64,000 nucleotides of DNA. It comes from Pandoraea sp. Its GTDB lineage: Bacteria; Pseudomonadota; Gammaproteobacteria; Burkholderiales; Burkholderiaceae. Positions 1-64,000 of the stretch are shown here, piece by piece. Every line of letters begins with the position of its first letter. The stretch's first letter is position 1. The notes beneath the pieces are model-generated. The model had not been told where the DNA came from. It saw only the letters and a program-made list of their open reading frames with translations, and did not search any database. The stretch lies in the NCBI GenBank assembly GCA_031291335.1, contig JARLJF010000020.1, positions 22,103-86,102 of the forward strand, read 5' to 3'. Made by a program: the position numbers and the translations under genes.

Positions 1-2
1 AC

Positions 3-1241
3 GTGCAGCAGGCACGCCGTCAGCCGGGCTCGACCTTCAAGCCTTTCGTCTACGGCGCAGCCTTCGTCAAGGGCCGAAAGCCGGACGACACGATCGTCGA
101 TCAGGCCATTGAGATCCCGCTCGCCGGCGGTGAGATCTGGCGACCGAGCGACGACACCGCGCCGACCAACAAGCCCATGACGTTGCGTGACGCGCTGGCG
201 CAGTCGCGTAACACCGTCACAGCCCAACTGATGCAGGACGTCGGACCGTCGCGTGTGGTGGGCTTGGCCCGCGCGATGGGGGTGCGCGAGAGCAAGCTTG
301 ATCCGGTGCCGTCGCTTGCGCTGGGCACGAGCCCCGTGTCCCTCAAGGAAATGGTCGCCGCCTACGGCACTATCGCGGATGGCGGCGAGTATCGCGAGCC
401 GACGATGGTCACCGAGATCACGAACAGCGAGGGCGATGTGTTGGCGACGTTCTCTCCGGCGCGCCCCGAACGGGCACTCTCCGTGGATGACGACTACACG
501 CTGCTGGACACCATGCGCGGTGTCATCAATCGCGGCACGGGCAATGCGATCCGGACACGCTTCGGTATTCGCGCCGATGTGGCGGGCAAGACAGGTACGA
601 CACAGGACAATGCCGACGGCTGGTTCATCCTCATGCAACCCCAGTTGGTCGCGGGCGCCTGGGTCGGCTTCAACGATAGTCGTATCACGCTGCGCAGCGA
701 CTACTGGGGGCAGGGTGCTCACAGCGCGTTGCCGATCGTCGGCGATGTGTTCTCGCGGGCATTGCGTGCGAAGGTGATCGACGCGAACGCGAAGTTCGAA
801 GCGCCAGACAACCATCATTGGTACAGCGACTGGTGGACGCGCGCCTCGGATTGGGTGACGGGGCTTTTCGCGAAGAAGGCTGAGCCGGAAGCCAAACCGA
901 AGGTGCCGGTGAAGCGCTCGGCAGCGCCCGCACCGACGCCGACACCGCCGGTCGTCTCGACACCCGAGGCGGCGAGTGGCAGCGGCCCGTTGCCGGTTCC
1001 GGTGGCGTCGGCCGTGCTGGCGCAGCCCGAATATGCGGCACCCGCGAGCGCGCCGCGCAGCAACACCATCCCGGGCGTCCCGGGCGAGTGGAACGGACCG
1101 GGCGGTGCTTCGCCGAACGGCGCGCTGTCCCCGTCGTCACCGGGAAGCGGTGGGGCGTCTGTCCAGCCGGTGACGCCGGCCTACCCGCTTTCCACCCAGC
1201 CCACGACGCCAAATCCCGCCTCGCCCGCTGCGGCGCAATAA
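3..1241 (+). CDS. Penicillin-binding protein 1A, C-terminal transpeptidase part (5'-truncated by window edge), with Pro/Ala-rich tail
   Basis: RQPGSTFKPFVY, SRNTVTAQL and GKTGTT motifs of class A PBP transpeptidase; stop TAA at 1241. Confidence 0.9.
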   Translation: MQQARRQPGSTFKPFVYGAAFVKGRKPDDTIVDQAIEIPLAGGEIWRPSDDTAPTNKPMTLRDALAQSRNTVTAQLMQDVGPSRVVGLARAMGVRESKLDPVPSLALGTSPVSLKEMVAAYGTIADGGEYREPTMVTEITNSEGDVLATFSPARPERALSVDDDYTLLDTMRGVINRGTGNAIRTRFGIRADVAGKTGTTQDNADGWFILMQPQLVAGAWVGFNDSRITLRSDYWGQGAHSALPIVGDVFSRALRAKVIDANAKFEAPDNHHWYSDWWTRASDWVTGLFAKKAEPEAKPKVPVKRSAAPAPTPTPPVVSTPEAASGSGPLPVPVASAVLAQPEYAAPASAPRSNTIPGVPGEWNGPGGASPNGALSPSSPGSGGASVQPVTPAYPLSTQPTTPNPASPAAAQ

Positions 1242-1403
1242 ACACTGGCCATCGATGAGGGGAGCGGCCCGGTGTACGCCGGGCGGATTTGCCATAACAG
1301 TTATGCGACATTCTCATGACTGGCCGGTCATGGCTTGCGCTATATTCATGACGATATAGCGGGGGCGGAGGCGTCTGCCGCGACACCGGGGAGGACGCAA
1401 GCC

Positions 1404-2315
1404 ATGTTCATTCGGCAGTTGAGTTATCTCGTGGCGCTTTCGCAGGCGCAGCACTTTCGTCGCGCGGCGGAACTGTGCAACGTGTCGCAGCCGACGCTGT
1501 CCGGTGCGATTCGCAGCATCGAGGAAGAGTTCGGCTTGCCGATCGTGCGACGCGGACGCCGCTTCGAGGGCTTCACCCCGGAAGGCGAGCGTGTGCTCGC
1601 GTGGGCGCGTCAGGTGCTGGCCGATTGCGAGGGACTACGACAGGAGGCGAGCGCGAGCCGCCGCGAAGTCGCCGGTTGTCTGCGCATCGGCGCGATTCCC
1701 ACGGCGCTGCCGCTGGTGCCCCTGCTCACCGACGCCTGCCTGCGCGACTTCCCCGGCATGCGCCACGAGGTCTACACGCTCTCTGCGACGCAGGCATTGC
1801 GTCAGCTCGCCGAACTCGATCTGGACGTTGGGTTGAGCTATCTCGACGATCCCCGGCTGCGGGAATTCGAAACCATCCCCCTGTTCCGCGAACGATATGT
1901 GCTGATCGCACGTGACGAGACCGCATTGGCCGGACGCACGTCGCTCTCGTGGCACGAGGCGGCGAAGCTGCCGTTGTGTCTGCTCACGAGCAACATGCAA
2001 TGCCGTCAGGGTATCGATGCGGCGCTGGCGCGCGCGGGCACGTCTGCGTCGCCGCGCGTGGAGACGGATTCGCTCATGGCGCTGTATGCGCATGTGCGTT
2101 GTGCTGGGCTCTTCAGCATCGTGCCGCACAGCGTGCTGTGTCTCGCGGAGATGCGCGACGAACTGCATGCCGTGCCGTTACAGCCTGCCTTGCATCGCGA
2201 GATCGGTCTGATTCTGCGTGAGCGTCAGCCGCGTCCGCCGCTGCTCGAAGCGGCCGTGGCATCGTTCCGCTCAGTCGATTTGCAGACGAGATTGGACGCG
2301 CTGCTGCCAGCGTAG
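1404..2315 (+). CDS. LysR-family transcriptional regulator
   Basis: MFIRQLSYLVALSQAQHFRRAAELCNVSQPTLSGAIRSIEEEFG N-terminal HTH; ATG at 1404 chosen over the upstream ORF start. Confidence 0.9.
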   Translation: MFIRQLSYLVALSQAQHFRRAAELCNVSQPTLSGAIRSIEEEFGLPIVRRGRRFEGFTPEGERVLAWARQVLADCEGLRQEASASRREVAGCLRIGAIPTALPLVPLLTDACLRDFPGMRHEVYTLSATQALRQLAELDLDVGLSYLDDPRLREFETIPLFRERYVLIARDETALAGRTSLSWHEAAKLPLCLLTSNMQCRQGIDAALARAGTSASPRVETDSLMALYAHVRCAGLFSIVPHSVLCLAEMRDELHAVPLQPALHREIGLILRERQPRPPLLEAAVASFRSVDLQTRLDALLPA

Positions 2316-2630
2316 CTACGCTCGGGCAGCGGCAGGCGAGCCTGGAATGCGGCGCATACGTCGTCTCATTCGCAACGAAACGGCCGCCAAGCACTTCCAG
2401 GAGGTTCACTTCGACGCTTCGATGCTCCGATGCTAATCGGCACCGCGGCGCATCGCGACGCCTGCAACACCACGACGTGACATCACGTGTCGACACCGCT
2501 TGAAAAAAACCTTGACCTGAAGTGGACTTGAGTTGGCAGACTTCATGGCATACGCAAAACCGAGCGGATCACGGGACATCGTGGGGATCGACCGACGTCC
2601 GTTCGGCGCGCACCTTCAAGAGGTTTGCCA

Positions 2631-3485
2631 ATGACCACATCCGTCAATCACGATCAGGCCGCGCTATGGAACGGAGGTTCGGGTAGTGCTTGGGTAGATA
2701 ACCGCGTCACGCTCGATCAGATGTTCACGCCGCTCGCACGATTCCTTGTCGATCGCGCCCGCGAAGTGGCGCAACACGTGCCGTCGGGACGATTGCTGGA
2801 CGTCGGATGCGGCGCCGGCGGCTCGACGCTTGCTCTGGCCACCGCACTCGGCGACCGGTGGCACCTCACCGGCGCCGACATCTCCGCACCGATGATCGCC
2901 GTCGCACGCTCACGCGCCACACATGCGCGGGCACCGGTCGGGTTCATCCGCGCGGACGTGCAGACGCACGCTTTCCCGCCCGCGCGCTTCGACCTCATCG
3001 TCTCGCGACTCGGCGTGATGTTCTTCGACGATCCGGTCGCTGCGTTCGCCAATTTGCGGGCTGCGGCGCGTCCAGGTGCGGTGTTGCATGCGCTTGCATG
3101 GCGCAGTCCCGCCGAGAATTCGTTCATGACGGTTGCCGAGCGCACGGCGGTATCGCTGTTCTCGGGTCTGCCGCGCGTGCCGGGGGCACCAGGGCAATTC
3201 GGTTTCGCGGATCGGGAACGTGTCGCGCAGATACTGAGCGCAAGCGGCTGGGAAGAGGTCACGCTCACGGCCGTGGATTTCGAATGCGCGTTTGCACAAG
3301 CCGATCTGAGTGAGTATGCGTCGCGTCTGGGCCCCGTCGGATTAGCCCTCGCCAGGATGGCGCCGCACGAACGCACGCCCGTGATCGATGCCCTCGTCGA
3401 CGCCTACGCCCCGTTCGTGCATAACGGCGAAGTACGTTTCACCTCCGCATGCTGGCACCTCGCGGCCCGCGTGCCGGCCGTCTGA
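2631..3485 (+). CDS. SAM-dependent class I methyltransferase
   Basis: LLDVGCGAGGSTLALA motif I. Confidence 0.85.
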   Translation: MTTSVNHDQAALWNGGSGSAWVDNRVTLDQMFTPLARFLVDRAREVAQHVPSGRLLDVGCGAGGSTLALATALGDRWHLTGADISAPMIAVARSRATHARAPVGFIRADVQTHAFPPARFDLIVSRLGVMFFDDPVAAFANLRAAARPGAVLHALAWRSPAENSFMTVAERTAVSLFSGLPRVPGAPGQFGFADRERVAQILSASGWEEVTLTAVDFECAFAQADLSEYASRLGPVGLALARMAPHERTPVIDALVDAYAPFVHNGEVRFTSACWHLAARVPAV

Positions 3486-3645
3486 GCCCTCGTCTTGTGC
3501 GTTGATAGGTCTCGCCGATCATGCGATCGGCCGGAACGATTTTCCAAGCGTGTCTGCGGCCCCGATCATTGGCCTCAATGCAGCGACGTTGTCATGCGTC
3601 GCCAACGCAGACATCTTGTAGAAAATCATTCAGGAGCGAGACATC

Positions 3646-4851
3646 ATGGCCAAGATTGTATGTGTGCTGTACGACGACCCGGTCACCGGATACCCGAAAA
3701 CCTACGCCCGCGACGATCTGCCGAAGATCGAATGCTATCCCGATGGCCAGACGCTGCCGACGCCGCGCGCCATCGACTTCCAGCCGGGCGCACTGCTTGG
3801 CAGCGTGTCGGGCGAACTGGGCCTGCGCAAGTATCTCGAATCGAACGGCCACCAACTCGTGGTGACGTCAAGCAAGGACGGCGATAACAGCGTGCTCGAT
3901 CGCGAATTGGCCGACGCCGAAATCGTGATCTCGCAACCGTTCTGGCCCGCTTACATGACGGCCGAGCGCATCAAGCGCGCGAAGAAGCTGAAGATGATCG
4001 TGACCGCCGGTATCGGCTCGGATCACACCGATCTGCAAGCGGCCATGGAGCACGGCATCACGGTCGCAGAAGTCACGTACTGCAACAGCAACAGCGTTGC
4101 CGAACACGTGATGATGACGACGCTCGCCCTCGTGCGTAACTATCTGCCGTCGTACAACTGGGTGCTCAAGGGCGGCTGGAACATCGCCGATTGCGTCGAG
4201 CGTTCGTACGATCTGGAAGGCATGCACGTGGGCACGGTCGCCGCAGGGCGGATCGGTCTGCGAGTGCTGCGCCTGATGAAGCCGTTCGGCACGCATTTGC
4301 ACTACCTCGATCGCCACCGTCTGCCGGAGTCGGTCGAGAAGGAACTGAACCTCACGCACCACACGAGCCTCGAGAGCCTGGCGAAGGCTTGCGACGTGGT
4401 CACGCTGAACTGCCCGTTGCACCCGGAAACGGAGCACATGATCAACGCCGACAGCCTGAAGCACTTCAAGCGCGGCGCGTATCTGATCAACACGGCACGC
4501 GGCAAACTGTGCGATCGCGACGCTGTGGCAGCCGCCCTCGAAAGCGGTCAGCTCGCCGGCTACGGCGGCGACGTGTGGTTCCCGCAACCGGCGCCGGCGG
4601 ATCACCCGTGGCGCAGCATGCCGCACCACGGCATGACGCCGCACATCTCCGGCACGAGCCTCTCGGCACAGACGCGTTACGCCGCCGGTACCCGTGAAAT
4701 TCTGGAGTGCTACTTCGAGAACCGTCCGATCCGCAACGAGTATCTGATCGTGCAGGGCGGCAAGCTCGCCGGTGTTGGCGCCCACTCGTACAGCGCGGGC
4801 AATGCCACGGGCGGCTCGGAAGAAGCGGCTCGCTTCAAGAAATCGGCCTGA
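3646..4851 (+). CDS. NAD-dependent formate dehydrogenase (D-2-hydroxyacid dehydrogenase superfamily)
   Basis: Full-length 401 aa; TAGIGSDHTDLQAA, YCNSNSVAEHVMM, GYGGDVWFPQPAPADHPWR motifs typical of NAD-FDH. Confidence 0.93.
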   Translation: MAKIVCVLYDDPVTGYPKTYARDDLPKIECYPDGQTLPTPRAIDFQPGALLGSVSGELGLRKYLESNGHQLVVTSSKDGDNSVLDRELADAEIVISQPFWPAYMTAERIKRAKKLKMIVTAGIGSDHTDLQAAMEHGITVAEVTYCNSNSVAEHVMMTTLALVRNYLPSYNWVLKGGWNIADCVERSYDLEGMHVGTVAAGRIGLRVLRLMKPFGTHLHYLDRHRLPESVEKELNLTHHTSLESLAKACDVVTLNCPLHPETEHMINADSLKHFKRGAYLINTARGKLCDRDAVAAALESGQLAGYGGDVWFPQPAPADHPWRSMPHHGMTPHISGTSLSAQTRYAAGTREILECYFENRPIRNEYLIVQGGKLAGVGAHSYSAGNATGGSEEAARFKKSA

Positions 4852-4882
4852 CGTCAGCGTCAGTCCTGAAGATTCACCGTAA

Positions 4883-5719
4883 TCAACGCAGTACGGCAAT
4901 GCCCGCCGGGTCGTCGGTCCGACGTCCAGCGGGGCAGTACCTCCTCGTGCATCGTCGCGTTCTCAAGCCGGTCATCATCATCGATGAGCCGGCTTTTTTT
5001 CTCGCTCGAATGCTGTCCGGCTCAGGCAGGACGCTTCGGAATGTCGAGGCCACGAACAACCGCGGGACGCGCTGCACATGCTTGAACCGGGCGAATTCGA
5101 CCAGCTCGCCCGCTTCATAGAAGCCGACGAGGTTTCGGATCCACGGGAACGTGGCGATGTCGGCGATTGTGTACTCGTCGCCCATGATCCATTGGCGGTC
5201 TGCCAGATGCGCGTCGAGTACACCGAGCAGACGCTTCGATTCGTTCACGTAGCGATCACGCGAGCGCTTGTCTTCAAATTCCTTGCCGGCGAACTTGTGG
5301 AAGAAGCCCAACTGGCCGAACATCGGCCCCACGCCGCCCATCTGGAACATCACCCATTGCAGCGTTTCGTAACGCGCGGCCGGATCGGCGGGTAGCAGCT
5401 TGCCGGTCTTCTCGGCGAGATACCAGAGAATCGCGCCCGACTCGAACAGCGGCAGCGGCTTGCCGTCAGGACCGTTCGGATCGAGGATCGCGGGAATCTT
5501 GTTGTTCGGGTTGAGCGAGACAAACTCGGGCGAGAGTTGGTCGTCGGTCTGGAAGCTCACCAAATGCACTTCGTACGGCAGCCCGATTTCTTCGAGCATG
5601 ATCGACACCTTCACGCCGTTGGGCGTGGGCAGCGAATACAGTTGCAGGCGGTCCGGATGCGCAGCAGGCCACTTGCGCGTGATCGGAAACTGGGACAAAT
5701 CGGCGGACTGATCGGACAT
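4883..5719 (-). CDS. Glutathione S-transferase (YfcG/YghU-like), apparent C-terminal frameshift
   Basis: MSDQSADLSQFPITRKWPAAHPDRLQLYSLPTPNGVKVSIMLEEIGLPYEVHLVSF thioredoxin-fold GST start at 5719; C-terminus departs from family pattern near 5072 (see findings). Confidence 0.8.
   Translation of the reverse strand: MSDQSADLSQFPITRKWPAAHPDRLQLYSLPTPNGVKVSIMLEEIGLPYEVHLVSFQTDDQLSPEFVSLNPNNKIPAILDPNGPDGKPLPLFESGAILWYLAEKTGKLLPADPAARYETLQWVMFQMGGVGPMFGQLGFFHKFAGKEFEDKRSRDRYVNESKRLLGVLDAHLADRQWIMGDEYTIADIATFPWIRNLVGFYEAGELVEFARFKHVQRVPRLFVASTFRSVLPEPDSIRARKKAGSSMMMTGLRTRRCTRRYCPAGRRTDDPAGIAVLR
4965..5001 (+). terminator. Rho-independent terminator downstream of formate dehydrogenase
   Basis: AAGCCGG TCATC atcatc GATGA (G) CCGGCTT followed by TTTTT. 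Confidence 0.75.
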
Positions 5720-6128
5720 GGGGATCGACGCATTCTTGATAAGCGGCCAGCAGCGCCGCGGGACAGCCAATATAACGCCAAGCGCAAAGACGTGCTGACG
5801 ATGGTTTCGACGTGGTCTGCGCAATGCACCCGCAGTGGGCGGCCTGACGCAAGCCTCGCTGTTCATGACAGACGTATGGCTGGTTTCGTGAATCTCGCTC
5901 ACGAAATCGTCAAGAATTCTCACCTTGCATGCGTGCGCATCGCCGCCTTAAATAGAAAACCTTCACCGCGCTTGCATGGCACTCCGACGCGTGAAGTCCC
6001 GTCACGATGGCTGGCATAGTCTGCCGCGCTGCCTCCCGTGTCGCGACGTGGCATCCCCCGCCTTCACAGGCGCCACGTCCGGCACCCCTCGTTGTCGTTC
6101 ATCTCGCGCACTGCGCAAGGATCGCACC

Positions 6129-6956
6129 ATGAGCACATTCAAGACGAAGGATGGCACCTCGATTTTCTACAAGGACTGGGGCAAAGGCCGCCCCGTTGTG
6201 TTCTCCCACGGCTGGCCGCTGAGCGCCGATGCCTGGGATGCCCAGATGCTGTTTCTCGTGCAGCAGGGGTATCGCGTGATCGCCCATGACCGTCGCGGGC
6301 ACGGTCGCTCGGATCAACCCGGCACCGGTAACGACATGGATACCTATGCCAGCGATCTATCCGAATTGGTCGAGTCGCTCGGGCTGCAAGAGGCGACGTT
6401 CGTCGGCCACTCGACGGGCGGCGGTGAAGTGGCGCACTATCTCGGCCGTCATGGCACGCGTCGCGCGGCGCAGGCGGTGCTCATCGGCGCGGTGCCGCCC
6501 ATCATGGTCAAGTCAGACAAGAATCCGAATGGCTTGCCCATCGGTGTGTTCGATGAGATTCGCGCGAATGTGGCGGGCAATCGCTCGCAGTTCTATCAGG
6601 ATCTCGCCGTGCCGTTCTACGGCTACAACCGGCCGAATGCCAAGAAGTCGCAGGGTGTGATCGACGCGTTCTGGCTGCAAGGCATGTGGGGCTCGCATCT
6701 GGGCCAGTATCTTTGCGTCAAGGAATTCTCGGAGGTCGACTACACCGAGGATCTGAAGAAGATCGACGTGCCGACGCTCGTGCTGCATGGTGACGATGAC
6801 CAGATCGTGCCCATCGACGATGCGGGCAAACTCAGTGCGCAGATCATCAAGAACGCCACGCTGAAGATCTATCCAGGTGGCGCGCACGGCATGTGTACGG
6901 TTGAAGCCGACAAGGTGAATGCCGATCTGCTCGCGTTCCTGCGCAAGGCGTCGTGA
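6129..6956 (+). CDS. Alpha/beta hydrolase (non-heme chloroperoxidase-like)
   Basis: [40 protein letters not shown]; nucleophile elbow GHSTGGGE. Confidence 0.9.
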
Positions 6957-6972
6957 GAGGCAGAAGGGCATG

Positions 6973-7003
6973 AAAAAAGGGAGGCGCGTGCCGTCCCTTT
7001 TTT
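6973..7003. terminator. Bidirectional intrinsic terminator between convergent genes
   Basis: Perfect stem AAAAAAGGGA/TCCCTTTTTT with 11-nt loop. Confidence 0.85.
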
Positions 7004-7030
7004 CTGGATATTTCAGGTGAAGAACGACAC

Positions 7031-8230
7031 TCAGGCGTTGCTCAGCACCTTGGCGATGCTGTCGGCCACCACGCCAACGTTCTTCCCATTCAGGCCAGCC
7101 ACGCACATACGGCCCGAGCGGATCAGATAAACGCCGTGCTCTTCACGCAGCACGTCGACTTGCGACGCCGACAGACCCGTGTACGTGAACATGCCGCGCT
7201 GCTCGAGATAACGCGAGAGCATGTTATCGGGCACATGACCGCGCAGGCCGTCGTGAATCGCACCGCGCATGCGCGTGATGCGTTGGCACATCTCGGTGAG
7301 TTCGGCTTCCCACGACTTGCGCAGTTCCGGGGTGCTCAGCACCTTGGCAACGATCTTCGCGCCGTGCGTCGGCGGGTTGCTGTAGTTCGAACGCACCGCG
7401 CTCGTCAGTTGACCCAGCACGCGATCGGCGGCTTCTGCCGATTCGCAGATGACCGACAGGCCGCCGCAACGCTCGCCGTACAGCGAGAAGTTCTTTGAGA
7501 ACGAATTGGCGACGAAGGCCGGCACACCCTGGCGGGCCAGTTCGCGGATCACGAAGGCGTCGGCTTCGATGCCCGAGCCGAAGCCTTGGTACGCCATGTC
7601 CACGAAGGGCAGCAGTTCGCGCTTCTTGAGCACGTCGATCAGTTGCACCCACTGTGCGTCGTTCAGATCGACGCCGGTCGGGTTGTGGCAGCACGCATGC
7701 AGCAGCACAACGCTGCGTGCCGGCAGCTTGTCGATGGCGTCGACCATGGCTTCGAATTGCAGGCCGCCCGTGGCTTCATCGTAATACGGATACGTATTCA
7801 CGGTGAAACCGGCGCGCTCGAAGATGAAGCGATGGTTGTCCCACGTCGGATCGCTCACCCACACTTGCGAGCCGGGGAAGTAACGCTTGATGAAGTCGGC
7901 GCCGACCTTGAGCGCGCCCGAACCGCCAAGCGTCTGCACCGTGGCGATGCTGCCGGCGGTGCGTCCGGGCGAGTCTTCACCGAACACGAGAGCTTGCACG
8001 GCATCGCGATAGTTGGCGAAGCCCGCCATCGGCAGGTACGGCTTCGGACCGACTTCGGCGAGCAGCAGCGCTTCAGCCTGACGCACGGCCTGCATGACCG
8101 GCAGACGCCCGTCTTCGTCGTAATAGATGCCGATGCTCAGGTTGACCTTGTTGGTACGGGGATCCTTCGCGAAATTCTCATTGAGCGACAGGATCGGGTC
8201 ACCGGGGTAGGCATCGATATGTTCGAACAT
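7031..8230 (-). CDS. tyrB: Aromatic amino acid aminotransferase (class I/II)
   Basis: MFEHIDAYPGDPILSLNENFAKDPRTNKVNLSIGIYYDEDGRLPV; NSFSKNFSLYGERCG PLP-lysine region. Confidence 0.9.
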   Translation of the reverse strand: MFEHIDAYPGDPILSLNENFAKDPRTNKVNLSIGIYYDEDGRLPVMQAVRQAEALLLAEVGPKPYLPMAGFANYRDAVQALVFGEDSPGRTAGSIATVQTLGGSGALKVGADFIKRYFPGSQVWVSDPTWDNHRFIFERAGFTVNTYPYYDEATGGLQFEAMVDAIDKLPARSVVLLHACCHNPTGVDLNDAQWVQLIDVLKKRELLPFVDMAYQGFGSGIEADAFVIRELARQGVPAFVANSFSKNFSLYGERCGGLSVICESAEAADRVLGQLTSAVRSNYSNPPTHGAKIVAKVLSTPELRKSWEAELTEMCQRITRMRGAIHDGLRGHVPDNMLSRYLEQRGMFTYTGLSASQVDVLREEHGVYLIRSGRMCVAGLNGKNVGVVADSIAKVLSNA

Positions 8231-8444
8231 GGCAGTTCCTGGAAAACGAAAGAAAGTCGGTGATGCGGGCTGCGCGAGCGGCGGTCCGGCCCGGGTGGCC
8301 CAGGCGGCGCCTGCGACGCTAAACGACCGATGATACCGCTAGTGAGGTATTGCCGGGTATGCCCCGGGCGCATGGCGCCCGGGAGATGCGTCGTTTTCCT
8401 GCGACGGGCCGCTGCCGGCGCCGATAGGCCCGGTTCGGCGCCGC

Positions 8445-9830
8445 TTAGCGTGTTGCGTTGACCGGAACCGGGGCGGCGCTGTTCTTCTGGCGCAGGCGAT
8501 AGCCGATGCCGAGCACCGCCAGCCACACCGGGATCAGGTAGACCGAAATGCGCAGATCCGGGATCAGGAACATTACGACCAGAATGCCGCCGAGGAATGC
8601 CAGACACACGTAGTTCGTGAGCGGGTAGCCGAGGCTCTTGAACAACGTGGTCTCACCTGCGCGCGCCTTGGCGCGGCGGAAGGCCAGATGGATCACGCTG
8701 ATCATCGCCCAGTTGATGATCAGCGCCGACACGACCAGCCCCATCAGCAGCTCGAACGCCTTGCCCGGCATGAAGTAGTTGATCACCACACACAAAGCGG
8801 TCGCGGCTGCCGAGACGCCGAGCGCCGCGAGCGGGATACCCCGGGCATTCACCTTGAGCAGCGCGCGCGGCGCGTTGCCCTGACCGGCCAGACCGTAGAG
8901 CATGCGGCTGTTGCAGTACACGCAACTGTTGTACACGGACAGGGCCGCAGTGAGCACCACGGCGTTGAGCACGTGGGCGACGAAATTGCTGTTCAACTCA
9001 TGGAAGATGAGCACGAACGGGCTGCCGCCGGTCACGACCTTTTCCCACGGATACAGCGAGAGCAGCACGCCGAGGGCGCCGACGTAGAAAATCAGAATGC
9101 GGTAGATGACCTGATTGGTCGCCCGCGGAATGGTGCGCGACGGATTGTCGGCTTCGGCCGCAGTGATGCCGACCAGCTCGAGGCCGCCGAACGAGAACAT
9201 GATGACGGCCATCGCCATGACGAGGCCCGACACGCCGTTCGGGAAGAAGCCGCCGTGCTGCCACAGGTTGGCCACGCTGGCCTCGGGGCCCGCGTTGCCG
9301 GAGAAGAGCAAGTAGCCGCCGAACCCGATCATGCCGACGATGGCGGCGACCTTGATGATGGCGAACCAGAACTCCATCTCACCGTACGACTTCACGCTTG
9401 AGAGGTTGATGGCGTTGATGATGCCGAAGCACACGAGCGCCGAGACCCAGGTGGGAATGGCGGGCCACCAATACTGCACATAGATGCCGACGGCCGAGAG
9501 TTCGGCCATTGAGACCAGGACGTAGAGGACCCAGTAATTCCAGCCCGAGACGAAGCCTGCGAACTGGCCGCAATACTTGTTGGCGAAGTAACTGAATGAG
9601 CCGGCGACCGGTTCGTCGACGACCATTTCACCGAGCTGTCGCATGATGAAAAACGCGACGATGCCCGCGATGGCGTAGCCCAGCAGAACGGATGGGCCAG
9701 CGGTTTTGATGGTTTGAGCGATGCCTAGAAAGAGGCCGGTGCCGATCGCGCCACCCAGCGCGATCAATTGGATGTGACGATTCTTCAGGCCGCGGTGGAG
9801 CGAGCCTTCTTGTGCTGCGTTGCCGGACAT
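8445..9830 (-). CDS. Amino acid permease (APC family, AroP/ProY-like)
   Basis: LHRGLKNRHIQLIALGGAIGTGLFLGIAQTIKTAGPSVLLGYAI. Confidence 0.9.
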   Translation of the reverse strand: MSGNAAQEGSLHRGLKNRHIQLIALGGAIGTGLFLGIAQTIKTAGPSVLLGYAIAGIVAFFIMRQLGEMVVDEPVAGSFSYFANKYCGQFAGFVSGWNYWVLYVLVSMAELSAVGIYVQYWWPAIPTWVSALVCFGIINAINLSSVKSYGEMEFWFAIIKVAAIVGMIGFGGYLLFSGNAGPEASVANLWQHGGFFPNGVSGLVMAMAVIMFSFGGLELVGITAAEADNPSRTIPRATNQVIYRILIFYVGALGVLLSLYPWEKVVTGGSPFVLIFHELNSNFVAHVLNAVVLTAALSVYNSCVYCNSRMLYGLAGQGNAPRALLKVNARGIPLAALGVSAAATALCVVINYFMPGKAFELLMGLVVSALIINWAMISVIHLAFRRAKARAGETTLFKSLGYPLTNYVCLAFLGGILVVMFLIPDLRISVYLIPVWLAVLGIGYRLRQKNSAAPVPVNATR

Positions 9831-10036
9831 GTCTGTTCCTTACCCTACCTTCGTTGCCCCGCGGCGCGCTTCTCTGTCTTCGTTCTGTGAGAACGAATCG
9901 GAATCGTTGAGCCGCCACGGCGCGGCGCTTATGGCGCCGTCGCCGTGTCCTTTGTGATCATCGTTGCGAGCGATGATCGCGAGCCCGGCGCGCACGCTGC
10001 GTACGCTGCGTGTGTCGCCGGGTGTCTCCCCTGGAC

Positions 10037-11110
10037 TCAGACCTTGAGCGTGCCCCGCTCGATCTGGTCGCGCTCGAGCGATTCGAACAGCGCCTTGAAG
10101 TTGCCTTCGCCGAAGCCGTCATCGCCCTCACGCTGGATGAACTCGAAGAACACCGGGCCGAGCAGGGTCTTCGAGAAGATCTGCAGCAGCAGACGCGGCT
10201 TGCCGCCTTCGGTCGTACCGTCGAGCAGAATGCCGCGCGCCTTCAGTTCGCCGACCGGCTGGCCGTGACCCGGCAGACGGGTTTCGAGCGCATCGTAGTA
10301 GAAGTCGTTCGGCGCGGTCATGAGGTCAACACCGGCCATTTGCAGGCGGTCGATGACCTCAAGCAGGTTGTCCGTGAGGAACGCAATGTGCTGAATGCCC
10401 TCACCGTTGAAGGCCATCAGGAATTCCTCGATCTGGCCGCTGCCCTTGGCGGATTCCTCGTTCAGGGGAATGCGGATTTTACCATCGGGTGCCGTCATGG
10501 CCTTCGACGTCAGGCCCGTGTATTCGCCCGAGATGTCGAAGTAGCGGATTTCACGGAAGTTGAAGAGCTTCTCGTAGAAGTTGGCCCAGTAAGCCATGCG
10601 GCCGCGATATACGTTGTGCGTCAGGTGATCGATGAGACGCAGGCCGTGACCGACCGGATGACGGTCGACGCCTTCGACGTATTCGAAGTCGATGTCATAG
10701 ATCGACTTGCCTTCTTCGAAACGGTCGATGAGATACAGCGGCGCGCCGCCGATGCCCTTGATCGCGGGCAGGCGCAGCTCCATCGGACCGGTCGAGATCT
10801 CGACCGGTTGAGCGCCGAGTTCCAGTGCGCGGGCGTAAGCCTTGTGCGAGTCCTTCACACGGAACGCCATGCCACAGGCGCTCGGGCCGTGTTCGGCGGC
10901 GAAGTAGGCCGCTTCGCTGTTCGGCTCGCGGTTCACGATGAAGTTGACCTCGCCCTGGCGGTACAGCACTACGTCTTTCGAGCGGTGACGCGCCACGAGC
11001 GTAAAGCCCATCTGCTCGAAAATGGGTTCAAGAACGTTCGGGGTGGGCGACGCGAATTCCACGAATTCGAAGCCCATCAATTGCATCGGGTTGTCAAAGA
11101 GGTCGGCCAT
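10037..11110 (-). CDS. hppD: 4-hydroxyphenylpyruvate dioxygenase
   Basis: [36 protein letters not shown] ... [29 protein letters not shown]. Confidence 0.95.
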
Positions 11111-11415
11111 GATCGTCTCGGCTTGGTGAGGTGATTTGTGAGGTGACTGATTCGTTGGACGCGTGCATCGCCCGGTGGTTGTCATCCGATATAAACCTGT
11201 GGCGCTGGAAGATGCAACAAAATTGTGGTTTGTTGACCGTGTGGTCGGGATATGGTGTCTCGTCCGTTCCATCCGCCGGAACCCTTGCGGTGGCAAGGGC
11301 GTTGCACGTGTTTTCGATGTTTTCCGGGGCTCAGTGTAAGGGCGTCGCCACAAAATAGGATTTCGTAACTGAGATAGGGAAACCCTAGGTTATGCATTAA
11401 TATTTCGTCATTCGA

Positions 11416-11907
11416 ATGCTGTGGGAAATAAAAGTGCATAACATCGAGATCGATCGAATCGACGTCCGGCTGCTGGGGATTTTGCAGTCGAACGGGCGAA
11501 TTTCGAATCTGGAACTGGCCGAGGCGATCAAGCTGTCGCCCGCACAAACGCTGCGACGTCACCGTCGGCTGGAGGAGATGGGGGTGATCAGAGGCTACGA
11601 CACCCGTCTCGACGCGCAACGGCTCGGATTCAGCGTGGTCGCGTTCGTTCACGTGACGATGGAGCGCGGTCACATCCGTGACCTGTCGAACTTCAAGGGT
11701 CTGGTCGCGGAGTTGGCGCAGATTCAGGAATGCTTCTCCGTGACGGGCGATATCGATTACGTGCTCAAGGTCGTCGCCCGAGATCTGAAGGGCTTGTCCG
11801 ATTTTCTGCTCGATACGCTGATGCGCATTCCGGGTGTGAGCGCCGTCAAATCCAGCGTTTGTCTCGACGAGATCAAATGCACGTCGGCCGTGCCGCTCTC
11901 GGCCTGA
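11416..11907 (+). CDS. Lrp/AsnC-family regulator
   Basis: DRIDVRLLGILQSNGRISNLELAEAIKLSPAQTLRRHRRLEEMGVI; C-terminal RAM-like domain; divergent from hppD. Confidence 0.9.
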   Translation: MLWEIKVHNIEIDRIDVRLLGILQSNGRISNLELAEAIKLSPAQTLRRHRRLEEMGVIRGYDTRLDAQRLGFSVVAFVHVTMERGHIRDLSNFKGLVAELAQIQECFSVTGDIDYVLKVVARDLKGLSDFLLDTLMRIPGVSAVKSSVCLDEIKCTSAVPLSA

Positions 11908-11925
11908 CGCTCGCAACGCCGATCC

Positions 11926-12146
11926 GCGGCGAGGCGCAGCCGCCCACGCGAACACGCCGTGAGAGCCACGCGGCCATGGTGAAAGCCCATAGCGCGAAGA
12001 CAGCGCAGAAGATCGTCGTGAGCTGGCTGGCAGATGCCGTCGACACATTCGGGCCGTGCGAAATCGCGGGAAGGATGCCGACTGCAGATGTTCTCGTCGA
12101 TGCCGACGAGGAACACCGTCAGCGCAAGCCACCACACTTGCGCCAT
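11926..12146 (-). pseudogene. Remnant of DHA1-type MFS transporter N-terminus, frameshifted and truncated
   Basis: Minus strand MAQVWWLALTVFLVGIDENIC (12146 to 12084), then after skipping one nt at 12083 VGILPAISHGPNVSTASASQLTTIFCAVFALWAFTMAAWLSRRVRV. Confidence 0.7.
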
Positions 12147-12388
12147 GCGCGGACGTGTGAGAGTGGTTGCGGCGCTCGCGGACGAGGGAAGATGGGATGC
12201 CAAGGTGATCGCCGATGTGCGACGTGTCCCGTACGACACCGGGATCGGCGCCGACGGCAGAGCATGTCGATCCGTCGGGTTTCGAGGCTGACCTTCGGTT
12301 ATCCCATAGGCACACACGATCTCGGGACCTCGTTGCGCGACAATCTGTCCTGCCCATCATGGGAATCTTGCGAGGCTACACATCATGG

Positions 12389-12418
12389 TTGACAGCGCCC
12401 GAAAATCTGTGATCTTAT
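12389..12418 (+). promoter_or_regulatory. Candidate sigma70 promoter for leu leader/leuA
   Basis: TTGACA (12389-12394) - 18 nt - TCTTAT (12413-12418). Confidence 0.55.
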
Positions 12419-12425
12419 GTGGCAC

Positions 12426-12512
12426 ATGATCACCGCGCAATTCTCCCTCTCGCTACGACTACTAGCCCGTTCCACCGGGCTTGGTCCGTTGCTGCGCGCG
12501 TGCATCGTCTGA
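12426..12512 (+). CDS. leu leader peptide MITAQFSLSLRLLARSTGLGPLLRACIV
   Basis: 28 codons with 7 Leu, including three rare CTA; followed by an intrinsic terminator and leuA. Confidence 0.7.
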   Translation: MITAQFSLSLRLLARSTGLGPLLRACIV

Positions 12513-12551
12513 ATTCCTCACTGAAGCACCGCTGATTTTCCCCAGTTACGC

Positions 12552-12595
12552 CGACCTGAGCCCCGGTTCCTCCAACCGGCGGTCGTAGCTTTTTT
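12552..12595 (+). terminator. Attenuator terminator upstream of leuA
   Basis: CGACC...CCGGTT cctcc AACCGG c GGTCG tagc TTTTTT. Confidence 0.75.
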
Positions 12596-12646
12596 GCGTT
12601 CATGCGTCGTCCGGTTGACACTTTTGCCGACAATCGAGACAACGCC

Positions 12647-14359
12647 ATGCTGAAGAACCCCGCCACGAAGTACCGCCCGTTCACTCCGGTCAATATTCCG
12701 GACCGACAGTGGCCGAACCGCACCATCACGCGTGCACCGATCTGGATGAGTACCGATCTGCGTGACGGCAACCAGGCGCTGTTCGAGCCGATGGATGCCC
12801 AGCGCAAGATGCGCATGTTCAAGACGCTCGTCGCCATCGGTTTCAAGGAAATCGAAGTGGCGTTCCCGTCAGCGTCCGACACCGATTTCAACTTCGTGCG
12901 TGAGTTGATCGAAGGCGGTCACATTCCCGACGACGTCACCATCGAAGTGCTCACGCAAGCCCGCGACGACCTCATCGAGCGTACGTTCGAGGCCCTCAAG
13001 GGCGTGCCGCGTGCCATCGTTCACCTCTACAACGCCACCGCCCCCGAATTCCGACGCATCGTTTTCAATCTCGACCAGCCGGGCGTGAAGGCGCTCGCCG
13101 TCGGGGCCGCCACGACGATCAAACGCTGTGCCGACGCTGCACCGGACACGCAATGGACGTTGCAATACAGTCCCGAGACGTTCACCGGCACCGAACTCGA
13201 ATTCGCGAAGGAAGTTTGCGATGCCGTGTTCGACGTATGGCAGCCGACGCCGGAGCGCAAGTCCATCGTCAACTTGCCGGCCACGGTAGAAATCGGTACG
13301 CCGAACTTCTACGCCGACCAGATCGAGTGGATGCACCGCAATCTCGCTCGCCGTGATTCGCTGATCCTCTCGGTTCACCCGCACAACGATCGCGGCACGG
13401 CCGTGGCCGCGGCCGAACTGGCCGTGATGGCCGGTGCCGATCGCATTGAAGGTTGCCTCTTCGGTAACGGTGAGCGCACCGGTAACGTCGATCTCGTCAC
13501 GCTCGCGCTGAATTTGTACACGCAGGGTGTCGACCCGGGCCTCGACTTCTCGAACATCAACGAAGTGGCCCGCACCTCGGAAGAGTGCACGCAGTTGCCC
13601 GTGCATCCGCGTCACCCGTATGTCGGCGATCTGGTCTTCACCGCGTTTTCGGGCTCGCACCAGGACGCCATCAAGAAGGGCTTCGCCGTGCAGCAGCCGG
13701 ACACGTTCTGGGAACTGCCGTACTTGCCTATCGATCCGAGCGATCTCGGTCGCACGTACGACTCGATCATTCGCGTGAATAGCCAGTCGGGCAAGGGGGG
13801 GATTGCCTACTTGCTGGAGCAGGCATATGGCGTGCAGATGCCGCGTCGTCTGCAAGTGGATTTCAGCTCGGCCGTGCAGCGCCACACCGACGAGACCGGC
13901 GCAGAAATCACGGCGCCGCAGATCTGGCAACTGTTCCAGAAGGAATACGTGGAGTCCGGCGAGCCGGTCGCCTACATCGGTCACACGCTCTCTGAGCGCG
14001 ACGGCCGTCAGCACATCACGGTGACTGTCGACATTCAAGGTCAGCGCACCACGGTGTCGGGCACCGGTAACGGTCCGCTCGACGCGCTGATGCACGCCAT
14101 GCGCACGCCGGTGCGTGTGCAGCACTACGAGGAGCGTGCGCTCACGCAAGGGGCTGATGCTCGCGCCATCGCCATTGCAGAAATGGCAGGCGAAACCATC
14201 GTGGGCAGCGCGTTCGGCGTGGGCATCGATGCGAATCTGACGACGGCGTCGATTCGCGCGGTTATCAGCGGCATCAACCGTGCTTATGCCCGCAGCGAAG
14301 CGGATGCACAGGCCACGTTCTTCGATGCCGTGATGCGCGACGTCGCCAAGGCCGTCTGA
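12647..14359 (+). CDS. leuA: 2-isopropylmalate synthase
   Basis: [71 protein letters not shown]. Confidence 0.96.
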
Positions 14360-14521
14360 ACGGTTATCCGAACAACAAGCAGGACGGAAGGAAAGCAGGA
14401 GACACAGGGCAGACGAGTCCCGCGCGACACTGATCGTGCGCACGGGACCCCGGTGCGGCGTAGCGAGACTTACCCAGTCCCGCGCGCGCCCCGGCCCGAA
14501 AACATCAGCGGGGTAGTGGGA

Positions 14522-15724
14522 TTACACCGCTTCGATGGCGATAGCGATGCCTTGGCCGACCCCAATGCACATCGTACACAGCGCAAAGCGACCACCAGAA
14601 CGCTTGAGTTGATACATCGCCGTCGTGACCAGACGTGCGCCGCTCATGCCGAGCGGATGGCCCAGCGCAATGGCGCCACCGTTCGGATTGACGCGCAGGT
14701 CGTCGTCGGCCACGCCGAGCTGGCGCAGCACGGCCAGGCCCTGGCTCGCAAACGCCTCGTTGAGTTCGATGACGTCGAACTGATCGAGCGACATACCGAG
14801 CCGCGCGAGCAGTTTTTTCGTTGCGGGAGCCGGACCGATGCCCATGATGCGCGGTGCCACCCCTGCCGTCGCCATGCCCAGGATCCGGGCTCGCGGCGTC
14901 AGGCCAAAGCGCGCCGCACTCGCCTCGTCTGCTAACAGCAGAGCGCAGGCGCCGTCGTTGACGCCAGAAGCGTTACCGGCGGTCACGGTCCCGTCAGGGC
15001 GTACCACGCCCTTGAGTCTGGCAAGCGCTTCCATGCTCGTCGCACGCGGGTGTTCGTCGCGATCCACAATGATCGCTTCGCCTTTCTTCTGGGCGATGGA
15101 CACCGGCGTGATTTCCTCGGCAAGCGTGCCGTTCGCCTGAGCGCGCGCTGCCTTCTCTTGCGAGCGCACCGCAAAGCGATCCTGATCTTCACGGCTGATG
15201 CCGAACTCGGTCGCGACGTTCTCGCCCGTCTCGGGCATCGAATCCACACCGTACTGCGCCTTCATCAACGGATTGACGAAACGCCAGCCGATGGTCGTAT
15301 CGTAAATCTCGGCCTGACGCGAAAACGCGCTCGCCGCCTTGCCCATCACGAACGGGGCACGGCTCATGCTCTCCACGCCACCTGCAATCATCAGACCGGC
15401 TTCGCCCGCCTTGATGGCGCGTGCGGCCGTGCCGATGGCGTCCATCCCCGAACCGCACAGGCGGTTGAGAGTCGCGCCCGGCACCTCTTGCGGCAGCCCC
15501 GCCAGCAGCGACGACATGCGCGCCACGTTGCGGTTGTCTTCGCCGGCTTGGTTGGCGCAGCCGAAGATCACGTCATCCACTTGTGTCCAGTCGACGCTGC
15601 CGTTGCGCGCCATGAGCGCCTTGAGGGGGATGGCGCCGAGGTCGTCGGCACGCACGGAGGACAGCGCGCCGCCGTAGCGACCGATCGGGGTGCGAATCGC
15701 GTCGCAGATAAAGACTTCACTCAT
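14522..15724 (-). CDS. pcaF: 3-oxoadipyl-CoA thiolase
   Basis: MSEVFICDAIRTPIGRYGGALSSVRADDLGAIPL; LNRLCGSGMDAIGTA; CTMCIGVGQGIAIAIE. Confidence 0.92.
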   Translation of the reverse strand: MSEVFICDAIRTPIGRYGGALSSVRADDLGAIPLKALMARNGSVDWTQVDDVIFGCANQAGEDNRNVARMSSLLAGLPQEVPGATLNRLCGSGMDAIGTAARAIKAGEAGLMIAGGVESMSRAPFVMGKAASAFSRQAEIYDTTIGWRFVNPLMKAQYGVDSMPETGENVATEFGISREDQDRFAVRSQEKAARAQANGTLAEEITPVSIAQKKGEAIIVDRDEHPRATSMEALARLKGVVRPDGTVTAGNASGVNDGACALLLADEASAARFGLTPRARILGMATAGVAPRIMGIGPAPATKKLLARLGMSLDQFDVIELNEAFASQGLAVLRQLGVADDDLRVNPNGGAIALGHPLGMSGARLVTTAMYQLKRSGGRFALCTMCIGVGQGIAIAIEAV

Positions 15725-15794
15725 TTGTCTACCTCACAATGAAAATCGCCGGGTCACATCAGGTGATGTCCCGGCGATGGTGTCGTGCGATGGG

Positions 15795-16445
15795 TCAGGT
15801 AACCGCCGGTGACGGCAGCAGCGTCACGCCGGTCAGACGTTGTAGTTCGTCGAACGAGAGACCGTCGACGATGTCGATCACGCGCAGACCTTCAGGGGTG
15901 ACATCGAGCACTGCCAGATCGGTGTAGATGCGGGTGACGCAACCGACACCGGTGAGCGGATACGTGCATTGCTCGACGATCTTGCTCTCGCCCTGCTTGG
16001 TCTGGTGTTCCATCATCACGAACACCTGCTTGGCGCCGCTCGCGAGGTCCATCGCGCCGCCTACGGCCGGGATCGCGTCGGGGGCGCCGGTATGCCAGTT
16101 GGCGAGGTCGCCCGTCGTCGAGACCTGGAACGCACCGAGTACGCAGAAGTCGAGGTGGCCGCCGCGCATCATCGCGAACGAATCGGCGTGGTGGAAGAAG
16201 GCGCCGCCCGGTTTGAGCGTGACGGGTTGCTTGCCGGCGTTGATGAGGTCTTCGTCCTCTTCGCCCTTTGCGGGGGCCGGGCCCATGCCAATCACGCCGT
16301 TCTCGCTCTGGAGAATGATCTCCTTCTCGGCGGGCAGGTGATTGGCCACGGCGGTCGGCAGGCCGATACCGAGGTTCACATAAGCGCCGTCCGGAATGTC
16401 CTGGGCGACGCGGGCGGCCATCTGGTCGCGGGTCAGTCGGTTCAT
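15795..16445 (-). CDS. pcaJ: 3-oxoadipate CoA-transferase subunit B
   Basis: IPDGAYVNLGIGLPTAVANHLP; ENGVIGMGP motif. Confidence 0.92.
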   Translation of the reverse strand: MNRLTRDQMAARVAQDIPDGAYVNLGIGLPTAVANHLPAEKEIILQSENGVIGMGPAPAKGEEDEDLINAGKQPVTLKPGGAFFHHADSFAMMRGGHLDFCVLGAFQVSTTGDLANWHTGAPDAIPAVGGAMDLASGAKQVFVMMEHQTKQGESKIVEQCTYPLTGVGCVTRIYTDLAVLDVTPEGLRVIDIVDGLSFDELQRLTGVTLLPSPAVT

Positions 16446-16470
16446 ATCGTGCTCCGAAATCAGATGGGGA

Positions 16471-17148
16471 TCAGGCGTGCGCGGTGCCGGGCACCGCGAC
16501 GACGCGCTGAACGAAGATGCCGGGTGTGACCACGGCTTCCGGATCGAGGTCGCCCAGTTCGACGACTTCGCCTACCTGAACGATGGCGCACTTTGCCGCC
16601 GTAGCCATGATCGGGCCGAAGTTGCGGGCGGTCTTGCGATACACGAGGTTGCCCCAGCGGTCGCCTTTGAGTGCCTTGATGAGCGCGAAGTCGGCGTGGA
16701 TCGGCAGTTCGAAGACATAGGACTTGCCGTCGATCACGCGCGTTTCCTTGCCCTCGGCGAGCAGCGTGCCGTAGCCGGTCGGCGTGAAGAAACCGCCGAT
16801 GCCTGCACCAGCAGCACGAATGCGCTCGGCGAGATTGCCCTGAGGCACCAGTTCCAGCTCGATCTTGCCCGCACGATAGAGCGCGTCGAACACCTGCGAG
16901 TCGGTCTGTCGCGGGAACGAGCAAATGATCTTGCGTACGCGCCCGGCTTTGAGCAGCGCGGCGAGGCCCGTCTCACCGTTACCGGCGTTGTTGTTGACGA
17001 TGGTCAGATCGCGCGCGCCCTGGTCGATCAGGGCGTCGATAAGCGCCGAGGGCATCCCGGCGTTGCCGAAGCCGCCAATCATGATCGTCGCGCCGTCGTG
17101 AACGTCGGCGACCGCGCTGGCGAGCGAGTCGTAAATCTTGTTGATCAC
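16471..17148 (-). CDS. pcaI: 3-oxoadipate CoA-transferase subunit A
   Basis: DGATIMIGGFGNAGMPSALIDALIDQGARDLTIVNNNAGNGETGLAAL. Confidence 0.92.
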   Translation of the reverse strand: MINKIYDSLASAVADVHDGATIMIGGFGNAGMPSALIDALIDQGARDLTIVNNNAGNGETGLAALLKAGRVRKIICSFPRQTDSQVFDALYRAGKIELELVPQGNLAERIRAAGAGIGGFFTPTGYGTLLAEGKETRVIDGKSYVFELPIHADFALIKALKGDRWGNLVYRKTARNFGPIMATAAKCAIVQVGEVVELGDLDPEAVVTPGIFVQRVVAVPGTAHA

Positions 17149-17257
17149 ACGTGCCTCCTGGGCAGTTCCATCGGGCTGACGGGCTTGCGCCCCTTCGCCC
17201 CGGTTGGGTGTCTCCCGGCGATGGCCTCTTGTCCAGTGGCCTCGTCTGGTTCACAAT

Positions 17258-17291
17258 GTTCTTATAGCGAACAAATATTCGCTATAAGAAC
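17258..17291. promoter_or_regulatory. Perfect 34-bp dyad upstream of pcaI, probable IclR-family operator
   Basis: GTTCTTATAGCGAA-CAAATA-TTCGCTATAAGAAC. Confidence 0.65.
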
Positions 17292-17464
17292 AGCGTAAGC
17301 CTTCCGGTGTCGGGCGTCAAGCGAGGGTCTGCCTGGCCGTCGGGCCACCCCGGAGTGCGGGACGTCATGAGATCGCGTGTGCCGCACGGTGGAACCGGCG
17401 GCGCAAATCCATTACGCTTGCCGTTCACGCGAAGACAGCCATTACCCACATTTCCCACACCTAC

Positions 17465-18265
17465 ATGACACTTGTGCCGAACGACGCTACCGAACCGACC
17501 GACAAGAAACCGGGTGACTCCTATGTGCAGTCGTTCGCGCGCGGGTTGGCGGTCGTGAAGGCGTTCAACGCAGCGCGTCCGGCGCAAACGCTCTCGGAAG
17601 TCGCGCAGGCCTCTGGCCTGACCCGTGCCGGCGCCCGCCGCATTTTGCTCACGCTCGAGGCGCTGGGCTACGTACGAAGCGAGGGGCGGCTGTTCCGGCT
17701 CACGCCGAGAATTCTCGACCTCGGCTTTTCCTATCTGACGTCAATGCCGCTGTGGAACCTCGCCGAGCCGTTCATGGAAGCGCTCGTGCAGCAGGTGCAG
17801 GAGAGCAGCTCCGCGTCGGTGCTCGATGGCGACGACATCGTCTACGTGCTGCGCGTGCCCGTGCGCAAGGTCATGTCGATCAACCTGTCGATCGGCAGCC
17901 GTTTGCCGGCGTGGTGCACATCGATGGGACGCGTGATGCTCTCGGCGTTGCCTGACGACGAACTCGACGCCGCATTGCGTCGCGCTGACATTCGTCAACA
18001 CACGCGTCGCACGGTGACTGACATCGATGCGCTGCGCGAGCGGATTCTTGGCGTGCGCGCCAAGGGATGGGCGCTGGTCGATCAGGAGTTGGAGGAGGGG
18101 CTGATTTCGATTGCCGCGCCGATTCGCAATCGGTCGGGGCAGGTGATCGCGGCGCTGAACGTCAGCGGTCAGGCGAACCGGACGTCGGCGGCCGACATGG
18201 AAACGAAGTTCCTCGCGCCGCTTCAGCAGGCGGCACAGAAGATTTCACAGATGGTCGTGGTGTAA
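17465..18265 (+). CDS. pcaR: IclR-family regulator (PcaR/PcaU type)
   Basis: YVQSFARGLAVVKAFNAARPAQTLSEVAQASGLTRAGARRILLTLEALGYV; adjacent to pcaIJF. Confidence 0.85.
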   Translation: MTLVPNDATEPTDKKPGDSYVQSFARGLAVVKAFNAARPAQTLSEVAQASGLTRAGARRILLTLEALGYVRSEGRLFRLTPRILDLGFSYLTSMPLWNLAEPFMEALVQQVQESSSASVLDGDDIVYVLRVPVRKVMSINLSIGSRLPAWCTSMGRVMLSALPDDELDAALRRADIRQHTRRTVTDIDALRERILGVRAKGWALVDQELEEGLISIAAPIRNRSGQVIAALNVSGQANRTSAADMETKFLAPLQQAAQKISQMVVV

Positions 18266-18307
18266 CGTCTGCACGCGCAACGAAACACGTCGCACAAGGA
18301 CAGCGGG

Positions 18308-18334
18308 GCGCCCGATAACCGGGCGCCCCGCATT
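18308..18334. terminator. Strong GC-rich stem-loop downstream of pcaR
   Basis: GGGGCGCCCG ataa CCGGGCGCCCC (approximate boundaries); no clear T-run. Confidence 0.4.
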
Positions 18335-18390
18335 CGTTTGGAAGCTGGTTTTGATACGTGAGGGCTGAAGGCTGCCGGCAGATCAGTCGA

Positions 18391-18600
18391 TCAGCGCGCC
18401 GTGTTGCCGAGCGCGCCCGCGCGTGCCAGACGAAGCGCCGAGAGCAGCGTCTCGTGATCGCCGATCTGGTTGGCGAGCAACAGAATCAGTTGCGCGTTCG
18501 CGGCCTGACTCTGCGTATCGTCGAGATCGCGGTGCATGTCGATCAGGGCTTCGTAGAAATCATCCGGACGCGTCAGACGCGGTTGTGTGTCGAGTGCCAT
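18391..18600 (-). CDS. Small DUF2783-like protein
   Basis: MALDTQPRLTRPDDFYEALIDMHRDLDDTQSQAANAQLILLLANQIGDHETLLSALRLAR; downstream of FAD monooxygenase. Confidence 0.7.
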   Translation of the reverse strand: MALDTQPRLTRPDDFYEALIDMHRDLDDTQSQAANAQLILLLANQIGDHETLLSALRLARAGALGNTAR

Positions 18601-18665
18601 GAAGTGTCTCCTTCCTGCGAAATCGGTGTGATCTGAGCGTGGATCGATGCGACTGGCCCGCGTGC

Positions 18666-20400
18666 TTAGGCCGCGCATTGCATCGGCGCGACTTCCGGTG
18701 CCGTGCGACCCAGGGCGCGCTCGCGCGCGGCGGCAATCGCAGCGGCGTCGACGGTGCGCCACCGTGCACACACATGCTGATCCGGACGAATCAGATACAC
18801 CGTGCCCGGCGCGGCGTCGTACCGTTGGGCGGTCAGACCTTGCGCGTCATGCCAGACGCTGTGGTCGTTGTGCGTATCCTGTGCGGCTTCGGCATCCGGC
18901 GTGACGAACACCGGCATCACCGGCACGTCGTCGTTCGCCAGCGCATCGAGGGCCGCGAGCGATGCCGCATCGAGTGAACCCGGCGCACCGAAAACGAGCG
19001 CGACGAAGCGTCCGCCCAGACGCGGCAGCAGCCAGCCGTCCTGCCCATGACGCGTGAGCGGTGCGTCTACGCAGGCGGCGCCCGGCACCATGCGGCCGTT
19101 GAACGAATCGCACTCGGTGGTGTTGAGTGACGACTCGTGCAGCACGGCGGGCACCGACAGTCGTCCGCTATTGACCAACTGACGTGCAAACGCGTGATCG
19201 CGCGCGAGCGTCAGCACGGCATCGCGGAAGACCCGTGAGACGGGACTCTTCGGCGTGATGAAATCGGTGGAACGCGTTGAATTACGGATGTTCTCGTCGG
19301 CGGCGAATTCGCGCTCACGCGCATAGGTATCGAGCAGCGTATCCGGCGCATGACCGGCGAGCACCAGCGCGAGTTTCCACGCGAGGTTCTCGGCATCCTG
19401 CACGCCGCTGTTCGCGCCGCGTGCGCCGAACGGCGACACACCATGCGCGGAGTCTCCGGCGAACAGCACGTGGCCGTGACGGAAGTCGTCCATGCGCAGG
19501 CAGGAGAACGTGTAGACGCTGACCCATTCGAGCGTGAATTTGGCATCCGGTCCGAGCAACGCCTGCACGCGCGGGATGACGCGCTCGGGTGTCCTCTCGA
19601 ACGCCGGATCGGCGTCCCATCCCAGTTGGAAGTCGATGCGCCACACGTCGTCCGGTTGTCGGTGCAGCAGCACCGACTGATTCGGATGGAACGGTGGATC
19701 GAACCAGAACCAGCGCTCCGCAGGGAAGTCCGCGGTCATCTTGACGTCGGCGATCAGGAAGCGATCCTTGAACGTGCGTCCGTGGCTGTCGACACCGATG
19801 AGGTTGCGCACGGGACTGCGCGAACCGTCGGCGGCCACGACATAGCGAGCGCGCGTCTGATATTCGCCATCGGGTGTCTCGACTGTGAGCGTTACGCTCG
19901 CATCGGGCGCGCCGGGCGTGCCTTGCTGCGTGAGTCCGACGACCTTGCTCTTCCAGCGGATCTCGATGTTCGGCAGTTCGCGTGCGCGCTCGAACAGATA
20001 GCCTTCGACGTAATACTGCTGAAGATTGATGAACGCGGGACGATGGTGCCCTGCCTCGGGCAGCAGGTCGAAGTTATAGACCTCCTGATCGCGCAGGAAC
20101 ACGCGACCGACGTTCCAGCGCACGCCTTTTTGCACCATGCGCTCACCGCAGCCGAGACGGTCGAAAATATCTAGCGTGCGCTTGGCGAAGCAGATGGCGC
20201 GCGAGCCGGTCGAGAGGGTGCAGTCGTCATCGAGAACGATCACGGGCACGCCTTGCTGCGCGAGATTGATGGCGGTCGCCAGTCCTACCGGACCTGCGCC
20301 GACCACGATGACCGGATGCGTCTCAGGCGCGACGCCGCCGGATTGTTCCGCGCACGGCTGGTAATCGAACGTCAGGCGCTGGTAATCGATGCTGCTCATG
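18666..20400 (-). CDS. FAD-dependent aromatic monooxygenase (PHBH/MhpA-like)
   Basis: VIVVGAGPVGLATAINLAQQGVPVIVLDDD; GDSAHGVSPFGARGANSGVQDAENLAWKLALV. Confidence 0.88.
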
Positions 20401-20476
20401 CAATGTCTCCATCGTCGGCCCCTCACCGGCGCACACGCGCCGGCGGGTTCCGCTTTTTTACTTTTGCTTGTTGAAC

Positions 20477-21436
20477 TCAGTCTTGCAGCGCGGCCCACAT
20501 TTCCTTGTCACGCTGCGCCGTCCAGATGCGCGGGTGCGTAATGCCGCTCGCTTCGTCGAACGCGCGCGTTACATCGAACGGCAGGCAGTGTTCGTAGATG
20601 AACACGTGGCCGAACTTCGGATCCATCTGGCTGCGCGTGAGCGCCATCGCGCCCTTGAGGTCGAGCTTCTTTTCGACGGCTTGCTTGCCGGCTTCGAACA
20701 GCGTCGTCACGAAGTCCTTCGTGTAGGCGAGACCCTTGGCAACGTCGGCCGGCGTGGTCAGCGCGGGGCCACGGCCCGGCACGAGCTTCTCGGCGCCGAG
20801 CGCGGCCAGCGCATCGAGCGTGGCCGGCCATTCGGCGAGTTGCGCGTCACCGGTGTAGCAGGCGGCGTCGTACTCGACCAGATCGCCCGAGAACAGCACC
20901 TTCTGCGACGGCAGCCACACCACGGTGTCGCCCTTCGTGTGACCCGAACCGAGGTGCGCGATCTTCACTTCGAGCTTGCCGAGGAAAAGCGTGATTTCCT
21001 TCTCGAAGACGAGCGTCGGCCACGTGAGGCCGGGCACCGTCTCGACACCGGCGAACAGGCGCGGGAAGCGCTCGATCTCCGACTTCATGTCGGCTTCGCC
21101 GCGCTCGACGATCATTTCGTACGTGCCGCGGCTCGCGATGATCTGCTGGGCGCCTTCGGCGAAGTAAGCCGACGCGCCGAGCACGCGCACGGCATGGTAG
21201 TGCGAGAGCACCACGTACTTGATCGGCTTGTCGGTGACCGTGCGGATCTTCGCGATGAGGTCTTGCGCCATGGCGGGCGTGGCCGTCGTGTCGACGATCA
21301 TCACGCCGTCGTCGCCAATGATGACGCCGGAGTTCGGATCGCCCTCGGCCGTATAGGCCCAGGTGTTTTCCGACAGTTGGGTGAACGTGACCTTTTTGGC
21401 TTCCAGGTCGGCTTGCGAGGCGAATGCTTTGGCCAT
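20477..21436 (-). CDS. MBL-fold metallo-hydrolase
   Basis: KYVVLSHYHAVRVLGA (HXHX-type region), SGHTKGDTVVWLP, FSGDLVEYDAACYTGD. Confidence 0.82.
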   Translation of the reverse strand: MAKAFASQADLEAKKVTFTQLSENTWAYTAEGDPNSGVIIGDDGVMIVDTTATPAMAQDLIAKIRTVTDKPIKYVVLSHYHAVRVLGASAYFAEGAQQIIASRGTYEMIVERGEADMKSEIERFPRLFAGVETVPGLTWPTLVFEKEITLFLGKLEVKIAHLGSGHTKGDTVVWLPSQKVLFSGDLVEYDAACYTGDAQLAEWPATLDALAALGAEKLVPGRGPALTTPADVAKGLAYTKDFVTTLFEAGKQAVEKKLDLKGAMALTRSQMDPKFGHVFIYEHCLPFDVTRAFDEASGITHPRIWTAQRDKEMWAALQD

Positions 21437-21509
21437 GCTTGTCTCTCTCTCTTATCTCGTCTGCGGGGATGGTGCGGATGATGAGGGCATCTTACGAAAC
21501 GCTCAGAAT

Positions 21510-21526
21510 ATTTGTCAATGACAAAT
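21510..21526. promoter_or_regulatory. Perfect 17-bp palindrome in MBL/iclR divergent intergenic region
   Basis: ATTTGTCA-A-TGACAAAT. Confidence 0.6.
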
Positions 21527-21681
21527 CTGATTGTTATTTGCTAATGTGACGGCATAAGCGATCCGACGGCGTTCGCGTTCCGGGTTAACCCTGCGCAAAT
21601 GGAGGGACGAATGAAAAAGCGAGCGCCGACTTGTTTAGAATCTAGGCCATTTTCCTTGGGGAGCCCGGCTCCTACGACTGC

Positions 21682-22503
21682 ATGAACCGAATTCCGATGG
21701 ACGGCACCGCCGACACGAGCGGCCAACCCGGCCGAGCCTCACGCGGCGTGCAAAGCGTGGATGTGGCCGCGCGGGTGCTTCAGGCGCTGGCGCAAGCCCG
21801 GCGCCCGCTGGGCCCGGGCGATCTCGCCGCCCTCGCGGGACTGCCGCCCGCGCAGGCGCATCCGTATCTGGTGAGTCTCACGCGACTGGGTTTGCTCAAG
21901 CGCGACCCGATGTCGGGCGACTATGCGCCGGGCCCCATGACGTTGCGTCTCGCGTTGTTACATCTTGAAAACGATCCGGCCTATCGCGCTGCCGTGCCGC
22001 GTGTGATCGCGCTGGCGCGCGAGACCGGCTTTTGTGTGGCGATCTGCACAAGGGCGCCGCAAGGTCCGCTCGTCGTGCATTTCGAACGTGCGGCGTTTCC
22101 GCTGCATGTGAATCTTCACGTCGGTTCGGTCATGTCGCTCACGACAACGTCGACGGGACGCGCGTTCTGCGCGTTCACACCGCAGGCGCAATGGCCGCAG
22201 GCGTGGCAGGAACAGATGCCTGCCGCGTCGACCGAGCGCGAGCGGTTCAACGCGTCGCTCGACGAGACACGTACGCATGGCATGTCGCGCAGCGTGAATA
22301 CGCCAAGCCCGTCGGTGAGCAGTCTGTGTGCGCCGGTGTTCGATGCGCACGGGCGTTTGCGGCTGGCACTCACGGCCATCGGGCCGACGGCGGCGCTCGA
22401 TGTCGCGTGGGAAGGGGCGGCGGCAAGTGCATTGCGTGCGACGGCGAATGCCATCGCGGCGCAGGTCGACACAGAGCTTGAGGCGGGTGAGGTGAATGCA
22501 TGA
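21682..22503 (+). CDS. IclR-family regulator 1 of tandem pair
   Basis: RGVQSVDVAARVLQALAQARRPLGPGDLAALAGLPPAQAHPYLVSLTRLGLL. Confidence 0.85.
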   Translation: MNRIPMDGTADTSGQPGRASRGVQSVDVAARVLQALAQARRPLGPGDLAALAGLPPAQAHPYLVSLTRLGLLKRDPMSGDYAPGPMTLRLALLHLENDPAYRAAVPRVIALARETGFCVAICTRAPQGPLVVHFERAAFPLHVNLHVGSVMSLTTTSTGRAFCAFTPQAQWPQAWQEQMPAASTERERFNASLDETRTHGMSRSVNTPSPSVSSLCAPVFDAHGRLRLALTAIGPTAALDVAWEGAAASALRATANAIAAQVDTELEAGEVNA

Positions 22504-23360
22504 GCGTGACACGAAGTGGAGCGGGCACCGGTGACATGGCAGACGATGTGACGACGACCCAGACAAAACCGCAGCGCGGCATTCAGGCGCTGGAAAGTAC
22601 CGGCGCGTTGCTTGAGGCGTTGGTTGCGGCGGGGCGTCCGCTGCCGCTCAATGCCCTGGCGCGCGACGCGGGCATGGCCGCGGCAAAGGCACATCCGCAT
22701 CTGGTGAGCCTGCAACGTGCAGGCCTGCTTATGCGCGATGAGAACGGCAACTTCGAAGCGGGTGCGCTAAGTCTTGAACTTGGCTTGATGGCGTTGCAGC
22801 GTCTCTCGCCGACTGGCGAAGCCGAACCCGAGATTCTCGCGCTCGCGCAAGCCACTGGCTTGTCGGCGGCGATGGCCGTGCTCGGTCCGGTCGGTCCCAC
22901 GGTGGTTCGACTGGAAGAGGCGATGCGCCCGCAGCACGTGAGCCTGCGCATCGGCACGGTGCTCTCGCTGGTGAACACCGCGATCGGCCGCACGTTCGCC
23001 GCCTTCCTGCCGGAAGCGGTGCTCGACGGTCTGCTCGCGCAAGAGTCCGTGCGCATGGCGGGGGTGGGCGCGGAGGGGCGTGCAACGAAGCCAGCCCCTG
23101 ACTATGCCGCGCGGCTGACGACGATCCGCGAGCAGCGATTCGATACCGCATTGAGCAATCCGGTGCCGGGCATCGATACGGTGGCGGTGCCGGTGTTCGA
23201 TCACACCGGCGAGGTCACGCTGGTGCTCGCGTTGATGGGATCGACGGGCAGTTTCGAGACGGCGCTCGACGCGTCACCGGCGCAGGCGTTGCTCGCGGCG
23301 GCGCATCGCTTGTCGTGGCGCTTCGGCGCCGTTGGCCGGTCAGATGGCGAGATCGGGTAG
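22500..23360 (+). CDS. IclR-family regulator 2 of tandem pair
   Basis: RGIQALESTGALLEALVAAGRPLPLNALARDAGMAAAKAHPHLVSLQRAGLL; ATGA overlap with previous gene. Confidence 0.85.
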   Translation: MSVTRSGAGTGDMADDVTTTQTKPQRGIQALESTGALLEALVAAGRPLPLNALARDAGMAAAKAHPHLVSLQRAGLLMRDENGNFEAGALSLELGLMALQRLSPTGEAEPEILALAQATGLSAAMAVLGPVGPTVVRLEEAMRPQHVSLRIGTVLSLVNTAIGRTFAAFLPEAVLDGLLAQESVRMAGVGAEGRATKPAPDYAARLTTIREQRFDTALSNPVPGIDTVAVPVFDHTGEVTLVLALMGSTGSFETALDASPAQALLAAAHRLSWRFGAVGRSDGEIG

Positions 23361-23502
23361 TCAAGCGTTCGCGTGATGACGCGACGTTGACACATTCGTA
23401 CGGCGACGCATTTTTGCCACGATTTCACGTTGGTTCCGGCGACGGTAAGGTCACACGGTAAGATGAGCGTCAACGCCGTCCCCGTCACCCCGACCTGTTG
23501 CC

Positions 23503-24981
23503 ATGACTGCCGCCATGACCCCCGTGATGACTCGTGAACCCGTTCGATCCCGTGATGTTCGTTCCGACGTTTCGGCCCGCCGATGGCAAAGGCGCGGCGT
23601 GCGATGGCAGGCGTGCCTCGCGGCGCTCACCGTCGCCGGCGCGTTGAGCGCTTGCACTACGTCGGCACCGCCCTCGCCGGGGCCGGCCAAGCCTACCGAG
23701 TCGGCCGCGCGCGTCGATGGCATGCCCGCCGACTGGACGCTTGTCTCCACAGTGATCGTGAGCCGTCACGGCGTGCGTTCGCCGACCCATTCCCATCCCC
23801 CGCTGGACAAACTGAGCCCGGACGCCTGGCCCGGCTGGCCGGTGCCTGCGGGTTATCTGACGGCGCGTGGCGGCTCGCTGGCCGAGCGCATGGGCCGTTA
23901 TTACGGCGACTGGCTGCGTGCACGGCGCGTGTTGCCCGACAATGCGTGCCCGGCGCCCGGTACGGTGTACGGATGGGCGGATATCGATCAACGCACGCGC
24001 GAAACCGGCAATGCGTTGCTGCAAGGCATGGCACCCGGGTGCGACATGCGTACGTCGCACCAAGCGGATCTCACGACCTACGATGCGGTTTTTCATCCGG
24101 TGGATGCCGGCGACTGTCCGCTCGATCCGGGCGCTGCGCGTGGGGCGATCGAGGCGCGGCTGGCGCCGGATGGCGTCGCTGGTCTGAACAAGCGCTACGC
24201 CGCGACAATCGCGCGCGTCGGCGAAGTACTCGACTACGCACATAGTCCCGCCTGCGGCGCGCAAGGCGGCTGCAAGCTTGAGGACGTACCCACGCGACTG
24301 CGTGTCGAAGGCGATGGCAGTGGCGTTGCGTTGCGTGGGGCGCTGGGCAGTGCCGCGACGGCGTCGGAGGTCTTTCTGCTGCAATACGGCGAGGGCTTGC
24401 CCGACAACGACGTGGCCTGGGGGCGAATCCGCGATGAAAAGGATTGGGCGCGTCTGCTCGAAGCGCATAACGCGCAGCGCGATCTGCTCAACCGAACGCC
24501 TTATCTGGCGTCGACGAATGGCACGCCGCTGCTGGCCATTGTTCTCGACGCCCTGACGCGCTCGGCGATGGAGACGGGCGCACCGCCGTCTGCGCCGGTG
24601 CGTGGCCCGGTCCTGCCGGTGGGCAACCGTGTCTACGTGTTGATCGGTCACGACACGAACGTGGCCAACCTTGCGGGCATGCTCAAACTCGATTGGCAGT
24701 TGCCCGATCAACCCGACAACACGCCCCCCGATGGCGCGCTCGTTTTCACGCTATGGCGCAATCCGGCAGGCGAGGCGTTCACGCGTGTGGAGCTGGTGTA
24801 TCAGTCGATGCATCAGATGCGACACCTCACGGCGCTCTCACTGGAGGAACCGGCCAAACGTGTGGCGCTTGCCTTGCCTGACTGCGGCGAGGGGCCCGAC
24901 GCCAAAGCCTGCCGTTGGCCGGCATTTGCCCAGCGCGCGAAAGCCGCGTTGTCTCCGGCGTGTCTGGCGGGGGTGCGCTAA
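23503..24981 (+). CDS. Histidine acid phosphatase / phytase-like lipoprotein
   Basis: VIVSRHGVRSPTHSHP catalytic RHGxRxP; IGHDTNVANLAG HD motif; LSAC lipobox-like N-terminus. Confidence 0.85.
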   Translation: MTAAMTPVMTREPVRSRDVRSDVSARRWQRRGVRWQACLAALTVAGALSACTTSAPPSPGPAKPTESAARVDGMPADWTLVSTVIVSRHGVRSPTHSHPPLDKLSPDAWPGWPVPAGYLTARGGSLAERMGRYYGDWLRARRVLPDNACPAPGTVYGWADIDQRTRETGNALLQGMAPGCDMRTSHQADLTTYDAVFHPVDAGDCPLDPGAARGAIEARLAPDGVAGLNKRYAATIARVGEVLDYAHSPACGAQGGCKLEDVPTRLRVEGDGSGVALRGALGSAATASEVFLLQYGEGLPDNDVAWGRIRDEKDWARLLEAHNAQRDLLNRTPYLASTNGTPLLAIVLDALTRSAMETGAPPSAPVRGPVLPVGNRVYVLIGHDTNVANLAGMLKLDWQLPDQPDNTPPDGALVFTLWRNPAGEAFTRVELVYQSMHQMRHLTALSLEEPAKRVALALPDCGEGPDAKACRWPAFAQRAKAALSPACLAGVR

Positions 24982-25111
24982 CGGCAACGGCAACGACAGA
25001 CGGTTGCCGCCAGAAATTCAGACAGGGGCTTCGGCCCCTGTTTTTCATGGTGCCTCGTCTCGACACGTCATCGTCAGGCTCCATGCCCGTCGTAACTTCC
25101 TTCTAATTTAA

Positions 25112-25160
25112 TTCGTGTGCGAAATAAATTAACGAATATACTTCGTGTGCGAAATAAATT
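25112..25160. repeat. Two 19-bp direct repeats TTCGTGTGCGAAATAAATT, 30-bp period
   Basis: 25112-25130 and 25142-25160 identical; each contains TTCG-TGTG-CGAA dyad. Confidence 0.9.
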
Positions 25161-25230
25161 CTGAATTATGTCAATGCACTGAGAGGCGCAGCGTGACCCC
25201 GTAGACGCGTGAGCGCCGGGGAGTTGCGTC

Positions 25231-26199
25231 ATGTCATCGATTGCCATCGAAATTCCTGCCGTCGACGCGTTTCCGCTCGGCGCCCATATCTGGTATCCGC
25301 AGACGTTGCCGGCGCTGGGCATCGTGCTCGTGCATCCGGCCACGGCCGTGCCGGAACGGCTGTACTTCGCGTTCGCGGAATATGTCACACAACGCGGATT
25401 GATCGCCGTGACGTACAGCTATCGTGGCATCGACGGTTCGCGTCCGCCGATGCTTCGCGGGTTCCGCGCCCGCATGCGCGACTGGGCCGATCTCGACGTT
25501 GAGGGAGTCACTCGCTGGGCACACGAACGCTATCCATCACTGCCCCTCTACGCGGTCGGTCACAGTTTCGGTGGTCACGCCATCGGGCTGTGCGAGAGTT
25601 CGAATCTGCTGCGTGCGGCGGTGCAGGTGGCGTCGCATGCGGGATCGATGCGTGTGGTGAGTGATCGCCGCGAGCGTGCGCGCGTTACGTTCCTGATGCA
25701 TTGGGTGGCGCCACCGTTGGCGCGTCTCGCCGGTTTCATGCCGGGGCGACGACTCGGGCTCGGCGAGGATCTGCCTGCGGGTGTGCTGCTCGAATGGAGC
25801 CGCTGGACACGTCTGCCGAACTACTTCTTCGACGACGGGACGCTAGACGCCGAAGCGCGCTTCGCCAGGGTACAAATGCCGATCCTGTCGCTGGGTTTCG
25901 ACGACGATCTCTGGGCCACGCCGATGGGGATCGACATACTCGTCTCGCGGCTTCGGAATGCCGCTGTAACACGTCGCGAGATTCCGGCCATCCGTTCGGA
26001 TTCCGGATCGATAGGGCATATGGGATACTTCCGCCAACGTTCCGGCGCATTCCTGTGGCCGGAAACCGTCGACTGGTTGTTGTCGACGGGGACGGCGAAC
26101 GGCGTCGAGCCATCCGGCAACCTGGGCGCGACGAGTGTCGCGCAGGCAGGTGCGTCGAGGAACGCGGCGGCGACGTCAGTTCTCATCACACCGCCATAA
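25231..26199 (+). CDS. Alpha/beta hydrolase (serine aminopeptidase S33-like)
   Basis: VGHSFGGHAIGL nucleophile elbow; MPILSLGFDDDLWATP. Confidence 0.85.
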   Translation: MSSIAIEIPAVDAFPLGAHIWYPQTLPALGIVLVHPATAVPERLYFAFAEYVTQRGLIAVTYSYRGIDGSRPPMLRGFRARMRDWADLDVEGVTRWAHERYPSLPLYAVGHSFGGHAIGLCESSNLLRAAVQVASHAGSMRVVSDRRERARVTFLMHWVAPPLARLAGFMPGRRLGLGEDLPAGVLLEWSRWTRLPNYFFDDGTLDAEARFARVQMPILSLGFDDDLWATPMGIDILVSRLRNAAVTRREIPAIRSDSGSIGHMGYFRQRSGAFLWPETVDWLLSTGTANGVEPSGNLGATSVAQAGASRNAAATSVLITPP

Positions 26200-26241
26200 C
26201 AACGATCTACTATCGACGCAATATCGATTCGAGCAGACTGA

Positions 26242-26748
26242 ATGCCAAAACGCCAAACGTCCGCCGCCGCAGCAACCGCTGCAAGCGCCGTGACCACCAG
26301 GAAGCCGGGAAAGGGGGAAGCCGCCGATCGCCGGTTGTACTTCCTGCTCACCGTCGGTCAGCGACGTGTTCAGCGATGGATCGATGCGCGCGCCGGAGAT
26401 AGCGCGAGCGTGAGCGCTGCGCAGGCCGGCGTGTTGTTCTATCTGCTACACCACGAAGATGCGCTCGTGGGCGAAGTCGGCGCGGCCCTGCAACTCTCGC
26501 CGTCGTCGATGACCGGACTGGCGAATCGTATGGTTACCGCAGGCCTGCTGACCCGTCGTGCCGATGCCGAAGACGGACGCGCCACGCGATTGCGTATCAC
26601 GGCGGCCGGCCACAAGGCGATTGCGCGTGCCCGCGACATCCTCGCGGACCTCAATGCGTTGCTGCACGACGACTTCACCGAAGCGGAGCTGAATATCGTG
26701 GCACGCTGGCTGGGCAATCTACAGAGCCGGTTCCCCGCCGAGACATAA
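26242..26748 (+). CDS. MarR-family regulator
   Basis: VGEVGAALQLSPSSMTGLANRMVTAGLLTRRADAEDGRATRLRITAAG. Confidence 0.88.
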   Translation: MPKRQTSAAAATAASAVTTRKPGKGEAADRRLYFLLTVGQRRVQRWIDARAGDSASVSAAQAGVLFYLLHHEDALVGEVGAALQLSPSSMTGLANRMVTAGLLTRRADAEDGRATRLRITAAGHKAIARARDILADLNALLHDDFTEAELNIVARWLGNLQSRFPAET

Positions 26749-26776
26749 TCCGAGCGGGCGCAGCCTCACTGCGTCG

Positions 26777-27211
26777 TCAATGAATCGCCAGCGCGTTGGC
26801 CTGTGCGTTGGCGACACCTGCCGCCACATTCACGCCGATGTTGCCCGACGCCCCCATCAGCGCGCGATCGCCCAGCGACGCGTTCATCGGCCCCGTTGCG
26901 CCGGTCACGGTCGCGGCGTTGCGAATCGTCTGACGGGTATCGATCGTGACGTTGGAAGCACTCGCCAGCACCAACTGGTTCGACTGCGCGTTGAGGGCCC
27001 CTGCGGCGACATTCACGCCGAAGTTGCCGTGCGCGTTACGCAGGGCATCGGCGCCGAGCGTGGCGACCGTGCTGCCGCCAAACACGGCGTCGCCGGTGAT
27101 GGTCTGTCGGGTGGAGAGCTGGACGCCGGTGGCGTCGTCGGAGGTGGCAGCGAAGGCCGGCGCGTGAGCGACGACCAGTGCGAAAGCACTCAGCAAAGCG
27201 AGACGCGTCAT
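26777..27211 (-). CDS. Secreted repeat protein with GNxGVNVAAG motifs (adhesin/Fap-like)
   Basis: Signal peptide MTRLALLSAFALVVAHAPAFA; repeats GNFGVNVAAGALNAQSNQL and GNIGVNVAAGVANAQANAL. Confidence 0.7.
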   Translation of the reverse strand: MTRLALLSAFALVVAHAPAFAATSDDATGVQLSTRQTITGDAVFGGSTVATLGADALRNAHGNFGVNVAAGALNAQSNQLVLASASNVTIDTRQTIRNAATVTGATGPMNASLGDRALMGASGNIGVNVAAGVANAQANALAIH

Positions 27212-27468
27212 AGTGATCTTCCCCAGAAGGTCCGTTGGGACGGATATCTGGATATCGGCGCCTGAGGCGCTCGGGTTGAATGATTTTTCATGTGTCGCGT
27301 AGGCGTCGGGCAATTGATGGTTTGCCCCTGCACCGACGCATCGCGTCACCGAAAGCTGCCGTCATTCCCATGACCGCTGCGGCGCGCATTTTCGCACGGC
27401 GACACGCATGTGCGCCGCCGTGCCATGACGTCAGACTTTGATGCCCGAGCACGCCTTGACGCGCGAGA

Positions 27469-28848
27469 TTACGCCGGTTCTCCCGCGCCGTTTGCGAGTC
27501 CCGCCACATTGCCGCGAGATTGTGTTGCAGCTTGCTGTTGCACAGACGCCGATTTCTTGTGGTCGATCAGCAACACGGCAACGACGGCAATCACTGCGGG
27601 AATCGCGATCGCCATAAAGTTTTGCTGCAACGGCAGCGACATGCTCACGAGTATGCCGATCACGATGGGCGCGAGAATCGCACCGCTGCGTCCGACCCCC
27701 GACGCCCAACCGATGCCCGTGCCGCGCGCCGCCATCGGATAGAACTGGCCCGCATAGGCATAGGTCACGATTTGCGTGCCGATGGTCGATGCGCCGGCCA
27801 ATCCCACGAGCACGAACAGCACCGGCGTGGGCACTTTCACACCGAGCAAGGTGATCGACACGGCGGCGAGAGCATACATGCCCACGAGCACGTACTTGAT
27901 GTTGAAGCGATCCGCGAGCCACCCGCCGCCGATAGCGCCGAGCATCGCGCCGAAGTTCAACACCAGCACGAATGTGAGCGCCGAGCCGAGGCTGTAGCCC
28001 GCACTTGCCATGAGCTTCGCGAGCCACGAACTGAGCGCGTACACCATGAACAGGCACATGAAGAACGCGACCCACAGCATGGCGGTGCTAAAGCCGCGAC
28101 CCTCCTGAAACAGACGCGAGAGCGGTGCGGCCTGCTTGCGGTCCGTGGTCGGCAGCGCGAACTGATCGCCCGGTTGCACGGCATAGTCCGGTGCGAGGCG
28201 GGCAAGCACTTGCTTCAGGGCGTCGAGTCGACCGGTACGAATGAGGAACGGCATCGATTCCGGCAGTGCCTTCATCGCGAAGGGCACGAGCAGCGCGGGC
28301 AGACCTGCGGCGAGAAAGACGGACTGCCATCCGTACGACTCGATCAACCCTTTGCCAAGCAGCGCGGCCAGCATGCCCCCGACGGAGTACCCGGAGAACA
28401 TGAGCGTGACGAGCGTGCCACGCAGTCGTCGCGGCGAGTATTCCGTCATCTGTGCGACGACGATCGGCATCACGCCGCCGATCCCGACGCCTGCGAAGAA
28501 GCGCGTGACGGAGAAGCTGATCGGCTCATGTGTGAAGCCGGCCGCGGCGGTGAACAGCGAGAACATCAGCACGCAGATGGCGATGGCTTTGCGCCGGCCG
28601 ATGCTGTCGGCCACCATGCCCATCACGATGGCCCCGAACATCATGCCGAAGAGTGCGGCGCTGACCATGAAGCCGGCGCTGGTGGCGTCTACATTCATCG
28701 CCTTCATGATCGACGGCAGCGCAATGCCCGCGACCGCGAGGTCGTAGCCGTCGAAGATGATGATGAGTGCGCACCAGAGCAGGATGCGGCCGTGATAGCC
28801 GTTGAAGCGCGCCTCGTCGGCCAGATGGTGTACGTCGATATGTCGCAT
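27469..28848 (-). CDS. MFS transporter, aromatic acid:H+ symporter (AAHS) type
   Basis: IIIFDGYDLAVAGIALPSIM; GMMFGAIVMGMVADSIGRRKAI. Confidence 0.88.
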   Translation of the reverse strand: MRHIDVHHLADEARFNGYHGRILLWCALIIIFDGYDLAVAGIALPSIMKAMNVDATSAGFMVSAALFGMMFGAIVMGMVADSIGRRKAIAICVLMFSLFTAAAGFTHEPISFSVTRFFAGVGIGGVMPIVVAQMTEYSPRRLRGTLVTLMFSGYSVGGMLAALLGKGLIESYGWQSVFLAAGLPALLVPFAMKALPESMPFLIRTGRLDALKQVLARLAPDYAVQPGDQFALPTTDRKQAAPLSRLFQEGRGFSTAMLWVAFFMCLFMVYALSSWLAKLMASAGYSLGSALTFVLVLNFGAMLGAIGGGWLADRFNIKYVLVGMYALAAVSITLLGVKVPTPVLFVLVGLAGASTIGTQIVTYAYAGQFYPMAARGTGIGWASGVGRSGAILAPIVIGILVSMSLPLQQNFMAIAIPAVIAVVAVLLIDHKKSASVQQQAATQSRGNVAGLANGAGEPA

Positions 28849-29202
28849 GCGGTGTCTCCATAACGAATCCGCCCTCCGTCGAAACGCGGAGAGTCTTGGG
28901 GATGTCTTGACCGACGCAAGCGGCACCAGGCCGAGCCGCATCGACACGGCCAGTGGCCAATGCCAATGAAGCAAACCACCTCTGCGAACCTCGAAGGGTG
29001 GATATTTATGCAATATTGTGCATGCAGTAAACGCGAATTGATCGCCAACTGCAAGGGTAATTTGCCCGTTTTAGGGTTTTACATGAGAGAACGAGGCACC
29101 TAAGTGCCTGTTTAATTGCGCCGGATGGCGGTGTGGAGGTGTTGCGCAGGCGAGTGACGTGCGGCGGCAGGGGCGCCGCCGCACATTCAGGCGAGATGCA
29201 AC

Positions 29203-30837
29203 TTATTGCTTGGCGACCGAGTACGGCGGGAGCTGATAGCTCCAGGTTTCGCTCACGGCCTTGCCGCCGGAGACAAGCGCGGCACGCAGTTCCACGACCT
29301 TGGCCGGGTCCTTGACCATCACGCGCAGGTTCAGGCGCAGGCCCCGCGTAACCGGATTCGGTTGCAGCGTCTGTTCGATGATGGTGGCGTTATCGCTCAC
29401 GCTGACCTGGGGCGTGACCGACCCGGCAGGCAGCGAGGCGAGCGGACCGCCGTCGAAGTCCACGATGAGACCGGTGCTGCCGTCGAAGTGACGAATCAGG
29501 TTGGCTTGCGTGATCTCGCCGGCGGTGCGAAGCGTTTGCTTCACCCATGCCAGATTGCGATCGATGATGCCGCGCTCGTTCATCGTCCAGCGGATCGTGT
29601 AGTCAGCTTGTAGCGCCTGGCCCTTGGGCGGCAACTGATCGGGTGTCCAGAACGCGCCGATGTTGTCGTTGGTCTCGTCCGGCGACGGAATCTCCACCAG
29701 TTCGACATGACCCTTGCCCCAATCGCCCTGCGGCTCGATCCAGGCACTCGGGCGCAGATCGTAGCGATCCTTCAGATCTTCGTATTGAGCGAAATCGCGT
29801 CCGCGCTGGAGCAGACCGAAGCCGCGCGGATTCGTCACCTGGAACTGGCTGATGGCGAGATTGCGCGGGTTGTTCAGCGGACGCCAGATCCATTCGCCAT
29901 TGCCTGCGTGAATCGCCAGACCGTTTGAGTCGTGCAATGCCGGACGGAAGTTGTACGGATCGCGCTGCTGATTCGGTCCGAACAGGAACATGCTCGTGAG
30001 CGGCGCGATGCCGAGCTTGGTCACCGGACCGCGCATGAACACACGTGCCTGCACCTTCAGCAGCGAATCGTCGCCCGGCGTCAGGTCGAAACGATACGCA
30101 CCGGTCGCGCGCTTCGAGTCGAGCAACGCATAGAAGACCAGATGCGTGTCGCCTGGGTTCGGACGTTCGATCCAGAATTCGCGGAAGGCCGGGAATTCCT
30201 CGGCAATCGGCAGGCCGGTGTCGATGGCGAGGCCGCGCGCCGACAGACCGTAAATCTGTCCCTTGCCGATCACACGGAAGTAGCTCGCCCCCAGCACGCT
30301 CATGATCTCGTCGAGCTTGCCCGGTTCGTTGATCGGGTACAGCACGCGAAAGCCTGCATAGCCGAGGTTATGCGTGGCGCTGCGATCCAGCTTGAGATCG
30401 CCGAAGTCGAAGCGGCTGGTGTCGTACTTGATCTCGTCGATCTTCGCGTTGCTGCCGTTGCCGACGACTTCGTTGATCTTCACCGGCGTGCTGAACTGCA
30501 TGCCCTGATGATAGAAGCCCAGACGGAACGGCGTGGCCTGATCGTTCCATTCGAACGCTTCGCGTCGCGGCTGGATCTTGATGTAGTCGCCGAACTGCAT
30601 GTTCGCGAAGGCCGGCGTGAGATTGCTGACCGGGGCGGCGTAGGGCTTGTCGGCGAGCGCCTTCGCACGGGCGGTGACGTCGTCGAGGGAGAAGGCATGG
30701 GCATGCGCTGCGCCCAACAGGGCGGCACCTGCCACGAGTGCGGGCAAGAACGAGCGTACGCGTCGATGCCAGGACATGGCGGGGGAAAACAAAACCACGA
30801 ATCTCTCCAGAAGTTGGGGGGACGTTGCAATTCTCAT
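29203..30837 (-). CDS. opgG: Periplasmic glucan biosynthesis protein OpgG/MdoG
   Basis: [44 protein letters not shown]; true start probably 30777 (MSWHRRVRS). Confidence 0.88.
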
Positions 30838-31079
30838 ACGCGTTCCTTGCGAATTTCATGAGCGTCTGGCGAGCCTCTCATGAGGCGAGGATCTACGCGA
30901 AAAACAGGCCGAAATCGCTTGCAAGATACCAATTGTGGCAAAGTATCGCACTTCGTACTTCGCCGTTACCCATCCGGGCAGTGTCAGCGGATCGGGTAAT
31001 TCCAGTTGAGACGACGGGGGCGCTGCCGCATGCCATCGGATCGGCGTTCGCCCGTCGCGCCACATTGGATCGCTATCAG

Positions 31080-33416
31080 ATGAGAATGTTCTCCGCACTG
31101 GCGCTCGCGGCCAGCCTTGTAGTGGCGCCGGCCTTTGCCGACGCGCCTGCCGGCCTCGGCAACGATGCCCAAGGCAAGACGCCGGTTGCCATGCCGTCCC
31201 CCTCTGCCAAACAGGCGTTCATCGACGATCTCATCGCGCGCATGACGCTCGACGAGAAAATCGGGCAGTTGCGTTTGATCAGCATCGGGTCGGACATGCC
31301 GCAACCCAAGCTCATCAAGGAGATTGCCGCCGGTCGCGTCGGTGGCACGTTCAATTCGGTCACGCGCGAGGACAACCGTCCGTTGCAGGACGCGGCCGTC
31401 AAGCAAAGCCGTCTGAAGATTCCCATCTTCTTCGCGTACGACATCGTGCACGGGCATCGTACCGTGTTCCCGATCAGCCTCGGGCTCGCATCGAGTTGGG
31501 ACATGTCGGTCGTGAAGCAAGCCGCGCGCGTGGCGGCCATTGAAGCGAGCGCCGACGGGCTGGACGCGACCTTCGCCCCAATGGTCGACATCTCGCGCGA
31601 TCCGCGCTGGGGACGCACGTCGGAAGGCTTCGGCGAAGACCCCTATCTGGTCTCGCAGAGCGCGAGGGCCAGCGTACAGGGGTTTCAGGGCACGTCGCCC
31701 GCGAACCCCGATAGTCTGATGGCGTTCGTGAAGCACTTCGCGTTGTATGGCGCGGTCGAGGGCGGGCGTGATTACAACGTCGTCGATATGAGTCCGATGC
31801 GCATGTATCAGGACTATCTGCCGCCCTATCGCGCCGGCATCGACGCCGGGGCCGGTGGCGTGATGATCGCGCTGAACTCCATCAACGGCACGCCGGCTAC
31901 GTCGAACAAGTGGCTGCTGCGCGATCTGCTGCGTGACGATTGGGGCTTCAAGGGCGTGACCGTGAGCGATCACGGGGCCATTGAAGAATTGATGCGTCAT
32001 GGCGTGGCGAAAGACGGCCGAGAGGCGGCGAAGCTGGCCATCGAGGCGGGCGTCGACATGAGCATGGCCGACGTGCAGTACCTCAAGCAGTTGCCCGATC
32101 TTGTGAAGTCCGGCGACGTGCCGATGCGCGACATCGACAGCGCGGTGCGTGAGGTGCTTGGTGCGAAATACGACATGGGCCTGTTTGCCGACCCGTATCG
32201 TCGCATCGGCAGCGCTGCGCAGGACCCGAAAGACGTGAATGCCGAAAGCCGTCTGCATCGTGACGCCGCTCGCGACGCCGCCCGCAAGTCCCTTGTTCTG
32301 CTGGAGAACCAGCACGACACGCTGCCGCTGCGTAAGGCGGGCAAGGTCGCCGTGATCGGGCCGCTCGCCGACGCAAATATCGACGTCATGGGCAGCTGGT
32401 CGGCGGCGGGCAAGGCGACGCAAGCCGTCACGCTGCTGCAAGGCGTGCGCGATGCGCTCGGCACGCAAGGACAGGTGAGTTATGCGCGTGGGGCGAACAT
32501 TACCGACGACCCGCGCGTAGTCGAGTATCTCAACTTCCTCGATTGGGACAATCCGGAAGTCGTGCAGGACAAGCGCACGCCGCAGCAGATGATCGACGAA
32601 GCCGTGCAAGTCGCGCGCGGCGCCGACACCCTGATCGTGGCGGTGGGTGAATCGCGCGGCATGTCGCACGAGGCGTCGAGCCGCACGAGCCTGTCGCTGC
32701 CGGGCAGCCAACTGGCGCTGTTGCAGGCACTCAAGGCAACGGGCAAGCCGCTGGTCGTGGTGCTGATGAATGGCCGTCCGCTCGATCTGAACTGGCCGAA
32801 GGCCAACGCCGACGCCATGCTCGAGACGTGGTACGCGGGCACTGAAGGAGGGCACGCGATTGCAGATGTGCTGTTCGGCGATTACAACCCGTCGGGCAAG
32901 CTGCCGATCTCGTTCCCGCGCTCGATCGGCCAGATTCCGACCTACTACAACCAGTTGCGCATCGGTCGCCCCTTCACGCCGGGCAAGCCTGCCAACTACA
33001 CATCGCAGTATTTCGAAGAGGACTCCGGCCCGTTGTATGCCTTCGGTTACGGCCTGAGCTACACGTCGTTCGAGGTGTCGAAGGTGAAGCTCTCGGACAA
33101 GACGCTGGCGCGCGGCGGCAAGCTCGATGCGAGCGTGACGGTGCGCAACACCGGCAAGCGCGAAGGCGAGACGGTAGTGCAGCTTTATTTGCAGGATGTC
33201 TCGGCGTCGATCGTACGTCCTGTCAAGGAACTGAAGGGCTTCGAGAAGGTGAATCTCAAGCCGGGCGAATCGCGCACCGTGCACTTCGCCATCGATGAAA
33301 GCTTGCTGAAGTTCTACAACGCAAAGCTGCAATACGTGGCGGAATCGGGCGACTTCAACGTGCAGATCGGACTCGATTCGCAGCACGTCGAACAGGCGTC
33401 GTTCACGCTGCAATAA
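31080..33416 (+). CDS. bglX: Periplasmic beta-glucosidase (GH3)
   Basis: MTLDEKIGQLRLISIG; DDWGFKGVTVSDHGAIEELMRHG nucleophile region; C-terminal Fn3-like domain; signal peptide. Confidence 0.93.
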   Translation: MRMFSALALAASLVVAPAFADAPAGLGNDAQGKTPVAMPSPSAKQAFIDDLIARMTLDEKIGQLRLISIGSDMPQPKLIKEIAAGRVGGTFNSVTREDNRPLQDAAVKQSRLKIPIFFAYDIVHGHRTVFPISLGLASSWDMSVVKQAARVAAIEASADGLDATFAPMVDISRDPRWGRTSEGFGEDPYLVSQSARASVQGFQGTSPANPDSLMAFVKHFALYGAVEGGRDYNVVDMSPMRMYQDYLPPYRAGIDAGAGGVMIALNSINGTPATSNKWLLRDLLRDDWGFKGVTVSDHGAIEELMRHGVAKDGREAAKLAIEAGVDMSMADVQYLKQLPDLVKSGDVPMRDIDSAVREVLGAKYDMGLFADPYRRIGSAAQDPKDVNAESRLHRDAARDAARKSLVLLENQHDTLPLRKAGKVAVIGPLADANIDVMGSWSAAGKATQAVTLLQGVRDALGTQGQVSYARGANITDDPRVVEYLNFLDWDNPEVVQDKRTPQQMIDEAVQVARGADTLIVAVGESRGMSHEASSRTSLSLPGSQLALLQALKATGKPLVVVLMNGRPLDLNWPKANADAMLETWYAGTEGGHAIADVLFGDYNPSGKLPISFPRSIGQIPTYYNQLRIGRPFTPGKPANYTSQYFEEDSGPLYAFGYGLSYTSFEVSKVKLSDKTLARGGKLDASVTVRNTGKREGETVVQLYLQDVSASIVRPVKELKGFEKVNLKPGESRTVHFAIDESLLKFYNAKLQYVAESGDFNVQIGLDSQHVEQASFTLQ

Positions 33417-33430
33417 CGCTTCACTTGGCA

Positions 33431-34342
33431 CTACGCCTGCGTCTGGAACTCACCCGCGAGGAATTCCACGCAGGCGCGCACCTTGGCTGACGACGCCACG
33501 CGAGACGGATACACCGCCCAGACATTGGCCGGTTGCGTGACGTCGGGCAGCACCTGTACCAGATCCCCTTGCGCGATGAGCGCACCGACATCCCACATCG
33601 AGCGCAGCACGATGCCCTGTCCGTCGAGCGCCCATTGCACGGCCACTTCGCCGTGATTCGTGGACAGCGGCCCCGTCACCTTGAGCGAGACCGCCTCGCC
33701 GCGCTGTTGCAGCCGCCACATGCCGAACGGGTGATCGCGTTCCTTGATGACGATGCACGCATGCCCGGCCAGATCGCTCAACTGACGCGGTGTGCCGTGC
33801 GTTTCGAGGTAGGCACTCGACGCGCACAACACACGATGATTGTCGGCGAGCTTGCGCGCGATCAGATGCGGGGCGATGTCGTCGCCGATGCGCACATCGA
33901 GGTCATAACCCTCGGCAGCCACGTCGACGATCCGGTCGAACAGGTCCAGTCGCACATTGAGTTGCGGATGCAGCGCGCGTAGCCGCGACATGGCGGGTGC
34001 TACGACATGCCGTCCGAAACCGAAGCTGCTCGAGACCCGCAAGGTGCCGCGCGGCACCTGCCGCGTGCTCGAAACGTCCTCCATCAGATGATTGACGTCG
34101 TCGAGAATCTTCTCCGCCCAGGCGTAGACTCGCTCACCGGCGTCCGTAATCGCTACGCGCCGCGTGGAGCGGTGCAGCAAACGAGTGCCAAGGTCGGCTT
34201 CGAGCATGCCGACGCGTTTGCTCACATACGCGGGGGAGACCCCCAGCGCTTCGGCCGCCGCCGAGAAGCTGGCGCGGCGGGCGACCTGGCAGAACACGCG
34301 CAGATCGTCGAGATTCGGATTGACGGGCAGAGGTTTATTCAC
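33431..34342 (-). CDS. LysR-family regulator (DmlR-like)
   Basis: NLDDLRVFCQVARRASFSAAAEALGVSPAYVSKRVGMLEADLGTRLLHRSTRR; GTG start at 34342; divergent to dmlA-like gene. Confidence 0.87.
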   Translation of the reverse strand: MNKPLPVNPNLDDLRVFCQVARRASFSAAAEALGVSPAYVSKRVGMLEADLGTRLLHRSTRRVAITDAGERVYAWAEKILDDVNHLMEDVSSTRQVPRGTLRVSSSFGFGRHVVAPAMSRLRALHPQLNVRLDLFDRIVDVAAEGYDLDVRIGDDIAPHLIARKLADNHRVLCASSAYLETHGTPRQLSDLAGHACIVIKERDHPFGMWRLQQRGEAVSLKVTGPLSTNHGEVAVQWALDGQGIVLRSMWDVGALIAQGDLVQVLPDVTQPANVWAVYPSRVASSAKVRACVEFLAGEFQTQA

Positions 34343-34437
34343 GATTCGTGGATAGTGGATTAACCGATTGGGGGATTTTATCCGCGTTGGAATGGAATAA
34401 CCTAACGCCATCGTCCAAACACCAGGAGAGACAGACC

Positions 34438-35547
34438 ATGACCGACACGTCCCAACGCCCCCAGCGTCCGTACAAGATCGCCGTGATTCCGGGTGACGGT
34501 ATCGGCAAGGAAGTGATGCCCGAAGGCTTGCGCGTGCTTGACGCCGCCAGCAAACGCTTTGGCATCGCCGTCGACTACCAGCACATCGAATGGGCAAGCT
34601 GCGACTACTACGCCAAGCACGGTCAGATGATGCCGGACGACTGGAAGCAGCAGCTCGATGGTGTCGACGCCATTCTGTTCGGCGCCGTGGGCTGGCCCGA
34701 GACGGTGCCCGATCACATCTCGCTGTGGGGCTCGCTGCTGAAGTTCCGTCGCGAATTCGATCAGTACATCAACCTTCGTCCGGCGCGCTTGTTCGACGGC
34801 GTGCCCTCACCGCTGGCAGGACGTCAGGCGGGCGATATCGACTTCATGATCGTGCGAGAGAACACCGAAGGCGAGTACTCGTCGGTGGGCGGCGTGATGT
34901 TCGAAGGCACGGAGCGCGAGTTTGTCGTGCAGGAGTCGGTCTTCACGCGTCACGGTACGGAGCGCGTGCTGAAGTTCGCGTTCGATCTCGCACAGCAGCG
35001 CCAGCGCAAGCACGTGACGGTGGCGACGAAGAGCAACGGTATTTCGATCTCGATGCCATGGTGGGACAAGCGTGCCGCCGAGACGGCAGCGAAGTATCCG
35101 GACATTACGTGGGACAAGCAGCACATCGACATTCTGTGCGCGCGCTTCGTGCTGAATCCGGATCGTTTCGACGTGGTGGTCGCATCGAATCTGTTCGGCG
35201 ACATTCTGTCGGATCTCGGCCCGGCCTGTACTGGCACGATCGGCATTGCGCCGTCGGGCAACCTGAATCCGGAGGGCAAGTTCCCGTCGCTGTTCGAACC
35301 GGTCCACGGCTCGGCGCCGGACATCGCGGGCAAAAACATTGCCAACCCGATCGGCATGATCTGGACGGCGGCAATGATGCTCGATCACCTCGGCGGTGGC
35401 GAAGGCCGCGCGCGCGAAGCGCACGACACGATCCTCGCGGCGATCACGCAGGTCATCAAGAGCGGTCCGCGCACCGGCGACATGGGTGGGCGCGCGAACA
35501 CGACCGAAGTGGGTCAGGCGATTGCCGCTGTCGTCTCTGCCGGTTGA
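34438..35547 (+). CDS. dmlA: Tartrate/D-malate dehydrogenase (beta-decarboxylating)
   Basis: YKIAVIPGDGIGKEVMPEGLRVLDAA; NLFGDILSDLGPACTGTIGIAPSGN. Confidence 0.9.
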   Translation: MTDTSQRPQRPYKIAVIPGDGIGKEVMPEGLRVLDAASKRFGIAVDYQHIEWASCDYYAKHGQMMPDDWKQQLDGVDAILFGAVGWPETVPDHISLWGSLLKFRREFDQYINLRPARLFDGVPSPLAGRQAGDIDFMIVRENTEGEYSSVGGVMFEGTEREFVVQESVFTRHGTERVLKFAFDLAQQRQRKHVTVATKSNGISISMPWWDKRAAETAAKYPDITWDKQHIDILCARFVLNPDRFDVVVASNLFGDILSDLGPACTGTIGIAPSGNLNPEGKFPSLFEPVHGSAPDIAGKNIANPIGMIWTAAMMLDHLGGGEGRAREAHDTILAAITQVIKSGPRTGDMGGRANTTEVGQAIAAVVSAG

Positions 35548-36944
35548 GTCGTTGCGGGAACCCTTGCCGCGTGAGTGTCTGATGCAGACGAAGCCAACGA
35601 GGCATCACGCGGTGGGAAATACCGGTTGGGAATCGCCGGCACGCCGAGATTCTCGCGGAAGGTGCGGCCTTCGTAGCGGGTGCGGAACAGACCGCGCCGC
35701 TGCAATTCCGGCACGACCAGATCCACGAAAGACGTAATCCCTGCGGGCGCGCTCGGGAACATGATGTTGAAGCCGTCGGCCGCGCCCGTCTCGAACCAGT
35801 GCTGGAAGTCGTCGGCGATCGATGCGGGCGTGCCGACCAGCACCCGATGACCGCCCCCGGTGAAGCGCGTATAGAGCTGACGCACGGTCGGCTGCTCGCG
35901 CCGGATCCAGTCCACCAGCAGCTTCTGACGGCTCTTGTGCGAGTTCGTCTCCGGCACATGCTCGGGCAACGGCACCTTCGCGTCGAACGGCAGACTGCCG
36001 AGATCGACGTCCAGACTCGCGTAGTTCGTTAGTGAATGCAGCACGACGGCGGGATCACGATGCGCGAGCAACGCGTCGTAAATGTCCTCCGCCTCGGCTT
36101 GCGTGCGACCTACGATAGGCGACACGCCGGGCAGAATGAAGATGTGCTCGGCACGACGGCCATACTTCAGCGCCCGGGTTTTCACATCGGTGTAGAAGGC
36201 GCGGGCCTCTTCAATGTCTTGTGCCGCGGTGTAGAGCAATTCGCCCGCACGCGCGGCCAGTTCTCGGCCGGCTTCGCTCGAACCTGCCTGCGCGATCACC
36301 GGCCATCCCTGCACGGGACGCGGCGCACTGAGCGGCCCCTTGACGCGGAAGTGCTTGCCGCGATGATCCAGTTTGCGGATTCGCGTCGGATCAGCCCATT
36401 GGCCCGTGGCTTTGTTGCGCGGGAAGGCGTCGTCCGCGTGGCTATCCCAGAGGCCGGTTACGACATCGTAAAACTCGTTGGCGCGCTCGTAGCGCACCGC
36501 ATGGTCGACATGATCGTCGCGGTTGAAATTCTCACCGCCGCCCGTCGACGTCACCAGATTCCAGCCGGCGCGTCCGCCCGAGAGATGGTCGAGCGAGGCG
36601 AACGCGCGCGCTACGTTGTACGGCTCGCTGTATGTCGTGCTCACCGACGCCACCAGACCGATATGCTGCGTCGCCCCGGCCAGACCGGCGAGCAACACGA
36701 CCGGGTCCCAGCGCGGTGCGCCGGGACTATGGGCGAGCGAAATCGGGTCGGTCGACATGAAGAGGTTGTCGAAGAAGAACAGCGCGTCGAAGTAGCCGCG
36801 CTCGAGTTCCTGCGCGTAGTGCCGATAGCGCGCGAATTGCGAGTAGGCGTCGGTGTCTGTGTCGGGATGGCGCCAGCTATCGCCTTGCACGCCGGACCCC
36901 GACATGTAGGCGCCCAGCCGGAGCTTGCGGGCAGGTTGGCTCAT
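35514..36944 (-). CDS. NtaA/SnaA/DszA-family FMN-dependent LLM monooxygenase
   Basis: LRLGAYMSGSGVQGDSWRHPDTDTDAYSQFARYRHYAQELERGYFDALFFFDNLFMS; GRAGWNLVTSTGGGENFNRD. Confidence 0.9.
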   Translation of the reverse strand: MSQPARKLRLGAYMSGSGVQGDSWRHPDTDTDAYSQFARYRHYAQELERGYFDALFFFDNLFMSTDPISLAHSPGAPRWDPVVLLAGLAGATQHIGLVASVSTTYSEPYNVARAFASLDHLSGGRAGWNLVTSTGGGENFNRDDHVDHAVRYERANEFYDVVTGLWDSHADDAFPRNKATGQWADPTRIRKLDHRGKHFRVKGPLSAPRPVQGWPVIAQAGSSEAGRELAARAGELLYTAAQDIEEARAFYTDVKTRALKYGRRAEHIFILPGVSPIVGRTQAEAEDIYDALLAHRDPAVVLHSLTNYASLDVDLGSLPFDAKVPLPEHVPETNSHKSRQKLLVDWIRREQPTVRQLYTRFTGGGHRVLVGTPASIADDFQHWFETGAADGFNIMFPSAPAGITSFVDLVVPELQRRGLFRTRYEGRTFRENLGVPAIPNRYFPPRDASLASSASDTHAARVPATTQPAETTAAIA

Positions 36945-37158
36945 GACGTTGCTCTCGTTCGATGTCGGTAGACGACCACGATAAGGGCGCGCGATATGCC
37001 GGCACAAACAACCAAATCCGATAAGCAAATCCGCATAAGCAAACTGGCGTTGCGCGCGCTATGAAACGCATCAATCGATGGTTGGGAACGCGGCTGAGCT
37101 TGCCTAGACTGGCACGTCCGATCACTTCTGCAGCCGCGCTCCGGTGTGGCGTCACGAC

Positions 37159-38307
37159 ATGAAGAAACCCGCTTCCACTACCGAGCCGGCGGTGAACCCG
37201 GTGATCGATGCCTTCATCGCGGCGTCTGCCATTGCCTTTGGTCTTTACGTGTCGGCGCCGTCGCGTGCCGCGTTGTTGCAGGCCACGCTGACGCGTTCGG
37301 CAAAGCGTGACCTGCGCACGCGTCTGAGAGCGCGTTGGCCGACGTGGCGCACCCGCCTGCGTCGCGGCATTGCCGCTGTGCTGAGCGTCGCCGCGATTCT
37401 CCCGTTCGGGAGCAAAGCGGCCGACAAGCCGGTGCTCGTCGTGGGCGATCAGGCGTACAACGCGCAGAGTCTTTTCGAGGCGTCAGGGGTGTTGCAGGAT
37501 GCGCCTTACACCGTTGCATGGAAGCAGTTTCCGGCGGGCACACCTGTGATCGAAGCGGTCAATGCCGGCGCGCTCGACATCGGCCTGCAAGGCGATGGTC
37601 CTGTGTTGTTCCTCGCGGCGCAGGGCGCTCCCGTCAAGGTCATTGGCATCTATCGCGACAGTCCGGACAGCGTGGTGCTGCTGGCTGGCCCGCACACGCA
37701 AATCAAAACCGTTGACGATCTGAAAGGCAAGACCGTGGCAATCACACGCGGCGGCTGGTCACAGCAACTGGTGCAGGCGGCGCTGACGTCGGCCGGGTTG
37801 CCGCTGGACTCGGTGAAGTATTCATACCTCGCGTCGGTCGATTCGGCGGCAGCGTTGCAGGCCGGCAAGGTCGATGCGACGGCGACCTGGGAGCCGTACG
37901 TTTCGCGCCTGCGTCAGGCGGGCGCCCGTACGGTGGTCACGGCACGCGGCCTGATCGCCGCGCAGAGCTATCTGTCCACGACGCAGAAGGTTATCGACAC
38001 CAAACGCGAATTGCTAGGCGACTTCGTCCAGCGTTATCAGCGTGCGCGCGAATGGTCGCTGGCAGACGCGCGACACATTGAACGGTATGCGGACGTGTGG
38101 GCGGCCAAGTCGCGTGTCGATCCCAAACTGGCACATCAATGGTTCAGCACGTCGCGCATTCGCTATGAGCCGTTGACGGACAGCGCCATCGCGCAAGCGC
38201 AGAAGAGCGTGGACGACTTTGCGAAGACGGGAACGCTGTCCAGGAGCTTCGACGTGCGTGGCCTGTTCGATACCTCGTTCAACAAGTTCACGCAGGCGGC
38301 GCGCTGA
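37159..38307 (+). CDS. ABC transporter substrate-binding protein (aliphatic sulfonate SsuA-like), orphan, with extended N-terminus
   Basis: VNAGALDIGLQGDGPVLFLAAQGAPVKVIGIY; GKTVAITRGGWSQQLVQAAL. Confidence 0.82.
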   Translation: MKKPASTTEPAVNPVIDAFIAASAIAFGLYVSAPSRAALLQATLTRSAKRDLRTRLRARWPTWRTRLRRGIAAVLSVAAILPFGSKAADKPVLVVGDQAYNAQSLFEASGVLQDAPYTVAWKQFPAGTPVIEAVNAGALDIGLQGDGPVLFLAAQGAPVKVIGIYRDSPDSVVLLAGPHTQIKTVDDLKGKTVAITRGGWSQQLVQAALTSAGLPLDSVKYSYLASVDSAAALQAGKVDATATWEPYVSRLRQAGARTVVTARGLIAAQSYLSTTQKVIDTKRELLGDFVQRYQRAREWSLADARHIERYADVWAAKSRVDPKLAHQWFSTSRIRYEPLTDSAIAQAQKSVDDFAKTGTLSRSFDVRGLFDTSFNKFTQAAR

Positions 38308-38459
38308 TCGGGATCGCCGCGATCTCGGCAATCATGGCTCGCGCGGGCGCTTGGCCAACGCGTCGAGACGCGAAAGCGCACAGCGTACCGATGCGAGTCG
38401 AAGGCTCGCAATGTCCGTGATGCGGCAGATTCTGCCCGCGGTGCGCAGCGCCTGGCGGC

Positions 38460-39383
38460 TTATGCTCCTGCGCGCTGTAATACTCGTTCGCCACCAAACG
38501 CATGCGGGCGCGGTGCGTCGACACGCTCGCGCAGCAACGCCACGGCGCGTTGCGCGCGTGCCGAGAGCGGCCATTCGGCGCGATGGATCAACCACAGCGT
38601 GTCGACTACCGGCGGACCGCAGTCCACCACACGAATGGCGTCCTGCGAGGCAAACGCCTGTCGCGCGTACTGCGGAATGATGGTGAAGCCCAGACCGCGC
38701 GCCACGTATTCGAGAATCAGGCTGATCTGGTTTGTGCAGCCCTTGCACGGCAGGCTCTGCACGCCCGGATTGCCCGGGAAGCGGCGGCTGAGCAAGCGCG
38801 TCGACATGGCCTCGCCATCGGGATGATCGATGTACCCGATGCGCTTCAGGTCTTCCCATGTGTGCACGTCTTCCCCGGCGGGGACTACCAGTTCGAGCGG
38901 CTCCTGCGTGAACGGGGTGGCGGCCAGCCGGGGATCGTCAGGGCGTAACGTCACCAGTCCGAGTTCGAAATGGTTCTGCAGCACGCCTTCAAGCACTTCG
39001 CGGTCGGGGGCGAAGCGATGACGGACGGCCATCGCCGGGTTGGCCTTCTGCATGTCGAGCAGGATCGGACACAGGTACAGCCCGATGCTGCCCGGCGTGA
39101 TGAGGGTGATGACGCCGCATTCCTCGTTTGCATCGTCCAGACGCGAGCGCAAATGCCGGGCCGCGCACTCGACTTCCAGACAGTAGGTCAACAGCGCCTG
39201 TCCCGCCGGCGTGAGTTCCACCGCACGGGGGCGCCGCACGAGCAACGGCCCGAACGCTTCCTCGAGATGCTTCACATGCTGGCTGACGGCCGCCTGCGTG
39301 AGACCGAGCCGATCGGCGGTGCGGGTGAAGTTACCCAGCTCCGCGAGCGTAGCGAACGATTTGAGCCACTGGGGATTTACCAT
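38460..39383 (-). CDS. LysR-family regulator
   Basis: MVNPQWLKSFATLAELGNFTRTADRLGLTQAAVSQHVKHLEEAFG. Confidence 0.9.
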   Translation of the reverse strand: MVNPQWLKSFATLAELGNFTRTADRLGLTQAAVSQHVKHLEEAFGPLLVRRPRAVELTPAGQALLTYCLEVECAARHLRSRLDDANEECGVITLITPGSIGLYLCPILLDMQKANPAMAVRHRFAPDREVLEGVLQNHFELGLVTLRPDDPRLAATPFTQEPLELVVPAGEDVHTWEDLKRIGYIDHPDGEAMSTRLLSRRFPGNPGVQSLPCKGCTNQISLILEYVARGLGFTIIPQYARQAFASQDAIRVVDCGPPVVDTLWLIHRAEWPLSARAQRAVALLRERVDAPRPHAFGGERVLQRAGA

Positions 39384-39574
39384 AATGAACTGTTATCGAT
39401 TTGATAATGTGCAGATGGTTTTCATTATAGCGATGTGAGACTAACATTGCTGCTGTCGGCCATTACCGGTCGAGGCGCTGCAAAACGTGGAAACGTCGAA
39501 ACGTTGAAATGCTGCCGCGAGCTACGCGCTCCGCCAGCCGGCGCCGCTTTCCCTGACTCCCTAGAGAACCCCCC

Positions 39575-40684
39575 ATGTCTGCCCTGTTTTCCCCGTTCGA
39601 GCTGAAAAGCGTCAAGCTGCGCAACCGCGTGGCCATTCCGCCAATGTGCCAATACAGCGCCGTCGACGGTGTCACCAACGATTGGCATCTGGCCCATTAC
39701 GCCAGTCTGGCGCGTGGTGGTGCCGGGCTGGTGATCGTCGAAGCGACTGCCGTCTCGCCCGAAGGCCGTATCACGCCCGGATGCACGGGGCTGTGGAACG
39801 ACGAGCAAGCACAAGGCATGGCGCGTATCGCGTCGGCGATCAAGGCGCATGGCGCCGTGCCCGGCATTCAGATCGCCCACGCCGGTCGTAAGGCCAGTGC
39901 CAACCGCCCGTGGGAAGGTGACGACCACATCGGCGAGGACGACCCGCGCGGCTGGTCGACGGTGTCGCCGTCCGCAGTGCCGTTCGGTGGAAATCTCGGT
40001 AAGGTGCCGAAGGCGATGACCTTCGACGATATCGAACGCGTGAAGGCCGACTTCGTGGCGGCAGCACGCCGTGCGTTAGCAGCCGGCTTCGAATGGCTGG
40101 AACTGCACTTTGCCCACGGTTATCTGGCGCAGAGCTTCTTCTCGCTGCACGCGAACCATCGCGACGATGCCTACGGTGGCGATCTCGCCGGCCGCAGCCG
40201 CTTTCTGCTCGAGACGCTCGCCGCAGTGCGTGACGTGTGGCCCGAGCATCTGCCGCTCACGGCGCGTTTCGGTGTGATCGAGTACGACGGTCGCGACGAA
40301 CAGACGCTGGCGGAATCGATCACGCTCACGCGTCAGATGCGTGAAGGCGGTCTCGATCTGCTGAACGTGAGCGTCGGCTTCTCGACGCCTGCCGCGAAGA
40401 TCCCCTGGGGGTCGGCGTTCCTTGCACCGATTGCCGAACGCGTCAAGAACGAAGCCGGCATTGCCGTGGCGTCGTCGTGGGGCATTGACGATCCGCACGC
40501 GGCCAATCGTGTGGTGGCCGATAGCCAGATGGATCTCGTGATGATCGGCCGCGCATTGCTGGCCAACCCGCACTGGCCGTATTACGCGGCGCGCGAACTC
40601 GATGTGGCGCGTCCGTCGTGGGTGCTGCCCGCGCCGTATGCTCACTGGCTCGAACGCTATCAGGTGCAACGCACGGCCAGTTAA
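39575..40684 (+). CDS. NADH:flavin oxidoreductase / old yellow enzyme (YqjM-like)
   Basis: MSALFSPFELKSVKLRNRVAIPPMCQYSAVDGVTNDWHLAHY; HFAHGYLAQSFFSLHANHRDDAYGG. Confidence 0.93.
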   Translation: MSALFSPFELKSVKLRNRVAIPPMCQYSAVDGVTNDWHLAHYASLARGGAGLVIVEATAVSPEGRITPGCTGLWNDEQAQGMARIASAIKAHGAVPGIQIAHAGRKASANRPWEGDDHIGEDDPRGWSTVSPSAVPFGGNLGKVPKAMTFDDIERVKADFVAAARRALAAGFEWLELHFAHGYLAQSFFSLHANHRDDAYGGDLAGRSRFLLETLAAVRDVWPEHLPLTARFGVIEYDGRDEQTLAESITLTRQMREGGLDLLNVSVGFSTPAAKIPWGSAFLAPIAERVKNEAGIAVASSWGIDDPHAANRVVADSQMDLVMIGRALLANPHWPYYAARELDVARPSWVLPAPYAHWLERYQVQRTAS

Positions 40685-40696
40685 GGGGCTATTGCG

Positions 40697-41947
40697 TTAC
40701 CAGTTGATATCGACGCAGAGCACGTGCAGGCCCTGTTTGGCGGGCGTGGCAATCGAGGCTGTCACGCAAAGATGCGCCTCGTTGATCGAGAGGTAGGGCG
40801 GGGTGAAGTGCACCTCGCCGGGCGCGCGCATGGCTTCGATGAAGTACGGCCGCCGCGCCCAGTTCGCGCCCTCCGAATGCAGCAGCGGACGGAAGCGTTT
40901 GGCGCGCTGCGACGAATGGCTGTGCGGTAGCACGTTGTCGCCGATCTGGCGGCCGAGGGCGTCGAGCAGGAAGCAGCGCGCCGCATCGGGCAGCGCCAGC
41001 AGGTCATGCGTCGCCTGTTCGATGTCCTGACCCTGCGCGATGCGTGCCGCTGCCGATTCGATGCCCGCCACATACGGGGCGAGGCGCAGATGCTCGGCCC
41101 GCTCGCGTTCGACCAGTTGCGTGCGCAGGGCTGACGAGAGCGCGTCCATGCGCTCGGCGGCCACCTTCGGTGGCACGGGATCGACGTCGGGCGCTGCGAA
41201 GTATTGTCCTTGCACGAAGTCGACGTTGCACTCCAGGGCGAGCAGCGCTTCACGATCCGTCGTGAGCCCGCACATCATCACCAGTTGTCCCGATTCGTGC
41301 AGCAGCGACACGAGGCCAGGCAGCACGCGGGCCAGATGCGACTGCTCCGTCGCCTGCGCGAGAATGCCGCGATCGAGTGCGACGATGTCGGGCCGCAGAT
41401 CCCATACCCGGTCGATGTTCGAATGCTTGGCGCCGAAGCCGCCCAGTGCAATGAGGAAGCCCGCCTTGCGCAGGCTGCCGACGATCGCGCCAAAGCGCGG
41501 TGTGTCGCCACCGGCCTGCTCCGGTACCTCGAGCACGACGCGCTGCGGCGACAGTCCGATGGTTTTGAGCGTGGCGATAAGCGCGTCGCCGTAGACCGTG
41601 TCCATCAATGCGGCGGGGTGCAGGCTCAGGAAGAGCCACGACTCGCGACTGTCGAATTCGCAGAAGTTGCCCAGATGCAGCGATTCGGCCAGCCGGCCGA
41701 GTTCGAGCATGTCGCCGTGACGCGCCGCCAGCGTGAAGACTTCGTGCGACGGCACATGACGCCCTTCGGCGTCGTGCGCGCGCAGCGAGGCGTGGTAGCC
41801 GATGGCGCGCCGGTGCGAGACCGAGAACACGGGCTGAAAGACGCTGCAAATCGTGAAGTCGCCGTAAATGACGATGCGTCGGCCGTCTTCGGCCGCCGTC
41901 AGTCGGGGCGGCAGCAAACCGGGGGCGTCGAGATCGATCATGGTCAT
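40697..41947 (-). CDS. Degenerate EAL-domain protein with C-terminal sensor-like domain
   Basis: VFSVSHRRAIGYHASLRAHD, RVVLEVPEQAG, ALGGFGAKHSNIDRVWDLRPDIVALDRGIL, VQGQYF. Confidence 0.75.
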   Translation of the reverse strand: MTMIDLDAPGLLPPRLTAAEDGRRIVIYGDFTICSVFQPVFSVSHRRAIGYHASLRAHDAEGRHVPSHEVFTLAARHGDMLELGRLAESLHLGNFCEFDSRESWLFLSLHPAALMDTVYGDALIATLKTIGLSPQRVVLEVPEQAGGDTPRFGAIVGSLRKAGFLIALGGFGAKHSNIDRVWDLRPDIVALDRGILAQATEQSHLARVLPGLVSLLHESGQLVMMCGLTTDREALLALECNVDFVQGQYFAAPDVDPVPPKVAAERMDALSSALRTQLVERERAEHLRLAPYVAGIESAAARIAQGQDIEQATHDLLALPDAARCFLLDALGRQIGDNVLPHSHSSQRAKRFRPLLHSEGANWARRPYFIEAMRAPGEVHFTPPYLSINEAHLCVTASIATPAKQGLHVLCVDINW

Positions 41948-42248
41948 GGTAGAGGCGGGTGCGGGGGCAGCAATGTTATGTACAGCATAGGTGAGCAAGA
42001 AGCGTGCTCAAAGGCGCCCGGCGGCGCCGGCGCTATTGTCCGCGATTTTCCCGCCGTGTTGTGACGCATCGCACCAGAGAACGGCATGATCGCACCAAAA
42101 TGGGGCTTCTCCGCAGGGGCTGGCGGCGCTTACGCCTGCGGCGTCGAATTCCGTTTGTTGCGTACTTAAACGACGACCTCGCCCGACCTCTTTCGACCAC
42201 GCACCGACGCCACTGACCCCATCGATCCCGCCGCCCTCCTGCCGGCAG

Positions 42249-43548
42249 TCAGGGCGACAGCAGTTGTGCCCGCCGTGCGACTCGCGCGAGGGTCAGCGCG
42301 CAGACGACATTGAAGACGTGCAGCCCTCCGGGGCCGAGCAGCGTCACAACCAGTGACGCGATCATCGGTCCCAGAATGCCGCCGACCGAGAAGAGGATGA
42401 GTAGCGTGGCGCTCACCGCCACACGTCGTTCGGGCACGGTGCGGTCGTTCACATGCGAGACGATGAGTCCGTACTGCGTGAAGTTGACGGCGGAGAACAG
42501 GAACATCAGCACGAAGACCAGCCAGTGCGCCTGAAAGAAAATCAACGGCGCACAGAACGCGGCCGACGCAAACGCCAGACGCCGTGACAGTGTGCGCCGA
42601 TCCATGCGATCCGAGAGTCGTCCCACGGGCCATTGCATGAGTAGCGCGCCGAATAGTGCGACCCCCATCAACGTGGACAGGCTGCCGATCGACAGGCCGA
42701 TACGCGTGAGGTAGATCGGCATGATGGCGTAGAACGCGCTGTACAGAAATCCCGCGAGGATGCAGCCGGGAATGGCAATCGGCGTAGCGCGTGCCATTTC
42801 GGCAATGCTGTCGAAGAGACTGATGGCCGGTTGTTTGCCGAGCCGCTCGTCGGCCACTCGCGTGGGCCAGCCCTGCATGAGCGTGATCGGCAGAATTGCC
42901 GCGACGAACAGACCTGCGACGAGCAGAAGCTGCCCCTCGCTGCCCGCTTCGCCGATATTGAGCAGGAACTGTCCGGTGCTTACGGCGAGGTAGTTGATCG
43001 TGAGATAGGAGCCGAACACGCGTCCACGCATGGTGTTCGGCACCGAGCCGTTGAGCCAGCTTTCCACGGTCGTGTACATGCCCATCAGAGCGAAGCCGGT
43101 GCCGAGCCGCAGCACGCAGAGCATGAGCGTGGTCTCGCTCACGGCAAAGCCCATCACGAACAGGGCGGCCAGCGCGGTGAACGCGACGAACGCGCGATGT
43201 TGCCCGATGCGCTCGATGAGCGTGCGGTTGTAAAACGCGCCGAGCAGAAAGCCGCCGTAGTAGCACGACTGGATCACGCCGATCGTGAACGTCGACGCAC
43301 CGTACTTCAGGGCATGAAAGGGGATGGCGGTGGCAAAGAGCCCATTACCCACGACCAGCACGCCGTAGGCCAACAGAATGCCCATGAGCGCCGGGTAGAT
43401 GCTGATGGGCAGTGGCACGGCGTCGGCCGGCGCCGGGCCGGGCGGCGTCGACGGTGCGCCCAGCAGGGACGCTTCCGAGAGGGGCCCCGGACGATCGGGT
43501 TCGTCTTCGGGAATAGCGGCATCTAGCGACGGGTCTCGCTGCATCATG
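42249..43548 (-). CDS. MFS transporter (YcaD-like)
   Basis: ALKYGASTFTIGVIQSCYYGGFLLGAFYNRTLIERIGQHRAF; VESWLNGSVPNTMRGRVFGSYL. Confidence 0.87.
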
Positions 43549-43751
43549 TTTCGCGGGCCAGAGGATGGGGGGCAACAGGCTTTCATCGTGCCCGGCGCAG
43601 ACAATCCTTTGCACTGCAAAAAATGCACAGACAGCATGAAGGGCCGTCGCCGGATGTTCGCGTGAGGCACGTGAGCGATACCCCGAATGATCGCACGAGA
43701 TGGCCTCTCCAAGAACTGACGCGCCCAATGCCGGATGAGACCTGTCAACGA

Positions 43752-43790
43752 AAAAGGGCGTGTCCCCGTTCAGGACACGCCCTTTTCTCG
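43752..43790. terminator. Intrinsic terminator between MFS genes
   Basis: AAAAAGGGCGTGTCC ccgttca GGACACGCCCTTTTC; strong stem with A/T tails on both strands. Confidence 0.85.
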
Positions 43791-43884
43791 ATTCCCTTCT
43801 ACCTTCTATTTTCTATTTACCTCGGCTCACGCAGTCACGCGACTGCGCTGCGGGATCCGCGTGTCGACGCGGCGACACCTGCTA

Positions 43885-45213
43885 TCAATGCTCCGTCGCA
43901 CCGGCACCATGCCATACCTGCTGGCGGCGCCGGCGACTGCCGATCCACGCGGCCGACAGTGCACTGATGAGACCGGCGCACAGCACGTAGATGCAGATCA
44001 TCCACGGCTCACCGCCGTTCTTCTGCAGCAGATAGGTCGCGATGATCGGGCTCAGACCGCTCGCGAAGATTCCCGAGAACTGGTAGACGAAGGAGATGCC
44101 GGTATAGCGCACCTTGGCGTCGAACAGCTCCGCGAAGAGCGCCGCTTCCGGTCCGTAGACCGATGCGTAGATCACACCCAGCGGAATCACGATGGACAGC
44201 CAGACGAGCATCACGTTGCCGCCGCTCGCCTTCATCAGCCAGAACCCTGCGAACGACGACAGACCGGTCGCGAGCGAGCCCCAGAAGTAGATGCGCGTGC
44301 GGCCGATGCGGTCGGACAATTTGCCGAAGAACGGAATGGTGAAGATCATGACGAACGCCGCCGCCATTACCCCGGTGAGCGCCTCGGTCTGCGAGAGCTT
44401 GAGCGTCTGCGTCAGATAGGCAATCGAGAACACGCCGAAGATGTTGAAGAACACGCCGTCGATGAAGCGCGCCCCCATGCCGGCGATGACGTTGCCGGGG
44501 CTGCGCGTGAGGACTTCGGCAATCGGCATCTTGATCTCGGCGCCGGCCTTCTTGATCTTCGTGAACTCAGGCGTCTCCATCACATTCAGGCGGATGTACA
44601 TGCCGATGAGCACGAGGCCGACCGACAGGAAGAACGCGACGCGCCAGCCCCACGCCAGGAACTGGGCATTGGTGAGCGTGTAAGACAGCACCGCGACCAC
44701 GCCGGAGGCCAGGCACAGGCCGAGCGCGAGCCCGACCTGCGGAATGCTGGCGTAGTAGCCGCGCTTCTCCTTCGGCGCGTATTCGAACGCCATGAGCACC
44801 GCGCCGCCCCATTCACCCCCGAGCCCAATGCCTTGCAGCACCCGCAGAAAGAGCAGGAGCACCGGCGCCCACAGGCCAATCTGCGCGTAGGTCGGCACTA
44901 GCCCGATGAGCATGGTCGCGATGCCCATGATGGTGAGGGTCATCACGAGCATGCTCTTGCGGCCGAGTTTGTCGCCGAAGTGTCCGAAGATCACCCCGCC
45001 GAGCGGACGGCTGAGGAAGCCCACCGCGAACGTGCCGTAGGCGAGCATCGTCGAGACGAGCGGATCGCTGCCCGGAAAATACAGCTTGTTGAACACAATG
45101 CCGGCGACGACGCCGTACAGGAAAAAGTCGTACCACTCGATGGTGGCGCCGATGAGGCTGGCGACGACGACACGGCGCATCTGCCGCGTGTCGGTCTGGG
45201 TCGATGCATTCAT
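43885..45213 (-). CDS. MFS transporter, metabolite:H+ symporter (ShiA/ProP-like)
   Basis: VVVASLIGATIEWYDFFLYGVVAGIVFNKLYFPG; RPLGGVIFGHFGDKLGRKSMLV. Confidence 0.9.
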   Translation of the reverse strand: MNASTQTDTRQMRRVVVASLIGATIEWYDFFLYGVVAGIVFNKLYFPGSDPLVSTMLAYGTFAVGFLSRPLGGVIFGHFGDKLGRKSMLVMTLTIMGIATMLIGLVPTYAQIGLWAPVLLLFLRVLQGIGLGGEWGGAVLMAFEYAPKEKRGYYASIPQVGLALGLCLASGVVAVLSYTLTNAQFLAWGWRVAFFLSVGLVLIGMYIRLNVMETPEFTKIKKAGAEIKMPIAEVLTRSPGNVIAGMGARFIDGVFFNIFGVFSIAYLTQTLKLSQTEALTGVMAAAFVMIFTIPFFGKLSDRIGRTRIYFWGSLATGLSSFAGFWLMKASGGNVMLVWLSIVIPLGVIYASVYGPEAALFAELFDAKVRYTGISFVYQFSGIFASGLSPIIATYLLQKNGGEPWMICIYVLCAGLISALSAAWIGSRRRRQQVWHGAGATEH

Positions 45214-45256
45214 GGTTGTCTCCGGATCTTGTAATGATGGGGGCTGACGTGATTGG

Positions 45257-46936
45257 CTAAATCGCTACGGCAACGTTTGCCGCGTCCGCTGGTGCCTGCC
45301 CGCTGCCGCGGATTTGCTGCATGCCCGACGCCTGCTTCCTGTCTTCGAGAATCATGTCGGCCGCCTTCTCGGCGATCATGATGGTCGGTGCATTCGTGTT
45401 GCCCGAGACCAGTTCGGGCATGATCGACGCGTCCACGACGCGCAGCGCTGCGAGGCCGTGCACACGAAGACGGTCGTCGACGACCGCCATGGCGTCGTGC
45501 CCCATCTTGCAGGTGCCTGCCGGGTGATAGATCGACTGGCTGAACTGGCGCGCGGCCTGCAATAGCGCTTCGTCGCTCTGATACTTCGCGCCGGGAATGA
45601 ACTCGCTGATGATGTGCGGCGCGAGCGAAGGCGCTGCGGCGATGCGACGCGCGACCTTGATGCCGTCGATCACGACGCGATGGTCGCGCTCGTCAGACAG
45701 ATAGTTGGCGTGGATCACCGGGTACTGGAGCGGATCGTTCGAGCGGATTGCGACGCTGCCCCGGCTGAACGGACGCAACTGGCAGACGGACGACGTGAAT
45801 GCCGAGAATCGATGCGCGCCCTTGCCCGGCTTGTCGGCGGACAACGGCTGCATGTGGAACTGGATGTCGGGACGCGTAATGTCGGGGCAATCCGGGCGGG
45901 AGCGCGTGAAGATCGTCACCTGGCTGGCGGCGAGCGTGAGCGGCCCCGTGCGGAACATCGCGTATTGCAGGCCGATGAGCGCCTTGCGCAGCGGGTTGTT
46001 GACCTCGTCGTTGAGCGTGCGCTCGCGGGTCTTGAAGACCAGCCGCACTTGCAGGTGGTCCTGCAGATTCTGTCCCACACCGGGTAACACATGACGCAGC
46101 GCGACGCCGGCTTTGGCGAGCACCGTCGTCGGACCTACGCCGGAATTTTGCAGCAACTGCGGCGAGCCGATGGCCCCGGCAGCGAGAATGACCTCGACGC
46201 GTGCGCGCGCCTTCTTGCGCTCGCCGTTCTGCAGATACTCGACGCCTACCGCGCGCTTGCCTTCGAACAGCACGCGACATGTTTGAGCGCGCGTCTCCAC
46301 GATAAGATTGCGACGCTCGCGAACCGGCTTGAGAAACCCCTTGGCCGTGCTGCAGCGAAGTCCCTTGAACGCCGTCTGCTGGAAGTAGCCGACGCCTTCC
46401 TGCGTCGCGCCGTTGTAGTCCTCGTTGAACGGGATGCCAATGTCTTTGGCGGCGGCGATGAAGTGCTCGGCGATGGGGCGGCGCAGACGCAGGTCTGACA
46501 CCTTCAGCGGGCCGCCAACGCCGTGATACTCGCTCTCACCGTGCTCTTGATCTTCAGATTTGCGGAAGTAGGGCAGCACGTCGGCGTAGCGCCATCCGCG
46601 ATTGCCCAGCGCGGCCCAGTGGTCGTAGTCTTCGCGCTGACCGCGCACGTAGAGCAAGCCGTTGAGCGAGCTCGACCCGCCGAGCACCTTGCCGCGCGGC
46701 CAGTCGATCTGACGGTCCGCCACGTTGGCGTCGGCTTCGGTGCGATAACACCAGTCGAGTTCCGGGTCGTGCATCGTCTTGAAATACCCGACCGGGATGT
46801 GAATCCATGGATTGCTATCGGGGCCGCCGGCCTCGAGCAACAGCACCCGGTTCGCGGGATCTGCGCTCAGACGATTCGCGAGCACACACCCCGCGGAGCC
46901 CGCACCGACGATCAGATAGTCGACCTCATGTTCCAT
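45257..46936 (-). CDS. GMC-family oxidoreductase (choline dehydrogenase-like)
   Basis: [64 protein letters not shown]. Confidence 0.92.
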
Positions 46937-47266
46937 ACAGCCTGTCTCCTGCCTCGAGTCTGCTTCGATAGGATGAAACGATTCGTTTCGGATTATTTCG
47001 ATCCAATGTCGGCGAGCCGTTTGCAAATGCCAAGCGAAAAGCGGCGCGCGACGGAAAACTGAAACGGATTTCGCGCTTGCCGACTCAGAACGCGACAATT
47101 GCTGCGGCGCATCTGCGGGGTTTTACTAGGGAAGGGTTCGGCGTAATGACGAGGCGATCGACGACGCATTCAGCACGTCTTCGACAGCGCACCGGGGTTA
47201 TCCCGATGCTGATGCGCGTCAATTAATTGGTATATTTTGTTTCTTTTATTGCATGTGAGCAGCGGG

Positions 47267-47287
47267 CGGCACGCGGCACGCGGCACG
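47267..47287. repeat. 7-bp tandem repeat (CGGCACG)x3 just upstream of iclR ATG
   Basis: CGGCACG CGGCACG CGGCACG. Confidence 0.9.
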
Positions 47288-47299
47288 CGAGGAGGCGCA

Positions 47300-48184
47300 A
47301 TGCGCGAGACGGTCACACTGGACGAAGGGGATTTGCGCACGAGCGACGAAGCGCGGAATTTGCGCGCGTTGGCCGTCATCGAACGGCTGGCCATGGCGGG
47401 ACAGCCCTACACGTTGTCGCAACTCGCGACGCGTCTGTCGATTCCGAAGGCCACGCTCATGCGCCTGATCGAAGCGCTCGAGTTGTGCGGTTACGTTTCA
47501 CATGTTCCCGATTCGCGCGGATCGGAGCGCGGTCTGTCGCTGGGGCCCAGGGCCGCGCGACTGGCGCTGGTCACGCTGGCGAACAACAACTTCACGCGTG
47601 CGGCGCGCTCGCTGCTGCGCACACTGGTCGACCGTGTGGGAGAGACCGTCAATCTGACGGCGCTTGACGGCGACGAGGTGCTCTACATCGAGCGTGTGGA
47701 AACGAACGAGCCGCTGCGCATGCAGATGCATCCCGGCATGCGCGTGCCATTGCACTGCACCGCGAGCGGTAAGTTGTTCCTGTCGCAAATGCCGGCGGTC
47801 GAGCGTCGTGCGGTGCTCTCGCGGTTGTCGCTCAAACGCATGACGCCGCGCACGATCACCGACCTGAGCCTGCTCGAAGCGGAGCTTGACCGGCTGGCTG
47901 CGCGTGGTATCGGCATCGATAACGAAGAGTTCGTACGTGGCATGGTTGCGGTCGGCGTGCCGGTGCGCGCGATCGAAGACGGACACGTTCGTGCAGTGCT
48001 CGCCGTACATGGCCCGACGGCGCGTGTGACGCTGGAGCAGCTACTGGCACTGGTGCCGACGCTGCGCGAAACCGCGACGGCGCTCGCGCCGCTGCTCGAC
48101 TGGCAGCGGGCAAGCAAAGGGGAGGCGTTGGCGAAAAAGGCGGACGCGGTGGCTGAGGCGGAAAAAAGGGCGAAAGCGTTCTGA
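47300..48184 (+). CDS. IclR-family regulator
   Basis: LAVIERLAMAGQPYTLSQLATRLSIPKATLMRLIEALELCGYV. Confidence 0.87.
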   Translation: MRETVTLDEGDLRTSDEARNLRALAVIERLAMAGQPYTLSQLATRLSIPKATLMRLIEALELCGYVSHVPDSRGSERGLSLGPRAARLALVTLANNNFTRAARSLLRTLVDRVGETVNLTALDGDEVLYIERVETNEPLRMQMHPGMRVPLHCTASGKLFLSQMPAVERRAVLSRLSLKRMTPRTITDLSLLEAELDRLAARGIGIDNEEFVRGMVAVGVPVRAIEDGHVRAVLAVHGPTARVTLEQLLALVPTLRETATALAPLLDWQRASKGEALAKKADAVAEAEKRAKAF

Positions 48185-48188
48185 GGCG

Positions 48189-48978
48189 TCAGAACGTCTT
48201 GGCGAGTTCCTTCGCGGCTTCCTGCAGACGGGGCACGAACTCCATCGCCTTGGACAGCGACGTACGCGAGACAGGTGCGTGCACCGCCACGGCGGCGATA
48301 CATCCGCCGTCTTCCTTGAGCACGGGTGCCGCCACGCAGGCAATGCCCAGCACGAATTCTTCGTTATCGACGGCAATGCCCTTGTGCGCAATACGGTCGA
48401 GTTCGCTTTCCAGCAATTCGGGATCGGTCAGCGTGTTCGGTGTGAAGCGTTGCAGCTTCATCGCACGCAGGAGGGCGGCGCGTTGCTCGCGCGGCATCAT
48501 GGCCAGCAGCAACTTGCCGCTCGCGCTGCTGTGCGCGGGCACATGCGATCCCGGCTTGAGATCGAGCCGCAGCGGCCACGGCGCTTCCATGCGATCGAGG
48601 TAAAGCACCTCGGTTTCATGCAGCATCGTGAGGTTGCACGTCTCGCCCAGATCAGCCACGAGACGGCCGAGAATCGCATGACGCATGCGTCGTGCCCCCG
48701 CCTGCATCATCACACCCAGACTCAACTGCGCGAGGCGCGGGCCGATCACATAGGCGTTCTTCTGCCCCGGTTCGCGAATCACCAGTCCGCCCGCTTCAAG
48801 CGAACCGAGCATGCGATGCAGCGAAGCTTTCGGCATCTGGATGTCATGCGCCATGTCGGCGAGCGAGACCGGCGCATCGGCGGCGACGAGATATTCGAGC
48901 AGCGCAAACGCCCGCAGGGTCGGGGTATCCGCCTTGTTGTCTGACGGGGAGTCGTGCTGGGTCGCTGCGTCGTTCATA
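48189..48978 (-). CDS. IclR-family regulator (candidate regulator of xsc/cobST)
   Basis: RAFALLEYLVAADAPVSLADMAHDIQMPKASLHRMLGSLEAGGLV; start at MNDAATQ near 48978. Confidence 0.85.
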
Positions 48979-49103
48979 TGCGCCGTTCCGGAAAATGGAT
49001 CAGCGGTATTGTACCCAAACGGACTATCGAACGGATTGAACGCCATTGGCCGGTTTTCGATGCGTATCAGTTCGTTCGAATGTAGACGAGCCGTTGGACA
49101 GCG

Positions 49104-49140
49104 TCAATTGGTGATTTAATTATCCGGAACAAATTGTATC
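49104..49140. promoter_or_regulatory. AT-rich element shared with xsc upstream region
   Basis: TCAATTGGTGATTTAATTATCCGGAACAAATTGTATC; 27/37 identical to 55768-55804. Confidence 0.6.
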
Positions 49141-49213
49141 TAAAAATAGTTAACGCTATGATGCCCTGACATTGCCTTGGCACAGTGAAACAGTGGAACA
49201 GGAGAGGGACGTG

Positions 49214-50200
49214 ATGGAGACCGCAACCCAACAACCGGATCGCCTGGTCGATGCCCGCGCCGTATTCGGCATCGATACGGATTTGCAGGTGCCGGCATTC
49301 AGTGAGCGCGACGATCACGTACCCGAGATCGACACGGCGTACCGCTTCAACCCCGACGTGACGCTGGCGATTCTGGCCGGCTTCATGTGCAACCGGCGCG
49401 TGATGGTGCAGGGCATGCACGGCACCGGCAAATCCACCCATATCGAGCAGGTGGCCGCGCGCCTGAACTGGCCGTGCGTGCGGGTGAATCTCGACGGGCA
49501 TATCAGTCGTCTCGATCTGGTCGGCAAAGACGCCATCGTCGTGCGCGACGGCCATCAGATCACCGAGTTTCAGGAAGGCATCGTGCCGTGGGCGCTGCAA
49601 CGCCCGGTCGCGTTGATCTTCGACGAATACGATGCCGGCCGGCCCGACGTGATGTTCGTGATTCAGCGCATTCTGGAGCGCGACGGCAAGTTCACGCTGC
49701 TCGACCAGAATCGCGTGATCCACCCGCACCCGGCGTTCCGCATGTTTGCCACGACGAACACCGTCGGCCTTGGCAATCTCAATGGCCTGTATCACGGCAC
49801 GCAGGTGCTCAATCACGCACAGATCGACCGCTGGAATGTCGTGGCGACGCTCAACTATTTGTCGCGAGACGACGAGGCCGGCATCGTGCTCGCGCGCGTG
49901 CCGGAACTTGATAGCGACGCCGGGCGCACACTCATCGACTCGATGGTGAGTGTGGCGGAACTCACGCGCAAGGGCTTCGCGACCGGCGATTTGTCCACGC
50001 TCATGTCGCCGCGCACGGTGATCAACTGGGCGGAGAACGTCGGTATTTTCCGCGACGCCGGGCTGGCGTTCCGCCTCACGTTCCTGAACAAGTGCGACGA
50101 AGCCGAGCGTGCGGTGGTGGCGGAGTATTACCAGCGCGCCTTCGGCCGGGAGTTGCCCACGAACGACGGTGGTCGCTCGCTGCTGGCCGATGCGTCATGA
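49214..50200 (+). CDS. CobS-like AAA+ ATPase (MoxR-type)
   Basis: [85 protein letters not shown]. Confidence 0.9.
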
Positions 50201-51960
50201 CGATCTCGGATCGCGAGGCGGGACGGCGCGCCGCGCGTGGCGAAGCGTTGTGCGCCGCGACGGTACGCGCGCTGACCGGCGACGCCGCGCTGCATTACAG
50301 CGGCGCGCGCCTGTGCCGGAACATGCGCCCGCTGCCACTGCATGCGCCGCATCTACAAACGCTGCCGGGGCCAGCCGATCCGTTCGATCCGTTGACGGCG
50401 CTCGTCACGTTGCGCGGTGCCGCCGACGGGGCGGCACTACGGCTGCGGCACAGCGATGCGGCACTGCACCGCCGCCTGCAACCCGAAGCGCCGCTCGAGC
50501 GGTTGCTCTTCGAACTGATGGAGCAGTTGCGCTGCGAGACGTTCATCCCGGCGGGCATGCCCGGCGTCGCGAAGAACTTGCGCGATCGATTCGAAGCGTG
50601 GTCGCGCGCGATGCACCTGAGTGGCGTGGCCGACAGCCATGTCGGATTGTTGCTCTACACCGTTGCTCAGATGGGCTGGTCGCGCTTGACCGGCTATCCC
50701 GTCATCGAGGATACGGAAGGACTCATCGAAGCCACGCGCATGGCCATCGCGCCGCGTATTGGCGGCGCGCTCGCGGGCATGCGCCGAACGCGAGCCGATC
50801 AGGCGGCCTTCGCCGTCTTCGCGCGCGAGTTGGCGGCCGACATCGCGCGGATGATCCGTGCGGCAGGCGGTGAGCAAGCGGACGACGACAAGGACAAGGA
50901 TGAGGAGGACGAGAAAGGGGTGCGCAATGCCTTCTCGTTGTTTCTCGATTTCGACGAACAGGAAGACGACGGCATCACGCTCGCGCATTCGGGCGATAGC
51001 CGAGTACTCAAGGCGTCGGCGCAGGGCTATCGCGTGTTCACGAATCGGTACGACCGTGAACTGTATGCGGGCACGCTGGTGCGCCGTGCGCTGCTGAGCG
51101 AATTCCGCGAGCGTCTCGACGAGCGCATCGTCGCCCAGTCGATCAACGTGCCGAGGCTTGCCCGTGCCCTCAAGGCGGCGCTGGCGGTGCCGCAACGCGA
51201 CGGCTGGTCGTTCGGTGAAGAGCAGGGACGTATCGACGGACGGCGTCTCGCGCAACTGGTCAGCTCGCCCGCCGAACGACGGCTGTTCCGGCTCGAGAAG
51301 CACACGTTGATTGCCGAGTCGATGGTGAGCTTCCTGATCGATTGTTCCGGGTCGATGAAGGCGCAGATCGAATCGGTTGCGATGATCGTCGACGTGCTGT
51401 CCCGCGCGCTCGACGCGGCCGGTGTCACGAACGAAATCCTCGGCTTCACGACGGGGGCATGGAACGGCGGACGCGCGCGCACCGACTGGCTCTCGCGCGG
51501 CAAGCCCCGTTTTCCGGGGCGCCTGAACGAGGTCTCGCATCTGATCTTCAAAGACGCGGTGACGAGTTGGCGACGCGCGCGCACCGACATTACCTCGCTG
51601 TTCAAGGCGGATTTGTTTCGCGAAGGCGTCGACGGCGAGGCGGTCGAGTGGGCCTGCGAACGCTTGCGCTCACGCAGTGCGAACCGACGTCTTCTGATCG
51701 TGATTTCCGACGGCAGTCCGATGGACGCGGCCACCAATCAAGTCAATGACGAACACTATCTCGATCATCATTTGCGTGAGGTCGTGGCGCAGCAGCAGGC
51801 AATCGGGGACGTGGAGGTGCTGGGCCTCGGCGTCGGCCTGGATCTGAGTCCGTATTACCGGAACTCACTCGCCTTGGACCTGACGTCACCGCCCGACATG
51901 ACAACGCTCTCGCGACTGGTTGACTGGATCGGTAGCGGTGGCCGTCGCGCTCACGCGTAA
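50197..51960 (+). CDS. CobT-like protein with acidic linker and C-terminal VWA domain
   Basis: [35 protein letters not shown] acidic stretch; ATGA overlap with cobS-like gene. Confidence 0.88.
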
Positions 51961-51969
51961 CGTCTGGCG

Positions 51970-52737
51970 TTAAGCCATCTCCAGCAGCGCGCTCACCATC
52001 AGGTGCCCGCCCAGCAGGATCAGCGTAAGGAAGGCAAGACGTCGCGTCGTCACACCGGAGAGCGGCGGCGGATGACGGCGCGCGAGCAACGTGGCGAACG
52101 TGACGACAGGCAGCGCCACAGCCGCCTGCCACCACATGGATGCCGGCAACTGACCGGCGAAGGCACTGTAGACGGTTCGGATCGATGCCGTGACCGCGAA
52201 CAGCAGGATCAACGCGCAGCGAATCTGCACCAGCGTGAGCGGTTGCCGATAGAAGTAGAAGATCAGCGGCGGTCCGGAGATGCCGAACATGCCGCTGAGC
52301 AACCCGCCGAAAATCCCACTGAAGAAGAAGCCCGTGTCGCCCGAGCGTTCGGCCTTCGGCGCGGGACGCAACGCAGATCCGATACCGCCATAGAGCACGA
52401 CCGCGCCCAGTAGCAGATGCAGCAAGTTCGACGCCGCGCCGTTCAGATAATCGAAGAGCAGCACGCCGATGACGACCGAGGGCAGGATGCCGAGCGTTGC
52501 GGCGCGCACGGCGCGCCAATCGATGTGATGCAGCGTACCAGGCAACGCCAGCGCACTGTTCATGAGGGTGACAAGGCTGACGAGAATGGCCACGCTTGCC
52601 ACGGGCGCCAGCCCGAAACCGCTGGCGCCGCCCAGCACGATCATGCCCAGCCCGAAGCCCGTGACCGTCTGGAAGTAGGTGGCGAAGCCCAGCAACAACA
52701 TCAATGGCAGGTAGGCCTGAATCGCGTGAAGCGTCAT
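51970..52737 (-). CDS. TSUP/TauE-SafE family permease (putative sulfite/organosulfur exporter)
   Basis: FATYFQTVTGFGLGMIVLGGASGFGL; GIFGGLLSGMFGISGPPLIFYFYRQPLTLVQIR. Confidence 0.82.
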   Translation of the reverse strand: MTLHAIQAYLPLMLLLGFATYFQTVTGFGLGMIVLGGASGFGLAPVASVAILVSLVTLMNSALALPGTLHHIDWRAVRAATLGILPSVVIGVLLFDYLNGAASNLLHLLLGAVVLYGGIGSALRPAPKAERSGDTGFFFSGIFGGLLSGMFGISGPPLIFYFYRQPLTLVQIRCALILLFAVTASIRTVYSAFAGQLPASMWWQAAVALPVVTFATLLARRHPPPLSGVTTRRLAFLTLILLGGHLMVSALLEMA

Positions 52738-53774
52738 GGCCGGATGGCGAGCGGCGAGGTTCCGGTGAGCTTGGCACGGGCGGCCTGTGCCTGCACGCAG
52801 GTCACGCCGATCACGTAATAGATGTCGTCGGCGCTGCAACCGCGCGACAGATCGTTGGCCGGACGGTTCAGCCCTTGCAACAGCGGGCCGATGGCCTTCG
52901 CGCCGCCGATGCGTTCGGCCAGCTTGTAGCCGATGTTGCCGGCGTCGAGACTCGGGAAGATGAGCGTGTTGGCATGCCCTTCGACCTGCGAGTGCACGAC
53001 CTTGCGCTGAGAGATTTCGGAGACGATGGCCGCGTCGAGCTGGACGTCGCCGTCGATGGCCAACTGCGGCCGCGCTTCCTTCACGAGGCGGGTCGCTTCC
53101 ACGACTTTGTCCACGGCCGCATGTTTCGCGCTGCCGCTCGTCGAAAACGACAGCATCGCGACCCGTGGCGGCTCCATGAGCAGCGCGCTTGCACTGTCGG
53201 CCGCGGCGAGTGCGATCTGCGCGAGCTGGGCGGCGTCGGGGTCGACGACGAGGGCGCAGTCGGAAAAGATCAGGCCGCCCTTCATCGTATGGAACGGCTC
53301 GCAGAGCATCATCAGAAAGAAGCTCGATACGAGTTGAAACGACGGCTGCACGCCGATGATCTGTATCGCCATGCGCACCACGTCGGCGGTCGTGTTCACG
53401 GCGCCCGCGACAGAACCATCGGCATGACCGAGCCGCACCATCATGTTCGCGAAGCCCAGCGGCGAGCGCATTTCCTCGGCGGCTTGGGCGCGCGTCATTC
53501 CCTTTTTCGCCCGCATGCCGTGCCAGGTTTCGGCGAAGGCGTCCGCCATGTCCGATGTCGCCGGATCGATCAGCTCCATGCCGGCCAGATCGATGCGTGC
53601 CGCGTCGGCCGCGCGTTGTGTCTTGCCGATGTCGCCGACGAGCACGATGCGCGCGATACCCTCGCGCGTTGCACGCGCGGCGGCGGTGAGCATCCGGTCG
53701 TCTTCCGATTCGCACAGCACGATGCGCATCGGAGCGCGCCGCGCGGTATCGATGATGCGATTGATGGCTTTCAT
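52734..53774 (-). CDS. pta: Phosphate acetyltransferase (downstream of xsc)
   Basis: RIVLVGDIGK; GAVNTTADVVRMAIQIIGVQPSFQLVSSFFLMML; overlaps TSUP gene by 4 nt. Confidence 0.88.
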   Translation of the reverse strand: MKAINRIIDTARRAPMRIVLCESEDDRMLTAAARATREGIARIVLVGDIGKTQRAADAARIDLAGMELIDPATSDMADAFAETWHGMRAKKGMTRAQAAEEMRSPLGFANMMVRLGHADGSVAGAVNTTADVVRMAIQIIGVQPSFQLVSSFFLMMLCEPFHTMKGGLIFSDCALVVDPDAAQLAQIALAAADSASALLMEPPRVAMLSFSTSGSAKHAAVDKVVEATRLVKEARPQLAIDGDVQLDAAIVSEISQRKVVHSQVEGHANTLIFPSLDAGNIGYKLAERIGGAKAIGPLLQGLNRPANDLSRGCSADDIYYVIGVTCVQAQAARAKLTGTSPLAIRP

Positions 53775-53784
53775 GATGTCGAAA

Positions 53785-53826
53785 AAATAAAAAAGCGCCC
53801 CCGGCACCCACAGAGCCGGGAGCGCT
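53785..53826 (-). terminator. Intrinsic terminator between xsc and pta
   Basis: Minus strand CAGCGCTCCCGGC tctgtgggt GCCGGGGGCGC TTTTTTATTTTTT. Confidence 0.8.
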
Positions 53827-53850
53827 GTAACACGAATTACCTCAACCGCG

Positions 53851-55683
53851 TCAGACGTAGTCCTTGTACTTGTCGAGCATGCGCACCGGCTTCGCCAGCG
53901 CGTCGCGGCGGAACGGGTCGCCCAGCTCGCGGGTGCACATGATTTCGATGATCGTCGTCTTGCCGTGATTCATCTGCATGTCGATGGCCTTCTTGAGCGC
54001 CGGGCCGACATCTTCCAGGCGATCGACCACGATGCCCTCGGCACCCATGGCGCGGGCGATGTTCGCGAAGCTCGGGCTATCGAGTTCACCGGCCACGAAG
54101 CGGCGGTTGTAGAAGTCCACCTGGTTCTTCTTCTCGGCGCCCCATTGACGGTTGTGGAAGACCACGGCCGTGACCGGAATGTTGTGACGCACGCAGGTGA
54201 GCGTTTCCATCAGGCTCATGCCCCAGGCGCCATCGCCGGCGTACGAAACGGCCGGACGGTGCGGTGCCGCAACCTTTGCGCCGATGATCGTCGGGAACGC
54301 ATAGCCGCAGTTGCCCCAGCTCATGGCCGCGAAGAAGCTGCGCGGCTTGTTGAAGCGAAGGTAGCTATTGGCCACCGAGTTGATGTTGCCGATGTCGGTC
54401 GAGACCATGACATCTTCCGGCATGGCCTTTTCCAGCTCACGCAATACCTGACGCGGATGCAGATACTCGCCACCGTTGAAGGTGCGCTCCTGCTTCTGCT
54501 CTTCGATCATGTCGAGGCTGTACGGATCGCGCTCGTGGGTCCAGTCGTCGAGTTCCTTTTCCCATGCGGCCTTCTCGGTGGCGATCTGGTCGGCGCGTGC
54601 GGCGCGCGTGGCGTCGCAGACGAGCTTGCGTTCGGCCAGACGCTGCGACAGCGCCACGGCCGCCGCCTTCGCATCGCCGCAAATACCGACGGATATCTTC
54701 TTCACGAGACCGAGCATCTTGTGATCGGCGTCGATCTGAATGATCTTCGCGTTCTTCGGCCAGTAGTCCAGGCCGTGCTGCGGCAGCGTGCCGAACGGTC
54801 CGAGACGCGAGCCGAGGGCCACGACCACGTCGGCCTGTGCGAGCAGCTTCATGGCGGCCTTCGAGCCTTGGTAGCCGAGCGGGCCGCACCACAGCGGATG
54901 GTTGGCCGGGAACGAGTCGTTGTGCAGATAGCTGTTCACGACCGGCGCACCCAGACGTTCGGCGAGGGCCTTGCACTCTTCGATGGCATCGGCCATGACG
55001 ACGCCGCCGCCCGAGATGATGACCGGGAACTTGGCTTGGGCGAGCAGTTCAGCCGCTTCGTTGAGGCGTTCGTCGCCCCCTGCGCCACGGTCGAGACGCT
55101 GCGGACGCGGAATCTCGGTCTTGATCTGGCCGTAGAAGTAATCGCGCGGAATATTGAGTTGCGTCGGGCCCATTTCGGCCATGGCACGATCGAAGCAACG
55201 CCCCGTGAATTCGGCCATGCGGGCCGGGTGCGTCACATGCCCCTGATACTTCGTGAACTCCTGGAACATCGGCAATTGCTTCGCTTCCTGGAAGCCGCCG
55301 AGGCCGATCCCCATCGTGCCGGCTTCCGGCGTAACGATCACGACCGGGCTGTGAGCCCAGTAAGCGGCGGCAATCGCCGTCACGCAGTTACTGATGCCGG
55401 GGCCGTTCTGACCGATCACGACACCGTGGCGACCCGACACGCGAGCGTAGCCGTCGGCCATGTGACCTGCGCCTTGTTCATGCACGACGGGAATCAGACG
55501 AATGCCGGCCGGCGCGAAGATGTCCATTGCGTCCATGAAGGCCGAGCCCATGATGCCGAACATCTCGCTCACGCCGTTGGCGACCATCGTTTCGACGAAG
55601 GCTTCGGACGGCGTCATGGCTTGCGGGCCACCGTCGGCGGCAGTCAGTTGCTGGGTGGCCGTAGCCGGGTCTTTGGCATTCAT
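53851..55683 (-). CDS. xsc: Sulfoacetaldehyde acetyltransferase
   Basis: TPSEAFVETMVANGVSEMFGIMGSAFMDAMDIFAPAGIRLIPVVHEQGAGHMADGYARVSGRHGVVIGQNGPGISN; NRQWGAEKKNQVDFYNRRFVAGEL. Confidence 0.95.
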   Translation of the reverse strand: MNAKDPATATQQLTAADGGPQAMTPSEAFVETMVANGVSEMFGIMGSAFMDAMDIFAPAGIRLIPVVHEQGAGHMADGYARVSGRHGVVIGQNGPGISNCVTAIAAAYWAHSPVVIVTPEAGTMGIGLGGFQEAKQLPMFQEFTKYQGHVTHPARMAEFTGRCFDRAMAEMGPTQLNIPRDYFYGQIKTEIPRPQRLDRGAGGDERLNEAAELLAQAKFPVIISGGGVVMADAIEECKALAERLGAPVVNSYLHNDSFPANHPLWCGPLGYQGSKAAMKLLAQADVVVALGSRLGPFGTLPQHGLDYWPKNAKIIQIDADHKMLGLVKKISVGICGDAKAAAVALSQRLAERKLVCDATRAARADQIATEKAAWEKELDDWTHERDPYSLDMIEEQKQERTFNGGEYLHPRQVLRELEKAMPEDVMVSTDIGNINSVANSYLRFNKPRSFFAAMSWGNCGYAFPTIIGAKVAAPHRPAVSYAGDGAWGMSLMETLTCVRHNIPVTAVVFHNRQWGAEKKNQVDFYNRRFVAGELDSPSFANIARAMGAEGIVVDRLEDVGPALKKAIDMQMNHGKTTIIEIMCTRELGDPFRRDALAKPVRMLDKYKDYV

Positions 55684-55767
55684 GGGTGTCTCCAGTGAAG
55701 AATAAACGGAACAAATAATTCCGATTTCGTTGCGTTGGTGGAAATCTAGGCGATCCGTTCGCCTCGG

Positions 55768-55804
55768 TCAATTGGTATTTTTATTATTTGGTACGTTTTG
55801 TATT
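55768..55804. promoter_or_regulatory. AT-rich element upstream of xsc, shared with iclR-cobS intergenic region
   Basis: TCAATTGGTATTTTTATTATTTGGTACGTTTTGTATT. Confidence 0.6.
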
Positions 55805-55872
55805 GAAAAACGAATTTTTATCGAGGCGATGCCGGAGAACCACAAGTTGATGAATAGAGGTCAGCGCGAGGA

Positions 55873-56262
55873 TCAGAGCGCCGGGCGGTCTTTGCGGAAC
55901 GCGTTCTTCACTTCGATCTTGCCGTCGCGCAGGGTGAAGACATCGACCATGCGGGCTTCAACGCGAGTGCCGTCGGCCTTCGTGCCGCGAAACGTCGATT
56001 CGGACACGCCACGGTTCCCGGTGACGAAGTGCACGCCCTCGGTCCACGACGCATCGGGGAAGTTCTCCCATGCGGATTGAAACGCGGCGCGCACGGCGTT
56101 ACGTCCTTCGAAGGTGCGGCCCAACATGTCGGGGCCGGCCACCGCGTGAAACACGCAGGTGTCGGTCATGCACGCCATGAGGGCGTCGATGTCGTGGCGA
56201 TTCCAGGCGTCGTTGAAGGTCGCGAGCAACTGGATGTCGGCGGATTCGTTCTGAGTCGTCAT
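55873..56262 (-). CDS. tauX: SnoaL-like/NTF2-fold protein, candidate taurine dehydrogenase small subunit
   Basis: MTTQNESADIQLLATFNDAWNRHDIDALMACMTDTCVFHAVAGPDMLGRTFEGRNAVRAAFQ; adjacent to FAD oxidoreductase and xsc. Confidence 0.6.
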   Translation of the reverse strand: MTTQNESADIQLLATFNDAWNRHDIDALMACMTDTCVFHAVAGPDMLGRTFEGRNAVRAAFQSAWENFPDASWTEGVHFVTGNRGVSESTFRGTKADGTRVEARMVDVFTLRDGKIEVKNAFRKDRPAL

Positions 56263-56296
56263 GACAGATTCCAAAAAAATGCGGAGTGGAGACGGA

Positions 56297-57730
56297 TCAA
56301 CGCGCTTCGTCTTGCGCGTGATACCGCTGATAGAGGAAGCGCTGGCCGATGCGGCGGAATGGCGCGAAGCCCTGCCACTGCACGGTGCCGAACACGTTCG
56401 GGTATTGCAGTGCCGAGTCGTAAATGGGCAGATCCCACGATGGGTCGCGTTGTCCGGCAATGCGCTGGGCGAGGCGGCGCCCGGCGTGTGCGGAGAACGA
56501 CACGCCATTGCCGCCGTAACCCACAGCGTAGAAGAGGTTTTGTCGCGGATCGGGTTGCGTGACGCGCGGCATCATGTCGTGACTCACGTCGACCCAGCCC
56601 CACCACGAGTAATCGATGCGAATGCCCTTGAGCGCCGGAAATTTGCGATGCAGGCCTTCGACGAGCACCGCCATATGTTTCGGATTCTGCGCATCGGCGC
56701 CGGTGATGGAGCTGCGACTGCCGATCTGCAGACGGCTATCCGGCAGCAGGCGGTAGTAGTAGCGCAGCGTGCGCGTATCGGTGATGACCTCGTGGGTGCG
56801 GAAATTCGTCGCCGCGATTTCGTCGGGCGTGAGCACACGCGTGACGAGTGAGTTCGACAGAATCGGCATGATCTTGGCGCGCAGCGCCTTGGTCACGTCG
56901 TTGCGCGTGTAGCCGCCGGTGGCGAAGGCGACTGCCTTGGCGCGCACCATCCCGCGCGGCGTGCGCACGTGATGCACGCCGTTGATCGTCTCGACACTCA
57001 GCACCGGCGTGGACGGATGCACGCGAGCGCCGAGCGCGCGCGCCATGCGCAGATAGCCGAAGGCGAGCTTGAGCGGATGCACCCCGATGCCATCGGGCTC
57101 ATGCATGGCGCCGCAGCTCTCCTGATCGTCGACGTACTGCTCGCTGACCTCGGCGCGCGAGAGGATATGCGTGTCGTAACCGAACACGTCGCGCATGACC
57201 TTGGCTTCGTTGCGCAGGAACGCCATCTTGCGATCGCGGTGCGCGATGTAGAGATGGCCGCCCGGTTGCGGATCGCACTCGGGCACTTCGGCGATGAGGG
57301 ACTTGAAGGTGTTGAAGCCTTCGCGGATTTCAGCGTCCAGCCGCAGGGCGGTTTCCTTGCCCCAGCGTGCGATCCATTGCGAGCGATAGAGCCGCCCGCT
57401 CGCGTTCTGTCCCTGACCGCCGTTGCGACTGGTGCAGCCCCAGCAAGTGCGGTTGGCTTCGAGCACCATGGCGCGAATGCCATGCTCGCGAGCGAGGAAG
57501 AGGGCGGTGGAAAGCCCCGTGAAACCAGCACCGACGATCACCACATCGACATCGGCGTCGCCGGGCAGCGGGCCATCGTCTTCGGGAGGCTCGCCGGCGG
57601 TGGCGACCCAATAGGTTGGTGCGTAATCCATGCCAAGACCGGGACCGGTCGAGACCAACGGATCGTAAAGCGGATCGTATGGCGCAGCTTCGGAGCGACG
57701 ATCCAGCGCGAAGGATTCAATCGTACCCAC
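56297..57730 (-). CDS. tauY: FAD-dependent DAO-family oxidoreductase, candidate taurine dehydrogenase large subunit
   Basis: DVDVVIVGAGFTGLSTALFLAREHGIRAMVLEANRTCWGCTSRNGGQ; GTG start at 57730. Confidence 0.62.
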   Translation of the reverse strand: MGTIESFALDRRSEAAPYDPLYDPLVSTGPGLGMDYAPTYWVATAGEPPEDDGPLPGDADVDVVIVGAGFTGLSTALFLAREHGIRAMVLEANRTCWGCTSRNGGQGQNASGRLYRSQWIARWGKETALRLDAEIREGFNTFKSLIAEVPECDPQPGGHLYIAHRDRKMAFLRNEAKVMRDVFGYDTHILSRAEVSEQYVDDQESCGAMHEPDGIGVHPLKLAFGYLRMARALGARVHPSTPVLSVETINGVHHVRTPRGMVRAKAVAFATGGYTRNDVTKALRAKIMPILSNSLVTRVLTPDEIAATNFRTHEVITDTRTLRYYYRLLPDSRLQIGSRSSITGADAQNPKHMAVLVEGLHRKFPALKGIRIDYSWWGWVDVSHDMMPRVTQPDPRQNLFYAVGYGGNGVSFSAHAGRRLAQRIAGQRDPSWDLPIYDSALQYPNVFGTVQWQGFAPFRRIGQRFLYQRYHAQDEAR

Positions 57731-57805
57731 GTTAGGCTCCTGACGGAAATGAGCCAATACTGCCAAGAACATTTTCCCGGGATTAGTACCACCGCCGCTT
57801 TGTGA

Positions 57806-57871
57806 TGGTGCCAGCGAAAAGCGGCACCGCCGCTGCGTTTTCGCGCCACGAGACGGGCATCGCTGGCACCA
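57806..57871. promoter_or_regulatory. 12-bp perfect inverted repeat upstream of tauY-like gene
   Basis: TGGTGCCAGCGA (57806-57817) / TCGCTGGCACCA (57860-57871); extra GGCACC at 57823-57828. Confidence 0.55.
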
Positions 57872-58030
57872 CACTTTTCTGTCATGTGGCTCTAAACGGC
57901 GCGAATTTTGGCTGTGGATACTGGGCCAGACAACGGGCCTTGGGTCGTCATCCGACGACGGGGTCCAAGCGTGTGCCGCCATGGCTGGCGCACGTACGCC
58001 GAACAACGCCTCGCGTACCGGAGACAGAAC

Positions 58031-58231
58031 ATGCTCAGATTGCTGATTGGCCTTGGATTGCCGTATCTCGGCGTAGTGGGATTGCTGCCTTGGGCGGCAT
58101 CCGTCGAGCGATATGTGCTCGGCGTGCCGTTCATCTACGGCTGGATCTTCCTGTGGTTTGTGCTCACGTCCGTCTGCCTGTGGCTGTGCTGGACGCTATT
58201 CGACCGTCACACCGCAGAAGAACCCGCGTGA
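58031..58231 (+). CDS. DUF3311-like small membrane protein
   Basis: MLRLLIGLGLPYLGVVGLLPWAASVERYVLGVPFIYGWIFLWFVLTSVCLWLCWTLFDR; two TM helices; precedes SSS transporter. Confidence 0.78.
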   Translation: MLRLLIGLGLPYLGVVGLLPWAASVERYVLGVPFIYGWIFLWFVLTSVCLWLCWTLFDRHTAEEPA

Positions 58232-58339
58232 CGCTCACGGGCTTAGTCCCTGCGCGTTGCTGACGGCCTGTGTGTTTCGCCGTCATGTCCAGCGAGCGCG
58301 ATACCGCGCTTCAGTACCGAATTTCCGGAGATTGCGTCG

Positions 58340-59776
58340 ATGGCAACCCTCATTTTTGCCGGCTTCATTCTGTTGTCGGTCTATCTCGCCTTGCGAGCGC
58401 GCGGTGGCCGCGGCCCGCAGAGCATGCACGATTTCTTCGTCGCCTCGCGGCAGTTCGGTGCGTGGCTCGTGTTTTTTCTCGCGGCCGGTGAGATCTACAG
58501 TATCGGCACGATGGTCGGCTTTCCCGGCGGCATTTATGCCAAGGGGCCGACGTATGGCGTGTGGTTCCTCGGCTATATTCTGCTGGCGTATCCGGTCGGC
58601 TATTTCCTCGGCCCGAAAATCTGGGATGCGGGCAAACGCTACAACGCCATCACGCTGCCCGATCTGTTCAAGGGGCACTTCAATAACCGCTTCCTCGAAC
58701 TGGTGGTCGCAGTGACGGCGATCATCTTCCTGCTGCCCTGGGGGCAGTTGCAGTTCACCGGACTGGTCGCAGCGCTCAAGGGGCTTGGGTGGAATTTCCA
58801 GCCGTTGTGGCTCATCTCGTTTTCTGCGGCGCTGGCGTTCGTCTACATCGCGATCGCCGGGGTGCGCGCGTCGGCTTACATCGCAGTGCTCAAGGACGTG
58901 CTGATGGTCGCCGCGATCGTCGTCACGGGCGTGGCCGTGGCATGGGAAGCGGGCGTGACGCCGGTGTTTCAGGCGGCGAGCCAGCACGTGAGCAACGCGA
59001 TGAGTACACCGCAGCTCACCTTCGCGATGACGACCATCGTGTTCCAGTCGCTGGGCATGTACGTGATGCCATTCGGTGTGCAGAATTTCTTCACGGCGAA
59101 GAGCGCGGCCACGATCCGTCGCACGCAAGTCGCCATGCCGCTGTATATGCTGATGTATCCGTTCCTCGTGCTGGCGTCGTACTACGCAATCAGCCAGAAC
59201 ATCACGTTAAGCTCCCCGAACGAAGCGTTCTTCGCGGCCGTGACGCAGTTGTTGCCCTCGTGGCTGGTCGGTCTGGTGGCGGCTGGGGCGGCGTTGTCCG
59301 GTCTGCTGGTGCTCGCGGGGATCTGCCTCGCGCTCGGCCCGATCGTCACGCGCAACATTCTGTCGGGGATGCCGGAGCATCGTCAGAAGGCCAGCTCGAA
59401 GGTCGTGATCGTGCTGTATCTGCTGGGCTCCATCGTGTTGACGCTGCTCACGCCGAACCTCATGCTTACGCTGATCAACATGGCGTATTACGGCGTGACG
59501 CAATTCCTGCCGGGCGTGATTGCCGTGGTCTTCCGTATGCGAGTGCGGGCCTCGGCGGTGGCCGCCGGCGTGCTCGCCGGACAAGGGCTTGCGCTCGTAC
59601 TTTATTTCAAGAATCCCGACCTCGGCGGCGTGAACCTCGGGCTCATCTGCCTGGTCGTCAACGTTGTGGTCATGTCGGTGCTCAACCTGCTGCTCGGCGG
59701 CAATCGCGCACATTCGATGGACTCGATGGACTCGATGGACACGGGCGTGGGCACGCTTTCCCCCTATAAAAAGTAG
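58340..59776 (+). CDS. Sodium:solute symporter (SSS family)
   Basis: MHDFFVASRQFGAWLVFFLAAGEIYSIGTMVGFPGGIYAKGPTYGVWFLGYILLAYPVGYFLGPKIW. Confidence 0.9.
   Translation: MATLIFAGFILLSVYLALRARGGRGPQSMHDFFVASRQFGAWLVFFLAAGEIYSIGTMVGFPGGIYAKGPTYGVWFLGYILLAYPVGYFLGPKIWDAGKRYNAITLPDLFKGHFNNRFLELVVAVTAIIFLLPWGQLQFTGLVAALKGLGWNFQPLWLISFSAALAFVYIAIAGVRASAYIAVLKDVLMVAAIVVTGVAVAWEAGVTPVFQAASQHVSNAMSTPQLTFAMTTIVFQSLGMYVMPFGVQNFFTAKSAATIRRTQVAMPLYMLMYPFLVLASYYAISQNITLSSPNEAFFAAVTQLLPSWLVGLVAAGAALSGLLVLAGICLALGPIVTRNILSGMPEHRQKASSKVVIVLYLLGSIVLTLLTPNLMLTLINMAYYGVTQFLPGVIAVVFRMRVRASAVAAGVLAGQGLALVLYFKNPDLGGVNLGLICLVVNVVVMSVLNLLLGGNRAHSMDSMDSMDTGVGTLSPYKK
59714..59740 (+). repeat. 9-bp tandem repeat (TCGATGGAC)x3 encoding a Ser-Met-Asp triplet repeat
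   Basis: TCGATGGACTCGATGGACTCGATGGAC; protein tail HSMDSMDSMDTGVG. Confidence 0.95.
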
Positions 59777-59778
59777 AG

Positions 59779-61446
59779 ATGACAGACAGAGACAATACCG
59801 CGGCCAGCCGCGACGACATTCGCGTGTACGTCGCGCGCAAGATTCTCACGATGAACCCGGCACAGCCGGTGGCAACGCATGTGGCCGTATGCGACGGGCG
59901 AATCCTCGCTGTCAGCGGCCTGGAGGACATGCGTCGATGGACCAATGCGACACCCGACGAGACACTGCGCGACAAGGTGCTGATGCCCGGCCTGGTGGAG
60001 GGGCATTGCCACCTGATGGAGGGGGCGATGTGGGACGCCGTCTATGTCGGCTATTACGACCGGCGTGGTCCGGACGGGCATTTGTGGGAAGGCCTGAAGA
60101 CGCCGGTTGCGGTGTTGGATCGCTTGCGAGACGCGCAGCAACGCATGACCGACGATCACAGGCCGCTACTCGCCTGGGGTTACGATCCGATCTTCTTCGA
60201 GGGCACGCCACTCGTTGCGGGCGACATCGATACCGTGTCGATCACGCGCCCCATCGCCATTCTGCACGCCAGTGTGCATCTGATGAACGTGAACACGGCG
60301 ATGCTCGAACTGGCGGGCATTGACGGTGACACCGACATCGAAGGCATTGTCATGGGGGACGACGGGGAGCCGACCGGCGAGTTGCAGGAGTTCGCCGCGA
60401 TGTTCCCGGTATACAGGGTGATCGGCGAAGGTTTGTCGATTGCCGCGAGCGAAAGCCCTCGCGCGATCTGGAATTTCGGTCGCGTTGCACAACTTGCCGG
60501 GGTGACGACTGCTACCGATCTCGTCAACGATCTGACGGCCTCGGGTAACGCGAACCTTCTTGAGGCGACGCGCGACCCGAAGTATCCGATTCGCATCGTG
60601 CCCGCGTTCGCGCCGCAGCGCTGCCCCGAGGGTGGCCCGCAGCGGGTGCTGAATGCAAGAGAGGGCAATACCGACAAGCTGCATTACGGGCCGGTCAAAT
60701 TCATCGTCGATGGGTCGATTCAGGGCTTCACAGCCCGCGTGCGCTGGCCGGGGTATTACAACGGCAAGCCGAATGGCCTCTGGTTGATTCCGCCGTCGCA
60801 ACTGGTCGAGACGTTCATGCCGTTCCACACGGCAGGCCTGCAATTGCATATCCACACCAATGGTGACGAAGCCACGGAAGTCGTGCTCGATGCCATCGAA
60901 AAGTTGCTGGCACTCCATCCGCGTGCGGACCATCGGCACACGTTGCAGCATTGCCAGATGGCCGACGTTGCACAACTGACTCGCGCGCAACGGCTGGGCA
61001 TGGTGGTGAATTTCTTCGCCAACCACGTCTATTACTGGGGCGACGCGCACTATCAGCGCACGATGGGCCCCGATCGCGCCAACCGGATGGATGCCGCAGA
61101 GATCGCCCGTCAGATCGATTTGCCGTTCGCCCTGCATTCCGACGCGCCCATCACGCAGCTCAACCCGCTGTTCACCGCATGGTGCGCGGCCAAGCGAGAG
61201 ACGTCGTCGGGGCGCGTACTTGGCGAGTCGCTGCGCTTGCCGGTGGCGGACGCGTTGCGCGCCATCACGTTGGGCGCGGCGTTTTCGCTGGGCATGGATC
61301 ATCTGATCGGCAGTATCGAAGTCGGCAAGTACGCCGACTTCGCCGTGCTCGATGTCGATCCGTTCGAAGCGCCCGTGGACGACCTGCGCCAGATGCCGGT
61401 GTGGGGCACGGTGCTGGGCGGCGATATCTTCCGCGCGCCTGTGTGA
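59779..61446 (+). CDS. YtcJ-like metal-dependent amidohydrolase
   Basis: LMPGLVEGHCHLMEG; HIHTNGDEATEVVLDAIE; ALHSDAPITQLNPLF. Confidence 0.9.
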   Translation: MTDRDNTAASRDDIRVYVARKILTMNPAQPVATHVAVCDGRILAVSGLEDMRRWTNATPDETLRDKVLMPGLVEGHCHLMEGAMWDAVYVGYYDRRGPDGHLWEGLKTPVAVLDRLRDAQQRMTDDHRPLLAWGYDPIFFEGTPLVAGDIDTVSITRPIAILHASVHLMNVNTAMLELAGIDGDTDIEGIVMGDDGEPTGELQEFAAMFPVYRVIGEGLSIAASESPRAIWNFGRVAQLAGVTTATDLVNDLTASGNANLLEATRDPKYPIRIVPAFAPQRCPEGGPQRVLNAREGNTDKLHYGPVKFIVDGSIQGFTARVRWPGYYNGKPNGLWLIPPSQLVETFMPFHTAGLQLHIHTNGDEATEVVLDAIEKLLALHPRADHRHTLQHCQMADVAQLTRAQRLGMVVNFFANHVYYWGDAHYQRTMGPDRANRMDAAEIARQIDLPFALHSDAPITQLNPLFTAWCAAKRETSSGRVLGESLRLPVADALRAITLGAAFSLGMDHLIGSIEVGKYADFAVLDVDPFEAPVDDLRQMPVWGTVLGGDIFRAPV

Positions 61447-61451
61447 CGATC

Positions 61452-62429
61452 ATGCAAGCAAGTCACACCACCGCGCCGGATGCTGTTGCGCAGGCTGCGA
61501 GACCGCCGATCCCGATGGTCGTGCTTGGCGGCTATCTCGGAGCGGGCAAGACAACGCTCGTCAATGCTCTGTTGCGCAATGCCGAGGGCTTGCGGGTGAC
61601 GGTACTCGTCAACGATTTCGGCTCGATCAATGTCGACGCTTCGCTCATTCGTGAACGCGGCGACGACGTCATCGGGCTTGAGAACGGCTGTGTGTGCTGC
61701 ACGATCGGTGGGCGTCTGGTGGAGACGCTGATTGCCCTCGGCGAGCGCACCGATCGGCCCGACTTGCTGGTCATCGAGGCGAGCGGCGTGTCCGATCCGA
61801 TGCGCATCGCGCAAGTGGGCTTGCTCGACAGGGCATTTCGCTTGCACGGCATCGTGGTGGCGGTGGACGTTGAGGGCATCGATGCAGTGCTGGACGACCG
61901 CTACGTCGGCGACATCGTTCAACGTCAGATTGCCGCGGCCAGCACGCTCGTGCTGACCAAGACCGATCTGGTGAGTGCGACAAAGCTGGACGCGGCCCGG
62001 CATCGGCTGGCATCGCTGGGCGCGACGCAGATCGTTGTGACGGCGAAGGACGGAGTCGTGCCGCCCGCCATTCTCTTTCCCGACGAGGCTCTGACGGTAC
62101 CAGGGCTGCTGAGTCCGCATCCGATGCACACGATCTCCCGTGCGCTGCCGCGCGGTTTGCGCAGCTTCAACTTCGAAACCCGTGGTGTATTCGACCGTTC
62201 TCGCTTGAAAGCGGCCCTGACCCTATTCCCCGAGAAGCTCCTCCGCGCGAAGGGCTTCGTCTCGCTGCGCGCCGGTCAGACGAGCGAACTGCATGTCGTC
62301 GGGCGTCGCTCGATGCTCACGCGTCGTCCGGATCTGTCCGCTACGTCGTCAGTCATCGTGCTGATCGGCATCTTCTCCGACGACGACCAGCGTTTGCTCA
62401 CGCAGGCGCTGGCTTCCGCCGTGCGCTGA
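61452..62429 (+). CDS. CobW/P47K-family GTPase (putative metallochaperone)
   Basis: GGYLGAGKTTLVNALLRN Walker A; GCVCC metal-binding motif; LTKTDLV. Confidence 0.9.
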   Translation: MQASHTTAPDAVAQAARPPIPMVVLGGYLGAGKTTLVNALLRNAEGLRVTVLVNDFGSINVDASLIRERGDDVIGLENGCVCCTIGGRLVETLIALGERTDRPDLLVIEASGVSDPMRIAQVGLLDRAFRLHGIVVAVDVEGIDAVLDDRYVGDIVQRQIAAASTLVLTKTDLVSATKLDAARHRLASLGATQIVVTAKDGVVPPAILFPDEALTVPGLLSPHPMHTISRALPRGLRSFNFETRGVFDRSRLKAALTLFPEKLLRAKGFVSLRAGQTSELHVVGRRSMLTRRPDLSATSSVIVLIGIFSDDDQRLLTQALASAVR

Positions 62430-62493
62430 GGCCACTGGCCGCATCCCCTTCGTCAAGTCATTCGACCGTTGTGCCGTGAGGTCGCGCCGCGCA

Positions 62494-62530
62494 ATAAAAA
62501 AAGCCGGCGGCAGAGTGTCTGCCGCCGGCC
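62494..62530 (-). terminator. Intrinsic terminator of downstream permease gene
   Basis: Minus strand GCCGGCGGCAGA cac TCTGCCGCCGGC TTTTTTT. Confidence 0.85.
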
Positions 62531-62554
62531 GTGACCTGCACGCGGTTATCGGAA

Positions 62555-63958
62555 TCAGATCTCGAAGCCCGGGTCAGGCGAGCGCAGCTTGCGCCAGATC
62601 GACCGCACGGTGAACGCGACGAGCAGTACCGTCAGACTGGCGACACCGAGTGCCAGCGGTGTGCGCTGATCCGGAATGAAGGCCATGGCGCCGACGATGG
62701 ACAGCATGCCGATAATCGCGACCCAGGTGAGGTACGGAAAGCCCCACATCCGCACCTTCAGCTTGCCCGGTGCTTCGCGTTCCAGCCGCTTGCGCAACTT
62801 CAGTTGCGAGAACGCGATCAGCACGTACACGAAAATCGCCACCGTGCCGTAAGAGTTCACGAGGAAGGCAAACACCGTGTCGGGCGAGACGTAAGACATC
62901 ACCACGGCGGCGTAGCCGAACAGCGTGCCGACGAGAATCGCACGAACCGGCACGCCACGTGAGTTGAGCTTGGCAAGCGAGCGCGGGGCGTCGCCACGGC
63001 GCGTGAGCGCGAAGAGCATGCGCGACGAGGCGTACAGGCCCGAGTTCAACGCCGAGAGAACGGCGGTGAGCACGACCGCGTTCATGATGTGCGCGGCAGC
63101 CGGAATGCGCATGGCTTCGAGCGCGCTCACGTACGGCGTCGCCATGCCGGCCGAGTTCCAGGGCACGAGCATGACCACCAGCAGGATCGAGCCGATGTAG
63201 AAGAACAGCACGCGTCCGATGACCGAATTGGTCGCTCGTGCGACGGCTTGTTGCGGCTCGGCCGCTTCGGCGGCGGCAATCGTCACGATCTCCGCACCGA
63301 AATAGAAGCCGGTGGCCGCGACGGCCCCTGCCATCACGGGACCGATGCCGTTGGGCATGAAGCCGCCGTGCGAGAGCAGATTGCCGGTGCTCGCCACGGC
63401 GCCCGGCCACATGCCGAACACGAACAGCCCGCCGAGGAACAGGAACACGACGATCGCCGCAACCTTGATCGACGCAAACCAGAATTCGAACTCGCCGTAC
63501 GACGCCACCGACACCAGATTGGTCAGCGTGAGCACGACCAGCAGCGCGAGACTGATGGCCCAGGCGGGAATGTCCGGCAGCCAGAACTGAATCAGGTTGG
63601 CCCCCGCCACGGCTTCCACGGCGACCACGATGACCCAGAAGTACCAATACATCCACCCCGTCAGAAAGCCGGCCAGTTCGCCGCCGACCGGTTTGTCGTT
63701 CCACGCGAGCCGGGCGTACTCGTAGAACGACCCGACGGCGGGTAACGCGCACGCCATCTCGCCGAGCATGCGCATGACGAGCACCACGAGCGCACCGGTA
63801 ATAAGGAACGACAGGACTGCCGCCGGGCCGGCTGCGTGCACGACCACGCCGCTGCCGACGAAGAGGCCGGCGCCGATCACGCCTCCCAGCGCGATCATGC
63901 TCATGTGACGTTGCTTGAGGCTCGATTGCAGATGGGTTCCGCTGTCACGATTGGCCAT
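62555..63958 (-). CDS. Amino acid permease (APC family, GABA permease-like)
   Basis: LQSSLKQRHMSMIALGGVIGAGLFVGSGVVVHAAGPAAVLSF; ATG at 63958. Confidence 0.9.
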   Translation of the reverse strand: MANRDSGTHLQSSLKQRHMSMIALGGVIGAGLFVGSGVVVHAAGPAAVLSFLITGALVVLVMRMLGEMACALPAVGSFYEYARLAWNDKPVGGELAGFLTGWMYWYFWVIVVAVEAVAGANLIQFWLPDIPAWAISLALLVVLTLTNLVSVASYGEFEFWFASIKVAAIVVFLFLGGLFVFGMWPGAVASTGNLLSHGGFMPNGIGPVMAGAVAATGFYFGAEIVTIAAAEAAEPQQAVARATNSVIGRVLFFYIGSILLVVMLVPWNSAGMATPYVSALEAMRIPAAAHIMNAVVLTAVLSALNSGLYASSRMLFALTRRGDAPRSLAKLNSRGVPVRAILVGTLFGYAAVVMSYVSPDTVFAFLVNSYGTVAIFVYVLIAFSQLKLRKRLEREAPGKLKVRMWGFPYLTWVAIIGMLSIVGAMAFIPDQRTPLALGVASLTVLLVAFTVRSIWRKLRSPDPGFEI

Positions 63959-64000
63959 GGTGACCTCCCGTGAGGTGGCCCGCGATGGGCGCGGCGGCAC

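Follow-up and report, generated by a model that had tools for sequence, protein, structure and literature searches.

The window analysed here, a stretch of 64,000 nucleotides, comes from a Pandoraea genome, and its leuA was 93–98% identical to that of Pandoraea genus-mates, two of which could be identified through named records as P. horticolens and P. pneumonica. The gene encodes a yeast-type 2-isopropylmalate synthase, and its true start is the ATG at 12647, ~135 nt 3' of the stop codon of a short leucine-rich ORF. A second, distant leuA homologue of the bacterial type (30% identity) is present on contig C166 of the same genome. Upstream of the leader promoter, an Lrp/AsnC-like regulator gene was identified by eye (11416–11907, plus strand), back-to-back with a 4-hydroxyphenylpyruvate dioxygenase-like gene. 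The coding features of the locus were as follows:

12426–12512, plus strand: leader ORF of 28 codons plus stop, with the translated peptide MITAQFSLSLRLLARSTGLGPLLRACIV; kept in 27/27 Pandoraea and in other genera
12453–12464, plus strand: putative control codons CTA CGA CTA CTA (the CTA codons being codons 10, 12 and 13), assigned from conservation and CTA rarity
12647–14359, plus strand: leuA, yeast-type 2-isopropylmalate synthase of 570 aa; TIGR00970 score of 787 bits, over the cut-off, with a start conserved in relatives

The initial annotation had described a 28-codon ORF with seven Leu codons, three of them CTA, and the same ORF was recovered at those coordinates, preceding the 2-isopropylmalate synthase gene. 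It had also expected CTA to be rare in such a GC-rich genome. This was borne out, as CTA made up 1.5% of the Leu codons in 41 window ORFs; at that rate, the chance of at least three CTA among seven Leu codons is P ~1 × 10−4. The leader was present upstream of leuA in 27/27 Pandoraea loci examined. A homologous leader, MxxAQxxLSLxLLARSxGLGLLLRA, preceded leuA in Burkholderia (g11), Paraburkholderia (g20), the g8 lineage and locus L033, the genus names of the groups being inferred from named loci. The ORF and its start codon were kept in at least five genera, and the indels in the coding region were multiples of three. Conservation of the Leu codons had been proposed as a check, and the CTA codons were retained in relatives, with CTA at codon 12 in 62/62 and at codon 13 in 61/62 distinct leaders.

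Across the 27 Pandoraea loci, the diversity was 0.010 at the third positions of leader codons 9–28, compared with 0.281 at the third positions of leuA and 0.467 in the sequence upstream of the promoter. Since the leader value is far below that of leuA, the RNA itself, beyond the peptide, is by this measure under strong constraint. A covariance model (R1) built from non-Pandoraea sequences only found positions 12450–12585 of the window with a score of 86.1 bits (E 7.6 × 10−22), the next-best match in the window having an E-value of 0.15. In an order-level search of 300 genomes, R1 matched six, once each, and the three of the six positions that were examined (G000, G050 and G081) lay just upstream of leuA. 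An Rfam scan of 12389–12600 at E ≤ 5 matched no family, Leu_leader included, and no published account of this leuA leader was found in the open-licence literature.

Leader ORFs of other kinds were also noted. The paralogous leuA genes (61% identity) had CTA- or Leu-rich leaders upstream too, for example MRSFPNTLRITSGRLARSLSLRLA. At loci L176–L185 (paralogous leuA, ~61% identity), a separate conserved leader family ending in LSLRLA-stop was located 294–390 nt upstream, with TTGAC ~36–37 nt 5' of the ATG. In the Ralstonia-like group g24 (L151–L167), a pair of leader ORFs rich in Leu and CTA stood in tandem, ~374 to 284 nt and 190 nt 5' of leuA. The first appears to be leaderless, with TTGAC 35–36 nt 5' of its ATG, and the second had a GGAG Shine-Dalgarno-like motif upstream and a strong hairpin downstream. 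A third family, ...LPIGC(R/L)A, was located at most ~240 nt from leuA in Cupriavidus-like genomes, some Pandoraea and a Herminiimonas MAG (L168–L173, L108), with the conserved nucleotides CTACCGATCGGTTGCC and no poly-U seen. The leaders of seven distant leuA loci (L051, L074, L081, L043, L068, L203 and L205) had a common C-terminal GLGLLLR/LLLLRLAR motif and differed in the rest, which suggests an old shared leader or a constraint at the level of the peptide. Many more distant leuA loci had no obvious leader ORF by the criteria applied.

The RNA elements located within and downstream of the ORF were as follows:

12461–12469, plus strand: segment 1, predicted to pair with 12476–12485 at −11.6 kcal/mol; the pairing was recovered by RNAalifold in 62 sequences
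12474–12494, plus strand: segment 2, the partner of segment 1 or 3, with a predicted RNA duplex with 12543–12567 of −25.7 kcal/mol
12543–12568, plus strand: segment 3, the putative antiterminator partner of segment 2, of which 12558–12568 is also the 5' arm of 3:4; from folds and duplex energies
12574–12584, plus strand: segment 4, the 3' arm of the putative terminator hairpin; CCGGT:ACCGG invariant in 62/62 leaders
12590–12595, plus strand: T6 tract of the putative terminator, read from the sequence; TTTTTT in 7/27 Pandoraea
12611–12617, plus strand: possible segment 5, CCGGTTG, complementary to CAACCGG at 12573–12579; from complementarity and one double-sided change

The four short segments of the initial annotation were all present where it had placed them (AGCCCG 12464–12469, CGGGCT 12476–12481, AGCCCCGGT 12559–12567, CCGGTT 12563–12568 and AACCGG 12574–12579). 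Its 1:2/2:3/3:4 layout also stood, with the alternative helices kept in relatives, but the extents of the stems had been understated. The predicted 2:3 pairing is far longer than the one given there, joining 12474–12494 with 12543–12567. The CCGGTT:AACCGG stem of 3:4 was present and gained an extra outer stem (12545–12553:12580–12589) abutting the T-tract, giving a fold of −17.2 kcal/mol for 12545–12594. The folding analysis that had been suggested showed the leader region to be more stable than dinucleotide shuffles (z −3.1). Across the groups, the energies were ~−11 to −15 kcal/mol for 1:2, ~−19 to −27 kcal/mol for 2:3 and ~−12 to −14 kcal/mol for 3:4, and as modelled these are balanced for a switch.

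The complementarity of 2:3 against shuffles gave p-values of 0.008 in Paraburkholderia, 0.02 in Pandoraea, 0.05 in Burkholderia and 0.2 in g8. For the three helices in the core clade, 94–97% of cells stayed paired, against 13–59% in slid controls. By their pairings and energies, the 1:2, 2:3 and 3:4 helices are mutually exclusive. The test for covariation that the initial annotation had proposed gave a negative result for these helices, since neither RNAalifold nor pair counts (which exclude alignment A2, where Pandoraea segment 3 was misplaced) revealed compensatory changes on both sides of a pair within the core clade. The stems therefore rest on invariance and complementarity. Loss of the leader ORF or of the alternative stems in relatives, which had been named as evidence against an attenuator, was not observed; the ORF, the CTA codons and the helices were conserved. 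In addition, GAAGC just 3' of the leader stop (window 12509–12531; A1 columns 104–108) did not vary among 62/62 leaders; it could base-pair with GCTTC/GTGC close to the end of the ORF, giving an additional hairpin between segments 2 and 3.

The ORF, the conservation of its CTA codons, the exclusive helices, the promoter-to-ATG spacing and the absence of a Shine-Dalgarno are seen in the sequence. From these we infer the transcription start, the stalling, the leucine response and the termination; a ribosome-mediated leucine attenuator controlling leuA, read from a leaderless AUG start, is the best explanation and a likely one. RNA polymerase would start at, or within 1–2 bases of, the leader ATG, and a ribosome would load on the leaderless AUG. 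When leucine is plentiful, the ribosome would pass the CTA codons and reach the stop at 12512, 1:2 and 3:4 would form, and transcription would end before leuA. When leucine is scarce, the ribosome would stall on the rare CTA codons and cover segment 1; the freed segment 2 would capture segment 3 in the long antiterminator, blocking 3:4, and leuA would be transcribed. The CTA codons adjoin segment 1, and their placement would let a stalled ribosome with the usual footprint mask segment 1 and leave segment 2 free.

This scheme resembles the leu attenuator (leuL; Rfam Leu_leader) of Escherichia coli and Salmonella in combining a leucine leader peptide, controlled through rare CUA codons, with overlapping alternative helices and a terminator before leuA. 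The Pandoraea leader differs in having no Shine-Dalgarno and, as predicted, no 5' UTR, in a U-tract that is unconserved in relatives, and in preceding a yeast-type leuA (TIGR00970) instead of a bacterial-type one (TIGR00973). A change of CUA to CUG lowered the sensitivity of the Salmonella leu leader, according to the discussion of Carter et al. 1986 in PMC1183508. The Shewanella leuA attenuator likewise has a leader peptide, an anti-antiterminator, an antiterminator and a terminator before leuA; its stems are reported to be supported by complementary mutations (PMC2659441), whereas the Pandoraea core-clade helices have no such changes.

The very high conservation of the ORF, together with the recurrence of GLGLLLR-like C-terminal residues in distant lineages, could instead mean that the main action of the leader is in trans, with its transcript serving as a small RNA or its peptide as a small protein. 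Such action has been proposed for rnTrpL/peTrpL of S. meliloti (PMC7298713). We consider this improbable as the main function, because the synonymous-site constraint points to RNA, the element sits upstream of leuA and leucine sensing explains the choice of CTA; trans action would in any case add to attenuation and not replace it.

An element that binds leucine or a protein, with sensing independent of leader translation, has its model in the actinobacterial LEU element, where a Leu-rich leader ORF also precedes leuA. The leuA family is shared, TIGR00970 being the actinobacterial type too. Leader-peptide mutations of S. coelicolor leuA defied the predictions of classical attenuation (PMC1262725). 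However, LEU is a conserved pseudoknot in which the Leu codons and the leuA Shine-Dalgarno together form the base stem (PMC1262725), and no such pairing was seen in the folds of the Pandoraea leader. Here, segment 2 is downstream of the CTA codons, ~135 nt separate the leuA start from the leader stop, and the invariant CTA codon 12 is outside every helix. From this geometry and from codon 12, the LEU-type model was judged highly unlikely and was set aside.

The promoter elements of the proposed attenuator were as follows:

12389–12394, plus strand: −35 element TTGACA, from sequence; TTGAC spacing conserved in 99/99 leaders
12410–12418, plus strand: extended −10 element TGATCTTAT (TGn + TCTTAT), from sequence; TG conserved across core genera
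12426, plus strand: transcription start predicted on the A of the leader ATG (± 1–2 nt), from the gap between the −10 element and the ATG, which is 6–8 nt in nearly all lineages

Both elements of the promoter TTGACA-N18-TCTTAT given by the initial annotation (12389–12418) were present at their positions, the hexamer occupying 12413–12418 with the extended −10 TG at 12410–12411. An automatic promoter and terminator scan returned no matches at the locus, because the −10 element is non-canonical and the T-tract is set apart from the short stem. In 99/99 leaders from ~15 lineages, TTGAC started 34–38 nt 5' of the ATG, against a background of 0.3% for window ATGs, and the −10-like hexamer ended 5–9 nt from the ATG. 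This set covered Pandoraea, Burkholderia, Paraburkholderia, g8, g15, g17 and the first leader of the Ralstonia-like g24, as well as Herbaspirillum, Cognatazoarcus, Denitromonas, Methylobacillus, the gammaproteobacterium Alkanindiges and others. It included two leaders of class II paralogues, all of which look leaderless though only two were counted. Seven more Leu-rich leaders from other gammaproteobacteria had been picked by their TTGAC spacing and were thus left out of the spacing evidence. In the core genera, the −10 hexamers were TTTCAT, TCTCAT, TTTGAT or TCCTAT, ending 7–8 nt from the ATG and mostly with the extended TG. One Ralstonia-like genome (L166) had ACG in place of ATG at the start of the first leader.

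No conserved Shine-Dalgarno was found upstream of the leader ATG across the compared leaders. The mean anti-Shine-Dalgarno pairing was +0.4 to −2.1 kcal/mol at the leader ATG versus −2.9 to −5.9 kcal/mol at leuA. Because the spacing of the −35 and −10 elements to the ATG is fixed and a Shine-Dalgarno is absent, the transcript is predicted to start at, or 1–2 bases from, the leader AUG, and the sequence strongly supports a leaderless or near-leaderless reading. The near-leaderless start that had been raised as a possibility thus became the best-supported reading on account of the fixed spacing. The ORF could be real and its initiation conventional, with a transcript starting further upstream and a 5' UTR present, and the leader ATG is indeed preceded by in-frame ATGs, at a distance of 9 nt in Pandoraea and 18 nt in Paraburkholderia. 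These ATGs fall within the −10 region, however, and the spacing in 99/99 leaders, the weaker anti-Shine-Dalgarno pairing before the leader ATG than before leuA and the unconserved upstream flank of the promoter (diversity 0.467) make conventional initiation unlikely.

The initial annotation had considered leaderless initiation odd for a stalling sensor, a concern that is softened by two precedents. The 5' end of the S. meliloti trpL attenuator transcript is at the leader ATG in a proteobacterium (PMC7298713), as predicted here; that system responds to tryptophan, is alphaproteobacterial and differs in sequence and structure. The ilvBNC leader of C. glutamicum encodes a branched-chain leader peptide with a start site 1 nt from the ATG, as cited in PMC11857589 from Morbach et al. 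2000; it is actinobacterial, with Val/Ile/Leu codons and another RNA and gene. Leaderless transcripts are known from B. cenocepacia, where a start-site map shows the primary start coinciding with the start codon in 72 genes and lying at most 10 nt away in 42 more (PMC4603805). Leaderlessness as a general habit of attenuators in this genome was considered and rejected, since the trpE leader has an SD-like GGAG. That leader (locus L195, G000:C96) is a probable Trp leader ORF, GTG...WPWRRWSC, located ~340 nt upstream of trpE and followed by GC-rich hairpins; with it, the genome appears to have a Trp attenuator of the conventional kind as well.

The attenuator had been called complete, and in the window the hairpin is indeed followed by T6 at 12590–12595 before leuA, so that the terminator in this genome looks intrinsic. 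Across the genus and family the T-tract is not conserved, and 'complete' says too much. Directly after the 3:4 hairpin, TTTTTT was kept in only 7/27 Pandoraea and TTATCT was found in 15/27, the others being intermediate, and the U-tract was weak or displaced in Paraburkholderia, Burkholderia and g8. The CCGGT:ACCGG stem was invariant even though the U-tract varied. In relatives, the stop step may either tolerate poor U-tracts or be assisted by Rho/Nus or other factors.

With the same leader-peptide sensor, the output across the family might thus not be an intrinsic terminator but a stop by Rho, or by a factor-assisted hairpin, in the C-rich stretch before leuA, or an effect on leuA translation. 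Most relatives have a weak or absent U-tract. The stretch from the leader stop to leuA is richer in C (0.35–0.39) than in G (0.22–0.26) in every genus and reaches ~250 nt in Burkholderia, and 3' of the hairpin there is a candidate fifth segment that could pair with segment 4. In this candidate 5:4 pairing, both partners differed at one base pair, which is A-T in Pandoraea and G-C in g20/g8, and the shuffle p-values were 0.01–0.07 in four of five groups and 0.17 in the mixed group. Conversely, being C-rich does not by itself make a Rho site, T6 is flush with the extended hairpin in this genome and six other Pandoraea, and the 62/62 invariance of CCGGT:ACCGG argues for the hairpin. A non-intrinsic output across the family is, on balance, a real but lesser possibility. 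Masking of the leuA start was judged unlikely and set aside, as the start is ~50 nt past the hairpin here and farther away in Burkholderia.

The leader is thus best regarded as a conserved and very probably leaderless form of known leucine attenuation, and not as a new principle. In textbook attenuators of Gram-negative bacteria, the leader ribosome is loaded via a Shine-Dalgarno. More tentatively, and somewhat short of an even chance, the yeast-type leuA genes of beta- and gammaproteobacteria may be preceded by leaderless, leucine-sensing leaders that form one old family, in which the ribosome would load as the 5' end emerges, the U-tract would have been lost repeatedly, and the stop would perhaps be achieved via Rho or the fifth segment. 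The leuA control region is annotated here for Burkholderia, Paraburkholderia, Pandoraea and Ralstonia-like genomes, where there is no Rfam family, and the leaders provide a natural series in which to ask how attenuation persists when the U-tract is lost. If the leaders of a major clade are leaderless, the pace of leaderless initiation relative to that of RNA polymerase would become directly testable, as would the question of whether conditions that favour leaderless translation tune amino-acid genes.
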